From the IMG/VR virus record IMGVR_UViG_3300010885_054974, positions 1 through 64,000 of that record: DNA of 64,000 nt; one strand, given 5' to 3'. This DNA comes from a virus. Below the pieces are notes generated by a model. That model was given only the letters and a program-made list of their open reading frames with translations. It was not told the origin of the DNA and searched no databases. Both the position numbers and the translations under genes were made by a program. Shown here piece by piece: positions 1-64,000 of the stretch (its first letter is position 1; each line of letters starts with the position of its first letter).

Positions 1-1968
1 AACACCGTTTACTTCCAGTTTTGCAAACACAGCAAAGAACCAGTCGGTTGAACTTTGGTTGGCTGCCGCTTGATATGCGGCAACTCGTCCATCAACACCA
101 CGCACCCATTTGATACGATGTCTAGGATCTCTTAAAGGATTGCCATAAACATCATCTTCCAAATTGTTGTAATAGCGTTGTTCATCGGGTTCGCCGTTAC
201 TAATGTAAACAATATCTAGAGGCTTCTCGGCAAAGAAATCCTGCGAATTATCCTTCTCTAGGTAAGGATAATCGTAGATTTGCGTCTTTAAATAGCGTTT
301 TATTTCCCTGGGTACCAATGTAGTGGCTCGACTGTGTGTTAATGTCACTGCGGTACGGTCTTTGTCACTCCACATGCAATGACTACTGCCGCGTGGATCC
401 ACCATATCTTTTTGATTTGTAAACACCACATACGGAGTTTCAAATGTGTGTGCTTGCACAGCTTCTATTAGGTTATCCGTTTCATAATGCACCACGGGAG
501 TGGGCCATCGTTCCACAAAAGGAAAATTATTGTAGTTGATCACATTGAACCAATCCAGCAATTCAAGCTCAACCATTTGTTTGCGAAACGATTCTACATG
601 GATATAAAATGTATCTCCACGCTTTTCTGCAATGCCGTTGCTGTTGGCAAAACAATGTATCATTTCTTTTTGCCAGGGCTCGGGCTGCCAAGTAAAATCA
701 AAATAGTCATAATTGCAAATGCTGTTTAATATCCACACATACTCGGTGTCTGCTGTTGACACAATGCGCTTCATTGTATCAAGATAACTATTGGCATAAC
801 GAGTCAAGATAATGTCTGGCTCAAATCTCTTTAATAAGTCATAGTGTGGTCGGCTTTCGGGATTGCCGTGATCTACATAATAGATATTGTGTAGGTTCTC
901 TGTTTTGGTTACGGATTGATTGGTTACAAAATTCAAGTTGGGAAACTCTTCTAGAGATTTGGCCCACCGGCTATGCCGTTCAAATTCCCACTTGTTAACT
1001 AAAAAAGTGTTTGACCATTTGTTATGCTGACTAGGGAATACATGTGTCATGCCCTGTTGCCAAGGTTCAGGTTGCCATGCAAAATTGAAATCTGCAAAAT
1101 CATATTCACTGCTGACAACCCAGAATCTAGCAGTCCGTGCTCTGGTAGCACACCTGGCTATAGTATCCATTATGCTATTGGCGTAGCGTATTTTTGTTGC
1201 TGAATATTTTTGTATTAATCGATCATATCTAACCTGTGCAGTAGGATTGCCCATGTCCATGTAAAATATATCAAGTACACCCAGTTCTGCCTGCACATCC
1301 TGTACAAACTTGCGTTCTATAGCACCCGGTGCATGATACTCCACTGTGGGTGCTCGTTCTCCTGTCCAGTGTTGATTGCCAAACACATATATGTAAGGTG
1401 GGTCATGCGGATCTGGTACCCAACTAAAATCAAATTCAAAAGGAACATCTGCTGTGACTTGCCAATTTGTTTTGACTTCAGGTAACTGTGCTTGAGGTTC
1501 GTACATGTACTTGTGTTCTACAGCACCGGCCACAGTATAAGTCACAGTAGGCATTCGTTCTGCGGCATGCCATTGGTTGCCAAACACATAGGTGTAAGGT
1601 GGATCTAGTGGGTGTGGTCTCCAAGTATAATCAAATGTTTCACAGGTGTGAAGAGTTTTGAACAGCAAAGGATCTGCTTTGATATTGACCGCTTGAGCAT
1701 GAAAGTGCCATTGTTGTTGTGCCACTGTGTCGCGATTGGCCAGGTATGCACCACCGTACTGATGCCATTGTGTGGGCCATACATGAACAAAGTTGCTCTC
1801 CCACGGTGGTGGTTCATAAGTGAAATCAAATGTGCTGTAATCGTTGTCACCATAAATATACCAATAGTATCGAGTTCGGCTTAGACTAGCCGCATGTTCA
1901 AGAGAGTCAGCAGGCTGCTCAAACACAAACAGGTTAGGCTTTGCGCCTGAGTAAAACACATCAAACAT
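1..1968 (-). CDS. Multi-module glycosyltransferase-like protein (3' end off the window)
   Basis: One open frame of 656 codons runs from the ATG at 1968 to the window edge without a stop, so the C-terminus is missing. The protein is built from a repeated module. Each copy opens with a strand such as DIFYMDMGNP or DIVYISNGEP and continues through an RYANS...DT stretch. It ends in an aromatic signature of the form FDF-W-PEPW...HVF. Clear copies lie at residues 1-70, 233-311 and 361-440, and another begins near 585; extra FDYTW and FDFSW signatures occur near 112 and 179. The opening of the module resembles the N-terminus of the glycosyltransferase-like gene at 15004-15903, which carries a DGDN motif; here the equivalent position near residue 650 lacks it. 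A glycan-related role is inference. The start codon overlaps the divergent gene at 1967. Confidence 0.75.
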   Translation of the reverse strand, partial: MFDVFYSGAKPNLFVFEQPADSLEHAASLSRTRYYWYIYGDNDYSTFDFTYEPPPWESNFVHVWPTQWHQYGGAYLANRDTVAQQQWHFHAQAVNIKADPLLFKTLHTCETFDYTWRPHPLDPPYTYVFGNQWHAAERMPTVTYTVAGAVEHKYMYEPQAQLPEVKTNWQVTADVPFEFDFSWVPDPHDPPYIYVFGNQHWTGERAPTVEYHAPGAIERKFVQDVQAELGVLDIFYMDMGNPTAQVRYDRLIQKYSATKIRYANSIMDTIARCATRARTARFWVVSSEYDFADFNFAWQPEPWQQGMTHVFPSQHNKWSNTFLVNKWEFERHSRWAKSLEEFPNLNFVTNQSVTKTENLHNIYYVDHGNPESRPHYDLLKRFEPDIILTRYANSYLDTMKRIVSTADTEYVWILNSICNYDYFDFTWQPEPWQKEMIHCFANSNGIAEKRGDTFYIHVESFRKQMVELELLDWFNVINYNNFPFVERWPTPVVHYETDNLIEAVQAHTFETPYVVFTNQKDMVDPRGSSHCMWSDKDRTAVTLTHSRATTLVPREIKRYLKTQIYDYPYLEKDNSQDFFAEKPLDIVYISNGEPDEQRYYNNLEDDVYGNPLRDPRHRIKWVRGVDGRVAAYQAAANQSSTDWFFAVFAKLEVNGV

Positions 1969-3175
1969 GTACAATATCCACAGTCATTATTTTAATCTTT
2001 TTAGTTTTTTACAGACTATTATAGCACAACCTCGGCTAGAATATCTATATCCTTTTGGAGCCAGTTCAATCGAAAACATAGAAGTACTGGACACAGACGA
2101 AAGCCTTGATGTAGACCCCATTGTGTTGTGCTATGATCAAGAGCCCTTGTACAAAGACTATAACGATTTCTTATTTGGTTGCGTGTATCGAAAGGCCAGA
2201 ACTCTTCGAAGACCTGTAATATTAGTTACCACAGAACGCAACAGTACAGCACTAAATTACTTTGTTGAAAAATACAATTTTATACCTTGCTACGGATTTT
2301 TCCACATATTTGCCGCACATGATTGGTTCCGTGGTTACCAATTTGATTCAAAGATTGTGCCTGTGTCGCAAAGAACAATTAGAAAAAAGTACATCACATT
2401 TAACCGACTCACAGGCAATGCCAGAGTTTACAGAAGTTTGTTTGTTGGTGAGTTGGCCAAACGAAATCTTATCAGTCAAGGGCATGTCAGCTACAGCAAT
2501 ATCTGTCCCGAACACGGACATTATCATGACTCCATCAACTATGCTGTCACTGAATACCAAGTGGATGCTGAATATGTGAACAACATCAAACACCATCTTG
2601 ATCAATTGGCGCATCCACTACGAATTGACCATGCGGGGAAAGATGCCATCCCCAATCACAGCATGATACTGAGCGCAGTAGATCAATGTATAGAAAGTTT
2701 TTTATACATAGTGACAGAAACTTGTTTCTGGGACACCAAGTGTCATTTGACCGAAAAAGTATTCAAACCTATTATACTACAGCAACCATTTGTGTTGCTG
2801 GGCTGTGCCCATAACTTGGAGTATCTAAAAAGTTATGGGTTTCGAACATTTGATCAATGGTGGGATGAAAGTTATGATCACATAGAAGATCCGGTGATGC
2901 GAATACAAGCAGTGACTGAAGTGGTTGAATATATTTCAAGTCTAACCCTGGGTCAGCTGACTGCCATGCTACACGAAATGGCGCCGGTGTTGGAACACAA
3001 TTTCAAATTGTTCAACAGTGCAGAATTTTTAAACTCTGCATGGCAAGAACTAACTGATAATTTACGAGCGGCTGTTGCTAGTGCTCCTGTGATTCAACCT
3101 TATTCAATACCCAGAGCAGATCGTTATCAGCTAGTTTCTTCCCCACCTGATTCTATTCCACACACGCTAGTGTAG
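1967..3175 (+). CDS. GT10-like (fucosyltransferase-fold) glycosyltransferase
   Basis: 402 residues. The C-terminal half contains the donor-binding signature of phage and bacterial GT10-type transferases: a LTEKVFKPI stretch followed by PFVLLG, then LEYLKSYGFRTF and a W-DESYD segment ending in an arginine. This family moves a sugar from a nucleotide-sugar donor to a glycan acceptor; the acceptor here is unknown. The N-terminus (about residues 1-190) is less conserved and may bind the acceptor. It is the only plus-strand gene in the first 52 kb. It starts inside a palindromic ACATGT that also holds the start of the divergent gene, and its last 9 bases overlap the convergent DUF2061 gene. Family assignment is good; the specific sugar is not determinable. 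Confidence 0.75.
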   Translation: MYNIHSHYFNLFSFLQTIIAQPRLEYLYPFGASSIENIEVLDTDESLDVDPIVLCYDQEPLYKDYNDFLFGCVYRKARTLRRPVILVTTERNSTALNYFVEKYNFIPCYGFFHIFAAHDWFRGYQFDSKIVPVSQRTIRKKYITFNRLTGNARVYRSLFVGELAKRNLISQGHVSYSNICPEHGHYHDSINYAVTEYQVDAEYVNNIKHHLDQLAHPLRIDHAGKDAIPNHSMILSAVDQCIESFLYIVTETCFWDTKCHLTEKVFKPIILQQPFVLLGCAHNLEYLKSYGFRTFDQWWDESYDHIEDPVMRIQAVTEVVEYISSLTLGQLTAMLHEMAPVLEHNFKLFNSAEFLNSAWQELTDNLRAAVASAPVIQPYSIPRADRYQLVSSPPDSIPHTLV

Positions 3176-3334
3176 CCAAAACAACAGGATCTTGGTTACA
3201 ATTTCAGTTAGGGCGATACCGCTGGCTAATAATATTTGACCAGTAATAAGCCAACTGATCAAAAAAGTATCCACAGTGCCGGTTACTCGCCAAGTAACTG
3301 CTTTGACTAAACTGCGTACTGCGGTATCACTCAA
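3167..3334 (-). CDS. DUF2061-type small membrane protein (55 aa)
   Basis: The frame from the TTG at 3334 to the TAG at 3167-3169 encodes 55 residues matching the DUF2061 pattern: an opening RSLVKAVTWRVTGT, a first hydrophobic segment (about 23-31), a second (about 33-43) and an amphipathic TEIVTKILLFWLH end. DUF2061 proteins are tiny membrane proteins of unknown function. No ATG is available: an in-frame TAA lies just upstream, so the TTG, which overlaps the stop of the preceding gene, is the only sensible start. It follows the APS-kinase fusion directly and ends inside the 3' end of the convergent glycosyltransferase gene. A second DUF2061-like gene sits upstream at 4329-4505. Confidence 0.8.
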   Translation of the reverse strand: MSDTAVRSLVKAVTWRVTGTVDTFLISWLITGQILLASGIALTEIVTKILLFWLH

Positions 3335-4169
3335 GTCCCATGCTCCGTCTTATCTTGGTCGCTGAGATATTGGTAATCGAGTCATCAAAACTCTCTTGTT
3401 CAATTCGATAGCCCACATCGCGACCGTAGGTGATGTTAACAATATTAGGAACCACTTGTATTTCATATTGACCTTGGTATACAGGATCTAGGTCCCTGCG
3501 TATATAATTTTTAACTTGTTCAATTGCGAACGGATTTGAGCCTTGCCAGCCTTGGCAGTCGCGTATCTGTATAACAACTTGGCCAGTTTTGGCAACAGCA
3601 CGGTCGAACAATGCTCTATGCCCGGCGTGCCATGGCTGCCAACGACCCAACATTTGTACTGTTTCGGCCTGCCAATCAAATACAGGTCTACGGCGATTTT
3701 CAACTATATGCTCGCCCACAAACTCTGCCCACTTGTCTGCCGCTTGTTCTGTAATACGGAAGTCGTATACTTCGGGTGGTACAAATATTTTATTGGTATC
3801 TTCAAATCGACCTCGGTCAATTGTATCAATCCAAATGGTCCAATCGGCTTTGAAGTTGTTACGCATTTCTACCAACGGTGCCACAAAGTCTACTATACAA
3901 TAATCGGTGTTGGCTTCATCTGCCAAGTCTCGCATACGCTGGCTTTGTCTAATACGACCTTCTTGAGAGAAGTCCCAATCGTTGTAGTGTCTACGCACTT
4001 CATCGGCATTGAGCCAGGCCACCGTGACTTGAGCATCCGCGATTGGTCTTAGCGAATTCTCATTGATGGGATTCATATGCTGTTCAAGATACCGTTTTAG
4101 TCTCTCTGCAAAATAAGTTTTGCCTGCACCGGGCAGTCCCATGATCAATATGCGTTGTGCTTGTTTCAT
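3327..4169 (-). CDS. cysC-like: APS kinase fused to a HxGH nucleotidyltransferase domain
   Basis: 280 residues in two domains. Residues 1-150 form a P-loop kinase with Walker A GLPGAGKT (11-18), the NADEVR segment near 54 and a GR--Q--RM--LA segment (71-83) typical of adenylylsulfate kinase, which phosphorylates APS to PAPS. Residues 165-280 carry GRWQPWHAGH (175-184) and ISATKIR (268-274), the two signatures of class I nucleotidyltransferases such as NadM-like NMN adenylyltransferases and cytidylyltransferases. The second substrate cannot be fixed from sequence. Translation is helped by a strong GGAGGA lying in the end of the preceding small gene. Two DUF2061-type genes lie close on either side in the same operon. 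Kinase assignment is good; whether APS is the real substrate is inference. Confidence 0.8.
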   Translation of the reverse strand: MKQAQRILIMGLPGAGKTYFAERLKRYLEQHMNPINENSLRPIADAQVTVAWLNADEVRRHYNDWDFSQEGRIRQSQRMRDLADEANTDYCIVDFVAPLVEMRNNFKADWTIWIDTIDRGRFEDTNKIFVPPEVYDFRITEQAADKWAEFVGEHIVENRRRPVFDWQAETVQMLGRWQPWHAGHRALFDRAVAKTGQVVIQIRDCQGWQGSNPFAIEQVKNYIRRDLDPVYQGQYEIQVVPNIVNITYGRDVGYRIEQESFDDSITNISATKIRRSMGLE

Positions 4170-4170
4170 T

Positions 4171-4332
4171 TTATCCTCCTCTTCCAGTTTTCCGTCCAGT
4201 GGGTTTGTTCACAGTGACTTGATTTCGAAATTTAACCTGTTGCACTTGTTGTGCTTTGGCTTCTGGAATTTTTGTTTTGTTTGCCTGTGCGGCTTTGATT
4301 GCATCTAAAAAATTGTTTTTCTTTTCAGTCAT
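4171..4332 (-). CDS. Small basic protein (53 aa), unrecognised
   Basis: An ATG at 4332 opens a 53-residue frame ending in TAA at 4171. The ATG overlaps the TGA of the upstream DUF2061-like gene in an ATGA, and the last codons (encoding GRGG) contain the GGAGGA that serves the APS-kinase fusion two bases further on. The product is hydrophilic and strongly basic, with a Lys-rich start (MTEKKNNFLDAIKAAQ) and a Gln/Val-rich middle. No domain is recognised. Its tight coupling on both sides and sensible codon use support a real gene rather than a leader peptide, although a role only in coupling translation of the next gene is possible. Confidence 0.65.
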   Translation of the reverse strand: MTEKKNNFLDAIKAAQANKTKIPEAKAQQVQQVKFRNQVTVNKPTGRKTGRGG

Positions 4333-4505
4333 ATTGTACCCCATTTAATTCGAAGCCATATTCTTTCCATTGCATATTGTACTATGGCCAATACAACATG
4401 TATTGCTACCGCATCACTTAGACCTGTCCATACAGCAGTTATTAGCAAAGCAGTAATCCTATACGCAACTGTTCTTGCCAGGGTTCTTGCGTGTGTCTCT
4501 ATCAT
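4329..4505 (-). CDS. DUF2061-like small membrane protein (58 aa)
   Basis: The ATG at 4505 overlaps the TGA of the carbamoyltransferase gene in an ATGA, and its own TGA overlaps the next ATG in the same way. The 58-residue product has the DUF2061 architecture: an N-terminal THARTLARTVAYRITA segment, hydrophobic stretches at about 17-27 and 33-43, then ERIWLRIKWG at the end, the usual aromatic/basic close of that family. It is more divergent than the copy at 3167-3334. The function of DUF2061 is unknown; a membrane partner for the neighbouring sulfur or sugar enzymes is inference. Confidence 0.7.
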   Translation of the reverse strand: MIETHARTLARTVAYRITALLITAVWTGLSDAVAIHVVLAIVQYAMERIWLRIKWGTI

Positions 4506-5989
4506 GATACTACTTGTACTCCATAAAGTTGTTCAAAACGGTCAGCATCGGCACGATCGTTGACCATTGGTTCTCCCCTGATGTTAAGACTTGTGTTTAA
4601 CAACATGGGACAGTCTGTCATCACATACCATTTTTCCAGGAGTTCTCGTATTCCGCTTCCGTCTCGTGGCACAGTTTGTACACGACTAGTGCCATCATGA
4701 TGAATGATAGCAGGGAATAGGTCAGGTACCCTGCAACGAGCGATTGTTTGCATATACCTACTACGGTCCCAGCCCCTAGGCATATCAAAGTAAGTATCAG
4801 CCAACTCCTCCAGAATAACTGGCGCAAAGGGTCTGAACTTTTGTCTGCGTTTAATTTCATTTACTTGATCCTTTATTTCTTTTCCTCGGGGGTCTGCAAG
4901 GAGGCTTCGGTTGCCCAACGCTCGCGGGCCGAACTCGGCACGACCGCTTGCCACACCCACAATACGATCACGGAGAAGAGCATCCAGGGCACCATTAACA
5001 GGATAAGGCCCAGGAATAAGGTGACCCAGAAAAGCATTGTTCCAATTAATGCGACGGCCCCAAACAAGGCCTGCGGCACCAAGGCTACTGCCGCTATCGC
5101 CAGGGCAAGGCATAATCCAAATGTTTTCAAAGTAGTTTCCTATTCTAGAATTGGCCGCGCAGTTGAGTGCCACGCCGCCCATATAAACCAAATTGTCACT
5201 CCACCCAAACTTCTTTGCACGAGTCATAACATTTAGTATCAGTTGCTCTGCTAGTTCTTGTGCCCCGGCTGCAATATCCATATCGCTGGTGCCGGGCATA
5301 AAATCCGCATCGAGTCCTATGTGTAGATTTTCTCGAAATCGTATGTCGTATTCGTGCGCTATCAACCGATCTTGCATTACAGCGGCATGACGCCTGTCAC
5401 CGTAGGCTGCCATGCCCATCAAGATGTATTCTTCGTCTAGTGGGCGTAGGCCAACGCGGCCAGTCGCTCCAGAATAAAAGAGTCCGATGCTATGCGGGTA
5501 ACTCTGTCTCCACAATTTCGTATAATGCGCTTTACCATGTTTATCATATTCAGCCCCCCATATACTTATGGTATCCCATTCACCTATAGCGTCAATTACC
5601 ACCACAGTAGCCCGATCAAAAGTACTGGTTTGAAACCCTGCCGCCGCATGACTTAGGTGATGATTATAATTCTTGTAGTATTTAACATCCTGCCAATTGG
5701 CATGTCCAATTTGATCGTGTATGTTTTTCTTCACACTGAGTCTGTTCCACTCGATGCCTTGACCGCTGTACCATTGACGCAACTGTTTCATCACTGGGCG
5801 TTCATAATATGCCACTGTGTCGATTGGGTTGTAATTTTCTAATTCTTCGATCAGTGGTGTGCAGAAGTTTTTGTCATTCTTGCGTTTACTATACCGCTCG
5901 CTATGGCCAGCAAATAGTATATCGCCATGACGATCAATTACTGTTGCGGCTGCATCATGAAATCCAGCCGAGATGCCTAATATGTTCAT
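4502..5989 (-). CDS. NodU/CmcH-family carbamoyltransferase
   Basis: 495 residues. The start MNILGISAGFHDAAATV is the ASKHA-type first motif of the NodU/CmcH/TobZ carbamoyltransferases. The metal-binding histidines appear in NHHLSHAA (H110, H111, H114), followed by the VVVIDAIGEWDT strand, PGDSGSSLGAA and the C-terminal GRAEFGPRALGNRS with a downstream FRPFAP. These enzymes use carbamoyl phosphate and ATP to carbamoylate a hydroxyl on a sugar or antibiotic. The length is slightly short for cellular members (often 550-600), but all major motifs are present. It overlaps the upstream SGNH-like gene by 35 bases and is coupled downstream through ATGA. The acceptor is probably a glycan, judging from the neighbouring glycosyltransferases (inference). 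Confidence 0.9.
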   Translation of the reverse strand: MNILGISAGFHDAAATVIDRHGDILFAGHSERYSKRKNDKNFCTPLIEELENYNPIDTVAYYERPVMKQLRQWYSGQGIEWNRLSVKKNIHDQIGHANWQDVKYYKNYNHHLSHAAAGFQTSTFDRATVVVIDAIGEWDTISIWGAEYDKHGKAHYTKLWRQSYPHSIGLFYSGATGRVGLRPLDEEYILMGMAAYGDRRHAAVMQDRLIAHEYDIRFRENLHIGLDADFMPGTSDMDIAAGAQELAEQLILNVMTRAKKFGWSDNLVYMGGVALNCAANSRIGNYFENIWIMPCPGDSGSSLGAAGLVWGRRINWNNAFLGHLIPGPYPVNGALDALLRDRIVGVASGRAEFGPRALGNRSLLADPRGKEIKDQVNEIKRRQKFRPFAPVILEELADTYFDMPRGWDRSRYMQTIARCRVPDLFPAIIHHDGTSRVQTVPRDGSGIRELLEKWYVMTDCPMLLNTSLNIRGEPMVNDRADADRFEQLYGVQVVS

Positions 5990-6581
5990 AAATTTGATTT
6001 GCTATTCTTTGATGGCCCAACTCTAGCGGATGTCCGCCGGGGCCTTTGGGGCAATTACCTTGAAACTCCAACATGCCATCTTTGGGCCAACCTACATAAT
6101 TTTCAACCCGGTACCGGTCCCACAAGAAACTAAATTCATCCTGATACACCTCATGATGTCCTTGTAATCCAGCAACATTTACAAATAGGTAAGGTTGATT
6201 AATGCTCAACAGATACTGTTGCAATTCTAGTACCTGGGTGAACCAGGTGCGAAAACCAAACTTTTCATCGTAACTGTGTTTGTAATAGTCCTGCACCCAA
6301 GGAATACCACGACGCCCTGCGTGATTAATGCAAGTAGGAGTACCTTGGGTCCAAGTTTCAATTCTACTGGTGTCGCTCCACCCCACAATGACCAAGTCAA
6401 ATTTTTGTTTGGCAGTTTGCTCTATTACTGTGCGAATTATGTATTGATTACTGCCGCCGCCTTTGCCTAGATTTAATACTGGCTTGTCTAATAAACGAGA
6501 CAACACATAGGGCCACGCCGACACGATTCTATCGGGCAGTTCCTCACCGTAGGTAAAGCTGTCGCCTACTGTCAATATCAT
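5955..6581 (-). CDS. SGNH-hydrolase-like protein
   Basis: 208 residues starting with MILTVGDSFTYGEEL, where GDSF (6-9) is block I with the nucleophile serine. A glycine/asparagine turn (GKGGGSN, 39-45) and LVIVGWSD follow. The C-terminus has HPLELGH, the block V histidine region, but the aspartate that normally lies two residues before that His is replaced by glycine. The fold assignment is good; catalysis by a full Ser-His-Asp triad is doubtful. SGNH proteins often act as O-acyl esterases or acyltransferases on glycans. The start is coupled by ATGA to the small gene at 6578-6679, and the end overlaps the carbamoyltransferase start by 35 bases. Confidence 0.75.
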   Translation of the reverse strand: MILTVGDSFTYGEELPDRIVSAWPYVLSRLLDKPVLNLGKGGGSNQYIIRTVIEQTAKQKFDLVIVGWSDTSRIETWTQGTPTCINHAGRRGIPWVQDYYKHSYDEKFGFRTWFTQVLELQQYLLSINQPYLFVNVAGLQGHHEVYQDEFSFLWDRYRVENYVGWPKDGMLEFQGNCPKGPGGHPLELGHQRIANQIYEHIRHLGWIS

Positions 6582-6679
6582 TTGTAGATAAATGGGTCGC
6601 GCTTACGCAACTCCCGAAGTTTCTTACGATAGTTAATTTCCAACCTGATTCGGTTGATTAAGTTTGTTAACCATTTCAT
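6578..6679 (-). CDS. Tiny conserved-looking phage protein (33 aa)
   Basis: A 33-residue frame begins at the ATG at 6679, inside the 3' end of the upstream SGNH-like gene, and ends in a TGA overlapping the next ATG (ATGA). The product is highly basic, with an amphipathic start (MKWLTNLINRIRLEINY) and the end KKLRELRKRDPFIYK. I recall similar tiny proteins ending in RDPFIYK from aquatic T4-like phages, which supports a real gene; this is memory, not a search. Function unknown. Confidence 0.6.
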   Translation of the reverse strand: MKWLTNLINRIRLEINYRKKLRELRKRDPFIYK

Positions 6680-7208
6680 TGAATTTTTCCTGCATTAATT
6701 GGGCGGCGTCTTGATGCGCTTGTTCTAAGGGATGACGGTCTGGGCCGCACAAGTATTTATTCTCCACAGCCCACTGGTAAAAACCTCTTGGAGTTTGCGT
6801 ATTATATGATTGTTCTTTGGGTGCGGGTGGGAAAAAGAACCAGTTGCTATAATCCAATTGTCCTGTAACCACACAGTTATCGGCACAGGTAAACAAGTAG
6901 CGATAACCATGAAACTCCAAATACTTTTGCAAACTCATGATATCACGGTCGCTGTCGATTTGATTATCCCTTGTGGGCCATGTCCAGCAAACCACAACCA
7001 CCACATCATTACGCATCCAGTTCAAGTAGTCACGCACACGCAGACCAATTTCACGATTGCCTATGCCCGGGTAAGCGGCACACACATATCGGGTGGCCAA
7101 CAGGGCCGGAAAGGTACTATGGCTGTAACCGTCCAGGCCGCCGTGCGGGCTATCGGCAAGCTCACTGCCCCAAACAAAACTGTCACCGCCCGCGACTACT
7201 GTAGTCAT
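6633..7208 (-). CDS. SGNH-hydrolase-like protein
   Basis: 191 residues with the block I motif GGDSFVWGSEL (7-17), a GIGN turn (about residues 49-52), the core strand DVVVVVCWTWPTR and a C-terminal DRHPLEQAH that keeps both the aspartate and histidine expected of block V. It is therefore more complete catalytically than its neighbour at 5955-6581, to which it is distantly similar in layout. Likely an esterase or acyltransferase acting on a sugar or lipid; substrate unknown. The start at 7208 lies 26 bases inside the preceding gene and is fixed by the GDSF motif immediately after it. Confidence 0.7.
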   Translation of the reverse strand: MTTVVAGGDSFVWGSELADSPHGGLDGYSHSTFPALLATRYVCAAYPGIGNREIGLRVRDYLNWMRNDVVVVVCWTWPTRDNQIDSDRDIMSLQKYLEFHGYRYLFTCADNCVVTGQLDYSNWFFFPPAPKEQSYNTQTPRGFYQWAVENKYLCGPDRHPLEQAHQDAAQLMQEKFNEMVNKLNQPNQVGN

Positions 7209-8268
7209 ATCCTGGTTTTAACTTTGCTATTTGTTGTTGTTGATAATCTGCGTCGGTCCACGCATAATCATATACCGCTTGAATAGGACCTGAGCGCAGT
7301 TGGCCTGCGGTTATACTATAAATGTCAAGATACCGACTCAGTACGGGCCAAATTTCTTTAAAATCTGTAGTACCAAAACTTTTAGCCAATTCAACTTGTC
7401 CCACAGGATGGTATCCATAATTGTATTCTATATCTTCCAAGCTGAAGCGATTGCGTACCAGCCACTCGCGGAAGCCGGACATTTCAGTTGTGTGCCACGG
7501 GTGTGGTCCATTGTACACAACATCTTGTGCCCACTCAATGTCAAATTCGCCCGAATAGTATCTCAAGTGAGTGATGGCGTCACACACAGTTTTGTCTATG
7601 TCTGCGCCCTGTTCATCACGATACACTTCGTACAAGGTCTTGCCTATCTGCGTCCAATGCAAGTACGCTTCGCCAAATCGCCTATCATATCTAGTTTCAT
7701 CAAAGGTTGTTTTATATGCTTCGGGAAAATCTATGCGTTCAGCATTTAAGAATGTGGTAATTTGACTAGGCCGTACCCACTGGGGGTCCTGTGCCTGTTT
7801 GCGTTGACTCAGCATGAGACTTTCGGCTTCGTGACACAGATTGTTTAGTTGACGGATAGAAAACTTGGTGTCGTAGTCGGCTTCTTTGTACCAATCACTC
7901 AATCCCCATACAGTACCTTGCAAGTGTTCAAAGTGATTGTGCAGTTGGTTCATTATGTCTTGATTGGGTTCAAGTCCGGTGCGTAGTGTGTCTATGGCAA
8001 AGTTTTCTTCAATGTGATATCGCTTGTTGAAGAAAGTGTTGATTTGATTCTTGGCCCAGGTGAGTTCTTGGCATATGTAATCCAAGTTGCGAGGACTGTC
8101 GGGAAAACCCAAAAAGCAAAAGTTCTTTTCAAGATATTGATTCTTCAGCAATATTTCTTGTAATGCTCTGTGCCAACGATAGCCCATGGGTGTATCGTAC
8201 ACATCAATGGTATAGGCCAGAGTGTCGCTTTTGTTCAGCGGGTTTCTTAATACTACTTCAACTTTCAT
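7183..8268 (-). CDS. Unrecognised protein (361 aa)
   Basis: I chose the ATG at 8268 because it overlaps the TGA of the preceding small gene in an ATGA; an in-frame ATG two codons earlier (8274) is possible. The protein is soluble, mixed alpha/beta by composition, and rich in Trp, Tyr, Asn and His, with no signal peptide or membrane segment. The start MKVEVVLRNPL and the middle FDETRYDRRFGEAYLHW are distinctive but match no domain I can name. There is no radical SAM, P-loop or glycosyltransferase motif. Its position between the radical SAM cluster and the SGNH genes suggests the same pathway. Confidence 0.75.
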   Translation of the reverse strand: MKVEVVLRNPLNKSDTLAYTIDVYDTPMGYRWHRALQEILLKNQYLEKNFCFLGFPDSPRNLDYICQELTWAKNQINTFFNKRYHIEENFAIDTLRTGLEPNQDIMNQLHNHFEHLQGTVWGLSDWYKEADYDTKFSIRQLNNLCHEAESLMLSQRKQAQDPQWVRPSQITTFLNAERIDFPEAYKTTFDETRYDRRFGEAYLHWTQIGKTLYEVYRDEQGADIDKTVCDAITHLRYYSGEFDIEWAQDVVYNGPHPWHTTEMSGFREWLVRNRFSLEDIEYNYGYHPVGQVELAKSFGTTDFKEIWPVLSRYLDIYSITAGQLRSGPIQAVYDYAWTDADYQQQQIAKLKPGYDYSSRGR

Positions 8269-8480
8269 GGCCATTTAAGTGCCCAGAACATGGCTTTTGC
8301 AGGATCTGGAATTTCCCAATAATGGTTATGCCCACTGTATACAACTGCACCAAAATCATTTTTTATTGTCACAGGTTCGCTTACATGAATAAAATCAGTA
8401 CCAATCTCTCCAATATTGTCTTTGGTCCATTGTTGCCATTCAGTTTGTTTATCATAAGGAATTGTGTGTTCTAATTTCAT
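8265..8480 (-). CDS. Unrecognised small protein (71 aa)
   Basis: The ATG at 8480 overlaps the TGA of the radical SAM gene (ATGA), and the stop at 8265 overlaps the next ATG in the same way, so the gene is translationally coupled on both sides; an upstream ATG at 8495 would add five residues. The product begins MKLEHTIPYDKQTEWQQW and contains a GHNHYWEIPDP segment. No transmembrane segment or known domain is visible. It could be a partner of the adjacent radical SAM enzyme, but there is no recognisable RiPP recognition fold or cysteine-rich core peptide. Confidence 0.65.
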   Translation of the reverse strand: MKLEHTIPYDKQTEWQQWTKDNIGEIGTDFIHVSEPVTIKNDFGAVVYSGHNHYWEIPDPAKAMFWALKWP

Positions 8481-9772
8481 ATCGACATCCACCATTTGAG
8501 TACATCAGGACGGGCACTGAGTATGTCAGTCATTGTCACACTCTGTGTTCTGATCTGCTCTAATTTTAACACACGAGCCTTGCCACGAGCAACTGCTTCG
8601 GCATATTCTTTTGGCCATTGTTCTGCAAAAGTGGGTCTAGTTTTTAGCTGGACAAGTATATCCCGCAAGGCGCCGCCAGAATGTTGCATCTGGTTGGTAA
8701 TCTCATCTACCCAAGGATGTAGTATTTCCCTGGGTAGTGCAAGGGGTGACATAACTATGTCCGGACTAAAACTAAAAATTACTTTGGCAAGGACTTCGAC
8801 TCCGAATCGCTGTGCAAGTTGTTCAATGCGTGTAATTTCGAACATTCCGGGCAAAGTGAGCGTGAAGTCAATTCTGACTTGACGATTGTTACGTCTGATC
8901 TCAACTGCCTTACTGAAATTTTCAAGCCACCGAGGATAGCTAAGACCAGTTCTAATGTACTCGCCAATCTGTTCCGTGCCATCAAGGCTTGCACATATCT
9001 GCCAATCGCGAATCCTACTGAGAATATCCCTATACAGATTGATACCTTTGTAATCAACTCTAGATAAGTTGGTGTTATAACGAGCGTAAACATTGTGACC
9101 ATCTCCTAATTCTATTATACGGGTCATGTATCTCCAATGTTGCTCGTACATCAGGGGCTCGCCACCAACCCAATATACTTCCTCAACACGGTGTTCCTCG
9201 ACAGCTTTTTCAAATTCCCATTCTATCTGTCGTTGCTGAAAACCTTCTATGTCTTTCTTAATCTCGGGTCGCATCCAGTTGTTCTTTGGATTAGCCCAAT
9301 CGATCATGCCGTGTTGCCGTTGCTCAGTTTCCCAAGCACTGGACAGCATGTCTCCGCACATACGGCATTTAAAGTTGCACAGGTTGCTAAATCTGTAATC
9401 CCACGATACCGGAAGCATGGTTGTACTGCCGTCCTCGGCGGTATTTTCCATGGCTTCGTTGTACTTATGTTCAAACAGCTGATTGAAATAGCTACGGTAA
9501 ACAGAAGTATTCAACAGTCTATCATTGCATACTTCGCACTCAGGCAGTGTTTCCCCGGCCATCATGCGTTTTCGCACACTCCGCATATGGTCACTATTCC
9601 AATGTTCATCTAGCGTGATAGGGATATAACGCCCAGTGCCAGCCTCGGTATCAATGTACTGTTGAAAGTTCTGTGCAGGCTCGCGACTTGCACAGCACAT
9701 TCTGCGTTCAGTTTGCGGGCTTAGATATGTGTGCGTCCAGGGCGCCATGCATAAGGTATCAGGTTTTGTCAT
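8477..9772 (-). CDS. Twitch-domain radical SAM protein
   Basis: 431 residues from the ATG at 9772 (a 13-codon upstream extension to 9811 is less likely because it lies within the previous gene). An N-terminal auxiliary-cluster segment has C-MAPW at about 8 and a CC pair near 25, the pattern of twitch/SPASM proteins. Then comes the radical SAM motif CNFKCRMC (C132, C136, C139), which binds the 4Fe-4S cluster that cleaves S-adenosylmethionine. A GGEPLMYE segment follows as the SAM-contacting GGE motif. The substrate is unknown. It overlaps its neighbours at both ends and belongs to a run of four such genes. Confidence 0.88.
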   Translation of the reverse strand: MTKPDTLCMAPWTHTYLSPQTERRMCCASREPAQNFQQYIDTEAGTGRYIPITLDEHWNSDHMRSVRKRMMAGETLPECEVCNDRLLNTSVYRSYFNQLFEHKYNEAMENTAEDGSTTMLPVSWDYRFSNLCNFKCRMCGDMLSSAWETEQRQHGMIDWANPKNNWMRPEIKKDIEGFQQRQIEWEFEKAVEEHRVEEVYWVGGEPLMYEQHWRYMTRIIELGDGHNVYARYNTNLSRVDYKGINLYRDILSRIRDWQICASLDGTEQIGEYIRTGLSYPRWLENFSKAVEIRRNNRQVRIDFTLTLPGMFEITRIEQLAQRFGVEVLAKVIFSFSPDIVMSPLALPREILHPWVDEITNQMQHSGGALRDILVQLKTRPTFAEQWPKEYAEAVARGKARVLKLEQIRTQSVTMTDILSARPDVLKWWMSI

Positions 9773-12284
9773 AGCCCATTGCACGAGCAATATCAGTGTG
9801 TGTACGAGCAAAGTCTTCGCCTCGATAACGATCCGTGCGTTGCATTTCTTTCAAAAACTGTGCGTTATCCCGTGTTTCGCCGTTTTTAATAAACTGTATA
9901 ATACGATCTATTTCCTTGCGATGGCGTGGAATAAAGTCACCGTCGGTTAGTCGGTCAATTACCAATGCTTTTGCTTCTTCAGTCATTGAACCAATGTTCA
10001 TGTGCTTGGGGTCATGCATCATGTTGAAATAATCGTAGTCAAAGTTTTGTAGGATTACCCACTTACATAGGTCTTCCAAGTACAACACATTCTGCACATT
10101 GATGGTCATGCATACCTGTGTGCGTAATCGGGGCCACGCCTGTTTCATAGCATGGAAGCGTTGAATGTTGGCTTCTACTTCGGTCCATCGAGCACCCGAC
10201 CGTTCAAATTCAAAACGCTCACCCACATTATCAATACTGAATGCAATTTCCACCTTGCGGAACTGTTTCCATGTATCAATGAATTCTTCTGGGAAATGTG
10301 TACCATTGGTATTGTAATGAATTTCGATGTTGTCAGCATAACCGTTGTCTGCGGCAAACTTCAACAGGTCAAAGTGTTCTTGAATCATAAACGGTTCGCC
10401 GCCGGTGAATTCAAAGTATTTGACATGTGGCAGTATGGTTTTCAAGTCCTCCCAAAAGCGCGGACTATTTTCGTTGCGTGGCCAGTTGCCTTGCTTGAGC
10501 CATGTGTAGGCAATATGTTTCTTAGGGTCGCCGCCCCAGTCTTTGACATATTCCATTTCTTCCGGCACCCATTTGCTACTTGACCACGAGCCACAGATGC
10601 GGCATTTCAAATTGCAGATGTTGCCCAGCTTCAGGTCCAAGAACCATAACTGATTGGGTTTATCATTCTCCCAATCTACTTCTGCATAGCGTTCTTTGAA
10701 TCGGGTTAATGTGTGTAGTCGCTTGCTGGTACGACCTGCATCTTCTTCTTCCCAACAACGAGTACAAGTGGCGGGCTTTTTACCCTCGCGGAAACTTTTG
10801 CGTAGATCCTGCATATATTTGCTGTTGTAAATTTCCGTCACAGTATGCCGGTTCATGTCATACTTTTCGCCCGACTCATCCACAATCTCATCTGTGGCCA
10901 AACAGCAGGGGCGGGCCGATCCAACAGGACTGGTTTCAATGCTGACCCAAGGCAACATGCACATGGTCTGTGGCAACTTGTAGTTTTTCATTTCCACCAA
11001 CTCAGGGAAAGTTTCAAAGAAGTTTTCTTCGCGCACCTTGTCAATGAGTTCGTTAACTTTGAAAAAGTCCGGCAAGTAGGCTGTGCTGTCATTGTGTTCC
11101 ATGAAGTTCAACACACCTTTGTAGCCACTTGTGGCACGAGTCAAGGTATCTAGGGGTTCCAACCATTCCAAATGTTCTTCAATGCGGTCACGAGCACGAC
11201 GCTTCAGATTGGGTGGTAGTGCATCTACACGATATCGCAAGGGGTGTTGCAACATGTTGATGTTCCAATCCATTGGACGCAATAAGCCCAAGTCAACCCA
11301 TTCGCGATGGAAGTCCGGAATGTGTATCACATTCATCAGACTCACTGTTGAGCTCACATAGAAGTCTACATTGGGACATACCTTCAACATGCGCTCACGG
11401 TTCTCTACTGTTTGACGCCAGTCCTGTCCCTTACGCATGTATTCACCACGATGGTAACTGGCATCCAAGCTGGCGCCCACACTTACACAGTCAAACAGTT
11501 TCCAAAGTTCCATTACATCTTGGTCTTTGAATTTCATTTCCGAGAAGTTAGTATTGTATATCAGGCGCACATGAAACATTTCACGGTCAACCAGTTCGCG
11601 TAGCACACGATAGTGTTCTTCCATGATTAGAGGTTCGCCACCGGCCCAGTAGATTTGTTCAAGATGCGGAATATGCTCTTGCATTTGATTCCACATGTCT
11701 TCTTTGTTCTTGCCCGCAAACATGATCTGTGGATGTTGTGGATTCCAGCCAGCGGCTTTTTCATCACGATACCAACTTGAACTAAACAGGCTACCGCAAC
11801 TACGGCAACTGAAGTTACAGATGTTTGAAAAGCGCACATCATAGTAGCGCAGTTTGAAATCATTAAGACTACCGTCGGCATTGGTTTCATCCACCAGATT
11901 GATCAGGTGCCCAAAGTTTTTGTTTGAGCTGTTACGCATACTGAACAACTCACTGCGTTCTTGCTCCACGCACTTGGTACATTCTTTGCAGGGTTTGTCC
12001 TGCATCATGTTCAAACGCATTTGTTTCAATGGATCTTGATTCCAAATCTCTTTCATGGTGTGCGTTTTAAGATTGCCCACTGAATGATCAGGGTCACCCA
12101 AACAGCAGGGATATGCACGACCATCAGGAAAGGCATGCATATGGATCCACGGAATCATACAGAAGTTATCGGTCTTGATCAAACGGTCCCATTGGTCAGG
12201 ACGCATTTCTTCTTGTTTCATGTACACCGGCATACGGGCACCGTAGTTGTAATTTTCGTAATAGTTGTCTAGTTTGTCAGTCAT
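9759..12284 (-). CDS. Tandem double twitch/radical SAM protein
   Basis: About 841 residues from the ATG at 12284, which overlaps the stop of the previous gene in an ATGA (a start at 12299 is also open). The protein contains two complete units in line. Unit 1 has CMIPW (from C42), a CC pair near 60, CKECTKC near 99-105 and radical SAM CNFSCRSC (C156, C160, C163) with AGGEPL. Unit 2 has CMLPW, a CC pair, CTRC and CNLKCRIC (C557, C561, C564) with TGGEPF. Both halves therefore keep the cluster ligands and should bind SAM independently. The fusion looks like an internal duplication followed by divergence. Substrates are unknown. Confidence 0.88.
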   Translation of the reverse strand: MTDKLDNYYENYNYGARMPVYMKQEEMRPDQWDRLIKTDNFCMIPWIHMHAFPDGRAYPCCLGDPDHSVGNLKTHTMKEIWNQDPLKQMRLNMMQDKPCKECTKCVEQERSELFSMRNSSNKNFGHLINLVDETNADGSLNDFKLRYYDVRFSNICNFSCRSCGSLFSSSWYRDEKAAGWNPQHPQIMFAGKNKEDMWNQMQEHIPHLEQIYWAGGEPLIMEEHYRVLRELVDREMFHVRLIYNTNFSEMKFKDQDVMELWKLFDCVSVGASLDASYHRGEYMRKGQDWRQTVENRERMLKVCPNVDFYVSSTVSLMNVIHIPDFHREWVDLGLLRPMDWNINMLQHPLRYRVDALPPNLKRRARDRIEEHLEWLEPLDTLTRATSGYKGVLNFMEHNDSTAYLPDFFKVNELIDKVREENFFETFPELVEMKNYKLPQTMCMLPWVSIETSPVGSARPCCLATDEIVDESGEKYDMNRHTVTEIYNSKYMQDLRKSFREGKKPATCTRCWEEEDAGRTSKRLHTLTRFKERYAEVDWENDKPNQLWFLDLKLGNICNLKCRICGSWSSSKWVPEEMEYVKDWGGDPKKHIAYTWLKQGNWPRNENSPRFWEDLKTILPHVKYFEFTGGEPFMIQEHFDLLKFAADNGYADNIEIHYNTNGTHFPEEFIDTWKQFRKVEIAFSIDNVGERFEFERSGARWTEVEANIQRFHAMKQAWPRLRTQVCMTINVQNVLYLEDLCKWVILQNFDYDYFNMMHDPKHMNIGSMTEEAKALVIDRLTDGDFIPRHRKEIDRIIQFIKNGETRDNAQFLKEMQRTDRYRGEDFARTHTDIARAMGYDKT

Positions 12285-13642
12285 AGTGTGTTGTACCAAT
12301 CTGCTAGTGCAGGGAATGTTTCTGCAAAGTTTTTGTTTCGACGCTGGTCGTACTGTGTGTAGAAGTTTTTAAAGTCACGCTGTAGTGTGATCTGTTCCAT
12401 TGCTTCTGTATGCGGTTTCAATACCACATCAATGTAGTCAAGTAATCTGTCAAGTTGGTTCTTTTCAAATTCGTGCATCAAGTCAAATCTATGCCAGTCG
12501 TTGGCAAATCGATATAATTTGCCAGCATATTGCTGTCTAATGTCGTTTGGGAAAATTGTAAGTGATTGAAAACTTGGAAAGCGTAATATATTTAGCGAGA
12601 AGTTGATGGAGTCCCGACCGTATTGCAATTTCCAGTTCATAACCATGTCCAAGAAGCTGTCTAAACTATCTAAACACAATGCGTTAACGGTACACATAAC
12701 ATGCAGGCCACGGAACCGGCCCGAATCCAGCAAGCGTTCCACATTGTTGGCCCAATCGTCAAATACCAGTCCATCGCGAATATATTCGGCCTGTAGGCCC
12801 ACGGCCTCGTTACTGGTATACAAGTCAACTTCAACACCGTCAACGGCCGCTAGTAAACGGTCAATGTCAACCGCGGTGCCCAAGTTGCTGTTGATGGCAA
12901 GTCGGGTAGTACTCTTGCCCTTGTTGGTTTTAAACCAATCAATTAACTTCCAAGTCTCTGCCGACATTAGTGGCTCGCCTCCAGTGATGCGTAGTTCCTT
13001 TAAGGTTCTGTGGAGGTCCGACTCCCACCAGGCGTGGAATGCTTCCACATAAGGATTAGTCTCACCGAACTTATACAGTTGACTACTATCGTGAGCGTGA
13101 GTAAAATGGTTCCTACCGTCACTAACCAAGTTGGTGTAGGGTCCATGTTGCTTAATGTCTTTAACCCAAGTGCTACTAAAAGCGGGGTTGCAGTAAGAAC
13201 AAGCAAACTGGCAAGTGCGATCAAATGCAATTTCCAATGTTTGAAGATCGAAATCTTCACTGGCAGGTGTTCTGTGTGCATGGGCCAAATCCTCATCTGA
13301 ATAAATTACTGTTTTGTATACACGATCACTTATAGCGGCGGGAAAAGGATCTGTATGCATGTCTTCAATCTTCCAACAATATTCGCACCCTGCAGGGCGT
13401 TCACCCTTTTGCATTTGTTCACGCTCCATTTTTTTCTTTTGCGTGTTGTGAATTGCCTTGGGATTGATTCGAATTGCATCTAGGTCAATGGCGTGTGGCA
13501 GAGGATGATGACAACTTGTGGTCTGTCCCGATCCTAACCATATGGTGGCATTGTACCATTTGGCTCCACAGAAGCTGGCTGACTTGATGTCAATTACCCT
13601 GTGTTTGTATTCAAAATCTGTTTCGTTAGCTATTTTGGGCAT
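12281..13642 (-). CDS. Radical SAM protein with N-terminal Cys-rich segment
   Basis: 453 residues. The radical SAM motif is CQFACSYC (C144, C148, C151), followed by RITGGEPLM as the GGE motif. Before it lie C25 (FCGAKW), C44 (SCHH) and a CEYC at 86-89, a variant of the twitch-type auxiliary-cluster segment in which the usual CC pair is replaced by C-H-H. The ending FAETFPALADWYN resembles that of the next gene (FEETFPQMTEFW), showing the two are related. It overlaps the following double radical SAM gene by ATGA. Substrate unknown. Confidence 0.87.
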   Translation of the reverse strand: MPKIANETDFEYKHRVIDIKSASFCGAKWYNATIWLGSGQTTSCHHPLPHAIDLDAIRINPKAIHNTQKKKMEREQMQKGERPAGCEYCWKIEDMHTDPFPAAISDRVYKTVIYSDEDLAHAHRTPASEDFDLQTLEIAFDRTCQFACSYCNPAFSSTWVKDIKQHGPYTNLVSDGRNHFTHAHDSSQLYKFGETNPYVEAFHAWWESDLHRTLKELRITGGEPLMSAETWKLIDWFKTNKGKSTTRLAINSNLGTAVDIDRLLAAVDGVEVDLYTSNEAVGLQAEYIRDGLVFDDWANNVERLLDSGRFRGLHVMCTVNALCLDSLDSFLDMVMNWKLQYGRDSINFSLNILRFPSFQSLTIFPNDIRQQYAGKLYRFANDWHRFDLMHEFEKNQLDRLLDYIDVVLKPHTEAMEQITLQRDFKNFYTQYDQRRNKNFAETFPALADWYNTL

Positions 13643-15011
13643 GATATCTACATTCTTTCCAAAATTCCGTCATCTGCGGAAATGTTTCTTCAAAATTGGT
13701 ATGTCGACGCTTGTCGTGTTCATTGAAGAAACGATAAAAGTCTGCTCGTTGCATTTTAACATAATCGGCGTCCAGACTGCGACCTTCCTCCATCCAGGCT
13801 ATGTCACGACGCATACGCTGTACTTCGTAGTCTTTGAATCCTTGGAATGGCTGTTCCGACCGTTCTAGATTCAACTCCATCCAATCGGCCACACGCTCCA
13901 ATTGGCGCACATACACAGCCGGTAGTATTTGTAAACTCTGCCATCGAGGTGTGCGTAGCAATGGTGTGTCGAACCACACACGCTGATATGTTGTGCTATG
14001 GTTCTTACGCAACCGTAGTATCCAGTCCAATTGTTGCTGTAGGCCCAACACACTGAGATTATTCATAGTAATAATAAATGTCAAGCTGTTACGATATGGA
14101 ATTTCTCTCAAGAACATGTTGACATTTTCAACCACACGATTGTAGTTTAATCCGTGTCTGATGTATTCGGCATGAGCATAGTTGCCCGAGTCTAGACTAA
14201 CATACTGCATGAAGTGTTCAATTTGTGTGTTACACAACTGCTTGACATAGCCAAGATATTTGTCCATCAAGGCATCTTCTACGCTGAAGTTGCTGGTAAC
14301 ATCTAAGTGCAGTTCTGGATTGGGCATGGCCAACACATAGTCGAATACTTTGTATGTGTTACGATCCATCAAGGGCTCGCCACCGGTCATTCTAAAGTGT
14401 TTTAGTTTGGGGTACAGCTCGGGCCACCATTCCCAAAATGCATCTACATAAGGGTTGGGCTGGGAATGTGGTATAGGACGGCGGCTACCAACAAAGTGAG
14501 CAGGATCATTATGAACAACACTAGTAGGATATCCCCCAAACTTATCAACTTCTGCTTGCCACGAACTACTAAACTGGGGGCTACAATAACTACACTTAAG
14601 ATTACAAGCATGATTGAAATTGACTTCCACATAACTAGGAACAACATCTTCTTCTCCTGAGGAATTTCGTATAGCATCAAAATGTTCTACAGCCCACTTC
14701 TCGCCTGATCGATAGTGTCTATCACTGAGTTGATCGTGCTTTTCTATGTTCCAGCAGTAACTACACTCAGCGGGTTTTTCGTTACGGATCATGATCTTCC
14801 GCTGTTCTTTTTTGTAAGCGGTGTTGTGTAGTGCGCCGGGATTTGCTTTTAATGGCTCAACATCTATGTGATGCAGAGGCGGGTGGTAACAACTGTTGTT
14901 GAGACCTGTGGGCAAGTGTAGGCTAACCTGTTGCCACTTGGCAAGGCAAAGTGCAGGGCCTAATTGTTCTCGCATCTGCTCGGCCGCAGACATGAAGTCA
15001 CTTTTACTCAC
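13626..15011 (-). CDS. Radical SAM protein with N-terminal Cys-rich segment
   Basis: 461 residues from a GTG at 15011 that overlaps the end of the upstream gene. The motif CNLKCSYC (C136, C140, C143) is followed by RMTGGEPLMD. Upstream cysteines C22 (LCLAKW), C41 (SCYHP) and the CSYC at 83-86 match the arrangement in the 12281-13642 gene. Shared blocks such as ALHNT, the Glu-Lys-Pro before the CxxC and the HACNLKCSYC region show these two genes are paralogues. The first gene of the four in transcription order. Substrate unknown; the N-terminal cysteines probably carry an additional Fe-S cluster (inference). Confidence 0.87.
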   Translation of the reverse strand: MSKSDFMSAAEQMREQLGPALCLAKWQQVSLHLPTGLNNSCYHPPLHHIDVEPLKANPGALHNTAYKKEQRKIMIRNEKPAECSYCWNIEKHDQLSDRHYRSGEKWAVEHFDAIRNSSGEEDVVPSYVEVNFNHACNLKCSYCSPQFSSSWQAEVDKFGGYPTSVVHNDPAHFVGSRRPIPHSQPNPYVDAFWEWWPELYPKLKHFRMTGGEPLMDRNTYKVFDYVLAMPNPELHLDVTSNFSVEDALMDKYLGYVKQLCNTQIEHFMQYVSLDSGNYAHAEYIRHGLNYNRVVENVNMFLREIPYRNSLTFIITMNNLSVLGLQQQLDWILRLRKNHSTTYQRVWFDTPLLRTPRWQSLQILPAVYVRQLERVADWMELNLERSEQPFQGFKDYEVQRMRRDIAWMEEGRSLDADYVKMQRADFYRFFNEHDKRRHTNFEETFPQMTEFWKECRYHAQNS

Positions 15012-15903
15012 GAACCATTGGTCCTTTATTTTTAAACTGACTCATGTAATGGTGTTTGAAGAAACGGCTTTCCACTGGATCCATGTCCACAATAGGCAAG
15101 CCCAATCGTCGACATAAGTGGTCTCCGTAACTGTGTGCGTCCTCAACTACATCAGTATACTTTACTTCTGTGTCCCAGATCTCCTGTAGTGCATCAAAAC
15201 TCTGCACTTCGGTATAGTCCCAGGCAGTCAACATGGTTTTGTATGTGCCGTGTCGTGCGCCCATGATGGCCCAAGCACCATTTTCGTTGTCTGCACCTAC
15301 ACTCTGCCAAATACACAGGTTGTCGTAATTACGATTGTTCACACGGCTTTCAAACTCGGACAAACTAGGACGAACTCCACGATCCAAGCTCATCTTGACG
15401 CCTTCTCTGAATCCGGCTCGCCAGGCTTGAAATGGAGTGGCATCGGGATAGGTAGTTGAGTAGCAGTCATGCATGGCCCAGTAGCGGGGATAGAAACAAA
15501 ATTCTACATCATTTTCTGCTTGGCCATCTGTGGCTTCATGTGTTCGCATGGCGTAAACAAATTCTTTTGTCCACGAACTCATGCCGCCATTGCCGTACAT
15601 CAGGCCATTGATGCTGTTACGGGCTCGCCAACGAAATACACAATCACGATTGGTGTTAGTTAGCTCTAGCTGAAGATTGAAAAAACTGCTGTCAGGAATA
15701 TTATCGCCGTCGATAAGGATAAACCTATCAGTATCGCTAATATCTGCACACGCTTTATGTGCGGCATCGCTTCCCTTAACACCGTCCACACGCTTTGCCC
15801 ACGGTACAAGATTTTGAATTTGTACCCAGAATTCTTCTCGTCGAGGTTCATCATAAGTTAGGTATATGCAATCTAAGTCTGCTACATCAACTAATTCGGT
15901 CAT
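15004..15903 (-). CDS. GT-A-like glycosyltransferase family protein
   Basis: 299 residues starting with MTELVDVADLDCIYLTYDEP. A PWAKRVDGVKG segment leads to ILIDGDNI with DGDN at 65-68, which fits the metal- and nucleotide-sugar-binding DxD of GT-A transferases. The same opening module occurs repeatedly in the gene at 1-1968. The C-terminal half, with YGNGGMSSW and a W-AGFREG-K helix, is characteristic of this phage family, which I know only as putative glycosyltransferases. It overlaps both neighbours (8 bases downstream, 17 upstream) and directly precedes the radical SAM cluster. Confidence 0.65.
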   Translation of the reverse strand: MTELVDVADLDCIYLTYDEPRREEFWVQIQNLVPWAKRVDGVKGSDAAHKACADISDTDRFILIDGDNIPDSSFFNLQLELTNTNRDCVFRWRARNSINGLMYGNGGMSSWTKEFVYAMRTHEATDGQAENDVEFCFYPRYWAMHDCYSTTYPDATPFQAWRAGFREGVKMSLDRGVRPSLSEFESRVNNRNYDNLCIWQSVGADNENGAWAIMGARHGTYKTMLTAWDYTEVQSFDALQEIWDTEVKYTDVVEDAHSYGDHLCRRLGLPIVDMDPVESRFFKHHYMSQFKNKGPMVRE

Positions 15904-16207
15904 AGTGTTCTATTTCTTCGTAATGATCATTTTCCAGCACAAGACTGGCGTGTCCTCGTACTACAGCCACACCAGAATTACTTCTCTTTAATTGTACATG
16001 AAAATGGTCGCTGGTGTCAACTACAATCTTGCCATTTGTCACACGCACATTGTAGTTTGGTCGTTCGTACTGCTCTCGAGTGATAACAATGTAATTGCCC
16101 ACTGGGTAATCGTGGCTTGCCATGGCAACGGGCCGGCCTTGAGCATCGTAGTACAAACGATATTCTATTTGTTGTTTAGGAAATGGTAGGTATAACTCGT
16201 CGCTCAT
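15887..16207 (-). CDS. Unrecognised small protein (106 aa)
   Basis: Start taken at the ATG at 16207 (MSDELYLPF); an ATG three codons earlier is possible. The product appears rich in beta strands (YRLYYDAQGRPVAM, GNYIVITREQYE, VRVTNGKIVVDT), with no membrane segment or signal. No domain is recognised. It overlaps the flanking glycosyltransferase-like genes by 17 and 32 bases, so it is cotranscribed and probably co-translated with them. Confidence 0.65.
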   Translation of the reverse strand: MSDELYLPFPKQQIEYRLYYDAQGRPVAMASHDYPVGNYIVITREQYERPNYNVRVTNGKIVVDTSDHFHVQLKRSNSGVAVVRGHASLVLENDHYEEIEHYDRIS

Positions 16208-17024
16208 AGTATTCAATTAGTTCGTCTGTGGCAAAACTCTTTTCATGATAGTGTACCGGTGCTGTTTGATTGATGTTGTTGATGCGTATCATGTCACCAT
16301 CCTGTTCAGTAACGCAGTATTCTGTCCAAGGTTGATCGTCACTCCAGCCCTGTATGCCCGATTTCATATGTACAAAGTTTACAAAATCCAAACTAGGATT
16401 GTAACAGGGTGCATCCATGATCTTGGCCACTAGGGCATACACCACATCAGTTGTTGGGTAGGGGTCATCACAATTCTTCAGCTCTGCTCTTACATCTGCC
16501 CAATTTTCAAATATCTGTCGGGCCAGTTCAAAAAACTGTCGACTGGTTTCACTGTAGCGCCAATACATTAATCCATTGTACACATCTGGCAACCGGTTGG
16601 CATCAAATATTTGTCTGTACTTTCTTACCCATGACAGCCGTTGTTGATAATCTCTACAGCCATGACTTAGACAAACATCTTGTAATCTAAATGCCGTCCA
16701 CCAATGGTCAATTGAGCGAGTAAACAGCAAATCACTTTCTAACTTGACAGTTTCTTTATAGGGACTTAGCCACCAGGTGTGCCATTCATTGGCATAAGGG
16801 CCTTGCCCTTCAACTCGGTTGGTGGGAATTATATGCTCAAATACCGCTCGATGCTGATCTGTGACTTGCTCTAGTGTTGCCGAATCAACTATGACACTAC
16901 AGTTCTTGATGCGTTGCGTTGCTTGTATATTTAGCGCCTGTAGGTAAGCCAGCCGCAGGTAGTCTGTTGCTTCTGTGTTGATGGCTACTGTCAAGAAACC
17001 TTGGGCGGCGTAGTGCTTAGGCAT
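16176..17024 (-). CDS. GT-A-like glycosyltransferase
   Basis: 282 residues. The N-terminus (FLTVAINTEATDYLRLAYLQA) resembles the first strand and helix of GT8-like GT-A proteins. VKLESDLLF puts an ESD at 96-98 where the DxD metal site is expected, and YNGLMYWRYSE is the usual segment after it. An Asp at the first DxD position is replaced by Glu, so activity is likely but not certain. It overlaps its neighbour at 16991 by 34 bases and is similar in layout to it, consistent with an old duplication. Confidence 0.65.
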   Translation of the reverse strand: MPKHYAAQGFLTVAINTEATDYLRLAYLQALNIQATQRIKNCSVIVDSATLEQVTDQHRAVFEHIIPTNRVEGQGPYANEWHTWWLSPYKETVKLESDLLFTRSIDHWWTAFRLQDVCLSHGCRDYQQRLSWVRKYRQIFDANRLPDVYNGLMYWRYSETSRQFFELARQIFENWADVRAELKNCDDPYPTTDVVYALVAKIMDAPCYNPSLDFVNFVHMKSGIQGWSDDQPWTEYCVTEQDGDMIRINNINQTAPVHYHEKSFATDELIEYYERRVIPTIS

Positions 17025-17788
17025 TGATCTACAAATTCCTTTAGATTGGGTGTGGTCAAATATCGTTTGCTCATCACATGCAGACTCTGCCGGGGCAACA
17101 CATAGGCCTGATCTGAGCGCACCACAACACGATTGTCTCGTAATTCCATGCTGGTGATTGCACCAGCAAATGTTGTAATCGTATGTGGCGCAAATGATTT
17201 TCGATTTAAACTGTAGCCACTAAGAATATAGTGTGCAATGGCAAAGGCATAATCATTTCGGTAGTTGCCTTCGCGAACATTGTACAGCAATCTGTAATAG
17301 TCGTAATTGCGTTTGATTCTGGCCACCAGTTCAAAAAACATTTTTGTTTTTTCACTGCGTCTAAACAACACAGCAGTGGCCCAAACAAAAGGCAAACTAT
17401 GCGGGCCCATCACACTGGGCTCGTATACTCCATCAATGGTGTGGTTTCGGTCAAAAAGCAAGTAATCGAACGGGCACTCAAATAGCTGGCCAATACTATC
17501 ATCAAGTATAAGATAATCGGCGTCAAGGATGATGGTTTCATCGTAGGGGCTTGATTCATATGCTTCGTGTCTTCCAAAATTTTTCCATTCTACAAATTGA
17601 CCTGTGTCTGAACTAAATCGTCGATTGGTGCCGGTATCCGTTGCACCAACAATGGTTGTGGGTAATCCCAAAAAGTGTTGGATCAGTCTAGCGTTTTGTT
17701 CAGCAATAGCAACATAATCTGTTTCACGAGTATTGGTTGCAAATATTACCGCGCCTCTAGATTTTGCGGATTCGTTTAAGTTCGGCAT
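16991..17788 (-). CDS. GT-A-like glycosyltransferase
   Basis: 265 residues from the ATG at 17788 (an ATG at 17806 would add six). The start RGAVIFATNTRETDYVAIA is the first beta-alpha unit of a GT-A fold. IILDADYLI provides a DAD motif at 89-91, followed by a recognisable YRNDYAFAIAHYI segment. This combination is common among putative glycosyltransferases of aquatic T4-like phages. Sugar and acceptor unknown. It overlaps the upstream small gene by 32 bases and the downstream transferase by 34. Confidence 0.7.
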   Translation of the reverse strand: MPNLNESAKSRGAVIFATNTRETDYVAIAEQNARLIQHFLGLPTTIVGATDTGTNRRFSSDTGQFVEWKNFGRHEAYESSPYDETIILDADYLILDDSIGQLFECPFDYLLFDRNHTIDGVYEPSVMGPHSLPFVWATAVLFRRSEKTKMFFELVARIKRNYDYYRLLYNVREGNYRNDYAFAIAHYILSGYSLNRKSFAPHTITTFAGAITSMELRDNRVVVRSDQAYVLPRQSLHVMSKRYLTTPNLKEFVDQCLSTTPPKVS

Positions 17789-18071
17789 GTTGTTGGTGCC
17801 ATTCATTCATCACTTCTTGGTAATGTTGTTGTGCTGTGACTAAGAATACCTGTCGATCTATTTCAATGGGGTTATGGAACACATCTTCCAGGTACAACAC
17901 ATCTGTGGGCCATGTTTTTACAAACGCCAGTAGTTCGGGGGTGACTCGAAACATACCACCATTATGTGTGATATGCAACTTGGTCAAGATGCGCTCGCGA
18001 AGTATTTCGGCATTTAGATGATAGTCTGTTGCTTGCCGAATTTGTTCTACAATGGGTTTAAGGTCGCTCAT
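17757..18071 (-). CDS. Conserved phage protein of unknown function (104 aa)
   Basis: Start assigned to the ATG at 18071 (MSDLKPIVEQIRQATDYH); a TTG six codons earlier is open but has no ribosome site. The sequence, with THNGGMFRVTPELLAFV and a C-terminal HYQEVMNEWHQQHAEL helix, is of a kind I remember from other T4-like aquatic phages next to structural genes, without known function. It is the first gene of the minus-strand accessory operon after the fibre genes. A possible sigma70-type promoter and a strong hairpin lie just upstream. Confidence 0.7.
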   Translation of the reverse strand: MSDLKPIVEQIRQATDYHLNAEILRERILTKLHITHNGGMFRVTPELLAFVKTWPTDVLYLEDVFHNPIEIDRQVFLVTAQQHYQEVMNEWHQQHAELKRIRKI

Positions 18072-18077
18072 GGATAC

Positions 18078-18106
18078 AGTATAACACAAATTGCACCCAA
18101 GGTAAA
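18078..18106 (-). promoter_or_regulatory. Possible sigma70-type promoter for the accessory operon
   Basis: Reading the minus strand, TTTACC (18106-18101) and TATACT (18083-18078) are separated by 17 bases, the ideal spacing. Transcription would start at about 18071, exactly at the ATG of the next gene, giving a leaderless message, so either the promoter is weak evidence or translation starts without a leader. The -35 box overlaps the hairpin at 18101-18130. Confidence 0.35.
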
Positions 18107-18130
18107 GCGGCCGAAGCCGCTGAGTTTACC
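18101..18130. terminator. Strong hairpin, likely terminator
   Basis: GGTAAA (18101-18106) can pair with TTTACC (18125-18130), enclosing the perfect stem AGCGGC/GCCGCT around a 4-base loop. On the minus strand the loop is C(UUCG)G, the exceptionally stable tetraloop. On the plus strand the hairpin is followed by GTTTTTG. It lies between the fibre block and the accessory operon and probably separates their transcripts. Confidence 0.6.
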
Positions 18131-18141
18131 GTTTTTGACTG

Positions 18142-19131
18142 TTACGCAATGGTTACAGTGCCCCAAGTGTTGGTTAGATTGGTTGTCTCCGGAGGACGCA
18201 CTGTGATGTTGGTGGTGATGGCCAAGTTCAAACTGTCATTGAATACGCCTTGTGTGGGTGGAGTACCAACTGGACTGTACACAGGCAAACTTGGAGGTGC
18301 TGTGTTGGTATCGGCAGCCGCATCACTTAGGTCTATAGTAAATGTCATTACTGTGCCGACATCAGCATTCGAGCCTTGCACACCATTGGTCTTGATACCA
18401 ACTGCAATGCTGTTACTGCTGTAGTCAGCTGTACCACTGGCACTTGTTAGTGTAATGATACTCTGGTTGCTGGTGGTACATTGCCAATATCCCAATGATC
18501 CATTGGAAGCTGATACTGTGCCACCTGTGCCTGTGCGGCCACCGTTGGTCGCGGCACCAACCACAATACTTGCGAATTTGGTGTTGAACAATGCCAACCA
18601 GTCTGCACCTTTTGCATTGCCCAGTGTGTTGACACAACTGAAAGTCAATACCAATTTGCCACCAGCATTGAAGAAATAACGAGCTTGGTCTGCACTGGCA
18701 AATGTTGCTGTACGAGTAATCTGTGCTGTGGTAGGAGTTGCGGTGTTCCAAGTATACGCTGTTGGTGCTGAACCGGTGATGTCAGTGCCGTTGGTATTGG
18801 CGTTCAATCTGTTGGTGTATGCTGTGCTGATGCTAGAACTAAAGGTGGCAAGATAGGAAATCAAACTACCAGTAGTTGGTGCGCCAATGCCTGTACCAGA
18901 TCCACTCTGGTGTGTGTAAATTGAGTTCAGTGTGTTGACTGCTGTGGCCCATTGTGTGGCTGTGACTAGACCTGCTTGACTGACTTGACTCAACGAAGTT
19001 TGACCGTAGCCGGCGTTGCCGTTGCCCACGGCCCAAATAGTGTTGATTGTGTTTGATGTTGAACTGGGGCTAACACCAACAAATCCGTTGTAGTCTGCCG
19101 CTTGTATTAGTCCACCTGATGAATATGCCAT
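18142..19131 (-). CDS. Putative tail fibre / virion structural protein
   Basis: 329 residues, very rich in Ser, Thr, Asn, Gly and Ala and low in charge, as in phage fibre and adhesin proteins. The N-terminus MAYSSGGLIQAADYNGFVG is hydrophilic with no signal. A beta-rich body with repeated TLTSAS/TATFAS stretches follows, and the C-terminus includes a proline-rich PPSLPVYSPVGTPP linker. No catalytic motif. It is the last gene of the fibre block, 12 bases after the next fibre gene and ending just before a strong hairpin. Function is inferred from composition and location. Confidence 0.65.
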   Translation of the reverse strand: MAYSSGGLIQAADYNGFVGVSPSSTSNTINTIWAVGNGNAGYGQTSLSQVSQAGLVTATQWATAVNTLNSIYTHQSGSGTGIGAPTTGSLISYLATFSSSISTAYTNRLNANTNGTDITGSAPTAYTWNTATPTTAQITRTATFASADQARYFFNAGGKLVLTFSCVNTLGNAKGADWLALFNTKFASIVVGAATNGGRTGTGGTVSASNGSLGYWQCTTSNQSIITLTSASGTADYSSNSIAVGIKTNGVQGSNADVGTVMTFTIDLSDAAADTNTAPPSLPVYSPVGTPPTQGVFNDSLNLAITTNITVRPPETTNLTNTWGTVTIA

Positions 19132-19143
19132 ATCTTTTTCCTA

Positions 19144-20664
19144 TTACGAATTTAGTTTTACTGTAGCTTCAATTATACCCTCACCGGCAGTAGTTTTGCT
19201 AGTCAATGCTCGCCCAATTACATTCCACGGGGAAATTTCGGTTCTTGCGCCTGCTCTGGCCAATCCATTGCCTGCGCTTACTAATCTGTCACCCTTTTTA
19301 ATTGGGCCAATAACTCGAACGGGAACCCGTCCACTTACCGCAACTGGTGGGTGTGTACTATCTGATCCAGCACCGCTGTTCATCAAATAGGCTGCCTTAG
19401 TACTTATGACACCAAGGATGTTTTCACTTAATTCTGACACCACAGCAGTGATTTCTTTGGCTCCGCCCAATTCAACCACAGTACCTGGACTGATCACTGC
19501 ATCAGCTTCAAAGCGTTCTGCAACGTCCGCGTACTGTGCATGAATTGATGTACCATAAATGTTGTTCCACCAAGCAGTTGTGCTACCCAAATTGTATGTT
19601 AGATTGGCTGTTGGTACCAGGTTGGCACCGAAAGTTGTGTTGCCACCTGACCCGCCTAGTCCTAGGCCAGTGATCGAATCGTCAACATATTTCTTGGTTG
19701 CCACACTGGTTGTAGAACCCAATGCTGTGTTGGCTGTGATTTTAACTGTGCCGTCTCCGCCCAAGGTCAATAATCTTGTTGGAGTTCCGCTAACGTTTGC
19801 AAAGAAATCCAAATTGTGCCCTGTTACTGCACTAGAAATCCTTGCGGCACCAGATACCACAGATACAGTAACATCGCCGGCGGCACCCACTGTGAGTCCG
19901 CTGTCGCTGGAAATAGTTTGTGCCGCAGAAAATGGTGTTGTGCCCGACAATCTAGCAAATACTGATGCAGAAGATCCGCCCAATTTATCTGCATTGTTGG
20001 CATTGCCCCAATAGCGCAGTCCAACCAATGTTCCGCCAATGGTATCGTCGGCCAGGTTCATACCAGGGTTAATGGTGTTGAATCCACTGGATGTCAGCAA
20101 CGGACTTGGTGTAAAAGCAGTATCTGTGCTCAAAATCGCTGCCAATTTGTTGTTGATCAAGAACTTGACAATAACATGTGTGGCTGTACCGTCGCTTAAA
20201 ATATCTGCAATGGCACCCGACTGACCTGTGGTGGCTGTAAATGCAGGTCCAATCACTGTCCAACCAGCATCGCCCACACCACCGTTGTTGACTTTTAGCT
20301 GTGCATTGGCACTGTCCCACCAAAGATCACCTGTTGCAGATGTGTCGTAGGCCGAGTCCGGTCTAGTGGCACTGGAAGTAGCACCACTGATACGCTTCCA
20401 ACCCACCTCTGAACCCATGTAAACTTTAAGAACCTTGTTGGCAGCATCGTTTTTGTCCCACCAAAGTTGCCCCTCTTGTGGGTGCTGTGGCGCTGTGCCG
20501 CTGGCAAAGTTTTCTAACAACTGTATGAAGTTTTCGTTGAGAAATTGTCCGTAGCCAGGAAAGTTTTTGCCCACTAGGGTCAGGCTGGTAGTGGTGGAGT
20601 TTGATGTACCCGGTTCAATCGATGCCAGGGTTGTGCCATCTGAATTTGTTATTGTATATGCCAT
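19144..20664 (-). CDS. Tail fibre, N-terminal attachment domain plus YADVAE-type C-terminal domain
   Basis: 506 residues. The N-terminus (MAYTITNSDGTTLASIEPG, then LVGKNFPGYGQFLNENF, QLLENFA and GQLWW) is shared with the genes at 20706 and 24183 and is likely the part that docks on the baseplate or a shared fibre. The middle is beta-rich. The C-terminus begins YADVAERFEADAVISPG, continues GVISTKAAYLMNS, then VSGRVPVRVIGPIKKGD. It resembles the Peptidase_G2-like/intramolecular chaperone region at the end of many phage fibres, and a second copy ends the gene at 26115. A late-promoter box lies 27 bases upstream. Confidence 0.75.
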   Translation of the reverse strand: MAYTITNSDGTTLASIEPGTSNSTTTSLTLVGKNFPGYGQFLNENFIQLLENFASGTAPQHPQEGQLWWDKNDAANKVLKVYMGSEVGWKRISGATSSATRPDSAYDTSATGDLWWDSANAQLKVNNGGVGDAGWTVIGPAFTATTGQSGAIADILSDGTATHVIVKFLINNKLAAILSTDTAFTPSPLLTSSGFNTINPGMNLADDTIGGTLVGLRYWGNANNADKLGGSSASVFARLSGTTPFSAAQTISSDSGLTVGAAGDVTVSVVSGAARISSAVTGHNLDFFANVSGTPTRLLTLGGDGTVKITANTALGSTTSVATKKYVDDSITGLGLGGSGGNTTFGANLVPTANLTYNLGSTTAWWNNIYGTSIHAQYADVAERFEADAVISPGTVVELGGAKEITAVVSELSENILGVISTKAAYLMNSGAGSDSTHPPVAVSGRVPVRVIGPIKKGDRLVSAGNGLARAGARTEISPWNVIGRALTSKTTAGEGIIEATVKLNS

Positions 20665-20690
20665 TTAAGTAACTGCTCCAATATTAAGTT

Positions 20691-20698
20691 TATTTATC
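20691..20698 (-). promoter_or_regulatory. T4-type late promoter box (GATAAATA)
   Basis: Minus-strand GATAAATA, followed 27 bases later by the ATG of the fibre gene at 20664. It matches the box found before other late genes in this window and is presumably read by the gp55 sigma factor encoded at 52407. Confidence 0.55.
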
Positions 20699-20705
20699 AT
20701 GTTTT

Positions 20706-21839
20706 TTACTGATATTGGAACCAGAAATCTCCGTCAGCACCTTGTGTATTATCCGGAGCCAATGCGCTGATATATCTACGACTTCCTTGCCATGTTGTGT
20801 TAGTACCAGTAATGGCCTGCGATACAAATGTTGTTGTGGCAAGTTTTGTGCTGACATCACCAAAAGTTGGGGTTGGGGCTGTGGGCGTGCCTGTAAATAC
20901 CGGGCTTGCCAGGTTGGCTTTAAATGCCAAGTTATTGTTGGTTGCAATGGTCACAGACGCAACATTACCAGCTATTGCAGTATCAATATAGCCACGCTGT
21001 GTATCATCCTGTGACATCACATAGTCTGTGGTTGCTATTTGTGTGGTTCTTGTTCCTGCGGCCGCAGTGGGGGCGGCAGGTGTGCCTGTAAATGTTGGGT
21101 TTGCAATATTTGCTCGCAGACCAATGGCTGTGGTTGTGGATGATGTCAATGCCCCTATATTGGCCAACAGATTGGTATCTATGTAGGATCTGCGTAGATC
21201 ATCTTGTGCCATCACATAGGCCGTAGTTGCTATAGATGTGGAGTTGTCAGCCACAGTGGCAGTGGGTGCTCTGGGATTCCCAGTCAGCACCGGGCTATAG
21301 GTAGTTGCTCTAAGGGCTATGGCGGCATTGGCTGCTGTGACGTTGGCATCTAAGCTGTCTAGTCGTTGGCTCTGAACGCCAGCATTGGCAGTCAATGTTG
21401 CAATTGAACTGTTCTGTACTGCGGCGTTGGCCCATAAATTGGTAATCTGTGTGTCTTGTGCCGCGGCATTGGCATTTAGTACAGCAACATTGGCCAGTAT
21501 TCTGGTATTGATAACATCAATGTTGGCCTGTATTTGCGTGTTTATTGACCCAATTGTGTTGGCCAATACTTCAGCGTTGGCCAGTGCAGTATAAGAGGAT
21601 CCTGTGTAAACACTGATGGCTCGTGTACCGGTATTGTACCATAGCTGTCCTGCAACTGGATTTGCTGGTCCACCGGTGCTGGCAAAGTTTTCCAATAAAA
21701 ACAGTTGGTTTTCATTCAAGTACTCTCCGTAGCCAACAAAATTCCTACCAGCCAAGCTCAATGTTGTACTGGTGTTCAAGGTTCCGTCGGTAATATTGGC
21801 TAATATGGTTCCGTTGTAATGATTTATTGTGTATGCCAT
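20706..21839 (-). CDS. Tail fibre with shared N-terminal attachment domain and repeats
   Basis: 377 residues. Residues 1-75 repeat the shared N-terminus (TTLSLAGRNFVGYGEYLNEN, LLENFAS, GQLWY). A heptad-like segment follows, full of NANAAAQ and ANTIGS steps (about 85-180), probably a trimeric coiled coil. Three copies of a repeat of the form SP-(F/L)TG-PRAPT...TTS-IATT-YV cover residues 185-355. TG.P.APT...T..IATT.YV repeats are widespread in phage fibres. The ending GADGDFWFQYQ matches the end of the 24183 gene (GNPGDIWYQTF). Confidence 0.75.
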   Translation of the reverse strand: MAYTINHYNGTILANITDGTLNTSTTLSLAGRNFVGYGEYLNENQLFLLENFASTGGPANPVAGQLWYNTGTRAISVYTGSSYTALANAEVLANTIGSINTQIQANIDVINTRILANVAVLNANAAAQDTQITNLWANAAVQNSSIATLTANAGVQSQRLDSLDANVTAANAAIALRATTYSPVLTGNPRAPTATVADNSTSIATTAYVMAQDDLRRSYIDTNLLANIGALTSSTTTAIGLRANIANPTFTGTPAAPTAAAGTRTTQIATTDYVMSQDDTQRGYIDTAIAGNVASVTIATNNNLAFKANLASPVFTGTPTAPTPTFGDVSTKLATTTFVSQAITGTNTTWQGSRRYISALAPDNTQGADGDFWFQYQ

Positions 21840-21844
21840 TGTTT

Positions 21845-22801
21845 TTATCCAAAATTGTTTCTGCTAAATGTAGTGGTTATAGAACTGGGAGTACCGACGC
21901 TGTCCATACGTTTCCATTCGCCTTGGCGTTTTACCCAGGCGCTTTGAATTGTTTTCCAAACCCCATCTACTTTAACTGCTAATGTATTTACCGGTTTCCA
22001 TGCTCCGCTGACCTTTACACGGCCTGCGCCGCCACTGGTAAACACCAGTACTGCTTGTCCCGGAGATCCCCCGGATCCTGCCCCAATTCCGCCCTGTGCT
22101 ATGCCACCTGTCCAATAGGCACTACTGGATCCGCCGGCGCCGCTGCCGTCGGCACCCACTGCCCCTGAGCTGGAGCTACCTGCACTGCCTGCAAGTCCGC
22201 CATATGCATTATCGTATCCCGGGCTGCCTCCAGCACCACTACCACCTCCACCTCCGCCACCTCCGCCACCATCACCGGGACAGTCACCACCTGTGGAATT
22301 TCCATTGGTAACGGTGGTAGGATTACTGGCGGAGTAGGCTCCGCGGTTATTTGAACCTCCGCCACCTCCGCCACCTCCGGCGGCAAAATAGGCTGTTGTT
22401 CCATTGACCAGCAACAAGGTGGCTCCTCCGCCCCCGCCTCCGCCACCCGACCAACCCGAAGGTCCTGCATTTCCGCCACGGCCACCATTTAGATATTTTC
22501 CGTCGACTGACGCTGTGTATCCTGCGCCAGCTGAACCGCCACCTCCGCCGGAACTGCTACTGCCACCTCCGCCGGGTCCACCAACTGCAACCAATACTGT
22601 GTCGCCTGAATTAAGAGTAACGGTGTTGTTATAGTACCAACCGCCGCCGCCCGAACCTGCAGGGCCATTGCCATCTTCGCCGCCGGCTCCTCCGCCAGCC
22701 CCCCAAAGGTAAACATCAACTTCGGGTTTAAAGCCGCCAGGTACAGTAAATGACTCTGTGCCACCGTTGTATACAAATCGTTTAACTAGTTGGTTAGCCA
22801 T
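21845..22801 (-). CDS. Polyglycine adhesin (gp38-like composition)
   Basis: 318 residues from the ATG at 22801 (MANQLVKRF), one base after the stop of the sedolisin gene; an upstream start inside that gene is unlikely. After a short beta domain ending VYLWGAGGGAGG, the protein is dominated by glycine/serine runs (about residues 35-245), resembling the polyglycine sandwich of T4-like gp38 receptor-binding adhesins. The C-terminus has a repeated VKVSGAWKP / VKVDGVWKT / VKRQGEWKR unit. Receptor binding at the fibre tip is a reasonable inference. The coding DNA is a low-complexity CCG/CCA/CCT array. Confidence 0.7.
   Translation of the reverse strand: MANQLVKRFVYNGGTESFTVPGGFKPEVDVYLWGAGGGAGGEDGNGPAGSGGGGWYYNNTVTLNSGDTVLVAVGGPGGGGSSSSGGGGGSAGAGYTASVDGKYLNGGRGGNAGPSGWSGGGGGGGGATLLLVNGTTAYFAAGGGGGGGGSNNRGAYSASNPTTVTNGNSTGGDCPGDGGGGGGGGGGSGAGGSPGYDNAYGGLAGSAGSSSSGAVGADGSGAGGSSSAYWTGGIAQGGIGAGSGGSPGQAVLVFTSGGAGRVKVSGAWKPVNTLAVKVDGVWKTIQSAWVKRQGEWKRMDSVGTPSSITTTFSRNNFG
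22235..22450 (-). repeat. Low-complexity glycine-codon array
   Basis: On the plus strand, the interval repeats units such as CCACCTCCGCCACCTCCG (clearest at 22242-22270, 22355-22380 and 22425-22450). All are in frame with glycine codons of the adhesin, so gain or loss of 9-base units would keep the reading frame. Confidence 0.6.
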
Positions 22802-22802
22802 G

Positions 22803-24179
22803 TTAGAATACCTGTCTCCAGTCGCCTGTGTCGTAATCTTTGTTCCAGATTGCTCGAACATTTGCCCAAGTTGTTGCGCTTGTTTTTACTCGCACATTAG
22901 ATACATAACTCCAAGTATTTGCATCTGTTTTAATAGTTGTCCCACCAGAACTTACCATTTGATAGACTACATTGCCCCACGGCACCCCAACGCCTGTTAC
23001 AGGATCCCAATTTGAGCTTGCGGCGTATCCGTTTAGATATGTTGTTGTAGCATTATTGCCTGTTGTTATATCATAATACGCATTTAAGTTTCCGTATAGT
23101 ACAGGATGTATAGCATTAGGTATAGGTCTGCGTCCGCCAGTTAATGACATAAATCTAGCCAACATTCCTGCCATGATAGGTGTTGCGGCACTGGTGCCAC
23201 CATATCCAGTCGGAGTGTTAAACCACATAGCATAAGCATTCATCGGCCCAGCAATATCGGGGATTCCTCGAGTAGTTAATGTAATAGGAGAACTAGCAGT
23301 TAAATTAGATACAAAATAGCGTTTGTATGTTAATCCAGATTGCCAACTTGGTACAGGAATAGTTGTGCTTATTCCGCCGCCGCTACCCCACCCCATTTCT
23401 GTAAACAAAGGATCTCTATTTTCAACTATTTCCGATACTCGAACATTGCCAGCACCTAACGTTAAATTAGTTCCGCCGACAGCAATAACATTTGAACTTG
23501 TTGCTGGATAAGAAACACTAACTATATTTGCATTGGCGTACCATTCACTGCCGTAGTCGCCAGATGCGACTAGAACGCTGATACCTTTTGCGGCAGCATT
23601 TGCTAAAGGGGCCGCAAGCCAGTCTCCAAAATAATAAGTTGTTCCGCTACTGATAAATGATTCTGGATATGCCCAACTAATAGAAATAATATCACAGTTT
23701 TCATTTACAGCACGATTAATAAGATTACCAAATCCTGTTGTTAAATTCTGCGATGGGGTCACTAACGGATTAGTAGTTCCGTAATTAGGCCCAGACTGTG
23801 TTCCAATATATATAACAATATTAGCTTTAGGTGCTATGCCGGCTACACAGTATAAGTCAAGGGTATTCTCGCCGTCAGCATCGCTAACTCCAAATGTACC
23901 CGATGCACCGTCTACCAGCACTGTAGTAATGTTAGCACTAGTAACCAGTGAATTTAGCCCCATATCACGCATAGAATTATTAAAATCTGTTGCGTTCCAA
24001 CCGCCTCCCAAACTAATAATTCCAATTTTAACGTTAGAACCAGTAGAAGGTGGCATGTTGTATGCTGTTGCTATCTGTGTAGGAGTTAACAACCCGAGTT
24101 GATTAATATTAGTCGCAGATGGGAAACTTCCCATTGGGATAGAAAATGAATTTGAGCTAACGTTGCTAGTAGCTATCAT
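22803..24179 (-). CDS. Sedolisin-type (S53) serine-carboxyl peptidase in the tail-fibre locus
   Basis: 458 residues. The start of the mature domain is visible (GLLTPTQIATAYNMP, from 29). The S53 active site is complete: Glu104 and Asp108 in the DGENTLDLY helix (E-x3-D), Asp208 in ASGDYG as the oxyanion Asp, and Ser330 in GYGGTSAATP. RGIPDIAG (305-312) and WDPVTGVGVP (391-400) are further family blocks, the latter near the calcium site. The usual large N-terminal prodomain is absent, and there is no signal peptide. The C-terminal 50 residues form a VKT--TTWANVRAIW repeat like the end of the adhesin next door, suggesting virion attachment. Codons look richer in A/T (TTA, ATA) than in the flanking fibres. 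Confidence 0.88.
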   Translation of the reverse strand: MIATSNVSSNSFSIPMGSFPSATNINQLGLLTPTQIATAYNMPPSTGSNVKIGIISLGGGWNATDFNNSMRDMGLNSLVTSANITTVLVDGASGTFGVSDADGENTLDLYCVAGIAPKANIVIYIGTQSGPNYGTTNPLVTPSQNLTTGFGNLINRAVNENCDIISISWAYPESFISSGTTYYFGDWLAAPLANAAAKGISVLVASGDYGSEWYANANIVSVSYPATSSNVIAVGGTNLTLGAGNVRVSEIVENRDPLFTEMGWGSGGGISTTIPVPSWQSGLTYKRYFVSNLTASSPITLTTRGIPDIAGPMNAYAMWFNTPTGYGGTSAATPIMAGMLARFMSLTGGRRPIPNAIHPVLYGNLNAYYDITTGNNATTTYLNGYAASSNWDPVTGVGVPWGNVVYQMVSSGGTTIKTDANTWSYVSNVRVKTSATTWANVRAIWNKDYDTGDWRQVF

Positions 24180-24182
24180 ATA

Positions 24183-25400
24183 TTAAAATGTCTGATACCA
24201 AATATCACCCGGGTTGCCTTGATACTGTGTCGGAGCCACCGAACTTACATAGACATTACGAGCAATATTAGAAGTCATTGCAATGTTACCATTGGAATAC
24301 ACATTCTGTGTTGCAATAATGTTGGCAGTGGTTGACACATTGCTGGCCAGGGCTCGCAGGTTGGCGGCCAATATAACATTGGAATACGAACTGGTACCAA
24401 AAGTTGTGTTGGCATAGGTTTGGAATGCTTGAAGATTGGTCTGCAAAGTGGTTGCGCCAGCTGTCACTGCGGTAATTCTATTAGAAACCACCAAGTTGCC
24501 AGCATCTACATAATTCTTCATTGCGGTATTGGCATCAGTGACACTATACTCTACGCTGCCTATCCTGGTGTTGATGCCTGTGATCACCGTGCTGGTTGGC
24601 AAGTATGCGGCCACCGAGGTGTTGCCGTAATTGCTAGTACCATAATTGGCATTGGCCCAAGTGTAGAATGATCCAACATTGGCGGCCAAGGTGTTGATTA
24701 CTGAATTGGTTCCAGTTATTCTAGTGGATTGTGCAGTATTAAGATCTGCAACATATATCTGCATGGCAATGTTGGCAGCAGTGATGGCCGCATTGGCCGC
24801 CAACACATTGGCATTGATACCAGTAATGACCGGAGATACCGTTAAATAACTAGCTGTATCAGTATTTGAATAATTACTAGTTCCGTAGTGTGTATTGGCC
24901 CAGGTGTAGAATGAGCCAATGTTGGCTTCTATATCGCCAATGGCCAAATTTGCCGCAGTGATCTGCGACAACTGTATGGCGTTGTTGGCATCCACATACA
25001 GTCGCATTGCTGTGTTGGCCGCCGTGACCAAGCCTGTGACTGCTATCACATTGGCTGTGAGACCCGAGTACAAGGCGGCCACATTGGATGCCAATCGTGT
25101 TTCAAGTTGTCCCACCGTGACTGTGGAAGTTCCTGCGCTGGCCAATTGATTAAAGGCTGTGCCATCGTAGTATTTCAAAGTGGCTGTGCTGGTGTCATAC
25201 CACAATTGACCAGTTAATGGGTACAGCGGAGCAGTATCACTGGCTTGATTCTCCAACAGCCAAACAAAATTTTCATTTTGAACTGTACCATAGTTGATGT
25301 AATTCTTACCTACCAGGTTCAGGCCAGTACTGGTATCTAGTGTACCGTCCAATAAAGTCAGTAGTTGTAGTCCGTTACTTTTGTATATGGTATAGCTCAT
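24183..25400 (-). CDS. Tail fibre with shared N-terminal domain and long repeats
   Basis: 405 residues. The N-terminus (TGLNLVGKNYINYG, NENFVWLLENQAS, GQLWYD) is the shared attachment domain. The body contains at least three copies of an approximately 75-residue repeat made of an alanine-rich helix (AANTAMRLYVDANNA type) followed by IGSFYTWAN--YGTSNYSNT--A-YL. The helices are probably trimeric coiled coil. The ending GNPGDIWYQTF matches the 20706 gene. It is four bases upstream of the sedolisin gene in the same transcript. Confidence 0.75.
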   Translation of the reverse strand: MSYTIYKSNGLQLLTLLDGTLDTSTGLNLVGKNYINYGTVQNENFVWLLENQASDTAPLYPLTGQLWYDTSTATLKYYDGTAFNQLASAGTSTVTVGQLETRLASNVAALYSGLTANVIAVTGLVTAANTAMRLYVDANNAIQLSQITAANLAIGDIEANIGSFYTWANTHYGTSNYSNTDTASYLTVSPVITGINANVLAANAAITAANIAMQIYVADLNTAQSTRITGTNSVINTLAANVGSFYTWANANYGTSNYGNTSVAAYLPTSTVITGINTRIGSVEYSVTDANTAMKNYVDAGNLVVSNRITAVTAGATTLQTNLQAFQTYANTTFGTSSYSNVILAANLRALASNVSTTANIIATQNVYSNGNIAMTSNIARNVYVSSVAPTQYQGNPGDIWYQTF

Positions 25401-25407
25401 TGTTGTA

Positions 25408-26091
25408 TTATCCTAGTGAACTCAAGTTGGTTAGAGTTTGAATTCGCACAGTATAATCGATTTGAATCAGTCTGTTCAGACTCTTTTGTACAGGATGGAA
25501 AACCACATGGGTCAACAACAAGCCTGTGGTGGTTAGACCTTCGCTGCCATCAAGGCTACGAGCTTTTAGTCCCAATTCGTCAAACACATAGTCACCGTTC
25601 AGGCTTTGACTGTTGTCAAAGGCCGCTTGGTCAGCTGGCTCACCGTAGTCCAGCAAACAAGTAACCAAGATGTCGGTATAGATGTTGCCTGGTGTGTGTA
25701 GCACTGTGATCTTGTTTCTAGCAGGGTCTGTGTTCTTGACGCTGGTATTGTCCACAATCTTGAAATATGTGGGATTGTACAAGTTGCTGTTCTGTGCGTT
25801 AGTGTTGGCTGGCAAATAACTGATAACGCCAGTGGGGTCAACGGCTGTACCACCGTTGCCAAAGTGCATTTCGTAAATGAAACTCTGAGCTTTGTTTCCC
25901 AAGTTCTGAGCTAACGCTACAGAAATGTTTTCGTAGTGTATAGCATTGCGTTTGTTGATGAAAACTTCGCCGGACTCGGGGTCATGGATCTTGATATGAC
26001 CTTGTACATGAATTCCGCCGGTTTCATCGGGTTTGCGTTCGGGCTTTTGAGTTTGCATTTGTTGTTTATCCTGCTGTTTATCTTGTTCCAT
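25408..26091 (-). CDS. T4-like virion structural protein
   Basis: 227 residues. After a hydrophilic Gln/Lys-rich head comes HVQGHIKIHDPESGEVFINKRNAIHYENIS and then IYEMHFGNGG, a signature I recognise from a structural protein conserved in aquatic T4-like phages, found between the baseplate and fibre genes. The body is beta-rich and probably lies in the baseplate or fibre-attachment region. The start is ambiguous: the first ATG (26091) lies only 5 bases from a GATAAATA late-promoter box (26103-26096), so initiation at the internal ATG at 26058, preceded by AGGA, is also plausible. Confidence 0.75.
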   Translation of the reverse strand: MEQDKQQDKQQMQTQKPERKPDETGGIHVQGHIKIHDPESGEVFINKRNAIHYENISVALAQNLGNKAQSFIYEMHFGNGGTAVDPTGVISYLPANTNAQNSNLYNPTYFKIVDNTSVKNTDPARNKITVLHTPGNIYTDILVTCLLDYGEPADQAAFDNSQSLNGDYVFDELGLKARSLDGSEGLTTTGLLLTHVVFHPVQKSLNRLIQIDYTVRIQTLTNLSSLG

Positions 26092-26114
26092 ATGTTATTT
26101 ATCGCTATTTTTGC

Positions 26115-27131
26115 TTACAAAATCAAGGCTTCAACCAGTTTAATGCCGGCATCGTCATTGGTTTCCAATGCCACTGCAAACACCTTACCGTCAACTAGGG
26201 TTGAATTGGCAATGGCGCACCCGCAGGTGTCGGCCACCAAGTCTTGTCCTTTGCGTACTGGACCGTTTACAAACACTGGTACTCGGCCTTTAAGAGCCAC
26301 AAATACTCCGTTCTCTAGGTCTGTGTTCATTCGGTATGCAGGGTTGGCACTTATGGCACCAATGGCTCTGGCGTCGGGTTGACAAGCGGTAATTTCCGCA
26401 GTGCCGCCAATCATTACCACTGTGCCCACTGGGTATTCGGCATCGGGCAAGTACATTTCTGCCAAGTCAGCATACTGTGACGAAACAGATTTACCATAAA
26501 AGTTAATACCAAACACACTATTGTAATATGCACTGGTTGATCCAATGTTAGATACTGCATTGGAAGTTGGGGCAACATTGCCAGTGGCCAGTGTTACCAC
26601 AGTGGTTGTACCACTAAATGTTGGGGCCGCAGTGGATGCTTTGTTGTTGAAAGTGTTCCAATCGGTGCTGGTCAATACCCCGTCAGTGCTGGTAGACGCA
26701 AAACCAATTGATATGTTGGGATAAGTTGCATTGCCTGTTTTGCTCAGTGGTGTTGTTACTGTTATGCTGTTGACCACGCCACCCAATACTGTACTACTGA
26801 CATTGGCAATATTGGCTGCCAAGCTCACGCTGTTGGACTGCAATGAACTGATTTGTCCTGTGTGTATGTTGATGGTTGTTGTGTGTCCGCTTATGCTGGA
26901 GCTCAACGAGTTTATGCTGGTGTCTTGTGTGGCTGCATTAGATTGCAAACTTGAGATACTGCTCTGTAAGTTGGCAATGGTATTGCTGGTGACCAAGTTA
27001 ACAAAGTCACTGAACACAGAGTATGTTGCAACTCCCAGCACATTGGACGATGTTCCTATGGTTACCACCGGCAAAATTACATTGGAACTCAGTGAGCCTA
27101 TTTTTGGTAATTGACTAAATTTAATCGCCAT
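26115..27131 (-). CDS. Tail fibre with coiled coil and YADLAE-type C-terminal domain
   Basis: 338 residues. The start MAIKFSQLPKIGSLSSN is followed by a helical region with repeated SSISSLQSNAATQDTSI steps (about 50-115), a likely trimeric coiled coil. A beta segment follows, then a C-terminal domain opening with QYADLAEMYLPD and continuing GAISANPAYRMNT and LKGRVPVFVNGPVRKGQDL. This is the same domain type as at the end of the 19144 gene, so two fibres share a terminal module. It is 3 bases downstream of the giant baseplate gene. Confidence 0.72.
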   Translation of the reverse strand: MAIKFSQLPKIGSLSSNVILPVVTIGTSSNVLGVATYSVFSDFVNLVTSNTIANLQSSISSLQSNAATQDTSINSLSSSISGHTTTINIHTGQISSLQSNSVSLAANIANVSSTVLGGVVNSITVTTPLSKTGNATYPNISIGFASTSTDGVLTSTDWNTFNNKASTAAPTFSGTTTVVTLATGNVAPTSNAVSNIGSTSAYYNSVFGINFYGKSVSSQYADLAEMYLPDAEYPVGTVVMIGGTAEITACQPDARAIGAISANPAYRMNTDLENGVFVALKGRVPVFVNGPVRKGQDLVADTCGCAIANSTLVDGKVFAVALETNDDAGIKLVEALIL

Positions 27132-27133
27132 TT

Positions 27134-30100
27134 TTATTCCTTAATTAACAATTGGTTGTTTTCTGTCATCATTATGTTATTTACTGTAGTTGTATCATCT
27201 TCGTTAGTATAATAGTCATCCAGATTCAACACAGATGTGGTTGCGCCTTCGCCCAGGAACTTCCTGGCAGGCAAGTTGTCTGAGTCCTGGAACTGCAAAC
27301 CTTGATCTCTAAAATCATAATCTAACCAGGCCAAATGATCCTGCTTGATTATGATATTTCCATCAGTTGATGTGACTCGAACTGTGCCATCGGCACCAAC
27401 TGCACCCAATATGGCAACTGTGTTTGGCGCAACAGTGGTGATAGTTCCGTTCACATACAGCACACAGTTTGCGTTGGCTGTGGTAAATAATCCTGAATTG
27501 TATATCACTGCTACAGATTTACTGCTACTTACATTGCCGCGAACAATTGCATTGGCATTGCTGTAGCGTTGAGTAATGACATCGCCAATGTTGGCTGTGA
27601 TATTCCCTGTCAAAGCCACTTTATAAGTGGGGTTGTCGGCCACAGTAAACACAGAACTGATGGCATTCGACCTCCAATAGTTTATTGTGCTGTCACTGCT
27701 ATAATCCCTGGAATCCGGACCCGGTTTTTCGTAGGCAGTTTTGCTGGTAATTATTGCAGTTCTGGGTTTTATGTCCGGAATTGCTTGAGCCTTGCTGACA
27801 TCATACACAGTTGCGCCTTCTACATGCAATTGATTTGATGTGCCGCCAACTGCTCGTCGAATATTTCTCAATGTGTTGTTGGCTGTGTCGTTTTCCCAAT
27901 AAGTTATCAACTCGCCGCCAATGAATATACGACCAGGCACAGCCAAATATGTGTCGGGTTTTGGCAGCCCTGAACTGTTACTGACATGAATATTGTCTGA
28001 AGTAATATCAACATTGGCCACTAGATAAGTTGTTGCAAATCCGCTGATTCGGTAATAGTTGTGATTGCCATTGATATCAAAAAATTCTCTATAGGCAAAT
28101 GTAACACCGCCTGGAACCACAGACGAATTTGAAGATCCTACCACTTCTTGGGTGAACACACTGATGTCTATGCTTTCATGCATCACACCGGGCAGTAGTT
28201 CTTCTGGTGCATGGCTTGAGTAGTAGTCAATGTATGCACCGCCGTCTATGTTGATGTCCTCGGGTCTGCTTCCCAAGCCGGTGTCAACATAACGACTTTG
28301 AATCACAGTATCTAGCAACTGTTGATCTGCCACATTGGCATTGAATTTTAATCCTTGTATTTTTACACCAGGGTATTCAATGCCAGTGAAGTATTGGGTT
28401 AACCAATAGCGATTATCGTGTGCGCGAGCAACTTCACTGCCAAGTGCTGTGGTGGTATCTAGATTGTCAACTTGGTTGCTGGCAATGTAGGCAATTACTC
28501 GGTCATTGGCGTTGCCAACTTCTGCGCCGGTCAATAGTTTAAATGTATCGTAGTTGAAGTTGACAGATGCGCTGATATTGGCTGCGGCACGATATGCCTG
28601 ACCATTGTAAGCAACTGTTGATCCCACTGTGTAACTGTTGGCACTGGTCCACAATGACACATTGGAATCGTATGCTGTACGGTCAAATTTCAACACACTG
28701 TCAAACTGTCTTGCTGTGCGATTACTGATTCGTGCCGCAGCCAGGCCGCCGGTGCCGGTTCCGTTGATTCTTACTTCGGGTCTAGAAGTGTATCCTGTTC
28801 CGTGATTGGTCACTGTGATGGATTTGATTGCACCATTGCCCCAGATTGCGGCTGTTGCTGTTGCGCCTGTGCCACCACCACCAGTGATAACAACAGATGG
28901 CTCAATCACATAGCCGACACCAGGGCTACTGATTTCAATGGTGTCCACTGTGTAAGTGTGATACTGTTTCCAATACTGGTACTCAGGTGTGGTATTGATC
29001 AGTGTGGTATCTCCGGTCAACTCACCACTAGGCGGACGATACTTGCCCAGTGTTTTATTATATAAACTTGGCAAGTCAAAGTCTGTTACATTGCTTTCAA
29101 CTGTGTCATAACCTGTGTAGTCAACCACATACTCGCGAACAATGGTTCTATACGGCTTGACTTCGTCGATATAGTCGAGGTAGTAGCCTTGATTATCCAG
29201 TACAAAACTTGGAGGTTGGCTCAGTTCCCGTAACTTATGGAAGATACTGATAAAACTGGTTTTAAATATCCAGTCCACTGACTTTTGTTCTTGTAAAATA
29301 TAGTTGACTATCACAAAGAACAACTTGTTGAACTCTGCACCCAGAGAATCTATAAAGATGTCGTCACGCAGAGCTATCAATATGTTGCGAATTTCAATGC
29401 CGGGGGTTTGGTCAAATCGTACTGTGTCAAATCGATCTTCGTCCCAACCCATTTGTCCAGATGCCAGGTCATACAAGGTCGATTTGAGTTGTATGGTTCC
29501 TTTTTCTATACCAACTCGTTCTAGAGTTAGATCTGTGTTGGTTCTATAGATAGAGAACTGTCCGTTGTCATCGTAGTTGACTCTTACAACATCTCCGGCA
29601 GTCAGGGTAAGTGCGGCAATATCTTTGTATGCTGTCACTGTGTAGGTGATGCGACCAGTTGGATCATAATCCTCTGCGTACCAATCAACTTTGTCCCAGT
29701 ACAATGCAGTGTTGTAATACTGAATACGGCTGATGGCAAATGCTCTGCTGGCATCTAATGTGTAGATTGTCCACAAGCCGCTGTTGGAACTGTCGGAGGT
29801 GACCAATACTCTGTAACCAACAGGCAAAGCATTGGCTATGGATGCGCTGGTATCAATGTATCCAATGTCCTCAACTGTGGTAACGATCTTGTCATACTCG
29901 GTTGACGCTGGGATAGGATCAACTTTTTCTATGCCCAGCAGGCTGTATTGATACACAATGGGATATCTGATCAACACACCGTTCACATACTTGACAAAGT
30001 TTTCCACAGCCAGTGACTTGTTGAGTACCAAAGTCTGCACAGGTCTGGTACTTAATCCAATCTTTGCAGATTCTGTTAATGTTGGGTCCGGAACAACTTG

Positions 30101-33100
30101 ACCAATTGAGTCAATGCCAGACAGGCTGTCGATCAATTTGTCAACAATTCTGGCCGGCAGTTGAATGTTTGGTTGATCTTCATTGACCAGTTCATATTCG
30201 GCGTGTACACTATTTTCGTTGTGTACCTTTTGATAATCGATGTGCAGTACAGCATCGCTGGCATTCAAGTAATTTTGTACATTGACCAGACCAACTGCAT
30301 TGTTCTTGGACATGAAGCCGTATGGAATACCTTGAAGTTGCGGATTTTCAATTATGTTGGACAGTATTGAAACGCTGTAGTGCTTGCCTGGTGCGGCACT
30401 TTGTTTGTTGACCACCCAGTAGTAGTATTCAGGTGTGACCACTCCGCTGATCACCGTGGTCACAACACAGTAAGCGTTGGTGTACAAGGGAGATCCATCT
30501 CCGCCGTTGGCCACATATTGCGCTGGAGGGAATTTGCTCTTTACCCATTCGCAAACCTGCACTTGACTTCCAGGAAACAGTTTACCCCAATTGTTGGTTC
30601 TATAAATTAAATCGCCTTGTTCGTAGTCAATGTATCTTAGGTTATTCAAGTTCCACCATAGTTTACCAACTTGTCGCTCATTCCAGTGATACCCGCTGTT
30701 GATGGCAACATCAGATCTATTTCCAGCATTGTATATTGCAGGATCCAATGCTGTTTTAAAATCTAGATCTTGTTCGGCTATGCCCAGTATCTTTCCTTTT
30801 ACAGGATCAATGTAGTCCAATGTTGCTTGTACCAAGTTGGTTGTTTTATCATAGATAAAGAGTCGGTTGATGTTGTCAAGATCAACCTTGGCTTCTTGGT
30901 ATCGAATTTTGTTCCAACTTTGCAACTGATCTATGTTTGTGTAAACATGTACCGCACCTGCGTTCAATGCAATACTATCATTGCCTGGAGCGCCAATCAA
31001 AATCAAGTCTTTGTTGATGTCCAGTCCTTGACCAAATTGATCGTATTCATTTAGACCAGTTGATTTGATGTGTTGTACATAACTCATTAATCCTGTGTTG
31101 GTAGTTCCAGTGTTGACATCGTTCAACAGTTCATAGACATAAACACTGCCAGATGATCTAACAACATCTACCACTCTGGTAGATCTTTGATCATATGTGG
31201 TTTTACCGGTGTCTACTTCTGCAACATAGTAGATGTTGTCTTCGGTACTAGAAATTAGTAAAGTTGCTGTTTCTGGGCTGTATTTGATTTGACTTGCAAA
31301 TCCAAACCCAATGCTTCCAGCAGGGTGCGTGATCACTTGATCCAAACTGTAGTTGGCCAGGCCTGTTTGACTGAACAGGTTTGATCCATTTGGAACCACA
31401 GACAATTTGTTCTGTGCCACTTGATTTGCACTGGTAATGGTGAAGAATCCGTCAGCAACAGTGCTGGCAGTTACCAAAGGTATTTTGGCCGCGTTGATCA
31501 ATGTGGAGCATACTGCCGGATATGCATACCCATCGGGGATATCAATGTTGGCAGTCGATGGCGTTGTACCTGGATAGTATACATTACCCGATTGCACCGC
31601 TGAACCAAGGTTAACATAGTATCCGTTGATATACAAGCCGATGTTGCTGTTAAAAGTTTCACCACCGTTGATGATGGAGCGTTTGACATATTCAGGATTT
31701 GATGCCGCTGTGATACTGCCCAAGACCTTTGCTGTGTCTGTGTATCTATAAACAGCACCAGCCTCACCTGTGGATTGTGGAGTGTTTGGAGCCGACACAT
31801 AAAATGTCGATCCCATCATATGATCGGCAGTGATCAAAGTACCAAACTTGTTTCCTGGTGCGCCAGCAGGTTCGGTGATCTTTTGCACCAATACCCAATC
31901 TGTGGCAACAATCGAAACAACACGACCTAGAACCAGCGGAGTATTAAAACTCAATCGTGTTCCACCAGTTACTGTATAAGTGGCACTGTCTTGAATCAAG
32001 TCGTCAATATAAACTTTTGTGTATGTTCCAAAAGACTTAGACGAGTCATATATATTATCTAAATTGCTCTTGTAACTTTCCTCAAATCGTTTGTACACAT
32101 AAACAGCTCCGGTGTTGCTGTTTTGTCCTGGGGCGCCAACAAATAATGTTTTGGCATCATCGGTCATGGTCATTGACTCACCAAACTTATCCCCAGCAAC
32201 AACATCAGCTGGAGTTGGAACAACACCAATGTTGTTGTAATAATTTGTATGTACAACAGAAATCTTAGTTCCGTCAATGGCAGGTGGGTTGACAAAAGTA
32301 ATTGTATCGCCTGATACAGTAAAATCAACATCAACCACATAGTTTCTATATTGATCGCCGATGGCCAGGGCATACTTGCTAACCGGTGTGTAACTCAATT
32401 GATACTGTGTGGGGGCAATGCCTATTGTAGCGTTAGAACTGTCAGCAATTGCTGCCTGCGACATTACTATCACATTGCCTGCAACCGACAACACGGTTGT
32501 GCCTGCAGGTACATAAGCATGAGCTGAATCGCCAATTGGTGTTCCGGGAAGGAACAAACTGCTGTCAAGTGTTGTGGGTAATACCACTGTAATGTTGGCA
32601 CTACCATTCACCACAACAACCGATGTCAATGTGTTGGTATAGGTGATTGTGTTGCTCTTTAGCGATACACCGTCTTGATAGTTGTACACATACACAGAGT
32701 TTACACCCGGTGCACTAATATACATCCAGTCATTGTCGTCACCAATGGTAATGGCATTACCAAAATAATCACCGGTGGCAGCGGTATTGCTTGTTATGAT
32801 CTGTAGTGCGGCAGTGGCCAAGTTTTGTATATAAACATAGCCCTTGGTAGAATTACTTGTTGGTGCACCAATGGCCACAGTATAGTCTGATGCTGTGATT
32901 GTTTGTCCAAAATTACCAACCGAACTTGATCTTGGATCAAATTTACTTGTTTGTCTTACCGTTGTACCGGATCTAGAGAAAGTTTTGACAATACCTGTGG
33001 ATCCATCAACATTGTTATATTGCGGAGACCCCACAAAGAAGTTGTTGGCCAGTTTGTTGCTGGTAATGGTGGTACCAAGACGACCGTTTACACTGGCAGC

Positions 33101-36100
33101 TTCGTCGGTTACCACTTGAGTATTTTCTTGCCAGGCATCAACCTTGTTAAACACACCCCAGTTGCCGTTGGCATCGGCAGTATCAACCCATAGTTTGTCG
33201 CCTGATTCCCATCCATTCAACGGAATCAATGCATTGGCATCCAACAGGCTGGTTAGTCTAGCTAATTGCAGTTTGTAAAAAACACCATAGCCGTTCACAC
33301 TCTTGAGTTCTTTGATGGTGCTGTTTCTGGAGTTGTCAACACCTGTGCTGACCCCAGTTGCATTGTTTGTGATTGCAACCTGTACTTTGGTGGTGTTGGT
33401 GACCGAATATACTTGATAAAATCCGTCAAATCTTGAATCAAATGATTTTATTGCAAACACATCACCTCTTGCCAGGCCTGGGTTGTCTGTGAAAGCAATG
33501 GTCATTAGATTGTCGATGTTGTAGGATATATTTTCTACATTTATCTGTGTCTCAGTGACTCGATACACATTCCATTCGTTGGTGTAATCTTTGGCCACCC
33601 AAATGTAATATCCAGGGCCCACTTTGCTGAGGACTTTATCTAATTCACTGTAGTTTGTAAAACTAAACAATGTGTCGTCCACATCAATCAAACTGGGGTA
33701 TCCAGCAGTTTGAATATCGTTGATGGTTTCTGTTACTCCATCGCGATTGAAGAATAAGTTTTTGCTAAAATCTGACGGTGCTTTGTACAAGTCAGCAGGT
33801 TGGAAGCTGACCACATCGCTCAATGGTTCTATTTCGCCACTGTTGATAAATTGTATTGCAGTTGGGTTGGCAGTAATTACTGTTTCATCCAGCACAACTT
33901 CTACTATTTGGTCAGTGGTCAACGATCCGTACTCACCAACACGAAGTGCCCACTCTTCGTATATGTCGATGCCGCTGGCCCATTCGTTTACTCGGGCATT
34001 GGTCAGTCCAGTGATGGCGTTCAATGTGCCTTTTTCTTTGATGAATCCTTGAAAGAATTTTACCTGACTGGTTTCATCTAGACCAAAATTGCTCAAGTAG
34101 CCGCGCTTGCGGAATCCGATCAAACTGGTGCCATATCCCTCCAGCGTCATGTCGCTGGGCAAATTGTCAACATCATACACTTGTTGCAGTCTTGTGGCAC
34201 TGTGAGTAAAGTTGGGTAACAAACCTGTTTTAACATCAGTCTGATTGATTTGTCTCCACTGCTTGTCTTGCACAAACTCTGAGCTGGCAACAATATCAGT
34301 CAATGCTGTATAATATAGATTTTTATACTGCACAATACTGCCCAACAGATAGTCAACACCCGGTTGCCAGGCATCGACAACGGTGTTGTTGTACACAAAC
34401 CCTGGTGGGCTCAATGTACCTGCCCAAGATCCTGTTTTGCTTCCAATCAACTTTAATCGGAATTGTCTATTGCCAAGTTCAGGAACATACAAAATGTCAT
34501 TGAACACCGTGACATTGTCAAACAACACAGCATGTTCATACTGCACCACAGTGAGATCTGCCAGGCAAATGGTTTGATTGGACAAGCTCTTTAATGTGAA
34601 CTTGTTGCCAATGCGACTTTCTGTAAATTGTGTGTTCTTGATAAAATCAAAGTTTTGGTCAAGCACCTTTGTACCATTGGGAGTGTTGTCAATTACATTG
34701 ATTACTCCATCGGCCTGTATGTTTACCAATTCGTTATAAACCGGACTCAGTACAATAATGTTGCCAGGTTTCCAGCCCTGCTGTGCCCAATTTAAAAATT
34801 CCTTGGCACTCAGCACCCAGTTTCTAGTTTCGCCCAGATTGTCGTCTTGTGTTTCAAATTTAAAACCTTGTGCTACCAGGTAACGGCCGTAGCTGATCAA
34901 AAAGTCCACCACTTCTTGTTCTGTGCCAAACTCAAAGCCATACGGAACTGTTAATTTTATGTTCTGATAATCTTTGTAAACCACTCCACGACGCTTCAAT
35001 ACTTGTACCAGGTAAAAGTTATTGTTGGCCTGACTGGGTATGATTGTAAAGAAAGGACTGTTTTGGTTGTAGCCATTGACTGTGAATCCGTTTTCTGTAC
35101 GCTCAACCACCACTGCACTGTAGACTGCTTTACGGATTGGAGTACTGGAATTCAATTGAATACTGTAGTTCTCTGTTGGAATAACAATGCTGTTGCTGGT
35201 GTTGGTTGGCGATCCTTGCTCGGCCAACACTTCGATGAATTTTTTATCTGTGTAGCCGCCAACTTTGTATCCCAGCTGAACATTGACTGTATCCAAATAT
35301 GTACGCAATGCAGTCACAGGATTTATACCAATGCTCAACACATAATCTCTAATCCAGTTCAAATATCCAGCACTACGAACTGCTGTACCTGTGGTGGTAT
35401 CTCCGTTGATCACTACTGTTGTTGGTGTTATACGCTGATGCGATTCTGTGTTGACCAATTGGTCAATTGTGGTATTGCGATAGTAACGATCAACATTGAT
35501 CAAGCTGCCAAAGTAGTAACCAGGCTTGCTCAGAGCCAGAGCATACTGAAGTGCATATGGGAAATAACTGCTGGTTCTCCAAGCAAACTCAACCGGTCCT
35601 TGATCGCCCACACTATAACTGCTGTTGGCTTTCAAGCTGTCAAACGAACTGGTGGCCCATTTCTCAGGACTTAACAAATCTCCGTATTCGTCAACCGGTA
35701 TCACTTGGCTCAAGCCAGGACGAGCAAATCGTTTGTCTATGCCGGCTTTGGTTCCTGCATGGATATAACCCAATTCTAGGTCATCCCACAACAACTTGTT
35801 GCCGCCGGTGTATGGTGCTGGTCCATAACGGTCTTCCCACCAAGTGGGTTTTTGACCAAAGCCCAACATCTCCCAGGGGTGTGTGTTGGGACGGTATGTG
35901 TCAAAGAAGTAACTGAAAATGGCACGCCAAGTGCCTGGCAACATACTGCCATCAATTCTATCTTTGAATTTTTTATAGTTCCAGGTCCAAGCATTGCCTG
36001 ATACAAAGTAATTGTTGGTGCTGTAATCTACACGGTTGTCGCCGACCCAACGCAAAAACTTGTTGCTCAGTATTTGATTAAATTCAGTCAATGTGTAATC

Positions 36101-39100
36101 TGTGTCTCTGAACTTGCCTGGCAGGTGATCATACAAATCAAATATGTGTGTTTCATAGTTGATCTTAATATTGTTGTAAATACGCTTTTCTAATTCTAAC
36201 AACAAGTCGTCGCGAATATCATTGAACACCGGTGTGATTGATCCGTCATGCCCCTGTATTACTTCCACCGGTGTTATATAACTGGAGTCAACAAATCTCT
36301 GTGGCGCAAACTTTGGATACAAGCCCAGCTTGCTGGGAGTCTCTGGCACAAAACTGCCATCTGTATTGTTGTACTCAACAATCTTTAATTTGTCGTTGAC
36401 TGTTAATGTAACGGCGTCATCAAGCAAAATAGCACTGCGATCTTGTAGGAATGCAAAATCAATACCGTTAACAAGTTGCACACCATTCAAGTATACCAGC
36501 ACAGCCAGATTGCTCAGTTTGGTATCTACAAACACCTGCGTGATTTCGTACTGTTTGGTCAATGGATTGATGATGCTGTAATTGATCACATTGGCATTGT
36601 CACCGTACGGTACCATGTCGCTGTAGTACCACGGGAAAGTTTTATTTTTAATGTTGTTGATGTTTTTCAATATTGCATCAACGCTATCTGCAATGTTGTT
36701 CACTGTGACAGTGTCTAATTTGGTAGCCAACTCAAGGAATTTGTTTTTAAACCTTGTGTATTCGCGAGCAGAATGATCAATACTTTGTGCAAAATTTAAA
36801 TTCTTATCTGTTAAGAAAATATTACTGTACATGGCTGGCGCACTTTGTTGTACAATATTACCGCCATTGCCTTTGTATCGTATGTCTCGTAGGCCAGAAA
36901 AAGTGCTGCCGATATCCACTGCCAGTTTGGTATTTTCTTTTATTTTGGTTATGTGGCTTCTGATTTGACCCAGAGTCAATGAAGAAAAGTTGGCATTTTT
37001 ACTATTGTAATCTAAGCTGTTTGGGATTTCATAATATCCTTTTTTGCTAACAGATTTGCTGTAGATCAAAATATCAACTTTGTCGTTTTCTTTTAACAAA
37101 GTATAGTCGACTCTAACTGTTTGTCTGTTGCCAACAAGAGCATAAGAATAATCACTGCTCTTTAACAGTTGGTTGTTGACAAAAACCTTGGTATAGGGCG
37201 TGGCATTTTCTGTTTCAGGCAGTATGTCCACTGGAAAATAGTTACTGGTTGTATAAGCAAAAGAAAATATCTGATACTGCTTGGTATTTTCAATATTCTT
37301 GGTCCAGATATTTCTGTTACGATATGTGACAAGATCTGTGTTCTGTTTTAAGAAATTGTAATTTACCGGAATAGATACTGTGCTGGCACCGCTGGCATAG
37401 GTCACAATTTCTGTATCAAAGTTGTTGGTAAATTGTATGTCGCCGATGCTGTTGAAGTTTCTGTAGCTCAGTGGGAAGCCCAGCACTTTGTCGTTGTAGG
37501 TTGTTCCCACTTTGTAGGAAAATATTGCAGTTCCTTTGAAACTGCTGACTGGATAATATGCTGTATCACCAAGACTGATGCCCATCGAATCAACAATGTC
37601 AAACAGCGGGTTTTGATTAACTGATGTTTTTAGCTGTCCTTGATTCCAATTGGTTCCGTTGTACCAGAAGTTGAGTCCGGCATTGTCGCCTGCTGTGACA
37701 TTTATGCAATTGCCTTCTGCCACTTCGTAGTCGTCGGCCAATGCCAAATGCACTTTCATATCGCTGGTAGAACCTGCTGTGGTATCTATTGCAGATATCA
37801 CAAAAACAGAATTTTTTACACTGGGGTCAAAGTCATCAGCAAATACTGCTCTGGCAGATGTCATTGCCGTTGGAGCTGAAAGTGTAACTTTTGGTATTGC
37901 AGTATATCCAGCGCCTTTGGTTGCAAATGTCAATGAATACACTCTAGACTTGTTGACTGTTACAGATTTTATGCTTGGCGCCGACAGTTCAACTCCGTTG
38001 GTGTTGAGATTAAGCACTCGGCCCTTGTACAACAAAGGAACTGTTCCGTTTGTCACTGAACCAGTGGTGTGCGTTGGTCCTGTGGTACCAAATGTGCCTG
38101 CCCCTGTGGCTTGGTAGTACTTGTTACCGTATGTATAATAATTGTTTAGAGTTGCTGTGCCTGTGGACGCCCATGTGGTCCAAGCATCGGGTGCTTGCCA
38201 AGTTGGAGTGTTGGTTACGCCCAAGAACTGTAAACTCACATCTCCATTCAGTGTAGTGCCCGATGTATGCGATGGGGCGGTATATGCAAATGTTCCACTA
38301 TTGGTGGCCTGATAGTAGTAAGTAATTGGTTTGGCAGCATCAGTTGTATCCACATACGAATAATATTTAAACTGCTCTGCTGTTGCCCTGGCTGACCACA
38401 GGAAAGTTGAGTTGATGGTCACAGTGGGTTCTGCATCGTAGAAGAATCCGCTGCCATGTGAATCAAAGTTTATGCTTTGTAATCTATATGTTAGATTCAC
38501 TCTTGCACCAGTTCCTTGACCACCAGTTAAACTCACTGCACTTACAACCGGAGTTGCAAAAGCACCGCCGCTGGATACTGTTAGTTTAACGATGCCGCCA
38601 GTTTCGGTGACTTCGGTGACTTTCAAAGTGGCTTTTGTGCCGGAGTACAGCAATGATACAGCGCCATTGTCTGCTGTGCCGTTTGTGTGCACCGGCAATT
38701 CTGTTGAAAACTTGCCGGAGTTCATGGCAAGATAATAATTGTTGTTGTACAGATAATAGGTGCCAGCTGTGGCTGTTCCGCCAGCAGTCCAAGCCACAGT
38801 TGAAACTGTTCCGCTGACTGTTAGTATGTCATCAATTTGATAACCAATGCCTGCGGCATAGATGTCAATGATTCCAAAACTTGGATCTGTGTTTTCAACT
38901 TCTAACAGCACCGTGGTTGGTGACGCAGTGACCAAAGTGCCTTCAAGTTGATTCATTGCGTCGGTGATGGTGCCATCGTTGATCAACAAATCAACCGGTT
39001 GTTTGGCCACTCGACCTGCGTCGAATAATTGTAAATGTCCTTCAAACTCAATAATGGGTCTTTGAGCACGGTATGCTTGGTCAGGTGATGCCACTGTGTT

Positions 39101-40705
39101 GTTGTAAGTTGCCGTGGCCTGAATTACATCAATGTGGAACCAACGATTGCTACGACTCCAGGCATTGTGGTCTATGCTGTCTCTACTGATGGTAACATAG
39201 TCAGGAGTGACCAGGCCGCTGACAGCATAAGCTTCAGGGGTAACCAAATCTGTAACTTTTACCAACTGTATCGATGAGCCAACTCCTTCAACATAATATT
39301 CGTTGTTGATGTATTGTGGATCTGTGACTGTGTTATCAAATTGAATTTTTAATCCGTTGGTAAAGATAACACCATTGGGACTGGTGTATGATTTTTGTCC
39401 AATGATATCGTTGGCAACATCGATACTGTAGCCTTCGGCATCAACAATTTGTATCAGTCCAAACAAGTTGGGATCGGTGCCGTCTTGATAATATAGTCTG
39501 TCAAATGCGGCAGTATTTTCTGGAATTATTGAATAAAACCCAGTGCGTTCTAGCCAGTACTGTTGATTGGCATTGTCTACACCACTTGACACATACACTC
39601 GTTGGTTTGTTTCCACTGCTGTGCCTGGCACCAGCACAATCAAGTAGTCACCATCATCTGATGGTTGAAGGTCAATGGTCCACACACCTCTGCGATCGGC
39701 TTGTGCAACTATCTCTCCTGGATCGTAGGCTGCATAATCAAACGGTTCGTCTACTTTGTCAAATACACCAGGTGTTTCCCACTGAAGAGCGTCTACCTCT
39801 GAGTTGACAAAGATCAAAGTTTTTTTGTTTAAGTCTGTGGTGATTCCATCAAACACACCAGGATATGTTTTCAACAACACACTCAGCATTTGGTGTTGTA
39901 TCTGCTTGTACCCGTAGGTTGTTGCTATATTGACTGTGGCAGCCAACTTCATTTGAGTAAAACTATCTTGTGCTGTTTTCCTTGGCACATTGAACACGAT
40001 CTGTCCAACACTGGCGCCGTTGCTGGCAACACCATATATGTTTCTGGTGCTGACATTTGATTGTGACACTTTTGTGCCAGATATACCCGGTTCGGTTTGA
40101 ATCCAGAAACGATTGCCTTGCTGTCCCAGATTGAACTTGTATGTTCCACCACGAGCCAATGTTAACACTGGATTTGCACCTGTGCCTCTACCTGAAAAAT
40201 TATAGCCACTGGCCGCTAGGTTTCTTGTAACTGTAAATGTTTCTTCTCGGTCAACTGTGCCGGCATATACATCCACTGCCGCTGGACCGTCGGGTAACCA
40301 GTAGTAGTTGTTGTAGTTTCCAAATTTGTCGAAATCAAACAGTCCATCAAATGTGTAACTTTCATTGGCAAACAATCTGCTATGGTCGGTGACATTTCCG
40401 CCCAGTGTTGACAGTTGTTGTATCAAATCAATATAGGTTGAAAACAAACTGACTGTGTTCTCTTGTTTGTTTTGAACCACCACCGTTGGCTCAAGTTGAT
40501 AGTTTTGTCTGGCGGCAGTTGGTTCTGCTATGTAATTGTCTGTGGTTTTATAAGTAGGCGCAAACTTACGACCTATGTACCCATTTATTCTACGCAGGTC
40601 TGCTTCAGAGGTCAACTGATCTAAAGTTGCATTTAGAAACTTTTCATTGGTATCTGTCTGAAAAATTGCTGGTAAAAACTTTAAGGTGCTGGTATTGGCT
40701 GCCAT
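27134..40705 (-). CDS. Giant baseplate/structural protein (4,523 aa) with FG-GAP propeller
   Basis: One uninterrupted frame of 4,523 residues at the gp7/gp8 position after gp6. The conserved core near 1485-1640 (FNDIRDDLLLELEKRIYNNI, DLYDHLPGKFRDTDYT, WTWNYKKFKDRI, LLWDDLELGYI) is shared with large structural proteins of aquatic T4-like phages. Residues about 2550-3260 contain repeated FG-GAP/integrin-alpha propeller blades: FVGAPGQNSNTGAVYVY, VSAPN---GAVYRYTD, LIGAPGNDS----GAVHVYTN. Residues 640-900 hold three copies of a YYQATNSGTF---PSHTSGT unit. Two W-x-Y-x-G-(S/T)-V-Y-x-Y segments (near 2115 and 4020) resemble CBM5/12 carbohydrate-binding modules. GAGYT-x-P-x-V turns recur. It probably forms an elaborated baseplate wedge with receptor- or glycan-binding parts. 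Confidence 0.82.
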   Translation of the reverse strand: MAANTSTLKFLPAIFQTDTNEKFLNATLDQLTSEADLRRINGYIGRKFAPTYKTTDNYIAEPTAARQNYQLEPTVVVQNKQENTVSLFSTYIDLIQQLSTLGGNVTDHSRLFANESYTFDGLFDFDKFGNYNNYYWLPDGPAAVDVYAGTVDREETFTVTRNLAASGYNFSGRGTGANPVLTLARGGTYKFNLGQQGNRFWIQTEPGISGTKVSQSNVSTRNIYGVASNGASVGQIVFNVPRKTAQDSFTQMKLAATVNIATTYGYKQIQHQMLSVLLKTYPGVFDGITTDLNKKTLIFVNSEVDALQWETPGVFDKVDEPFDYAAYDPGEIVAQADRRGVWTIDLQPSDDGDYLIVLVPGTAVETNQRVYVSSGVDNANQQYWLERTGFYSIIPENTAAFDRLYYQDGTDPNLFGLIQIVDAEGYSIDVANDIIGQKSYTSPNGVIFTNGLKIQFDNTVTDPQYINNEYYVEGVGSSIQLVKVTDLVTPEAYAVSGLVTPDYVTISRDSIDHNAWSRSNRWFHIDVIQATATYNNTVASPDQAYRAQRPIIEFEGHLQLFDAGRVAKQPVDLLINDGTITDAMNQLEGTLVTASPTTVLLEVENTDPSFGIIDIYAAGIGYQIDDILTVSGTVSTVAWTAGGTATAGTYYLYNNNYYLAMNSGKFSTELPVHTNGTADNGAVSLLYSGTKATLKVTEVTETGGIVKLTVSSGGAFATPVVSAVSLTGGQGTGARVNLTYRLQSINFDSHGSGFFYDAEPTVTINSTFLWSARATAEQFKYYSYVDTTDAAKPITYYYQATNSGTFAYTAPSHTSGTTLNGDVSLQFLGVTNTPTWQAPDAWTTWASTGTATLNNYYTYGNKYYQATGAGTFGTTGPTHTTGSVTNGTVPLLYKGRVLNLNTNGVELSAPSIKSVTVNKSRVYSLTFATKGAGYTAIPKVTLSAPTAMTSARAVFADDFDPSVKNSVFVISAIDTTAGSTSDMKVHLALADDYEVAEGNCINVTAGDNAGLNFWYNGTNWNQGQLKTSVNQNPLFDIVDSMGISLGDTAYYPVSSFKGTAIFSYKVGTTYNDKVLGFPLSYRNFNSIGDIQFTNNFDTEIVTYASGASTVSIPVNYNFLKQNTDLVTYRNRNIWTKNIENTKQYQIFSFAYTTSNYFPVDILPETENATPYTKVFVNNQLLKSSDYSYALVGNRQTVRVDYTLLKENDKVDILIYSKSVSKKGYYEIPNSLDYNSKNANFSSLTLGQIRSHITKIKENTKLAVDIGSTFSGLRDIRYKGNGGNIVQQSAPAMYSNIFLTDKNLNFAQSIDHSAREYTRFKNKFLELATKLDTVTVNNIADSVDAILKNINNIKNKTFPWYYSDMVPYGDNANVINYSIINPLTKQYEITQVFVDTKLSNLAVLVYLNGVQLVNGIDFAFLQDRSAILLDDAVTLTVNDKLKIVEYNNTDGSFVPETPSKLGLYPKFAPQRFVDSSYITPVEVIQGHDGSITPVFNDIRDDLLLELEKRIYNNIKINYETHIFDLYDHLPGKFRDTDYTLTEFNQILSNKFLRWVGDNRVDYSTNNYFVSGNAWTWNYKKFKDRIDGSMLPGTWRAIFSYFFDTYRPNTHPWEMLGFGQKPTWWEDRYGPAPYTGGNKLLWDDLELGYIHAGTKAGIDKRFARPGLSQVIPVDEYGDLLSPEKWATSSFDSLKANSSYSVGDQGPVEFAWRTSSYFPYALQYALALSKPGYYFGSLINVDRYYRNTTIDQLVNTESHQRITPTTVVINGDTTTGTAVRSAGYLNWIRDYVLSIGINPVTALRTYLDTVNVQLGYKVGGYTDKKFIEVLAEQGSPTNTSNSIVIPTENYSIQLNSSTPIRKAVYSAVVVERTENGFTVNGYNQNSPFFTIIPSQANNNFYLVQVLKRRGVVYKDYQNIKLTVPYGFEFGTEQEVVDFLISYGRYLVAQGFKFETQDDNLGETRNWVLSAKEFLNWAQQGWKPGNIIVLSPVYNELVNIQADGVINVIDNTPNGTKVLDQNFDFIKNTQFTESRIGNKFTLKSLSNQTICLADLTVVQYEHAVLFDNVTVFNDILYVPELGNRQFRLKLIGSKTGSWAGTLSPPGFVYNNTVVDAWQPGVDYLLGSIVQYKNLYYTALTDIVASSEFVQDKQWRQINQTDVKTGLLPNFTHSATRLQQVYDVDNLPSDMTLEGYGTSLIGFRKRGYLSNFGLDETSQVKFFQGFIKEKGTLNAITGLTNARVNEWASGIDIYEEWALRVGEYGSLTTDQIVEVVLDETVITANPTAIQFINSGEIEPLSDVVSFQPADLYKAPSDFSKNLFFNRDGVTETINDIQTAGYPSLIDVDDTLFSFTNYSELDKVLSKVGPGYYIWVAKDYTNEWNVYRVTETQINVENISYNIDNLMTIAFTDNPGLARGDVFAIKSFDSRFDGFYQVYSVTNTTKVQVAITNNATGVSTGVDNSRNSTIKELKSVNGYGVFYKLQLARLTSLLDANALIPLNGWESGDKLWVDTADANGNWGVFNKVDAWQENTQVVTDEAASVNGRLGTTITSNKLANNFFVGSPQYNNVDGSTGIVKTFSRSGTTVRQTSKFDPRSSSVGNFGQTITASDYTVAIGAPTSNSTKGYVYIQNLATAALQIITSNTAATGDYFGNAITIGDDNDWMYISAPGVNSVYVYNYQDGVSLKSNTITYTNTLTSVVVVNGSANITVVLPTTLDSSLFLPGTPIGDSAHAYVPAGTTVLSVAGNVIVMSQAAIADSSNATIGIAPTQYQLSYTPVSKYALAIGDQYRNYVVDVDFTVSGDTITFVNPPAIDGTKISVVHTNYYNNIGVVPTPADVVAGDKFGESMTMTDDAKTLFVGAPGQNSNTGAVYVYKRFEESYKSNLDNIYDSSKSFGTYTKVYIDDLIQDSATYTVTGGTRLSFNTPLVLGRVVSIVATDWVLVQKITEPAGAPGNKFGTLITADHMMGSTFYVSAPNTPQSTGEAGAVYRYTDTAKVLGSITAASNPEYVKRSIINGGETFNSNIGLYINGYYVNLGSAVQSGNVYYPGTTPSTANIDIPDGYAYPAVCSTLINAAKIPLVTASTVADGFFTITSANQVAQNKLSVVPNGSNLFSQTGLANYSLDQVITHPAGSIGFGFASQIKYSPETATLLISSTEDNIYYVAEVDTGKTTYDQRSTRVVDVVRSSGSVYVYELLNDVNTGTTNTGLMSYVQHIKSTGLNEYDQFGQGLDINKDLILIGAPGNDSIALNAGAVHVYTNIDQLQSWNKIRYQEAKVDLDNINRLFIYDKTTNLVQATLDYIDPVKGKILGIAEQDLDFKTALDPAIYNAGNRSDVAINSGYHWNERQVGKLWWNLNNLRYIDYEQGDLIYRTNNWGKLFPGSQVQVCEWVKSKFPPAQYVANGGDGSPLYTNAYCVVTTVISGVVTPEYYYWVVNKQSAAPGKHYSVSILSNIIENPQLQGIPYGFMSKNNAVGLVNVQNYLNASDAVLHIDYQKVHNENSVHAEYELVNEDQPNIQLPARIVDKLIDSLSGIDSIGQVVPDPTLTESAKIGLSTRPVQTLVLNKSLAVENFVKYVNGVLIRYPIVYQYSLLGIEKVDPIPASTEYDKIVTTVEDIGYIDTSASIANALPVGYRVLVTSDSSNSGLWTIYTLDASRAFAISRIQYYNTALYWDKVDWYAEDYDPTGRITYTVTAYKDIAALTLTAGDVVRVNYDDNGQFSIYRTNTDLTLERVGIEKGTIQLKSTLYDLASGQMGWDEDRFDTVRFDQTPGIEIRNILIALRDDIFIDSLGAEFNKLFFVIVNYILQEQKSVDWIFKTSFISIFHKLRELSQPPSFVLDNQGYYLDYIDEVKPYRTIVREYVVDYTGYDTVESNVTDFDLPSLYNKTLGKYRPPSGELTGDTTLINTTPEYQYWKQYHTYTVDTIEISSPGVGYVIEPSVVITGGGGTGATATAAIWGNGAIKSITVTNHGTGYTSRPEVRINGTGTGGLAAARISNRTARQFDSVLKFDRTAYDSNVSLWTSANSYTVGSTVAYNGQAYRAAANISASVNFNYDTFKLLTGAEVGNANDRVIAYIASNQVDNLDTTTALGSEVARAHDNRYWLTQYFTGIEYPGVKIQGLKFNANVADQQLLDTVIQSRYVDTGLGSRPEDINIDGGAYIDYYSSHAPEELLPGVMHESIDISVFTQEVVGSSNSSVVPGGVTFAYREFFDINGNHNYYRISGFATTYLVANVDITSDNIHVSNSSGLPKPDTYLAVPGRIFIGGELITYWENDTANNTLRNIRRAVGGTSNQLHVEGATVYDVSKAQAIPDIKPRTAIITSKTAYEKPGPDSRDYSSDSTINYWRSNAISSVFTVADNPTYKVALTGNITANIGDVITQRYSNANAIVRGNVSSSKSVAVIYNSGLFTTANANCVLYVNGTITTVAPNTVAILGAVGADGTVRVTSTDGNIIIKQDHLAWLDYDFRDQGLQFQDSDNLPARKFLGEGATTSVLNLDDYYTNEDDTTTVNNIMMTENNQLLIKE

Positions 40706-40708
40706 GTA

Positions 40709-43700
40709 TTAAATTCCGAGTTGTGCGCTAGAGCTGTTGGTTTGGTTCAAGTGGTTGGCTGTGATGGAAGTGATAACTTCTACATTATTAACTGTTGCGG
40801 CACTTGTGATAATTTCATTTGGATCACAATTGACCTGATACATTGCACCAAAAGAAATGCGAGGATCAGCCGGAACGATAATAATACTGGCCACCAACGG
40901 AGTTAACTTTTGATGCAGATACGCACTTAGTTCTGAGAAGTAGAAAGTTTCACCAAAGTCCCAATTGTTGATGTCAAAGTACGAATTGATGGCGGCAATC
41001 ACAGCACTCTTGATTTCGCTTTCGCTTGTGACCAAGTTGGGGTTGGCCACCACTTTGAATTGTGCTCGTAAACTGGCATCAGCTTTGTCTCCAAACAACG
41101 GCTTGAAGGCAGCCGGATTGTACACAATAGTATCGCTCAATGCCTTGTAGTTGCTCAATGTTCCGTAGGCATTAGACAGCTCTTCGTTGGTTGGTGCCGA
41201 CGGTTCAGTCACTGCACCACTGGTATCCTGCAACCAGGCTTGATAACTGGTTGAGTAGTCCTTGGTCAATAAAAACAAATCCATAAGATTGTTAGGGCTT
41301 GGGTCAACTCTGCGATTGTTGGGGCTCACATGCTGGTACTGGAAGCTGAGGCTTTGGCGGCCAGTGTATGCCACATAATTTGTCAACGCAGAACTTACCA
41401 CTGTGGGGCCTGTGCTGAGTAGGCTGTAGAACTTGCTTTCGCCAGTGGCGTAGAATACTTGCCCAACAACATAACCTGCTGCCGCCAACTTGATGTCTCC
41501 CAGGGTAGCATAGTCTGCCACTATCAGTGTGGAGTCTACAGGATTTAAATTGACAAATGCATTGTTGTTTGAATCAACAACCTGTTTGAAAAATACCAAT
41601 TTCTTATTGGGGTTCACTGCTGAATTGACCACGGTATCAAACAAGTCTGGATCATCGGGTACACCATCGTTGTTGGAATCTGGGAATGTGACCAGCACTC
41701 TGGTAGGATCTTTGTAACCATCAGCTGACACTATGTTGCTGTAGATTTGCCATTTGATATCTTGTCCCAATGGACTTAAACTGTCTGCTTGTTGGTTGAC
41801 TTTCAACACAGTGATTTGGTCATGCAATGTTTTTGCCAATTTACTGTCGTATACTTTTATTGCAGTATCGTAGTAGAAAGTTGTTTCCGCAACACTTTCA
41901 AACACATAGTTCAACCCACGGGTTGTAACTGTAAATTGATTGTTGTTGAATACCACTGAAATCAACCAGCTGGCATCTAGTCCAGTGCCCGACGCATCGC
42001 CAACATTGTTCAGACTAAATGTTCCGTAGTTGATGTTGGACGAAGTGATCTTGCGCCAGGTCTGTGTGGCCAGATCGTAGCGTAATGCAAAACTCTGATA
42101 TGATCTAATTGCTATGGCCAATCTTGTGGCTGTTACTTCATCTTCTTTTAGTCCAGACTTGGTATCTAATGCAAAATCAGTCGACTGCATGGGTATGACC
42201 ATGGATGCAATAGCACCTTCAGGAATGTGTTGATTAATAGACATCTGTCTATTGGTTTCAGTTCCTGTGCCGCGCAATACACAAGCATAGATATAGTTCT
42301 TCTCGCCTTGGTATTGTGCTACACCACTCTTGAGAGTGTTTTGTGCAGAAAAGAAATAGCCTGTGGGTGCTGTGAATTTGACCAGTGCACCTTCATTGAC
42401 ATAATTTCTATTTCCTGTGGTAATACTAGCGCCTTTACCAAAACTCAACGCAGATCCTGATGCATTGATCAATTGTCCTGTCCCGGCATTGGCTATATTT
42501 GTGAGGCTGTGCCAGTACACTGGATTTGCCCCGGTGGTGTCGGTCAAAGCATATCGCGGAGTAGTGTTGTATCTGAAATGTGTAAGTTTCTGTAGACTCA
42601 ACAGTGGTCTAATTCTATCATAGACAATTTCATTGACATCGCCCACAGTTTCAAATGTAAAGTTAAACGAATCGATAGAATTGGCATCTCTGTACAAATA
42701 CCCATCGTTACAGAAAATATTGGTACTTGAGTATTTGCCTGTGACATCCAGCACATCCAAGAAACGACTAACACCTGAGCTGGTACGGTTCACTGCCTTG
42801 ACTTTGACCACGGTGTCAAACAAACTGAATGGCAAGATATTGTAATCTTCGCCAGTGATCATGCGATTCTGGGTATAGTACTGTTGTGGTGCATTTGTTC
42901 TGATATTTGACAGTGACTCAGCTGAGCTACTGTTGCTGACAGTGTAGTGCAAACTTGCAGTCACAGTCATTGTTTCAACTCGTCCGGTTCTGCTCACATA
43001 TGCTATGGGAATGGTGACACGATTTAATTCATTTGGTGTGATTTTGTAATTCAGGCCATTGCTTTGTCTGTAATAAAAAGTAAAATTGCCTGTTGGGATA
43101 TTGGCAAACACACCGTCACCAAATACCAGGTCAACTTGATCGTTTGCACGAGTGTTGACTTGATACACAGATCTATTGGCAGTTTGATTGTATATCACAT
43201 TTGTACCGGCCACTGCTGCCACCTGTGTCCAAGATTGATTCACTACGCCTTGGGCATTGACCCCGTACAGCCAAGTGTCAGTGTTGTTTATGTTGTTGAA
43301 ATTTATAGCAACTGACCTGTTGGGGATAGCATCGCTGAGACTAAAGTCAATTTTGTTCAAGGCACCTTGTTTAAAAAATACAAAGAAGCCAGTGTTGTTG
43401 CTGTTGTTGCCCAGGTTATCATTTCTGTACAAAATATTAAAAATGCTACGAGGAGTTGGGCCTGGTTCGTACACATAGCTTTTGTTGGATGTGCTGGCAC
43501 TGACAGCTTCAAATGTGGTTGTGCGATTCTCAACAGTTGAGCTAAAACTATAAACAGGAGTTTGTTTTGGTATAATACTGATACCGTAGGTGTCTGTTTG
43601 AATATTGTTGATCATGGCCGTACTGCCGGGCTTGCCCACGACCTGTGTGTTGACCAAGGTGGCATTTATAACCGCTGTCATTTGCTCGTACCAATTTTCG

Positions 43701-44146
43701 TTTGAACTGTCGTTCCAGTTGATGATCAAATTGGTTAGGTCTGTTCCGTTGCTGTCAAACACCTGTTCGGTAGTGCTGACATTGTCGATCTTTAAGAATC
43801 CCTGTGCGGCCACATTGCGCTTGGGACTGTAGCCCACCAAGCGGCTCAGTTTGAACACGCTGTCTTGACGCTGTGCTGTGTCAATGAAGTTTTCGCGGGC
43901 GTTCAAGTCTGCACGGAATGCTAGGCTTTGTCCCATGAAAGCAATCAGGTCAATCAGGGCAATATACTCACTTGAGTCTGTGAAATCGTTAAAATCTTCA
44001 GGATATGTGGTACGCAAGTAGTCAATCATGGTCTTGCGTAGGGTTTCAAAATCGTAGCTGGTAAAGTCAGCTGATTGGAATGTCTGATAGATCTTTGTCC
44101 AATCCTGTTGGACCAAGAGATTAGTTTGACGAGTGGTTAAAGCCAT
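40709..44146 (-). CDS. gp6: Baseplate wedge subunit gp6
   Basis: 1,145 residues. The N-terminus has the conserved gp6 block: FETLRKTMIDYLRTTYPEDFNDF, then SSEYIALIDLIAFMGQSLAFRADLNARENF and SVFKLSRLVGYSPKRNVAA. This is diagnostic of T4-like gp6, the wedge protein that dimerises to make the inner ring of the baseplate and drives its switch from hexagon to star. The protein is much longer than T4 gp6 (660 aa), as usual for aquatic relatives. It follows gp25, has a late-promoter box 19 bases before its ATG, and ends 3 bases before the giant gene. Confidence 0.92.
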   Translation of the reverse strand: MALTTRQTNLLVQQDWTKIYQTFQSADFTSYDFETLRKTMIDYLRTTYPEDFNDFTDSSEYIALIDLIAFMGQSLAFRADLNARENFIDTAQRQDSVFKLSRLVGYSPKRNVAAQGFLKIDNVSTTEQVFDSNGTDLTNLIINWNDSSNENWYEQMTAVINATLVNTQVVGKPGSTAMINNIQTDTYGISIIPKQTPVYSFSSTVENRTTTFEAVSASTSNKSYVYEPGPTPRSIFNILYRNDNLGNNSNNTGFFVFFKQGALNKIDFSLSDAIPNRSVAINFNNINNTDTWLYGVNAQGVVNQSWTQVAAVAGTNVIYNQTANRSVYQVNTRANDQVDLVFGDGVFANIPTGNFTFYYRQSNGLNYKITPNELNRVTIPIAYVSRTGRVETMTVTASLHYTVSNSSSAESLSNIRTNAPQQYYTQNRMITGEDYNILPFSLFDTVVKVKAVNRTSSGVSRFLDVLDVTGKYSSTNIFCNDGYLYRDANSIDSFNFTFETVGDVNEIVYDRIRPLLSLQKLTHFRYNTTPRYALTDTTGANPVYWHSLTNIANAGTGQLINASGSALSFGKGASITTGNRNYVNEGALVKFTAPTGYFFSAQNTLKSGVAQYQGEKNYIYACVLRGTGTETNRQMSINQHIPEGAIASMVIPMQSTDFALDTKSGLKEDEVTATRLAIAIRSYQSFALRYDLATQTWRKITSSNINYGTFSLNNVGDASGTGLDASWLISVVFNNNQFTVTTRGLNYVFESVAETTFYYDTAIKVYDSKLAKTLHDQITVLKVNQQADSLSPLGQDIKWQIYSNIVSADGYKDPTRVLVTFPDSNNDGVPDDPDLFDTVVNSAVNPNKKLVFFKQVVDSNNNAFVNLNPVDSTLIVADYATLGDIKLAAAGYVVGQVFYATGESKFYSLLSTGPTVVSSALTNYVAYTGRQSLSFQYQHVSPNNRRVDPSPNNLMDLFLLTKDYSTSYQAWLQDTSGAVTEPSAPTNEELSNAYGTLSNYKALSDTIVYNPAAFKPLFGDKADASLRAQFKVVANPNLVTSESEIKSAVIAAINSYFDINNWDFGETFYFSELSAYLHQKLTPLVASIIIVPADPRISFGAMYQVNCDPNEIITSAATVNNVEVITSITANHLNQTNSSSAQLGI

Positions 44147-44164
44147 AGATATACCTTGTTTTAA

Positions 44165-44172
44165 TATTTATG
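44165..44172 (-). promoter_or_regulatory. T4-type late promoter box (CATAAATA) before gp6
   Basis: Minus-strand CATAAATATT located 19 bases before the gp6 ATG. It matches the boxes before the gp48-like gene, gp29 and gp20. An AT-rich hairpin (AATATAA/TTATATT) directly upstream lies in the gp25-gp6 gap. Confidence 0.55.
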
Positions 44173-44192
44173 CAATATAAAAACGGCTTATA

Positions 44193-44567
44193 TTAAGCGT
44201 AGGTAATTTTTTGAGTTTGCTTGTTGAAATTCATCAACAGAGCATCACTTTGATTGTTGTTGACATAGGTCAAGTCAATTATGATCTGCAAGCCGTGTTC
44301 TAGCTCGTTTACAGTGACATCGTTCACATTTACTCTAGGATCATAGTTGATAATATCTGTGATATCTGTGACTATGGCAGTTTTAAGGTCATTGGTCATG
44401 GGTTCAAACAACATTCCCCAAATAATAGTTCCAAAATTTGGGTTCATGAGTTTTTCACCCTTGCGGATATTAAAATGATTGATCAAGTCCTGTTTGATCA
44501 GTGCCGCATCCGTGGCTCTGAACTTTTTGGTTTGACCTTGTGTGCTGAATCCTCTATATATTGCCAT
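44193..44567 (-). CDS. gp25: Baseplate wedge subunit gp25
   Basis: 124 residues, the usual size for gp25. The sequence shows the family blocks: an N-terminal FSTQGQTKKFRATDAALIKQDLINHF, the RKGEKLMNPNFGT turn, and IWGMLFEPM with a C-terminal NELEHGLQIIIDLTYV. The gp25/GPW fold is related to T6SS TssE and starts sheath polymerisation at the baseplate. It lies between gp5 and gp6, the typical order in aquatic T4-like phages. Confidence 0.93.
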   Translation of the reverse strand: MAIYRGFSTQGQTKKFRATDAALIKQDLINHFNIRKGEKLMNPNFGTIIWGMLFEPMTNDLKTAIVTDITDIINYDPRVNVNDVTVNELEHGLQIIIDLTYVNNNQSDALLMNFNKQTQKITYA

Positions 44568-44574
44568 ACTGTAT

Positions 44575-47500
44575 TTACCCTACAAACTGGATGTGTACCG
44601 GGTCGTTGACCGGGAATGGGTACCCAAAATTATACTTTTCCAGCAGACCCAATTGATTCAGTTTGCCAATGTCTGCTTTGGCCACATCAAATGCAATCTT
44701 GCGTGGGTGTGGGCTAGTGGGGCTGGGTTTGCTGGGCATGTAATATCCGCCTGCACTTGGATTTTCTTTTGTTCCACCGGCTGCAACCCAAGCATTGTAT
44801 ATGGCTGTTTGTTCTTCCAATGATCTGTACGAGCTGTTTATTGTAAGTTTCTTGCTGGTTTGATCAAAGTAATCTTTGGCCATCAGTTCCATTGCGGTTC
44901 TAACATCAGCTGGCATTTGTTTGTAATGTGCAAAATCGCCCGAGCCTGTGGTGAATGTTATTACTGTGGTTGGATCTATGCCCGATTCAGTTCCATAGTC
45001 AGTTCCGGGACCTGCTGAACCAACCGGTGCAGTGGAAGTGGCTGAGGGTGCTTGGCTCAATATGTCAATGGCATATCGTCCTTGATTGTAGTTGTTAATT
45101 GGGTCAGCGCCTGCATTGTCTTTGCCAGTGTTTTGTTTACGCCATTGTGCGGCCGCCAATACCATTGCATTAACATCACTGCCAAATACCTGTGTCTGTT
45201 CTCTAAAGAAGTATGCCACATATATCATGCCTGCGGCCACGCAAATACTGTCCCCAAAGTCAATTCCACGGGGACTACTTGTTGTTAATTTTTTATACGC
45301 ATCTTGTATGAAGTTGAACATACAATCATCTTGAGCTGTTGAGTTTCCTAGAAAACTGTCAATTGCGGCAATGCCGCCTTTGCCTGTCAAGCTGTTTGGT
45401 TGATTCACTGCGTCTTGTCCGTATTTTTTCAAATAGTCGGGTTTTATGTATCCGTACTCTGAAAGCAACACAGCGTTTATACCATAACGACCAATTCTGA
45501 ACTTGGTTTTAAATGCCGGATTGCTGTCACTTTCTGCAAATGCTATCTGTACTGCCAGGGCTTTGACCTGTGAAGTAGTCAGTCCAGGGATGGCATTGGC
45601 ATCTCCGGGAGTACCGCGTCCTTCCAACGAAAAGTCTGGATTTGGGGCATCTGCCTTTTTCATAAACTCCGGGGGTGCTTGTTTTACCACGGGTTGTCCT
45701 GCGGCAGCTTTGATTCCTAGGTCATCATTGGCTGCGCCTGTTTTGATGGCATTGCCTGATCCATCTGTTATTGCGCCACCCGATCCCGACTTGACTGTAT
45801 TTTGATCTTGGTGTAACCAAGCCCATTGTTCTTTTAATTTTGCTTTGCACTCGGCTGCGGTACCATGAGCAGAGTTTGTGCCTTGTCCGTCGTATGCGCC
45901 ACGACCTGTTCGTGGGTCTTGTATCGAAGCCCACTGCGAGGCCACTGCAATACCTGCTTGCAACAACGCGGCTTCGTCATTTTGATTACTGCCGCGAAGA
46001 TAGCTGGCCATTCCTGCTCTGCACAGCACTTTGACAAACAGCATGTCTTGGAAGTCAGCAGTAAATTTCTGTGTGGTGGGTACATTTAATTTTTTTACTG
46101 CTTCACTAAGAGTAGAAGGAATACATTGATATCTACCAACAGCAAATAATCGTTTGTAAGGATCCGGTTCGTTATCTTTGCTCTTGGACAAAATTTCTGC
46201 AATGGTCATGTCAACCAGGTTGATTGATTCTCCACCAATTGTTCCTGTTCCCTTGGGCGGGCTAGAACCTCGATTAAACGCATTATAACTGCCGGGAGTA
46301 GATTCATACTTGGCTATCCAGTCTCCAAATGGCCCAGCACCACCTGTGCTACCCGAAGGTAAAACAGGGGTTGGTGCCAAGTCAGTACAGACCGGCGATG
46401 TTGCACTGCCATATGCATCACTGGCTGCAACAGCAGTTGTGTTTCTTGACCATGGTTCATGAGCAGGAGCAACAGTCACAATTGACTGCAATGATCCAGG
46501 CACAGCACTCCATAGTCTTGTGGTGGCATCTCTATTGGTATCTGTCAAGGCATTGTTTTGTATTTCACCAGGATCTCTAACAGTGCCAACTCCGCCTTCA
46601 TTGAGTCTGATCTTGGTGCCAACCAATTTTAGTTCTGCGGCAGTTGATGCTATGCCCAATTCTCCGCCGGCATTCACTGTCAATGCACCTGCTGACGCAA
46701 GTCCCATTGTGGCACTGTACAAGGTCATACCAGTGCTGGCTCTGGCTGTCAACGAACTGCTTTGCATTTGCAAACTGCCAAGAGCCTTGATGTTTACACT
46801 GGCACCTTGAATGTTTACGCTGGCATCACTGTGCAGGTCCAGTGTGCCTTGTGTTCTAATTGCCAGCCCATTCAGACTGTACATGTTTATTCTGCCAGAA
46901 TTTCCAAATTCAAGCCAGGAGGTTCCTGCACTGTTGGCAATGTACAACACTTGCTCGGCATCATTCATCAAGATTTGATGTCCGCCTGCGGTACGCAATC
47001 TAATTAACTGATCAGTGCCAGCGTCGTCACCATCATCCATCACAAAGGTATGTCCACCCAATCTAACCTTGGGTTGTACTCCACCGTCGTTGGCCCGACC
47101 TGGTGTGCTGATTCCAAACACTTTGCTTGGAGCATCTCGCATACTGCTACTGCTGATAGCGCCACGAGTTCTATCTGTGTCTAGGCCTTGGTTGATAATA
47201 ATTTCAGCCTGTGGCTCATGCACTGGTAATTTGTTTGTTAGAAATCCGCCAGTCATGTTGGCTGAATCATTTTCATTGAATTCGGCTTGAGGCAAATAAA
47301 CTGGCTCAGGCCTGTTCAGACTGTTTTTTACCAAATCACTCTTGACCGTATCTTTATCTATGCCTTCGCTGTATCTGCCAACAGCAGGCACAGAGCCATG
47401 ACTTAAATTTGTTGTGGTAGTACAAGCAAACCAATAGCCACGATCAGGATCGCCGTTGATAAATGCACACAGTACTTCGTTGCCGATGTCTGGTGGTACC

Positions 47501-47787
47501 ATCCACATGCCATACACACTTTCTGTTTGATCATAGCTGTTGGTTTTGGTGTGTTCGTTTTGTGTGGTACTGCCGTAGAACGGGCTGGCATATCTTACCC
47601 AGCGCCACCCATTGGCATCATCTTCGTTTCCACCATAGTCTGGAATCCACACACGAAGTCTGCCCAGTCGCAACGGGTCTACATTTAGTTTGACTATGCC
47701 AGCATAGATACCTTTGTCAAACTTCATCCCACCGACGGTGTCTTGGTCTGCCCAGTCTGGTAGTTTGCGTCCTAATCTTAAATCCAT
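44575..47787 (-). CDS. gp5: Baseplate hub spike gp5 with three putative wall-degrading domains
   Basis: 1,070 residues. Residues 22-130 form the gp5/VgrG OB fold (GIYAGIVKLNVDPLRLGRLRVWIPDYGG, DIGNEVLCAFINGDPDRGYW). Residues 235-385 are a VgrG/gp5-type beta-helix with alternating hydrophobics (LQMQSSSLTARASTG). Three further regions follow. Around 486-645 there is a lysozyme/transglycosylase-like domain (KYES, AVGRYQCIPSTL). Around 730-900 there is a second such domain (IAFAESDSNP, IGRYGINAV). Around 942-1070 there is an M15-type peptidase (INSSYRSLEEQ, SPHPRKIAFD, DPVHIQ). In T4 a single GH24 lysozyme lies between the OB fold and helix; here the enzymes come after the helix. It should puncture and digest the cell wall during injection. 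Confidence 0.87.
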   Translation of the reverse strand: MDLRLGRKLPDWADQDTVGGMKFDKGIYAGIVKLNVDPLRLGRLRVWIPDYGGNEDDANGWRWVRYASPFYGSTTQNEHTKTNSYDQTESVYGMWMVPPDIGNEVLCAFINGDPDRGYWFACTTTTNLSHGSVPAVGRYSEGIDKDTVKSDLVKNSLNRPEPVYLPQAEFNENDSANMTGGFLTNKLPVHEPQAEIIINQGLDTDRTRGAISSSSMRDAPSKVFGISTPGRANDGGVQPKVRLGGHTFVMDDGDDAGTDQLIRLRTAGGHQILMNDAEQVLYIANSAGTSWLEFGNSGRINMYSLNGLAIRTQGTLDLHSDASVNIQGASVNIKALGSLQMQSSSLTARASTGMTLYSATMGLASAGALTVNAGGELGIASTAAELKLVGTKIRLNEGGVGTVRDPGEIQNNALTDTNRDATTRLWSAVPGSLQSIVTVAPAHEPWSRNTTAVAASDAYGSATSPVCTDLAPTPVLPSGSTGGAGPFGDWIAKYESTPGSYNAFNRGSSPPKGTGTIGGESINLVDMTIAEILSKSKDNEPDPYKRLFAVGRYQCIPSTLSEAVKKLNVPTTQKFTADFQDMLFVKVLCRAGMASYLRGSNQNDEAALLQAGIAVASQWASIQDPRTGRGAYDGQGTNSAHGTAAECKAKLKEQWAWLHQDQNTVKSGSGGAITDGSGNAIKTGAANDDLGIKAAAGQPVVKQAPPEFMKKADAPNPDFSLEGRGTPGDANAIPGLTTSQVKALAVQIAFAESDSNPAFKTKFRIGRYGINAVLLSEYGYIKPDYLKKYGQDAVNQPNSLTGKGGIAAIDSFLGNSTAQDDCMFNFIQDAYKKLTTSSPRGIDFGDSICVAAGMIYVAYFFREQTQVFGSDVNAMVLAAAQWRKQNTGKDNAGADPINNYNQGRYAIDILSQAPSATSTAPVGSAGPGTDYGTESGIDPTTVITFTTGSGDFAHYKQMPADVRTAMELMAKDYFDQTSKKLTINSSYRSLEEQTAIYNAWVAAGGTKENPSAGGYYMPSKPSPTSPHPRKIAFDVAKADIGKLNQLGLLEKYNFGYPFPVNDPVHIQFVG

Positions 47788-47796
47788 GTGTTATCC

Positions 47797-50700
47797 TTAT
47801 GCGTAGTTTGAATAGTCAACAACTGGTGTTTCGGGGTTGGTTGATTGTGCGGCATAATAGTCATCAATATTTACTTCCGGTGCGGACTCATTTATGGCTG
47901 CCAGTTGCAAGTCGTCATCACTCAATGGAGGTGATTCTGTCAGTGTTGACTCGTCTGGGGTTGCACCTACTTCGTCAACTCCATACCCTTCTGTTGTGGT
48001 TGGGTCGGCAGCAGGTGGCGATGCCATTTCAATGCCTTGGAAGTCGTTTGCGGTGTCTTGATCACTGGCTATCGATCTTGTGCCACTGGCAGTTGTATCT
48101 GTGGTGCCTGCGCCCAGTGCATTACTATCCGTGGTCACTTTGCCTTTTTTGTCATCTACACTGCCTGAATTGATTGAATCAGGTACACGAACCATGTCTA
48201 TTGTTTGCTCAAACTTGCCGTTTTGAAATGTATTTTCCACTGTTAACATTCTGTACAGTCCTGTGAACACAGCATTTTCTGCGTACTTGTCTTTTCTGGG
48301 TACACCTGTGGTTTCGTCCATGTCCACAATGGTTTTAAATTCGACTTGAGCCAATATTTCTCCCGAGTCCATCACAACACTACCGTTGTCCATGACTCCT
48401 GTTGATCTTGATTGGTCAGCATATCCGCCTTGTGCAGGGTTGGTGTAAATGTCATCTTGTTTGATCAGCTCAGGATCACCTATGATTTTTAACTTCAAGT
48501 TCAGCATGTCACCGCGACTGTTACTGTACTGACTTTTTTGTATGTCCGCTGCCAGCACAGGCTTGACACCGTTCTGCGTTCCACCTGCACCAGCTGACTG
48601 TGGTAAAGTTGATACTATACGCATTTGTCTGTTGACCAATTCGGCTGCTGCCGGTTGGCTTTCAGAAGCTACCTTACTGGCGTCATCTTTTTGTTGTTCT
48701 GCTTTGGCTATTTGAGCTGTTTCCCATTTGGCAGATCCTGCGGTTATTGCTGTGTAAAACAGTGTGTCAAAGTCAATTTGAAAATCCAGAATATCTGTAT
48801 TTTTTCCTGTGTAAGAATAATTGTATTTTTTGATACTGCCTTGTGGTGCAACGCTGGGGCCATTGGGGTGTTTGCTGTCATACACACGATACGGTAAAAT
48901 ATGATAAGTTGTTATAGTACTGAACTTGTTCATGGCATAATCGTACGGACCCACTTCCACACTGGGAACAACTTTGTACCACCAAAGTGGTTTGCCTTCT
49001 TTTTCAGCCAGTTCTTGTGGTTTTGTGTTTTGCGGATCTTTGACTTGACTGGTGATGTACTCGCTGTTTCGCATGACCATGTCAATGACTTGCAGTATTG
49101 AAGTTCCTGCACTCACTGCAAAGGCACTGGCATCTGTGAACACACGATTGGCGTTCTTGGCTGCGGCGGCTGCGGCATCCACTGGCTTGTCTTCTTTGCT
49201 GGCACTGCGAGTTAAATCTTTGTTGTTTGGTATTGTGATTTTATTGGCAGTGGAACCAATGTCCATTGGGCAATCTGGCGGTTTGGCTCCAAACTCAATT
49301 CGTATCTGATCTTTGGTTCCCCGTTGTTTTCTCAACACCAAGTCTGTGAACCAAGCATTGACACCGCCACAGTAACTACTGACAGCAAATGCTCGGTTGA
49401 CAATGCCTCTGTTGTTGTCAATTTCTTCTTGGTCAGCCGGCTTTCGCGCCGCGGCTGACACTTTGTAGCCAGATGCTTCCCGAGGACTAACTCCTTCTGC
49501 TATTGAGGCTTCTTCCGCCGCTTTTTGACGGGCTGCCACTTCTTTAGCTTCTGCGGCTTTGAGTTCAGATTGTTTACGCATGGCCTCTGAGTTTGCAGTT
49601 TGTTTTGCATTGTTGGTGGCTGTTACTGCCACCTGATCAGCGGCATTGTTATAGAAGAATTCAGCCACAGTACTGGCTTTGACTTCCAAGTTGATGGGTG
49701 TGCTGGCAGCACTTTGACTCAGGGCTTGGTGCGCCCATGGAATTGCTTTTACTGTGTACTCTGCGCCTTTGGTACCCGATTTAATTTTTATTTCAATTAT
49801 TTGTATGGGCATACGCTTGCGCTGATCTTCGATCTTAATGGTTTTGCCTGTGTCATCATACCCATAGAAATCCACTTCTAGTAGATATGGCATGGCTTTA
49901 AAGTTTGGTGCTTCAATGTCATTGGCCACTGCAATAATACGGTCCAGTAGACTCATTCCGTAAGGTTCAAGAATACTAAATGACAGTTCCACCGCATTGC
50001 TGGATTTGCTTCTGTTGTTTAATCCAATCACAGTGGTCATTTTTAAACTGTCAAAGTAAAAGTCGTCTGTGAAGTTTTCGTTTCGTTGATACGGTCCAGT
50101 ATTTTTTCCGCCGCTGGCGATCAAACATGTCTTCTTGCTTCCTGTGCCCGGTTTCCATTCTTCGGGATTGGTGGTCAACAGATTAATATCATCCTTGGTC
50201 AAAATATACAACGCTATGCTGTAAGTGTAGGTGGCATATTTGTGTAAGGGGTTGTCTCTTGGAACATAAGTGGGAACAGCTCCTCTTTCTCGTTTGGCTG
50301 TGATGGTAATTTCACCAACATCATTGACTGCTGTAACACCAGGTGGGTGATTTATTGCATCAATCCTACTAGAAGCTTTGGCCAATATTCGTTGTTGTTC
50401 GCGCTCATTTTCGTCATTGTCTTCACCTTCTTGGTTTAACAATTTGGGTTCGTTTTCGTCACCGTCTTCTTCGGTGTTGTTTAAGTTTGTTTTTTCGTCA
50501 TCGTCTAGATCTTCACCTTCTTTATCGTCTACCGCATCCTCGGCTGTGTCGGCTGCTTGTGCTTGTGCCGCAGGGGACAGTTGTTCAAAGATAGGTGCTT
50601 TTGTGTTTTGTTCCAGCGTGTCTGTGGCATTGTTTAGTCGATCCAACAGAGTGTCTGCTCGTTCAACATTGGCGGCATGTACTCCGGCGGCTCGATCATA

Positions 50701-50952
50701 ATTTGCTGTGGCAGATGCATACAGCGCATTGGCCGAGGCAATGGCTTCAGCGTTGCCAGACTGAGTGGCCATTGTAACACCAGCTTTGGCTGAAATTAGT
50801 TCTTGTCTGGCAACTCGTCTATCAGCAAAAGACGCATTTCTTTCTGCATCGGCCGCATTGAGTTGTTCTTGCAGTGCGGCTAACTGTTGGCGCTCTTGGG
50901 CCAGCGAAGCATCTTTTTCTTCTTGGGTGGTATAGTTGACATGGATGGTCAT
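47797..50952 (-). CDS. Large baseplate-hub-associated structural protein
   Basis: 1,051 residues. Residues 10-120 form a long Ala/Glu/Gln-rich helix, probably coiled coil. Residues 130-190 are extremely acidic (DDKEGEDLDDDEKTN type). A globular region follows (YTYSIALYILTKDDINLL, PYLLEVDFYGYDD, PIQIIEIKIKSGTKGAEYTVKA), then a second Lys/Ala/Glu-rich helix near 470-500. Its place immediately before gp5 and after gp53 fits a hub protein comparable to T4 gp27, but I cannot confirm homology. The C-terminal 100 residues are acidic and low in complexity. No enzyme motif. Confidence 0.7.
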   Translation of the reverse strand: MTIHVNYTTQEEKDASLAQERQQLAALQEQLNAADAERNASFADRRVARQELISAKAGVTMATQSGNAEAIASANALYASATANYDRAAGVHAANVERADTLLDRLNNATDTLEQNTKAPIFEQLSPAAQAQAADTAEDAVDDKEGEDLDDDEKTNLNNTEEDGDENEPKLLNQEGEDNDENEREQQRILAKASSRIDAINHPPGVTAVNDVGEITITAKRERGAVPTYVPRDNPLHKYATYTYSIALYILTKDDINLLTTNPEEWKPGTGSKKTCLIASGGKNTGPYQRNENFTDDFYFDSLKMTTVIGLNNRSKSSNAVELSFSILEPYGMSLLDRIIAVANDIEAPNFKAMPYLLEVDFYGYDDTGKTIKIEDQRKRMPIQIIEIKIKSGTKGAEYTVKAIPWAHQALSQSAASTPINLEVKASTVAEFFYNNAADQVAVTATNNAKQTANSEAMRKQSELKAAEAKEVAARQKAAEEASIAEGVSPREASGYKVSAAARKPADQEEIDNNRGIVNRAFAVSSYCGGVNAWFTDLVLRKQRGTKDQIRIEFGAKPPDCPMDIGSTANKITIPNNKDLTRSASKEDKPVDAAAAAAKNANRVFTDASAFAVSAGTSILQVIDMVMRNSEYITSQVKDPQNTKPQELAEKEGKPLWWYKVVPSVEVGPYDYAMNKFSTITTYHILPYRVYDSKHPNGPSVAPQGSIKKYNYSYTGKNTDILDFQIDFDTLFYTAITAGSAKWETAQIAKAEQQKDDASKVASESQPAAAELVNRQMRIVSTLPQSAGAGGTQNGVKPVLAADIQKSQYSNSRGDMLNLKLKIIGDPELIKQDDIYTNPAQGGYADQSRSTGVMDNGSVVMDSGEILAQVEFKTIVDMDETTGVPRKDKYAENAVFTGLYRMLTVENTFQNGKFEQTIDMVRVPDSINSGSVDDKKGKVTTDSNALGAGTTDTTASGTRSIASDQDTANDFQGIEMASPPAADPTTTEGYGVDEVGATPDESTLTESPPLSDDDLQLAAINESAPEVNIDDYYAAQSTNPETPVVDYSNYA

Positions 50953-50955
50953 AGG

Positions 50956-51258
50956 TTATAACCCCAAATCAAGCATCAACTGGTCCTTGGCAGGAATGTA
51001 AATTTTTTTACCCGACTTGAAATCAAATATAGGGTCTTGAATTATGTCTGGATTTCTTTGTGTGAATACCCACCACAGTGCTGGATTGCCATACAAGTCA
51101 AATGCCAACAGGTCGGGTCGATGTTCGTATACTTTGTCTATCTTGTACAGCACATCAGCGGCTCGGCTGGTGATGGGTCTATCAATCATGACATCTAAGA
51201 ATTGGCCAAAGCGATCGCTACTGTAGTAAGGGCTGGCCTTGTTGTATTTTGCAGCCAT
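50956..51258 (-). CDS. gp53: Baseplate wedge protein gp53-like
   Basis: 100 residues. The blocks FGQFLDVMIDRPI, YEHRPDLLAFDLYGNPALWWVFTQRNPDII and GKKIYIPAKDQL are those of the gp53-like/LysM-type baseplate proteins, which also occur as small LysM-like proteins in other contractile tails. In T4 gp53 joins wedges around the hub. It overlaps the gp48-like gene by one base and is followed 3 bases later by the hub-associated gene. Shorter than T4 gp53 (196 aa) but normal for aquatic T4-like phages. Confidence 0.8.
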   Translation of the reverse strand: MAAKYNKASPYYSSDRFGQFLDVMIDRPITSRAADVLYKIDKVYEHRPDLLAFDLYGNPALWWVFTQRNPDIIQDPIFDFKSGKKIYIPAKDQLMLDLGL

Positions 51259-52280
51259 TATAGAAAGCCTCCCTTGTTGCCACTGCCTATCATTCTGCCG
51301 GCAGCAAAGTCATCTAGATTAAAATTACTAACTGCTGTGCGACTGTATATGGGTTGTAGAGTGACTGACAACTGACTTGATGTGGGCAATCTTGTTGATT
51401 GTGCACCGCCGGCAGCGCCACCCAATTTGCCGCCTGTCAATGATCCCAGTAGTCCGTTGAGTCCTGCGCCACTTGGACCCATGGTAGATCCCAACAGACT
51501 GTTAACGCCGCCTGTGAGTGCAGACTGTACAGAACTTAAACCACCACCGGCCATTACTCCGGTCACACCATTGGCAATTGCTCCGCCAATGCCGCCAGCA
51601 CCAACACTGCCTGGCATGACCATTGGTACTTCTACATAGTCAACATCGCCGGGCATGGTGTGACTAAAGCTGGTGATCACACAAGGCACATTGGGTAGAT
51701 AGTTGGCGCCATATCCGTTTAGGAATACCATGGGAGGAGGAAATCCCAAATTGCCTTTGCTTTTGCCAAACCACATTTTTGTACAGGCTCTAAAGAAAGT
51801 GATGGCTGCCAATAGGTATTGACCTTCAATGGTGTTCTGTACTGTGAAATCACCGCTGATACTGATGGCACCAACTTCACTGTTTTCGTAAAAATACCCA
51901 GGATAATTGCTGTGGGTGAATTTTTGTTGGCTGTAACTGGCTGTGTGTGTTACTTGTACTTGTGGGGTATAGGGAAAGATAACACCGTTTTGAGTTTCTG
52001 ATCCAAACAAAGGACTCATTATGCCACGGTCAGCTGGGCTTTGTGCATGATAAAAGTAATTGGCGCTGTCTGCTAAACTGACTCGCAGGCGCCAGTCTGG
52101 TGCGCCGCCGCCCAAGTTCAAATTGACTTTTGCGCCACCTATTTTGAAACCAATACTGCCACCGGGAATAAGGCCAGCCACTGCCAAGCGAGCACTACTG
52201 GGGTCAAACCCCGAGCCTGCTGAGGCGGCCCCAATGCCTTGCTGTGCTATTCCGCTGAGTGAGCTGTCTAAAATTCCCAT
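51258..52280 (-). CDS. gp48: Baseplate tail-tube junction protein (gp48/gp54-like)
   Basis: 340 residues. The middle carries the recognised tail-tube-cap signature: DWRLRVSLADSANYFYH, GIMSPLFGSETQNGVIFPYTPQ, then SNYPGYFYENSEVGAISISGDF and FLNGYGANYLPNVPCVITSFSHTMP. These blocks typify gp48/gp54-type proteins that sit on the hub and start tube assembly. The C-terminus (220-300) is Gly-rich and flexible. A CATAAATA late box lies 19 bases before the ATG, making this the first gene of the minus-strand late baseplate transcript. Confidence 0.8.
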   Translation of the reverse strand: MGILDSSLSGIAQQGIGAASAGSGFDPSSARLAVAGLIPGGSIGFKIGGAKVNLNLGGGAPDWRLRVSLADSANYFYHAQSPADRGIMSPLFGSETQNGVIFPYTPQVQVTHTASYSQQKFTHSNYPGYFYENSEVGAISISGDFTVQNTIEGQYLLAAITFFRACTKMWFGKSKGNLGFPPPMVFLNGYGANYLPNVPCVITSFSHTMPGDVDYVEVPMVMPGSVGAGGIGGAIANGVTGVMAGGGLSSVQSALTGGVNSLLGSTMGPSGAGLNGLLGSLTGGKLGGAAGGAQSTRLPTSSQLSVTLQPIYSRTAVSNFNLDDFAAGRMIGSGNKGGFL

Positions 52281-52298
52281 TGTGTATCCTCGTTATAA

Positions 52299-52306
52299 TA
52301 TTTATG
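52299..52306 (-). promoter_or_regulatory. T4-type late promoter box (CATAAATA) for the baseplate operon
   Basis: Minus-strand CATAAATATTATAACGAGGA, 19 bases before the ATG at 52280, with an AGGA ribosome site between them. It would drive the large operon gp48-like, gp53, hub, gp5, gp25. Confidence 0.6.
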
Positions 52307-52348
52307 GGTGCGTAAAATAGGCTACTATAAAGATTTTGTATTAAAAGG

Positions 52349-52378
52349 TTGACCTTGTGATAGTAAATATGTTAACAT
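52349..52378 (+). promoter_or_regulatory. Possible sigma70-type promoter for gp55
   Basis: TTGACC (52349-52354) and TAACAT (52373-52378) are separated by 18 bases and lie upstream of the gp55 GTG at 52407. The -10 box is imperfect. Expression of gp55 before late genes would need a non-late promoter of this sort. Confidence 0.35.
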
Positions 52379-52406
52379 AGGCACATAGTGTAAAGGATCC
52401 CTTATT

Positions 52407-53315
52407 GTGTTACCACCAATTAAAGTTAAAAATTATCTAAACAACAAAGATATATTAAAAGAAATCCATAAAAGCAAAACCACATACTGCACATACTTGG
52501 ACGCCAGTTGTTCTGATTATGACATGATTTTGTTGGATGTGACAAAAATAAACAAAAAGAACATACTAGAAGCTCGACGACTTCGTGCAGATCGGTTAAC
52601 AAAAGCCGCATTTGATCTGGCCAATGCTGATGGTACTGCCAAGGCAAATAAGAAAAAACTAGAAGACTTTGAAGTCAAACTCAAAGAAGTTGCCGCAGAA
52701 GATGTGGTGTTCAGGGTAATGACTTGGGAACATATCCCAGCTGCCGCACCCAAGGTCAAAAAAGGTGCTGTGGTTGTTGAAGAAGCCGAAGAAGAATTGC
52801 TGACCGAATATGATGATCCTGCTGTGATCAAAGCTCCAACCAAGTATACCAAATGCAATTTCCCTCCGTTCTTTCACTACAAGGTTGTAGAAGATGGTAC
52901 TCCTTATGTGGTAGGCAAAAGTCATTGGAAGGGTGATTTGGTAACTGGAGAGTTTTCAAAAGATCACGGAGCCATGACCAAAAAACTGGCACACATGTTT
53001 ATGAAACTGTGTGAACGCTATGCCACAAGATCAAACTGGAGAGGATACACCTACAATGACGAAATGCGAAGCCAAGCCCTGTTGCAACTCAGCCAAATTG
53101 GACTGCAATTCGATGAATCAAAATCGCAGAACCCTTTTGCGTATTATACTGCCGCTATCACTAATAGCTTTACTCGTGTGCTAAACATTGAAAAACGCAG
53201 TCAAAATCTACGCGACGACATCCTAGAAATGAACGGTTTAATGCCCAGTTATACACGCCAAGGTCAGGGCGGGAGTGGATATACTGGTGGCGGCGGCTAT
53301 GACGGAGACGAATAA
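52407..53315 (+). CDS. gp55: Late-transcription sigma factor gp55
   Basis: 302 residues from a GTG at 52407, preceded by AAAGGA at the right distance. The C-terminal half matches sigma70 region 2 as adapted in gp55: GYTYNDEMRSQALLQLSQIGLQFDE, then NPFAYYTAAITNSFTRVLNIEKRSQN. gp55 replaces the host sigma factor and, with the sliding clamp, directs RNA polymerase to TATAAATA-type late promoters, which are seen before several structural genes here. It is longer than T4 gp55 (185 aa) because of a charged Ala/Glu/Lys insert at about 60-140. The Gly-rich tail overlaps the next gene by 17 bases. Confidence 0.88.
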   Translation: MLPPIKVKNYLNNKDILKEIHKSKTTYCTYLDASCSDYDMILLDVTKINKKNILEARRLRADRLTKAAFDLANADGTAKANKKKLEDFEVKLKEVAAEDVVFRVMTWEHIPAAAPKVKKGAVVVEEAEEELLTEYDDPAVIKAPTKYTKCNFPPFFHYKVVEDGTPYVVGKSHWKGDLVTGEFSKDHGAMTKKLAHMFMKLCERYATRSNWRGYTYNDEMRSQALLQLSQIGLQFDESKSQNPFAYYTAAITNSFTRVLNIEKRSQNLRDDILEMNGLMPSYTRQGQGGSGYTGGGGYDGDE

Positions 53316-54192
53316 ACGCAAAGATACCATTGTTGTTGCTTATCCACCTGGCGGGTATGGTACATTCTTAGAGTGGTGTTTGACTTATTTTACAGGGCAA
53401 TTACCTGCTGGCCCAAATTCTTGGCCGTTTGTTGACAGCACCGGGTCTGCACATCGATTTAGAGGAAACCAAATCAAACAACCCAGCAAGTCTTTTCAAA
53501 TACAATCGGGGTTACAAGATATAGGTACATATCTGTTTGACCACGATAAAACTGTGTTGTTTGCTAGAACTCATGCAGATTTTCAAGACATGCAAGAGTA
53601 CATCACTGCCTACCACACCTATATCAATCGTTTTGTTTATATCCGACCAAACCCCAATACATTATTGTTGGTTCTAAACAACATTGTTGAAAAAACTCCC
53701 AACAATGAAATTACTCGGGCTTCTGTCAAGTATGTCAAACCAGACATGGATGCGTGGGAAATCAGGGAATCAATTTCTTTTTGGGTTGCTCAGTATCAAG
53801 ACTACATGAACTCGTTTTACTCAGTGACCAATCATTGTGTGATAGTTGACTTGCCTGATCTTATATCCAATTTGGGCTCATCACTGGATAAAATTTTTGT
53901 TGAAACAGGACTACATTGGAGTCAGGAGCACAAACAAGACATTGGTGTTGTAACAGAACAATGGCTGAGCTTGCAACGGCATTTGAACAAAGATACGGTG
54001 TGCCAAGCCATTGTTGACAGCATTATCCATTCAACCGAGTATGATTGGCATGATCAAAATTTAACGGTTTATGATGAGGCATTTGTCCAATGGACATTAA
54101 GAGACTTGCATGGACTGGCCATGAAGTGCTATAATGTCAATGTGTTTCCTACGAATACAACCGATTTGAGAAATTTATTGACTAATGAGTAA
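53299..54192 (+). CDS. Sulfotransferase-like P-loop protein
   Basis: 297 residues from the ATG at 53299 inside the gp55 tail; an upstream start at 53275 is less likely. The N-terminus TIVVAYPPGGYGTFLEWCLTYF has the shape of the 5'-phosphosulfate loop of sulfotransferases (strand, YPxxG, then a helix). Further on, LFARTHADF and RFVYIRPNPNTLLLVLNN could be the Thr-His region and the 3'-phosphate site. If correct it would transfer sulfate from PAPS to a hydroxyl, which the APS-kinase fusion at 3327 could supply. The P-loop lysine is missing, so another nucleotide-dependent or non-enzymatic role remains possible. Confidence 0.5.
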   Translation: MTETNKRKDTIVVAYPPGGYGTFLEWCLTYFTGQLPAGPNSWPFVDSTGSAHRFRGNQIKQPSKSFQIQSGLQDIGTYLFDHDKTVLFARTHADFQDMQEYITAYHTYINRFVYIRPNPNTLLLVLNNIVEKTPNNEITRASVKYVKPDMDAWEIRESISFWVAQYQDYMNSFYSVTNHCVIVDLPDLISNLGSSLDKIFVETGLHWSQEHKQDIGVVTEQWLSLQRHLNKDTVCQAIVDSIIHSTEYDWHDQNLTVYDEAFVQWTLRDLHGLAMKCYNVNVFPTNTTDLRNLLTNE

Positions 54193-55201
54193 CCTATTTC
54201 GGAAGGCTGCGGTCTTCACCGACATTCACTTTGGCTTGAAATCCAACAGCGCCAGTCACAATGATGACTGTTTGAATTTTGTTAAATGGGCCACTGCCAA
54301 AGCTCGTGAAGAGGGCTGTGAAACTGCTATGTTTCTGGGTGATTGGCACAACAATCGTGCAAACATCAACATTGTTACACTCAACTACAGTCTACGAGCC
54401 CTGGAGCACCTAAATGACAATTTTGAGCGTGTTTATTTTATCCCTGGAAATCACGATTTGTATTATCGTGATAAACGTGATATTCAATCGGTTGAATGGG
54501 CTCGTCACCTCCCGAATGTTCAAATTGTTAACGATTGGTTTTCTGATGGTGATGTGGTTATTGCTCCTTGGCTTGTCGGAGATGATCACAAACGAATTCC
54601 CCGACTTTCTGCCAAATACATGTTTGGGCACTTTGAGTTGCCAGGCTACTTGATGAATGCCATGGTGGCCATGCCCGAACACGGTGATGTACGCAGAGAA
54701 CACTTTGGCGGCTTTGATCATGTGTTTACTGGACACTTTCACAAACGACAAACACAAAAGAACATTACCTATATTGGCAACTGCTTCCCGCACAACTATG
54801 CCGATGCCGGTGATGATGACCGAGGGCTAATGATCCTGGAATGGGGCAAGGAGCCGGTACACCATGCGTGGCCCAATCAACCCCGTTATCGTGTATTTCA
54901 GTTGAGTGATGTGCTTAGACACACCGAAGCCATGTTGCAACCCGGCATGCATTGTCGTGTTAATCTAGACATTGACATCAGTTATGAAGAAGCCACCTTT
55001 ATCAAAGAAACTTTTATCGATCAATACCAACTGAGAGAAATTACACTTATTCCTGCCAAGATAACTGACTTGACCGAATACGAAATACAGGGCAACATAG
55101 AGTTTGAAAGTGTTGATCAAATTGTCACAGGACAACTCAGCAACATCGAAAGCGATAAGTTTAACAAGAACTTGCTACTAGACATATACAGGAATCTGTA
55201 A
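54185..55201 (+). CDS. gp47: Recombination nuclease subunit gp47 (SbcD/Mre11-like)
   Basis: 338 residues. The metallophosphoesterase motifs are in order: FTDIHFG (D13, H15), LGDWHNNR (D53), PGNHD (88-92), FGHFE (148-152) and TGHFHKR (H184, H186). These bind two metal ions and catalyse DNA end processing. gp47 works with gp46 (encoded at 56047) in recombination-dependent replication and host DNA breakdown. It overlaps the previous gene by 8 bases, and its TAA shares one base with the next ATG. Confidence 0.93.
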   Translation: MSNLFRKAAVFTDIHFGLKSNSASHNDDCLNFVKWATAKAREEGCETAMFLGDWHNNRANINIVTLNYSLRALEHLNDNFERVYFIPGNHDLYYRDKRDIQSVEWARHLPNVQIVNDWFSDGDVVIAPWLVGDDHKRIPRLSAKYMFGHFELPGYLMNAMVAMPEHGDVRREHFGGFDHVFTGHFHKRQTQKNITYIGNCFPHNYADAGDDDRGLMILEWGKEPVHHAWPNQPRYRVFQLSDVLRHTEAMLQPGMHCRVNLDIDISYEEATFIKETFIDQYQLREITLIPAKITDLTEYEIQGNIEFESVDQIVTGQLSNIESDKFNKNLLLDIYRNL

Positions 55202-56043
55202 TGCACAAGTGGTTACAGGTAGAAGCCACAACCAAATGCAATGCTTGGTGTCCCGGATGTGGAAGAAGCAAGGGCGGGTATGAATTGGCCGATGGCTTGG
55301 TAATCGAAGATCTAGATGAAAACATTTTTGAACAGCATGTAAAATCAATGCCACATTTGGAAGTTGTTGATTTTTGCGGCACCTACGGCGATGCTGTTGC
55401 CGCACACAATATAAAAACCTTGGTAGAAATTGCAAAACGACATGTGCCAAAAGTCATAGTGAGAACCAACGGTAGTCTAAGAAATGATGTATGGTGGGCA
55501 CAATTTGCCAATATTCTCAAAGGGCATGATCACGAAGTGTGGTTCTGCTTAGATGGCCTAGCTGACACTCATGCCATTTATAGACAAGGTACAGATTTTG
55601 ATACCATAATCAACAACGCAACGGTTTTTATAAATCAAGGCGGTGTTGCTGTTTGGCAGTTCATTCCGTGGAAGCACAACCAACATCAAATACTAAAATG
55701 CATCAAAATGAGTCAGGACCTGGGATTCAGTCGATTTGAGTTTGTACGAAATGTTCGTAGAGATTTTAATGCTCGCGATTGGCGCACCGGCGAACCTTAT
55801 GTGATAGATCCGTGGGAAGAGAATCTAAAATTTAGCAAGTATGAAAAAACTAATCATACTGTAACTGCCCAAGATTGTCGACATTTGTCACAGCCTAGTG
55901 TATACTTGAATGCCAATGGCAAGTTGAGCACCTGTTGCTTTTTTAACACCAGTTTGAGTTTTGATACGTTGAACCAATTACCAGACATTGCAAATGAATT
56001 ATCCAATCCCAGACAGCAATGTCTTTACCATTGTGGCAAATAA
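55201..56043 (+). CDS. Radical SAM protein between gp47 and gp46
   Basis: 280 residues. The motif is CNAWCPGC (C13, C17, C20), followed by DFCGTYGDAV in the place of the usual GGE segment and by VIVRTNGS, the strand typical of MoaA/SPASM-type enzymes. C-terminal cysteines (DCRHL at about 240, then TCCFF and CLYHC) suggest a SPASM-like extra Fe-S cluster. It is short compared with the accessory-island radical SAM proteins and lacks their N-terminal cysteine segment, so it is a separate branch. The substrate is unknown. It is transcribed with the gp46/gp47 nuclease genes. Confidence 0.85.
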   Translation: MHKWLQVEATTKCNAWCPGCGRSKGGYELADGLVIEDLDENIFEQHVKSMPHLEVVDFCGTYGDAVAAHNIKTLVEIAKRHVPKVIVRTNGSLRNDVWWAQFANILKGHDHEVWFCLDGLADTHAIYRQGTDFDTIINNATVFINQGGVAVWQFIPWKHNQHQILKCIKMSQDLGFSRFEFVRNVRRDFNARDWRTGEPYVIDPWEENLKFSKYEKTNHTVTAQDCRHLSQPSVYLNANGKLSTCCFFNTSLSFDTLNQLPDIANELSNPRQQCLYHCGK

Positions 56044-56046
56044 TAT

Positions 56047-57816
56047 ATGTTTAAAATAAAAGACTTAACTGTAAAAAACTTCATGAGTGTGGGCAATGCC
56101 ACACAAGCGGTTAACTTTGATCGCAGAGACTTGACTTTGGTGTTGGGTGAAAACTTAGACCTAGGGGGCGATGACTCAGGAGCTCGTAACGGGACTGGGA
56201 AGACAACCATAATTAATGCTCTGTCCTATGCCCTTTACGGCAACGCCCTTACCAACATCAAAAAAGACAATCTAATCAACAAGACCAATACCAAAGGCAT
56301 GATGGTCACAATTGATTTTGAAGTCAATGGTGTTGACTATCGTATTGAGCGTGGTCGCAAACCTGGCATTATGAAATTCTGGATCAGCGGCAACGAAAAA
56401 GAAATCACAGACGATAGTCAAGGCGATTCAAGAGAAACACAAGCAGAAATTGAGCGCATGTTGGGCATGAGTCACGACATGTTCAAACACATTGTGGCAC
56501 TCAACACCTACACTGAACCGTTTCTAAGTTTGCGAGCCAACGATCAACGCACCATCATTGAACAGTTGTTGGGCATTACACTATTAAGTGAAAAAGCCGA
56601 ACATCTCAAGGAACTGGGCAAAGCCACCAAGGATGCCATCACAGCCGAAGAGTTTCGTATCAAGGCCGTAGGTGATGCTAACCGGCGTATCGAAGAACAG
56701 ATTGAAAATCTGCGTAAGCGTCAGCGCATGTGGCTGGCAAAACACAACGAAGACATTACTCGGTTCCAGTCAGCATTTGACGAATTGAGTCGAATTGATA
56801 TAGAAGCAGAACTGGCGGCACATCTTGCACTCACTGCTTACAACGACAAAGCCAAACAGATCAAAGAACTGTCGGCCTGGATCAAACGCTGTGAACTAGA
56901 CCAGGCTAGAGAAACTAAAACTATTGAAAAATTAAAAGTCGACATTGCTAGTTTAGAGAATCACACTTGCCACAGTTGTGGCCAAGCATTCCATGACGAC
57001 AAACAAGAAACCCTGTTAGAGGAAAAGCGGCGAGCATTGCAAGAAGCCGCATTAAATGCACTGGCATCCAATACACAATGGATGGAGCACACCGACGCAC
57101 TACAGGCATTAGGCGAGTTGGGCGTACAACCTGTTGTATTTTACGATCGCGAAAGTGATGCTTTTGAACATCGTAGTAGCATGGCCAGTATACTGGCACA
57201 GTTATCAGCCAAAGAAGCCGAAGCAGATCCTTACAGTGAACAGATCCGAGAAATGAGCGAGCAGGCCCTGGAAGAAATTGATTTCAGCATAATGAATGAA
57301 CTAGTTAATCTTAGAGAGCATCAAGATTTCTTGTTGAAACTGTTGACCAACAAAGATTCGTTTATCCGCAAGCGCATCATTGATCAGAATCTAAGTTATC
57401 TAAATGCCCGCTTGGGGCAGTACTTGGATCGTATTGGATTGCCACATACTGTTAAATTCAACAATGACCTAACAGTGGCCATCACTGAACTGGGCAGGGA
57501 TTTGGACTTTGACAACTTGAGCAGGGGTGAACGCAACAGACTGATCCTAAGTCTGAGTTGGGCATTCCGTGATGTTTGGGAAAGCCTATATCAGCCCATC
57601 AACTTGTTGTTCATTGACGAACTGGTTGATTCAGGCATGGACAGCTCGGGTGTAGAAAACAGCCTGGCTATTCTCAAGAAGATGAGCAGGGACAGCAACA
57701 AATCAATTTGGTTAGTGAGTCACAAGGATGAGCTTGCAGGGCGTGTGAACAACACCTTGCATGTGGTCAAAGAAAACGGATTTACCACCTACAACACCGA
57801 TGTTGAGATGGTGTAA
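56047..57816 (+). CDS. gp46: Recombination nuclease subunit gp46 (SbcC/Rad50-like)
   Basis: 589 residues. Walker A GARNGTGKTT at 45-54, a long helical region with a zinc hook CHSC (C308, C311), the ABC signature LSRGERNRL from 490 and Walker B LLFIDEL near 520 make a complete SMC/Rad50-type ATPase. It forms the motor and bridge for the gp47 nuclease. Three bases separate it from the radical SAM gene. Length and motif order are normal for T4-like gp46 (560 aa). Confidence 0.93.
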   Translation: MFKIKDLTVKNFMSVGNATQAVNFDRRDLTLVLGENLDLGGDDSGARNGTGKTTIINALSYALYGNALTNIKKDNLINKTNTKGMMVTIDFEVNGVDYRIERGRKPGIMKFWISGNEKEITDDSQGDSRETQAEIERMLGMSHDMFKHIVALNTYTEPFLSLRANDQRTIIEQLLGITLLSEKAEHLKELGKATKDAITAEEFRIKAVGDANRRIEEQIENLRKRQRMWLAKHNEDITRFQSAFDELSRIDIEAELAAHLALTAYNDKAKQIKELSAWIKRCELDQARETKTIEKLKVDIASLENHTCHSCGQAFHDDKQETLLEEKRRALQEAALNALASNTQWMEHTDALQALGELGVQPVVFYDRESDAFEHRSSMASILAQLSAKEAEADPYSEQIREMSEQALEEIDFSIMNELVNLREHQDFLLKLLTNKDSFIRKRIIDQNLSYLNARLGQYLDRIGLPHTVKFNNDLTVAITELGRDLDFDNLSRGERNRLILSLSWAFRDVWESLYQPINLLFIDELVDSGMDSSGVENSLAILKKMSRDSNKSIWLVSHKDELAGRVNNTLHVVKENGFTTYNTDVEMV

Positions 57817-57867
57817 CACAATTTTAATAATATTTAATCATGGCACACACAGGCATAATTACTATGC

Positions 57868-58299
57868 ATGACATGGACATATCAAGGTTTACCAGTTCAA
57901 GAATTACCCGAAGACTGCGTGGGCTTTGTCTACATCATCACGAATCTTGTATCAGGGCGCAAATACATAGGTAAAAAACTAGCGAGATTCGCAAAAACCA
58001 CATACAAAGTAGTAAAACTCAAAAACGGCACAAAAAAGAAAAAGAAGATCAGAAGCAAAATAGATTCTGACTGGCTCACATATTATGGCTCAAACGAAGA
58101 ATTGAATCGAGATGTTACAGCATTAGGCTCAGACAAGTTTACACGAGAAATCATGTATTACTGTCGTTCAAAAGCCGAATGTAGTTATATCGAAGCAAGA
58201 GAACAATTTACACACAAAGTGCTAGAATCACAAGAATACTACAACGGACAAATCTCTGTTCGTGTCCATGGCTCCCACATAAAGAAATTAAACGGTTAA
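57868..58299 (+). CDS. GIY-YIG-type endonuclease-like protein
   Basis: 143 residues. GFVYIITNLVSGRKYIGKK is the GIY-YIG motif in the VYI---YIG variant seen in Seg-like phage proteins. The Arg/Glu residues expected later may be in the SKAECSYIEAREQF region, with the helix ending in Asn. A Lys-rich stretch (TKKKKKIRSK) could bind DNA. It may be a free-standing homing nuclease or a DNA-processing enzyme. It is the last gene of the gp55-gp46 run and directly precedes the structured gene-free stretch, which raises the question of an intron or RNA element association. Confidence 0.75.
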   Translation: MTWTYQGLPVQELPEDCVGFVYIITNLVSGRKYIGKKLARFAKTTYKVVKLKNGTKKKKKIRSKIDSDWLTYYGSNEELNRDVTALGSDKFTREIMYYCRSKAECSYIEAREQFTHKVLESQEYYNGQISVRVHGSHIKKLNG

Positions 58300-58710
58300 A
58301 GCTCGCGCAGGCTAACATCATGCGTCTAAGACAACAGGACCTCGGGTCGCTGGGACGGAAATCTCTCGCCGTTAAGAGTACTCAATCACTATCCTTGACA
58401 GGACGAAGATCGCCAAAGGCCGCGGTTTGATTGTTTGAAGAAAAATATAAGGCTAAAAAGACGCAGTAGTGATACTGCACGGTCGACAATTACGCTAGTA
58501 TGTTATTGTTGATCCGCCGTTGTGATAAAGACTGAACTCGAGGTACCGGACAACCGCCTCTGTAATGTTCTAATACTAGTGATCGTGCTACTCGGATGAT
58601 GCTCTCTTTGCCCTGTGCGGGCAAAGTGTGACCGATTAATCTGGATGATACTAAAGTCAGAGAAACAGTGTTGTGAGCGCAAGCGAAACAACAGATCTCG
58701 TTAGAGATCT
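58300..58710 (+). ncRNA. Candidate structured RNA (about 400 nt) between convergent genes
   Basis: No convincing gene covers this stretch. On the plus strand it can fold into many hairpins. These include GACC/GGTC (58338-58348) and GCAGTA/TACTGC with a GUGA loop (58463-58478). GGTCGACAAT (58481-58490) pairs with ATTGTTGATCC (58505-58515). GAGG-CGG-ACAA-CCG-CCTC spans 58540-58560, and CTTTGCCC/GGGCAAAG (58606-58626) is enclosed by TCGG/CCGA. GTTGT...GC-GCAA-GC...ACAAC spans 58670-58692, and AGATCTC/GAGATCT spans 58693-58710. The GNRA loops exist only in the plus-strand sense. It is not a tRNA or tmRNA that I recognise. A group I intron remnant is possible but no exons are visible. The final hairpin abuts the stop of the convergent gene and could act as terminator. 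Confidence 0.5.
58693..58710. terminator. Hairpin between convergent genes
   Basis: AGATCTC and GAGATCT form a perfect 7-bp stem around GTTA, ending exactly at the stop codon of the minus-strand gene. There is no long T-run on either side, so it is a weak intrinsic terminator or the 3' end of the structured RNA. Confidence 0.4.
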
Positions 58711-58928
58711 TAGAAGAATGGCATTCCTGATTTCTTGGCAGTTTCTAAATTGTCTTTGACCAACTTGACTATGGTTTCACGCTCCGATGGGCTCATTTCC
58801 ATGGCTTCTGTGTATGACACACTGCCTCGCATGTACCAACACAACTGCATTATTTCTCGTTTTAGGGCTTTTGAATCTCGTTCTAGGCTGTCTAGCCAAG
58901 CAATGACTTCCTCATTGTTGAGAATCAA
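58710..58928 (-). CDS. Small conserved T4-like protein, probably tail/baseplate-hub assembly
   Basis: 72 residues from a TTG at 58928 that overlaps the gp26-like stop (TTGA). The helical sequence with LCWYMRGSVSYTEAMEMSPSERE and the end NLETAKKSGMPFF is one I recognise from aquatic T4-like phages immediately after the gp26 gene. In T4, small assembly proteins (gp28, gp51) occupy similar positions, so a chaperone-like role in hub assembly is inferred, not shown. No catalytic motif. Confidence 0.65.
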   Translation of the reverse strand: MILNNEEVIAWLDSLERDSKALKREIMQLCWYMRGSVSYTEAMEMSPSERETIVKLVKDNLETAKKSGMPFF

Positions 58929-59779
58929 AAGCCTTTGTCGAAAAAATTTGATTGATTAAACTCCAGTCCTGATTCGTACTCGGTTGCACATTCTGAACAG
59001 GTCAGTTTCATTGGTGCCAATTTGTTTTCTTTTATCATGTCATCAATCTTTTCTTTGACCGCGGTATATGATTCTCTACTGCAATTTTCCAAGTACTCAG
59101 TGATAAACTTGCGATCTGTTACAGGTTCTTGACCTTCAATGGTGATGCTTTCAATGCATACAGCAATTGAATCCACATTCATCTGTTTGAGTTTGTTGAA
59201 ACTTTCTGTAAACCGTGTGGCTTTCTCTTCATCAGTTAGAGCTTCGTTTCTTATAACGCTGTCCACTAGACGCTGTTCTTCATAAGTGATTATGTTCAAA
59301 TCGTTTATATGCTTGTAGTTCTGTGGCTTAAAATTGAATTTTAAATCGTCAAAAAATGCTGGTTTGCTGTAGTCTGCAATTTTAAAATTATCCAGTAAAT
59401 GATTTAAAGCAATATTGTGTTCATTGCTTTCACCGCATTCTTTACAAGCAGTGGTTATTTCCATTTCTGCACCGTAACTGGCCAATCTAATGGCAATCAA
59501 CACAGCATCCACATCCACAGCAGGCATGGTCCAAGCGTCCTTGATATTGGGACAACAGCTATGTATAACATCAATCATGCCCTGGCCGTTCATCAAGGCA
59601 TCGGGCGTTTTTAGTGTCAATTCATCTTTGACTGTCATTGGGTAAATTGGAATTGTGCCAGTGGCAGGGAAATCCAGCGTGCCTTCAGGGTAGTATTGTC
59701 CCCCGCTGGGCAACTTTAAATACACAGCAGGCTGTCTAAAGTGTTTGAACAAAGGGTTACTAGCGGCGTTATTCACCAT
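58925..59779 (-). CDS. gp26: Baseplate hub protein gp26-like
   Basis: 284 residues. The N-terminal blocks YLKLPSGGQYYPEG, IPIYPMTVKDELTLKTPDALMNGQ and VIHSCCPNIKD typify the gp26-like hub assembly protein of T4-like phages. The protein also has two CxxC pairs (CKECGE near 112 and CSECATEYE near 265) that may bind zinc together. In T4, gp26 helps assemble the hub around gp5-gp27. A GGTAAATA late box lies 31 bases before its ATG. It diverges from gp29, and the two promoters lie back to back between them. Confidence 0.78.
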   Translation of the reverse strand: MVNNAASNPLFKHFRQPAVYLKLPSGGQYYPEGTLDFPATGTIPIYPMTVKDELTLKTPDALMNGQGMIDVIHSCCPNIKDAWTMPAVDVDAVLIAIRLASYGAEMEITTACKECGESNEHNIALNHLLDNFKIADYSKPAFFDDLKFNFKPQNYKHINDLNIITYEEQRLVDSVIRNEALTDEEKATRFTESFNKLKQMNVDSIAVCIESITIEGQEPVTDRKFITEYLENCSRESYTAVKEKIDDMIKENKLAPMKLTCSECATEYESGLEFNQSNFFDKGF

Positions 59780-59790
59780 GGTTTGATCTC

Positions 59791-59798
59791 CATAAATA
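59791..59798 (+). promoter_or_regulatory. T4-type late promoter box (CATAAATA) for gp29
   Basis: CATAAATAG lies 30 bases before the gp29 ATG at 59829. It is part of a back-to-back pair with the minus-strand box at 59811-59818, so the same 30 bases serve two late transcripts. Confidence 0.6.
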
Positions 59799-59810
59799 GA
59801 TGTATAACTC

Positions 59811-59818
59811 TATTTACC
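59811..59818 (-). promoter_or_regulatory. T4-type late promoter box (GGTAAATA) for gp26
   Basis: Minus-strand GGTAAATAG, 31 bases before the gp26-like ATG at 59779. The boxes of the two strands are inverted repeats of one another (ATAAATAG and GTAAATAG), and GGAGA before the minus ATG is the ribosome site. Confidence 0.55.
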
Positions 59819-59828
59819 TGGGAAATTC

Positions 59829-62135
59829 ATGGCTAGTGTACAAATCAACATACCCGGAATTGGCAATGTCGTTGCCGAAAATGCCGCATCTGAAGAAACA
59901 ATGTTGAAGATTCTTGCGGCCATGCAGGGCAAGGGTGCGGGCGGTGGAGGTCTGGTAGGCAACAAAGGTGCTGGCAACTCACAGGACCTGTTGAAGGCAC
60001 AAGAAAAAGAAATAGAAGCTCGTAAGAAAAGCACCAAGGCCGCAGAAGAAGAAGCCAAGCAAACTGGCAAGGGCAATCAACAGGCTGAAACAACCAGCAA
60101 GTACATGAAGAATCTAGGCAGTAGTATATCTACAGGTGCTTCGCAAGTGGGCAATGCCTTGTTGGGATTTGGATCAACTTTAGCACAGTCGGCAGCGGCA
60201 GTGGCCACAGCATTTGCCACCAGCTATGATAGCATGGCAGAAAACCCCATTGGCGCAGCCGCAACCATGATGGCCACCAACATTGACTTGGCCGGAGCAG
60301 CCGCCAAGGCCGCAGTAGATGTGGCCGCAGGTTTAGGTACAGCGGCCGCCGGTATCTTGGGTCCGTTTAGCAGTGTTGGTACAGGACTAGTGAATGCAAT
60401 GAGTGCGGCCACCAAGGCTGTGATTGACTTTGCCACCACCATCCTGAAGATGGCCAATGAGATATTTGCCAAAGAATTTCAAAAGTCAGCAGATGCCTTA
60501 AAAGAGTACACCAAAGTGGGTGCCAGCTTTGCTGGCGGTATGATGGAGATGCGCGACATAGCGCATGACTCAGGCATGGGCATCAAACAGCTCACTGCGG
60601 CCGCTGTGGCAAGTAGCGAAGAAATTCGCAACATGGGTCTCACACAGGGCGAAGGCGCTAGAGTAATGGCACAGGGTGCCAAGGCCTTGGCCACTACTTT
60701 TAACAAAAGTGGTGGCTCTGTGCGTGATGAGTTGCTGGCCCTGGGCTACACCTACGAAGAACAAGCCGGCTTGGTGGCACAGTATGGTGCCACATTGAAA
60801 GCATCCGGACAAGATATTAAAAACTTGGCTCCAGCTGACTTGGCCAAACAGACAAAAGATTATGCAGTCAATTTGAAGGTCATCAGTGACATCACTGGAC
60901 AAGATGCCAAGAAGTTGATGGACAAAGCTCGTTCAGAAAGTATGCGTGGCGCATTGATGAACAAGCTGGATGCAGATCAGCGCAAAGCATTCATGTCAGC
61001 TCATGCCACCATGAGTACAATGGGTCCAGAAATGCAAAATGCGTTGATGCAGATGATTGCTGGTGGTACTGTAACTGATCCAATGATTGCCGGCAATGTT
61101 GAAGCCATGGAGATGCTGAAGAAAACAGCGGCAGGTGTAAATGCTGGTAACCAGGATATGACAGCAGATACACAGCGAGCAATGAGTGATGCTGCCAAAG
61201 CCACACAGGCAAGAACCAAAGCAGAAGGTAGTGCTGTGGGTACAGCACAGTTGATGAGCAAAGGAACCAGTGGTGTTGTTAGTGGTCTAGCTGATATAGA
61301 AAATAAATTTAATAACTATCAACTTGATCCTGACGCGGCAGAAAAAAGCAAGGCAGCAGCCTTATCACAAAGTGAAGCCACTGACGGATTGACTAAAGGT
61401 TATCAGAGTTTAACAGCAGAAATGACTGGATTCCAGAATCAAATGGAAAAGTTTGCCACTGACAACCTGCCAGCCTATGCCAACATCCTGGCAAAAAATG
61501 CCGCAGAGACCATGGCCTATTTTCAAGAAGCCCTAAAAGTTGCAGTAGACTTTGCAGGCTATGTAAAGGGCAAGATCGACGATGCTGAAGGTAAAAAAGC
61601 CGCCCATGCCGAACAGGAAAAGAAACGCAGTGAATACAATGAAAGTACCAAGGATGGTACATTCTTGCAGAAATATTATGGCGTGGGATTGACTGAAGAA
61701 CAAAAAAAGAAAAAAGAAGCCTACGAAGCATCAACCGCAGACAACGATACCAGCGGTATGCAAACTGCAATGCAACAGTTTGCCCTGGGCGGAATAACAA
61801 ATAAACGGGCCATTTTTGGTGAAGCCGGACCTGAAGCCGCAGTTCCCTTGCCCGACGGCAGAAGCATACCTGTTTCGTTTGACACAGAAGCCCTGACCAA
61901 AATGGCCACCAGTGACAACGATACAGTCATGCAGGATCTAGCAGAAGCTATCAAGCAGTTGTCAACTGCAATGAAGTCGGGCGGAAGTTCAAGTAGCCCC
62001 ATGGATGCCATTGCTCAACACCTGGAAGAAATGAAAAATACCGCGGTCAAACAGTTGGAATATCAAACCACTCTGGCAGATTTGATGGGTGAAGCCAACA
62101 ATATTTCGGGCGGTATACTTAACAACAGCTACTAA
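59829..62135 (+). CDS. gp29: Tape measure protein gp29-like
   Basis: 768 residues, mostly alpha-helical and rich in Ala, Gly, Met and Lys. Helical hydrophobic stretches lie near 100-210, as in tape measure proteins. The C-terminal part has FALGGITNKRAIFGEAGPEAAVPLPDGRSIPV, a motif widespread near the ends of phage tape measures. gp29 sits in the tail tube and sets its length (T4: 590 aa). The larger size suggests a tail somewhat longer than T4's if the usual proportionality holds. It lies between gp26 and gp20. Confidence 0.85.
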   Translation: MASVQINIPGIGNVVAENAASEETMLKILAAMQGKGAGGGGLVGNKGAGNSQDLLKAQEKEIEARKKSTKAAEEEAKQTGKGNQQAETTSKYMKNLGSSISTGASQVGNALLGFGSTLAQSAAAVATAFATSYDSMAENPIGAAATMMATNIDLAGAAAKAAVDVAAGLGTAAAGILGPFSSVGTGLVNAMSAATKAVIDFATTILKMANEIFAKEFQKSADALKEYTKVGASFAGGMMEMRDIAHDSGMGIKQLTAAAVASSEEIRNMGLTQGEGARVMAQGAKALATTFNKSGGSVRDELLALGYTYEEQAGLVAQYGATLKASGQDIKNLAPADLAKQTKDYAVNLKVISDITGQDAKKLMDKARSESMRGALMNKLDADQRKAFMSAHATMSTMGPEMQNALMQMIAGGTVTDPMIAGNVEAMEMLKKTAAGVNAGNQDMTADTQRAMSDAAKATQARTKAEGSAVGTAQLMSKGTSGVVSGLADIENKFNNYQLDPDAAEKSKAAALSQSEATDGLTKGYQSLTAEMTGFQNQMEKFATDNLPAYANILAKNAAETMAYFQEALKVAVDFAGYVKGKIDDAEGKKAAHAEQEKKRSEYNESTKDGTFLQKYYGVGLTEEQKKKKEAYEASTADNDTSGMQTAMQQFALGGITNKRAIFGEAGPEAAVPLPDGRSIPVSFDTEALTKMATSDNDTVMQDLAEAIKQLSTAMKSGGSSSSPMDAIAQHLEEMKNTAVKQLEYQTTLADLMGEANNISGGILNNSY

Positions 62136-62140
62136 CTAAC

Positions 62141-62148
62141 GGTAAATA
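62141..62148 (+). promoter_or_regulatory. T4-type late promoter box (GGTAAATA) for gp20
   Basis: GGTAAATATTAAAAAAGAG lies 20 bases before the portal ATG at 62169, with AAGAGA as a possible ribosome site. Confidence 0.5.
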
Positions 62149-62168
62149 TTAAAAAAGAGAACATACAC

Positions 62169-63881
62169 ATGGCCGGATGGAAAAAATATTTTAAAACCAG
62201 CAATACCCAATACGGTGGTAGCCCTATCAATGGTTCTACCGCAGTGTCTGGATCACAACAACGAGCAGATCCTGGTTACAGAAACTGGCAAAGTAATTTA
62301 CCTGAAGTTTACATAGGTCACCCCAATCGTATTGAGCGATACAATCAGTACGAACAAATGGACATGGATTCAGAAATCAATGCGGCCCTGGATATTCTAG
62401 CAGAGTTTTGCACACAAAAGAACAATGAAAATGGCACAGCATTTACCATTGACTTCAAAGAAAAACCCACAGACAACGAAGTCAAAATCATCAAAGAACA
62501 ACTACAGCAGTGGGTCAACTTGAACGAGCTTAACAAGCGTATCTTCAAGATTGTGCGTAACACCATCAAATACGGCGATCAAGTGTTTATTCGTGATCCA
62601 GAAAACTTCAAAATGTTCTGGACTGAAATGAGCAAAGTGGTCAAGGTGATTGTGAACGAAGGTGAAGGCAAGAAGCCTGAGCAGTATGTGATCAAAGACA
62701 TCAATCCAAACTTTCAAAATCTAACAGTAACAGCAGTTACTACCAGCGATACTTTTACCAATCATCCGCAAACAGGCGGTCCCAGCGGATCGTATGTACA
62801 ACCAAACAGTCCGTTTGGCAGTGGCGGTCGATTCCAACATGCTCAAAACGAAGCAGTGATCAATGCCGAGCATGTGGTGCATTTGAGCTTGACTGAAGGA
62901 CTAGACATATTCTGGCCATTTGGTAACAGCGTGTTGGAATATGTGTTTAAAGTGTTTAAGCAGAAAGAATTGCTTGAAGACTCAATCATTATCTATCGTG
63001 TGCAACGAGCACCTGAGCGTAGAATCTTCAAGATTGATGTGGGCAACATGGTGCCACACATGGCCATGGCCTTTGTTGAACGCATCAAGAACGAAATACA
63101 TCAGCGCCGTATTCCCACACAAACCGGAGGTGGTACCAACATGATGGATGCCACTTACAATCCCTTGAGCACCAACGAAGACTTCTTTTTCCCTGTGACA
63201 GCAGACGGTCGCGGCAGTAGCGTAGATACACTGGCAGGTGGTCAAAACCTAGGTGAAATCACTGATTTGAAGTTCTTTACCAACAAATTGTTCCGTGGCC
63301 TGCGTATTCCTGCCAGTTATTTGCCCAGCGGTGTGGATGATGGAGCACAGAGTTATAGCGACGGCAAAGTGGGCACAGCACTTATCCAAGAATGGCGTTT
63401 TACACAGTACTGCCTGCGTCTACAAGCCATGATCATTGACAAGTTGGATCAAGAGTTCAAGATGTTTATGCGCTGGAGAGGTGTAAACATCGACAGTCAG
63501 CTGTTTGATTTGAAGTTTGAACCACCACAAAACTTTGCACAGTACAGGCAAGCAGACATTGATGCCGCTCGTATTGCTACATTTACACAGTTAGAGCAAG
63601 TGCCATACTTGGCCAAGCGTTTCTTGTTAAAACGCTATTTAGGACTAAGCGAAATGGAAATCAGTGAAAACGAAATAGCCTGGAACGAAGAGCGTGGCAA
63701 GGTGGAAGAAGCTCCAGCAGATTCGGCCAACCTGCGTAGCATGGGTATTAGTCCGGGTGCAATTGAAAGCGACCTGGGCAATGTGTCACCACCGCCAGGT
63801 GCCGAAGGTGCCGCACCAGAAGGCGGCGAAGGTGCCGCTCCAGCCCCAGCAGTGGGTGCCGCTCCAGCCGCTCCAGTTTGA
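62169..63881 (+). CDS. gp20: Portal vertex protein gp20
   Basis: 570 residues. The conserved T4-like portal blocks are present: RIERYNQYEQMDMDSEINAALDILAEFCTQ, IVRNTIKYGDQVFIRDPEN, YRVQRAPERRIFKIDVGNM and FFFPVTADGRGSSVDTLAGGQNLGEI. These include the regions used as gp20 markers for aquatic myoviruses. The portal forms the dodecameric ring for DNA packaging and starts head assembly. The C-terminus is a Pro/Ala/Gly-rich tail (about 530-570) that is probably disordered. Full length compared with T4 gp20 (524 aa). Confidence 0.95.
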   Translation: MAGWKKYFKTSNTQYGGSPINGSTAVSGSQQRADPGYRNWQSNLPEVYIGHPNRIERYNQYEQMDMDSEINAALDILAEFCTQKNNENGTAFTIDFKEKPTDNEVKIIKEQLQQWVNLNELNKRIFKIVRNTIKYGDQVFIRDPENFKMFWTEMSKVVKVIVNEGEGKKPEQYVIKDINPNFQNLTVTAVTTSDTFTNHPQTGGPSGSYVQPNSPFGSGGRFQHAQNEAVINAEHVVHLSLTEGLDIFWPFGNSVLEYVFKVFKQKELLEDSIIIYRVQRAPERRIFKIDVGNMVPHMAMAFVERIKNEIHQRRIPTQTGGGTNMMDATYNPLSTNEDFFFPVTADGRGSSVDTLAGGQNLGEITDLKFFTNKLFRGLRIPASYLPSGVDDGAQSYSDGKVGTALIQEWRFTQYCLRLQAMIIDKLDQEFKMFMRWRGVNIDSQLFDLKFEPPQNFAQYRQADIDAARIATFTQLEQVPYLAKRFLLKRYLGLSEMEISENEIAWNEERGKVEEAPADSANLRSMGISPGAIESDLGNVSPPPGAEGAAPEGGEGAAPAPAVGAAPAAPV

Positions 63882-63905
63882 CCCAAATAGGTTAAATACA
63901 CTACT

Positions 63906-64000
63906 ATGAACCTGTACGAACTAGCTCAACCTGATGTAATCAAAGCAAATCCTGACGGATATGCATCTGAAAAAGATGACAATACCGTGTTAAAATTAAA
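63906..64000 (+). CDS. Start of a gene cut by the window edge
   Basis: An ATG at 63906 opens a frame that stays open for the remaining 31 codons, beginning MNLYELAQPDVIKANPDGYA. In T4-like phages, prohead core or protease genes (gp67, gp68, gp21) follow gp20, but these few residues do not identify the product. Placement directly after the portal and an open frame to the edge are the only support. Confidence 0.5.
   Translation, partial: MNLYELAQPDVIKANPDGYASEKDDNTVLKL

Follow-up and report, generated by a model that had tools for sequence, protein, structure and literature searches.

The gene at 22806-24179 (minus strand, stop codon 22803-22805) of the 64,000-nucleotide stretch of viral DNA analysed here, hereafter the window, encodes a kumamolisin-type S53 peptidase of 458 residues that lacks a prodomain and follows directly on a tail-fibre gene. 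Dozens of related uncultured viruses carry an S53 gene in the same place, coupled to a fibre gene, and the form that combines this coupling with the lack of a prodomain is a variant that is new relative to the known S53 enzymes.

Fold and active site of the window peptidase

We firmly assign the catalytic unit of the window protein to family S53. A phmmer search aligned residues 31-407 with kumamolisin (E 1.1e-33) and VIA-align placed residues 29-411 on kumamolisin-As, bounding a mature catalytic domain of residues ~30-410 (22950-24092, minus strand). An AlphaFold2 model, computed from an input alignment of 42 phage and cellular sequences, reached a pTM of 0.82, with the core mostly at pLDDT >85-90 and low values for the first 25 and last ~45 residues; superposition on kumamolisin-As D164N gave Z 47.1 and an rmsd of 1.9 Å over 334 residues. 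Because phmmer, alignment and superposition agree, the preliminary description of this DNA was correct, far above chance, in recognizing an S53 peptidase at 22803-24179, and the overlay on kumamolisin that it had suggested bore it out. Ranked by structural similarity to the model, kumamolisins (Z 45-47) were followed by sedolisin (43) and tripeptidyl-peptidase 1 (32), which share the S53 fold and catalytic residues but are more distant, and by subtilisins at ~27 at most. Tripeptidyl-peptidase 1 is a lysosomal exopeptidase with a prosegment. The structure search also returned S53 proteins of the giant viruses Homavirus and Barrevirus (28-33% identity), which have the S53 fold but are longer, belong to viruses of eukaryotes and stand outside any phage fibre context.

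The Pfam search that had likewise been suggested gave a match to PF00082 (E 3.7e-14), but there is no separate S53 model in Pfam, and this match is accounted for by the fold common to S53 and S8. The window protein lacks the S8 Asp-His-Ser triad, with Glu and Asp in place of His/Asp, and S53 structures rank far above those of S8; it is not assigned to the subtilase family S8.

The four catalytic residues named in the preliminary description, Glu104 (codon 23868-23870), Asp108 (23856-23858), Asp208 (23556-23558) and Ser330 (23190-23192; all minus strand), align with kumamolisin E78, D82, the oxyanion residue D164 and the nucleophile S278, respectively. Each is invariant in 69/69 phage homologues, none of which lacks the Ser/Glu pair, a loss that had been named as an argument against the assignment; the tetrad (Ser-Glu-Asp plus oxyanion Asp) is also common to all 74 cellular rows of the alignment. 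Judged from superposition and alignment, the four residues should converge in the folded protein. Window W169 aligns with kumamolisin W129, and D370 and D392 correspond to the calcium-site positions D316 and D338 of kumamolisin, which are kept in most phage rows of the alignment; a calcium site is predicted for the window protein. Kumamolisin and kumamolisin-As (Alicyclobacillus, Bacillus; MEROPS S53) are thus like the window enzyme in the tetrad, the W129 position, the DIT..GNN..WD calcium-site blocks and the fold, but kumamolisin possesses a prodomain and Glu32, both missing from the window enzyme, which instead extends into a C-terminal repeat tail and is paired with a fibre protein. The window protein would be expected to act as an acid endopeptidase.

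The phage S53 clade and the loss of the prodomain

After removal of duplicates and fragments, four IMG/VR scans yielded 69 comparable phage S53 sequences, all from uncultured viral contigs, which measure up to 354 kb. Each of 12 large S53 contigs tested holds exactly one S53 gene, and seven of the 12 hold a T4 portal gene. Three queries found no S53 match in 50,697 isolate phage records, the window protein had no PHROG match, and a search of open-access literature found no paper on phage S53 peptidases. In quick trees, computed without bootstrap and with cellular sequences taken from genome contigs, all phage S53 form one clade apart from cellular S53 (SH-aLRT 99-100). As the searches began from the window protein and kumamolisin, they may have missed phage S53 unrelated to these. 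A bacterial host as the recent donor is rejected: no cellular S53 compared exceeds ~34% identity, and all of them lie outside the phage clade. In nine pairs of phage S53, dN/dS is 0.06-0.23, which indicates purifying selection and hence that the protein is used. The source sample was identified, from a paper, for one record only (3300000553, Trout Bog hypolimnion, a humic lake), so a link with acid habitats is just a hint.

In accordance with the preliminary description, the window enzyme starts at the mature domain (from residue ~30): the prodomain Pro-kuma_activ (PF09286) was found neither in the protein nor anywhere in the 65.8 kb record from which the window is taken. Phage S53 come in two kinds, with the catalytic domain beginning either at residue ~25-66 or after ~150-190 residues. 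Pro-kuma_activ scored above the Pfam cut-off in all eight long forms scanned, and at the level of whole records PF09286 occurred in 8/8 prodomain-bearing records tested versus 0/19 prodomain-less ones. The latter include contigs of 156, 143, 120 and 108 kb, which speaks against a prodomain supplied in trans; contigs are fragments, so this rejection is not final. The 37 short forms make up one nested clade in the rooted tree (support 100), and the remaining 32 sequences keep the long N-terminus. For this reason a single loss of the prodomain, within phages and along with the replacements E32 to S/A and V79 to N, is probable; several independent losses are rejected, since the larger tree requires one change only. 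The simplest history compatible with the sequences would be that a phage lineage once took up a pro-enzyme of kumamolisin type and later, in one event, lost the prodomain.

The prodomain-bearing phage enzymes (L021, L022, L025, L030, L147 and others, all uncultured) resemble the window enzyme in belonging to the same clade, lying behind a fibre gene and having an intact tetrad, but differ in Pro-kuma_activ, in a mostly retained Glu at the E32 position and in their P-type tails (see below). Three further prodomain-bearing phage S53 (L029, L143, L163) are 860-1551 residues long, with extra C-terminal domains and no fibre gene before them; that of L029 has a Cadherin-like C-terminal domain and an insertion within the S53 domain.

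Ser56 of the window protein (codon 24012-24014, minus strand) occupies the kumamolisin E32 position, which is Ser/Ala in 37/37 short phage forms, Glu in 28/32 long phage forms and Glu in 12/13 kumamolisin-type cellular rows, the exception, Ala, being an engineered kumamolisin mutant (PDB 1t1g). The next position after the catalytic Glu, V79 in kumamolisin, is Asn in all 37 short forms, and Val in 31 of the 32 long forms and in 13/13 cellular kumamolisin-type rows. Glu32 and Asp82 of kumamolisin are in contact at 2.7 Å (PMC11593635). At this position sedolisin carries Thr (PMC11593635); the replacement of E32 is therefore no sign of a dead enzyme. The short forms may differ from the long ones in pH profile or zymogen control, and the change of E32 to Ser/Ala across the prodomain-less clade could lower or shift activity. 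The prosegment of cellular relatives both helps folding and inhibits the enzyme (PMC6278154); as these relatives fold via the prosegment, a prodomain-less protein might be unable to fold alone. That cellular sedolisins need a prodomain, as had been claimed, is the literature view for the studied forms, but core-only S53 paralogues are mentioned for one fungus (PMC6278154).

Fibre coupling, genome context and exchange between phages

To judge from its gene content, the record covers part of the genome of a jumbo phage of T4 type, a relative of Agrobacterium phage Atu_ph07. Among its genes are a portal and baseplate genes of T4 type and one for a virion protein of 4523 aa; the isolate phages nearest to it are Rak2/Atu_ph07-like jumbo phages, with 36% identity for the baseplate wedge. 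Common to Atu_ph07 and the record is the order baseplate wedge, giant virion protein, phrog_11259 protein, fibre and radical-SAM genes, in which the conserved jumbo-phage protein phrog_11259 (25408-26091, minus strand) serves as a synteny anchor to Atu_ph07, L005, L011 and L014. Where Atu_ph07 has a single fibre gene, the window has a fibre, the S53 gene, a glycine-rich protein and two more fibres, one with PHROG tail-fibre matches (20706-21839) and one with a Peptidase_G2 (IMC autocleavage) domain (19144-20664; both minus strand). Virion proteins of Atu_ph07 detected by mass spectrometry are mostly encoded by CDS 31-76, 170-215 and 284-329 (PMC6102473), and the RefSeq numbering matches that of the paper (gp215 is the major head protein); by synteny and analogy, the window region corresponds to the cluster CDS 170-215. 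The S53 gene lies in a virion and tail-fibre module that is conserved across phages, and by analogy its product may be part of the virion.

A comparable setting exists in Atu_ph07 itself, in which gp329, a subtilisin-fold peptidase, adjoins tail-fibre genes at the end of the virion cluster CDS 284-329. This protein is, however, S8-type (PF00082 1e-38, GTSMAAP block) and not S53, measures 1251 aa and lies at another genome position. It corresponds to L125 7635-11390 (NC_042013.1 257634-261389), and the phage enzyme is apparently uncharacterised. Elsewhere in the window, the virion module contains a series of radical-SAM genes (8477-15011), one of 846 aa with two radical-SAM stretches and SPASM; radical-SAM genes stand beside fibre genes in Atu_ph07 too and possibly serve peptide or fibre modification. 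A carbamoyltransferase with N- and C-terminal domains (4502-5989; 1.7e-46) is perhaps involved in surface or nucleotide modification.

The tail-fibre protein upstream of S53 (24183-25400, minus strand) ends in GDIWYQTF, its stop codon preceding the start of S53 by 3 nt, and is the conserved S53 partner; the placement in a tail-fibre operon made in the preliminary description therefore holds, and the pairing recurs in many phages. In nearly all loci S53 lies directly behind the fibre gene (mostly -1 to +3 nt), even where the neighbourhood is otherwise unlike that of the window. The C-terminal tail of the window S53 (22806-22949, minus strand; low-confidence in the monomer model) is of a W type, with three K..W..V repeats and the end W-R-Q-V-F. 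Across the family there are two tail types, W (K..W..V repeats, mostly ending W.QTF) and P (RP..G..FPR repeats), and two fibre C-terminus types, GDIWYQTF-like and TLTLLQLE-like. All 57 classifiable pairs matched, 19/19 W-type tails going with GDIW fibres, among them two variant fibre ends (GDIWI; L177, L181) assigned by hand, and 38/38 P-type tails with TLTLL fibres, across both prodomain kinds; in the rows outside the 57, tail or fibre end could not be classified, and the fibre ends of the P-tailed L148 and L149 belong to neither of the two types. Each label needs just two changes on the tree, so the many sightings reflect few events, and many independent co-switches of tail and fibre are rejected. 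Cellular kumamolisin terminates before the tail region in the alignment, and HMMs of both tail types convincingly matched S53 proteins alone in these contigs, which rejects a tail motif shared with other phage proteins there. The tail is a putative fibre or virion attachment device.

The weakest part of the preliminary description was the likeness of this tail to that of the adjacent adhesin, the glycine-rich adhesin-like protein that starts 1 nt past the S53 stop (21845-22801, minus strand). Its similar W-K repeat tail is in the same register (K...W..V, three times; shuffle p ~0.002), but the HMM of S53 tails does not recover this protein.

The codon usage of the window S53 differs sharply from that of its surroundings. 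Its GC3 of 0.288 is the strongest outlier of the window (0.37-0.51 elsewhere; z 8.5) and lies 0.148 below the genome module (0.436), whereas across 47 phage loci the mean difference between S53 and genome is -0.036; most phage S53 are close to their own genome, so low GC3 is rejected as a family trait. The nearest relative, on contig L002 of an otherwise unrelated phage, shares 91% of its amino acids and fits the GC3 of that contig (0.303); the S53 of the syntenic phage L005 is 66% identical to that of the window. Window and L002 are 88% identical in DNA from 30 nt upstream of the start codon to ~78 nt before the stop, and nothing in the flanks aligns beyond the S53 stretch. By this evidence the window S53 is a module exchanged between phages, with its edges in the fibre end and the tail; the donor would be another phage, host origin not being visible. 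The AT-rich codons, taken in the preliminary description for a sign of recent acquisition, do mark a foreign gene, but a dS of 0.56 between the window and L002 copies indicates that the exchange is not very recent, and the source is another phage. Contig L002 also carries at 15698-19390 genes for CsgF (8.9e-12), CsgG (7.2e-40), and curlin-repeat and FecR-domain proteins (the same genes in L003 at 9342-13034). Curli secretion would be unusual on a jumbo-phage contig, and this cassette is possibly misassembled or misclassified bacterial DNA.

Possible roles of a fibre-coupled peptidase

The conserved pairing with a fibre gene, tails specific to the phage enzymes, an unvarying tetrad, modular exchange and the precedent of gp329 lead us to propose that the protein could be a fibre-borne kumamolisin-type acid endopeptidase in the distal part of the tail fibre that cuts host surface proteins, a reading whose chances of being right or wrong we regard as evenly balanced. 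We infer its virion location, folding route, activity, pH dependence and substrate as follows. The peptidase would be translated directly behind its fibre partner, would fold without a cis prodomain and would be attached via its C-terminal repeat tail, matched to the type of the fibre C-terminus. Carried on the infecting particle, it would work best at low pH and cleave a protein of the host surface, be it the receptor itself, S-layer, pili or a protein-rich matrix, and would so open a route to the cell or make binding irreversible; the enzyme would be the proteolytic counterpart of a polysaccharide depolymerase. A more far-reaching version, speculative and more likely wrong than right, assigns to the T4-type jumbo phages that live in acidic or humic waters their own class of fibre-borne sedolisins without a prodomain, a class of proteolytic tail enzymes so far undescribed. 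In it, folding aid or restraint would come from the fibre partner or from virion assembly in place of the prodomain, the enzyme would be activated by the low pH of the environment, and phages would pass the fibre-protease pair among themselves as a module for host interaction.

The strict pairing with one fibre gene and the matched C-terminal types would also suit a morphogenetic protease whose substrate during assembly is the upstream fibre or some other protein of the virion, for example in maturation of the fibre C-terminus, and which would not have to act on the host. Fibre processing predicts the same gene order, fibre proteins of the same cluster bear Peptidase_G2 autocleavage domains, and jumbo phages use several virion-processing peptidases (PMC7824862). 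Nevertheless, we consider this role unlikely: S53 enzymes are acid proteases (PMC6278154), ill-suited to a cytoplasm of neutral pH; the fibres end in conserved caps that are intact, past which the reading frame shows no obvious domain to cleave off; and the syntenic region of Atu_ph07 is built without S53. An enzyme carried on or shed from the particle could instead destroy receptors or matrix on debris and neighbouring cells, and so prevent progeny from rebinding after lysis. Fibre linkage and catalytic evidence favour such release to the same degree as entry, and the sequence does not separate the two, but no signal peptide or separate expression is seen, and we hold release to be distinctly unlikely.

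The loss of the prodomain and the replacement of E32 and V79 beside the catalytic acids throughout the short clade might reflect a dead or very weak enzyme whose S53 fold is kept mainly as a fibre binding module, that is, an adhesin. A module that only binds would be expected to lose some catalytic residues, yet none of the four varies in 37/37 prodomain-less members, deeply diverged as these are, which makes this option very doubtful. Cellular S53 are pre-pro-enzymes made for export. An accessory enzyme of this host type, merely co-transcribed with late genes and devoid of a virion role, is at odds with the missing prodomain, with the lack of an evident export signal in the window protein, and with phage-specific tails and a fibre coupling that are conserved over 69 homologues, and we regard it as very unlikely.

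The phage tail enzymes known to open a way to the host mostly hydrolyse polysaccharide or peptidoglycan. The S53 catalytic unit described here is a variant of a known family without the prosegment usual in cellular members, and it is the prodomain-free, fibre-coupled phage form that is new. It would offer a natural experiment on a zymogen-type protease that does without its prodomain, with one loss, two active-site changes and prodomain-bearing sister phages as controls, and such enzymes could, through their activity and specificity, find use as tools. A widespread and conserved fibre-coupled protease would add protein barriers to the targets that are cut at phage entry.
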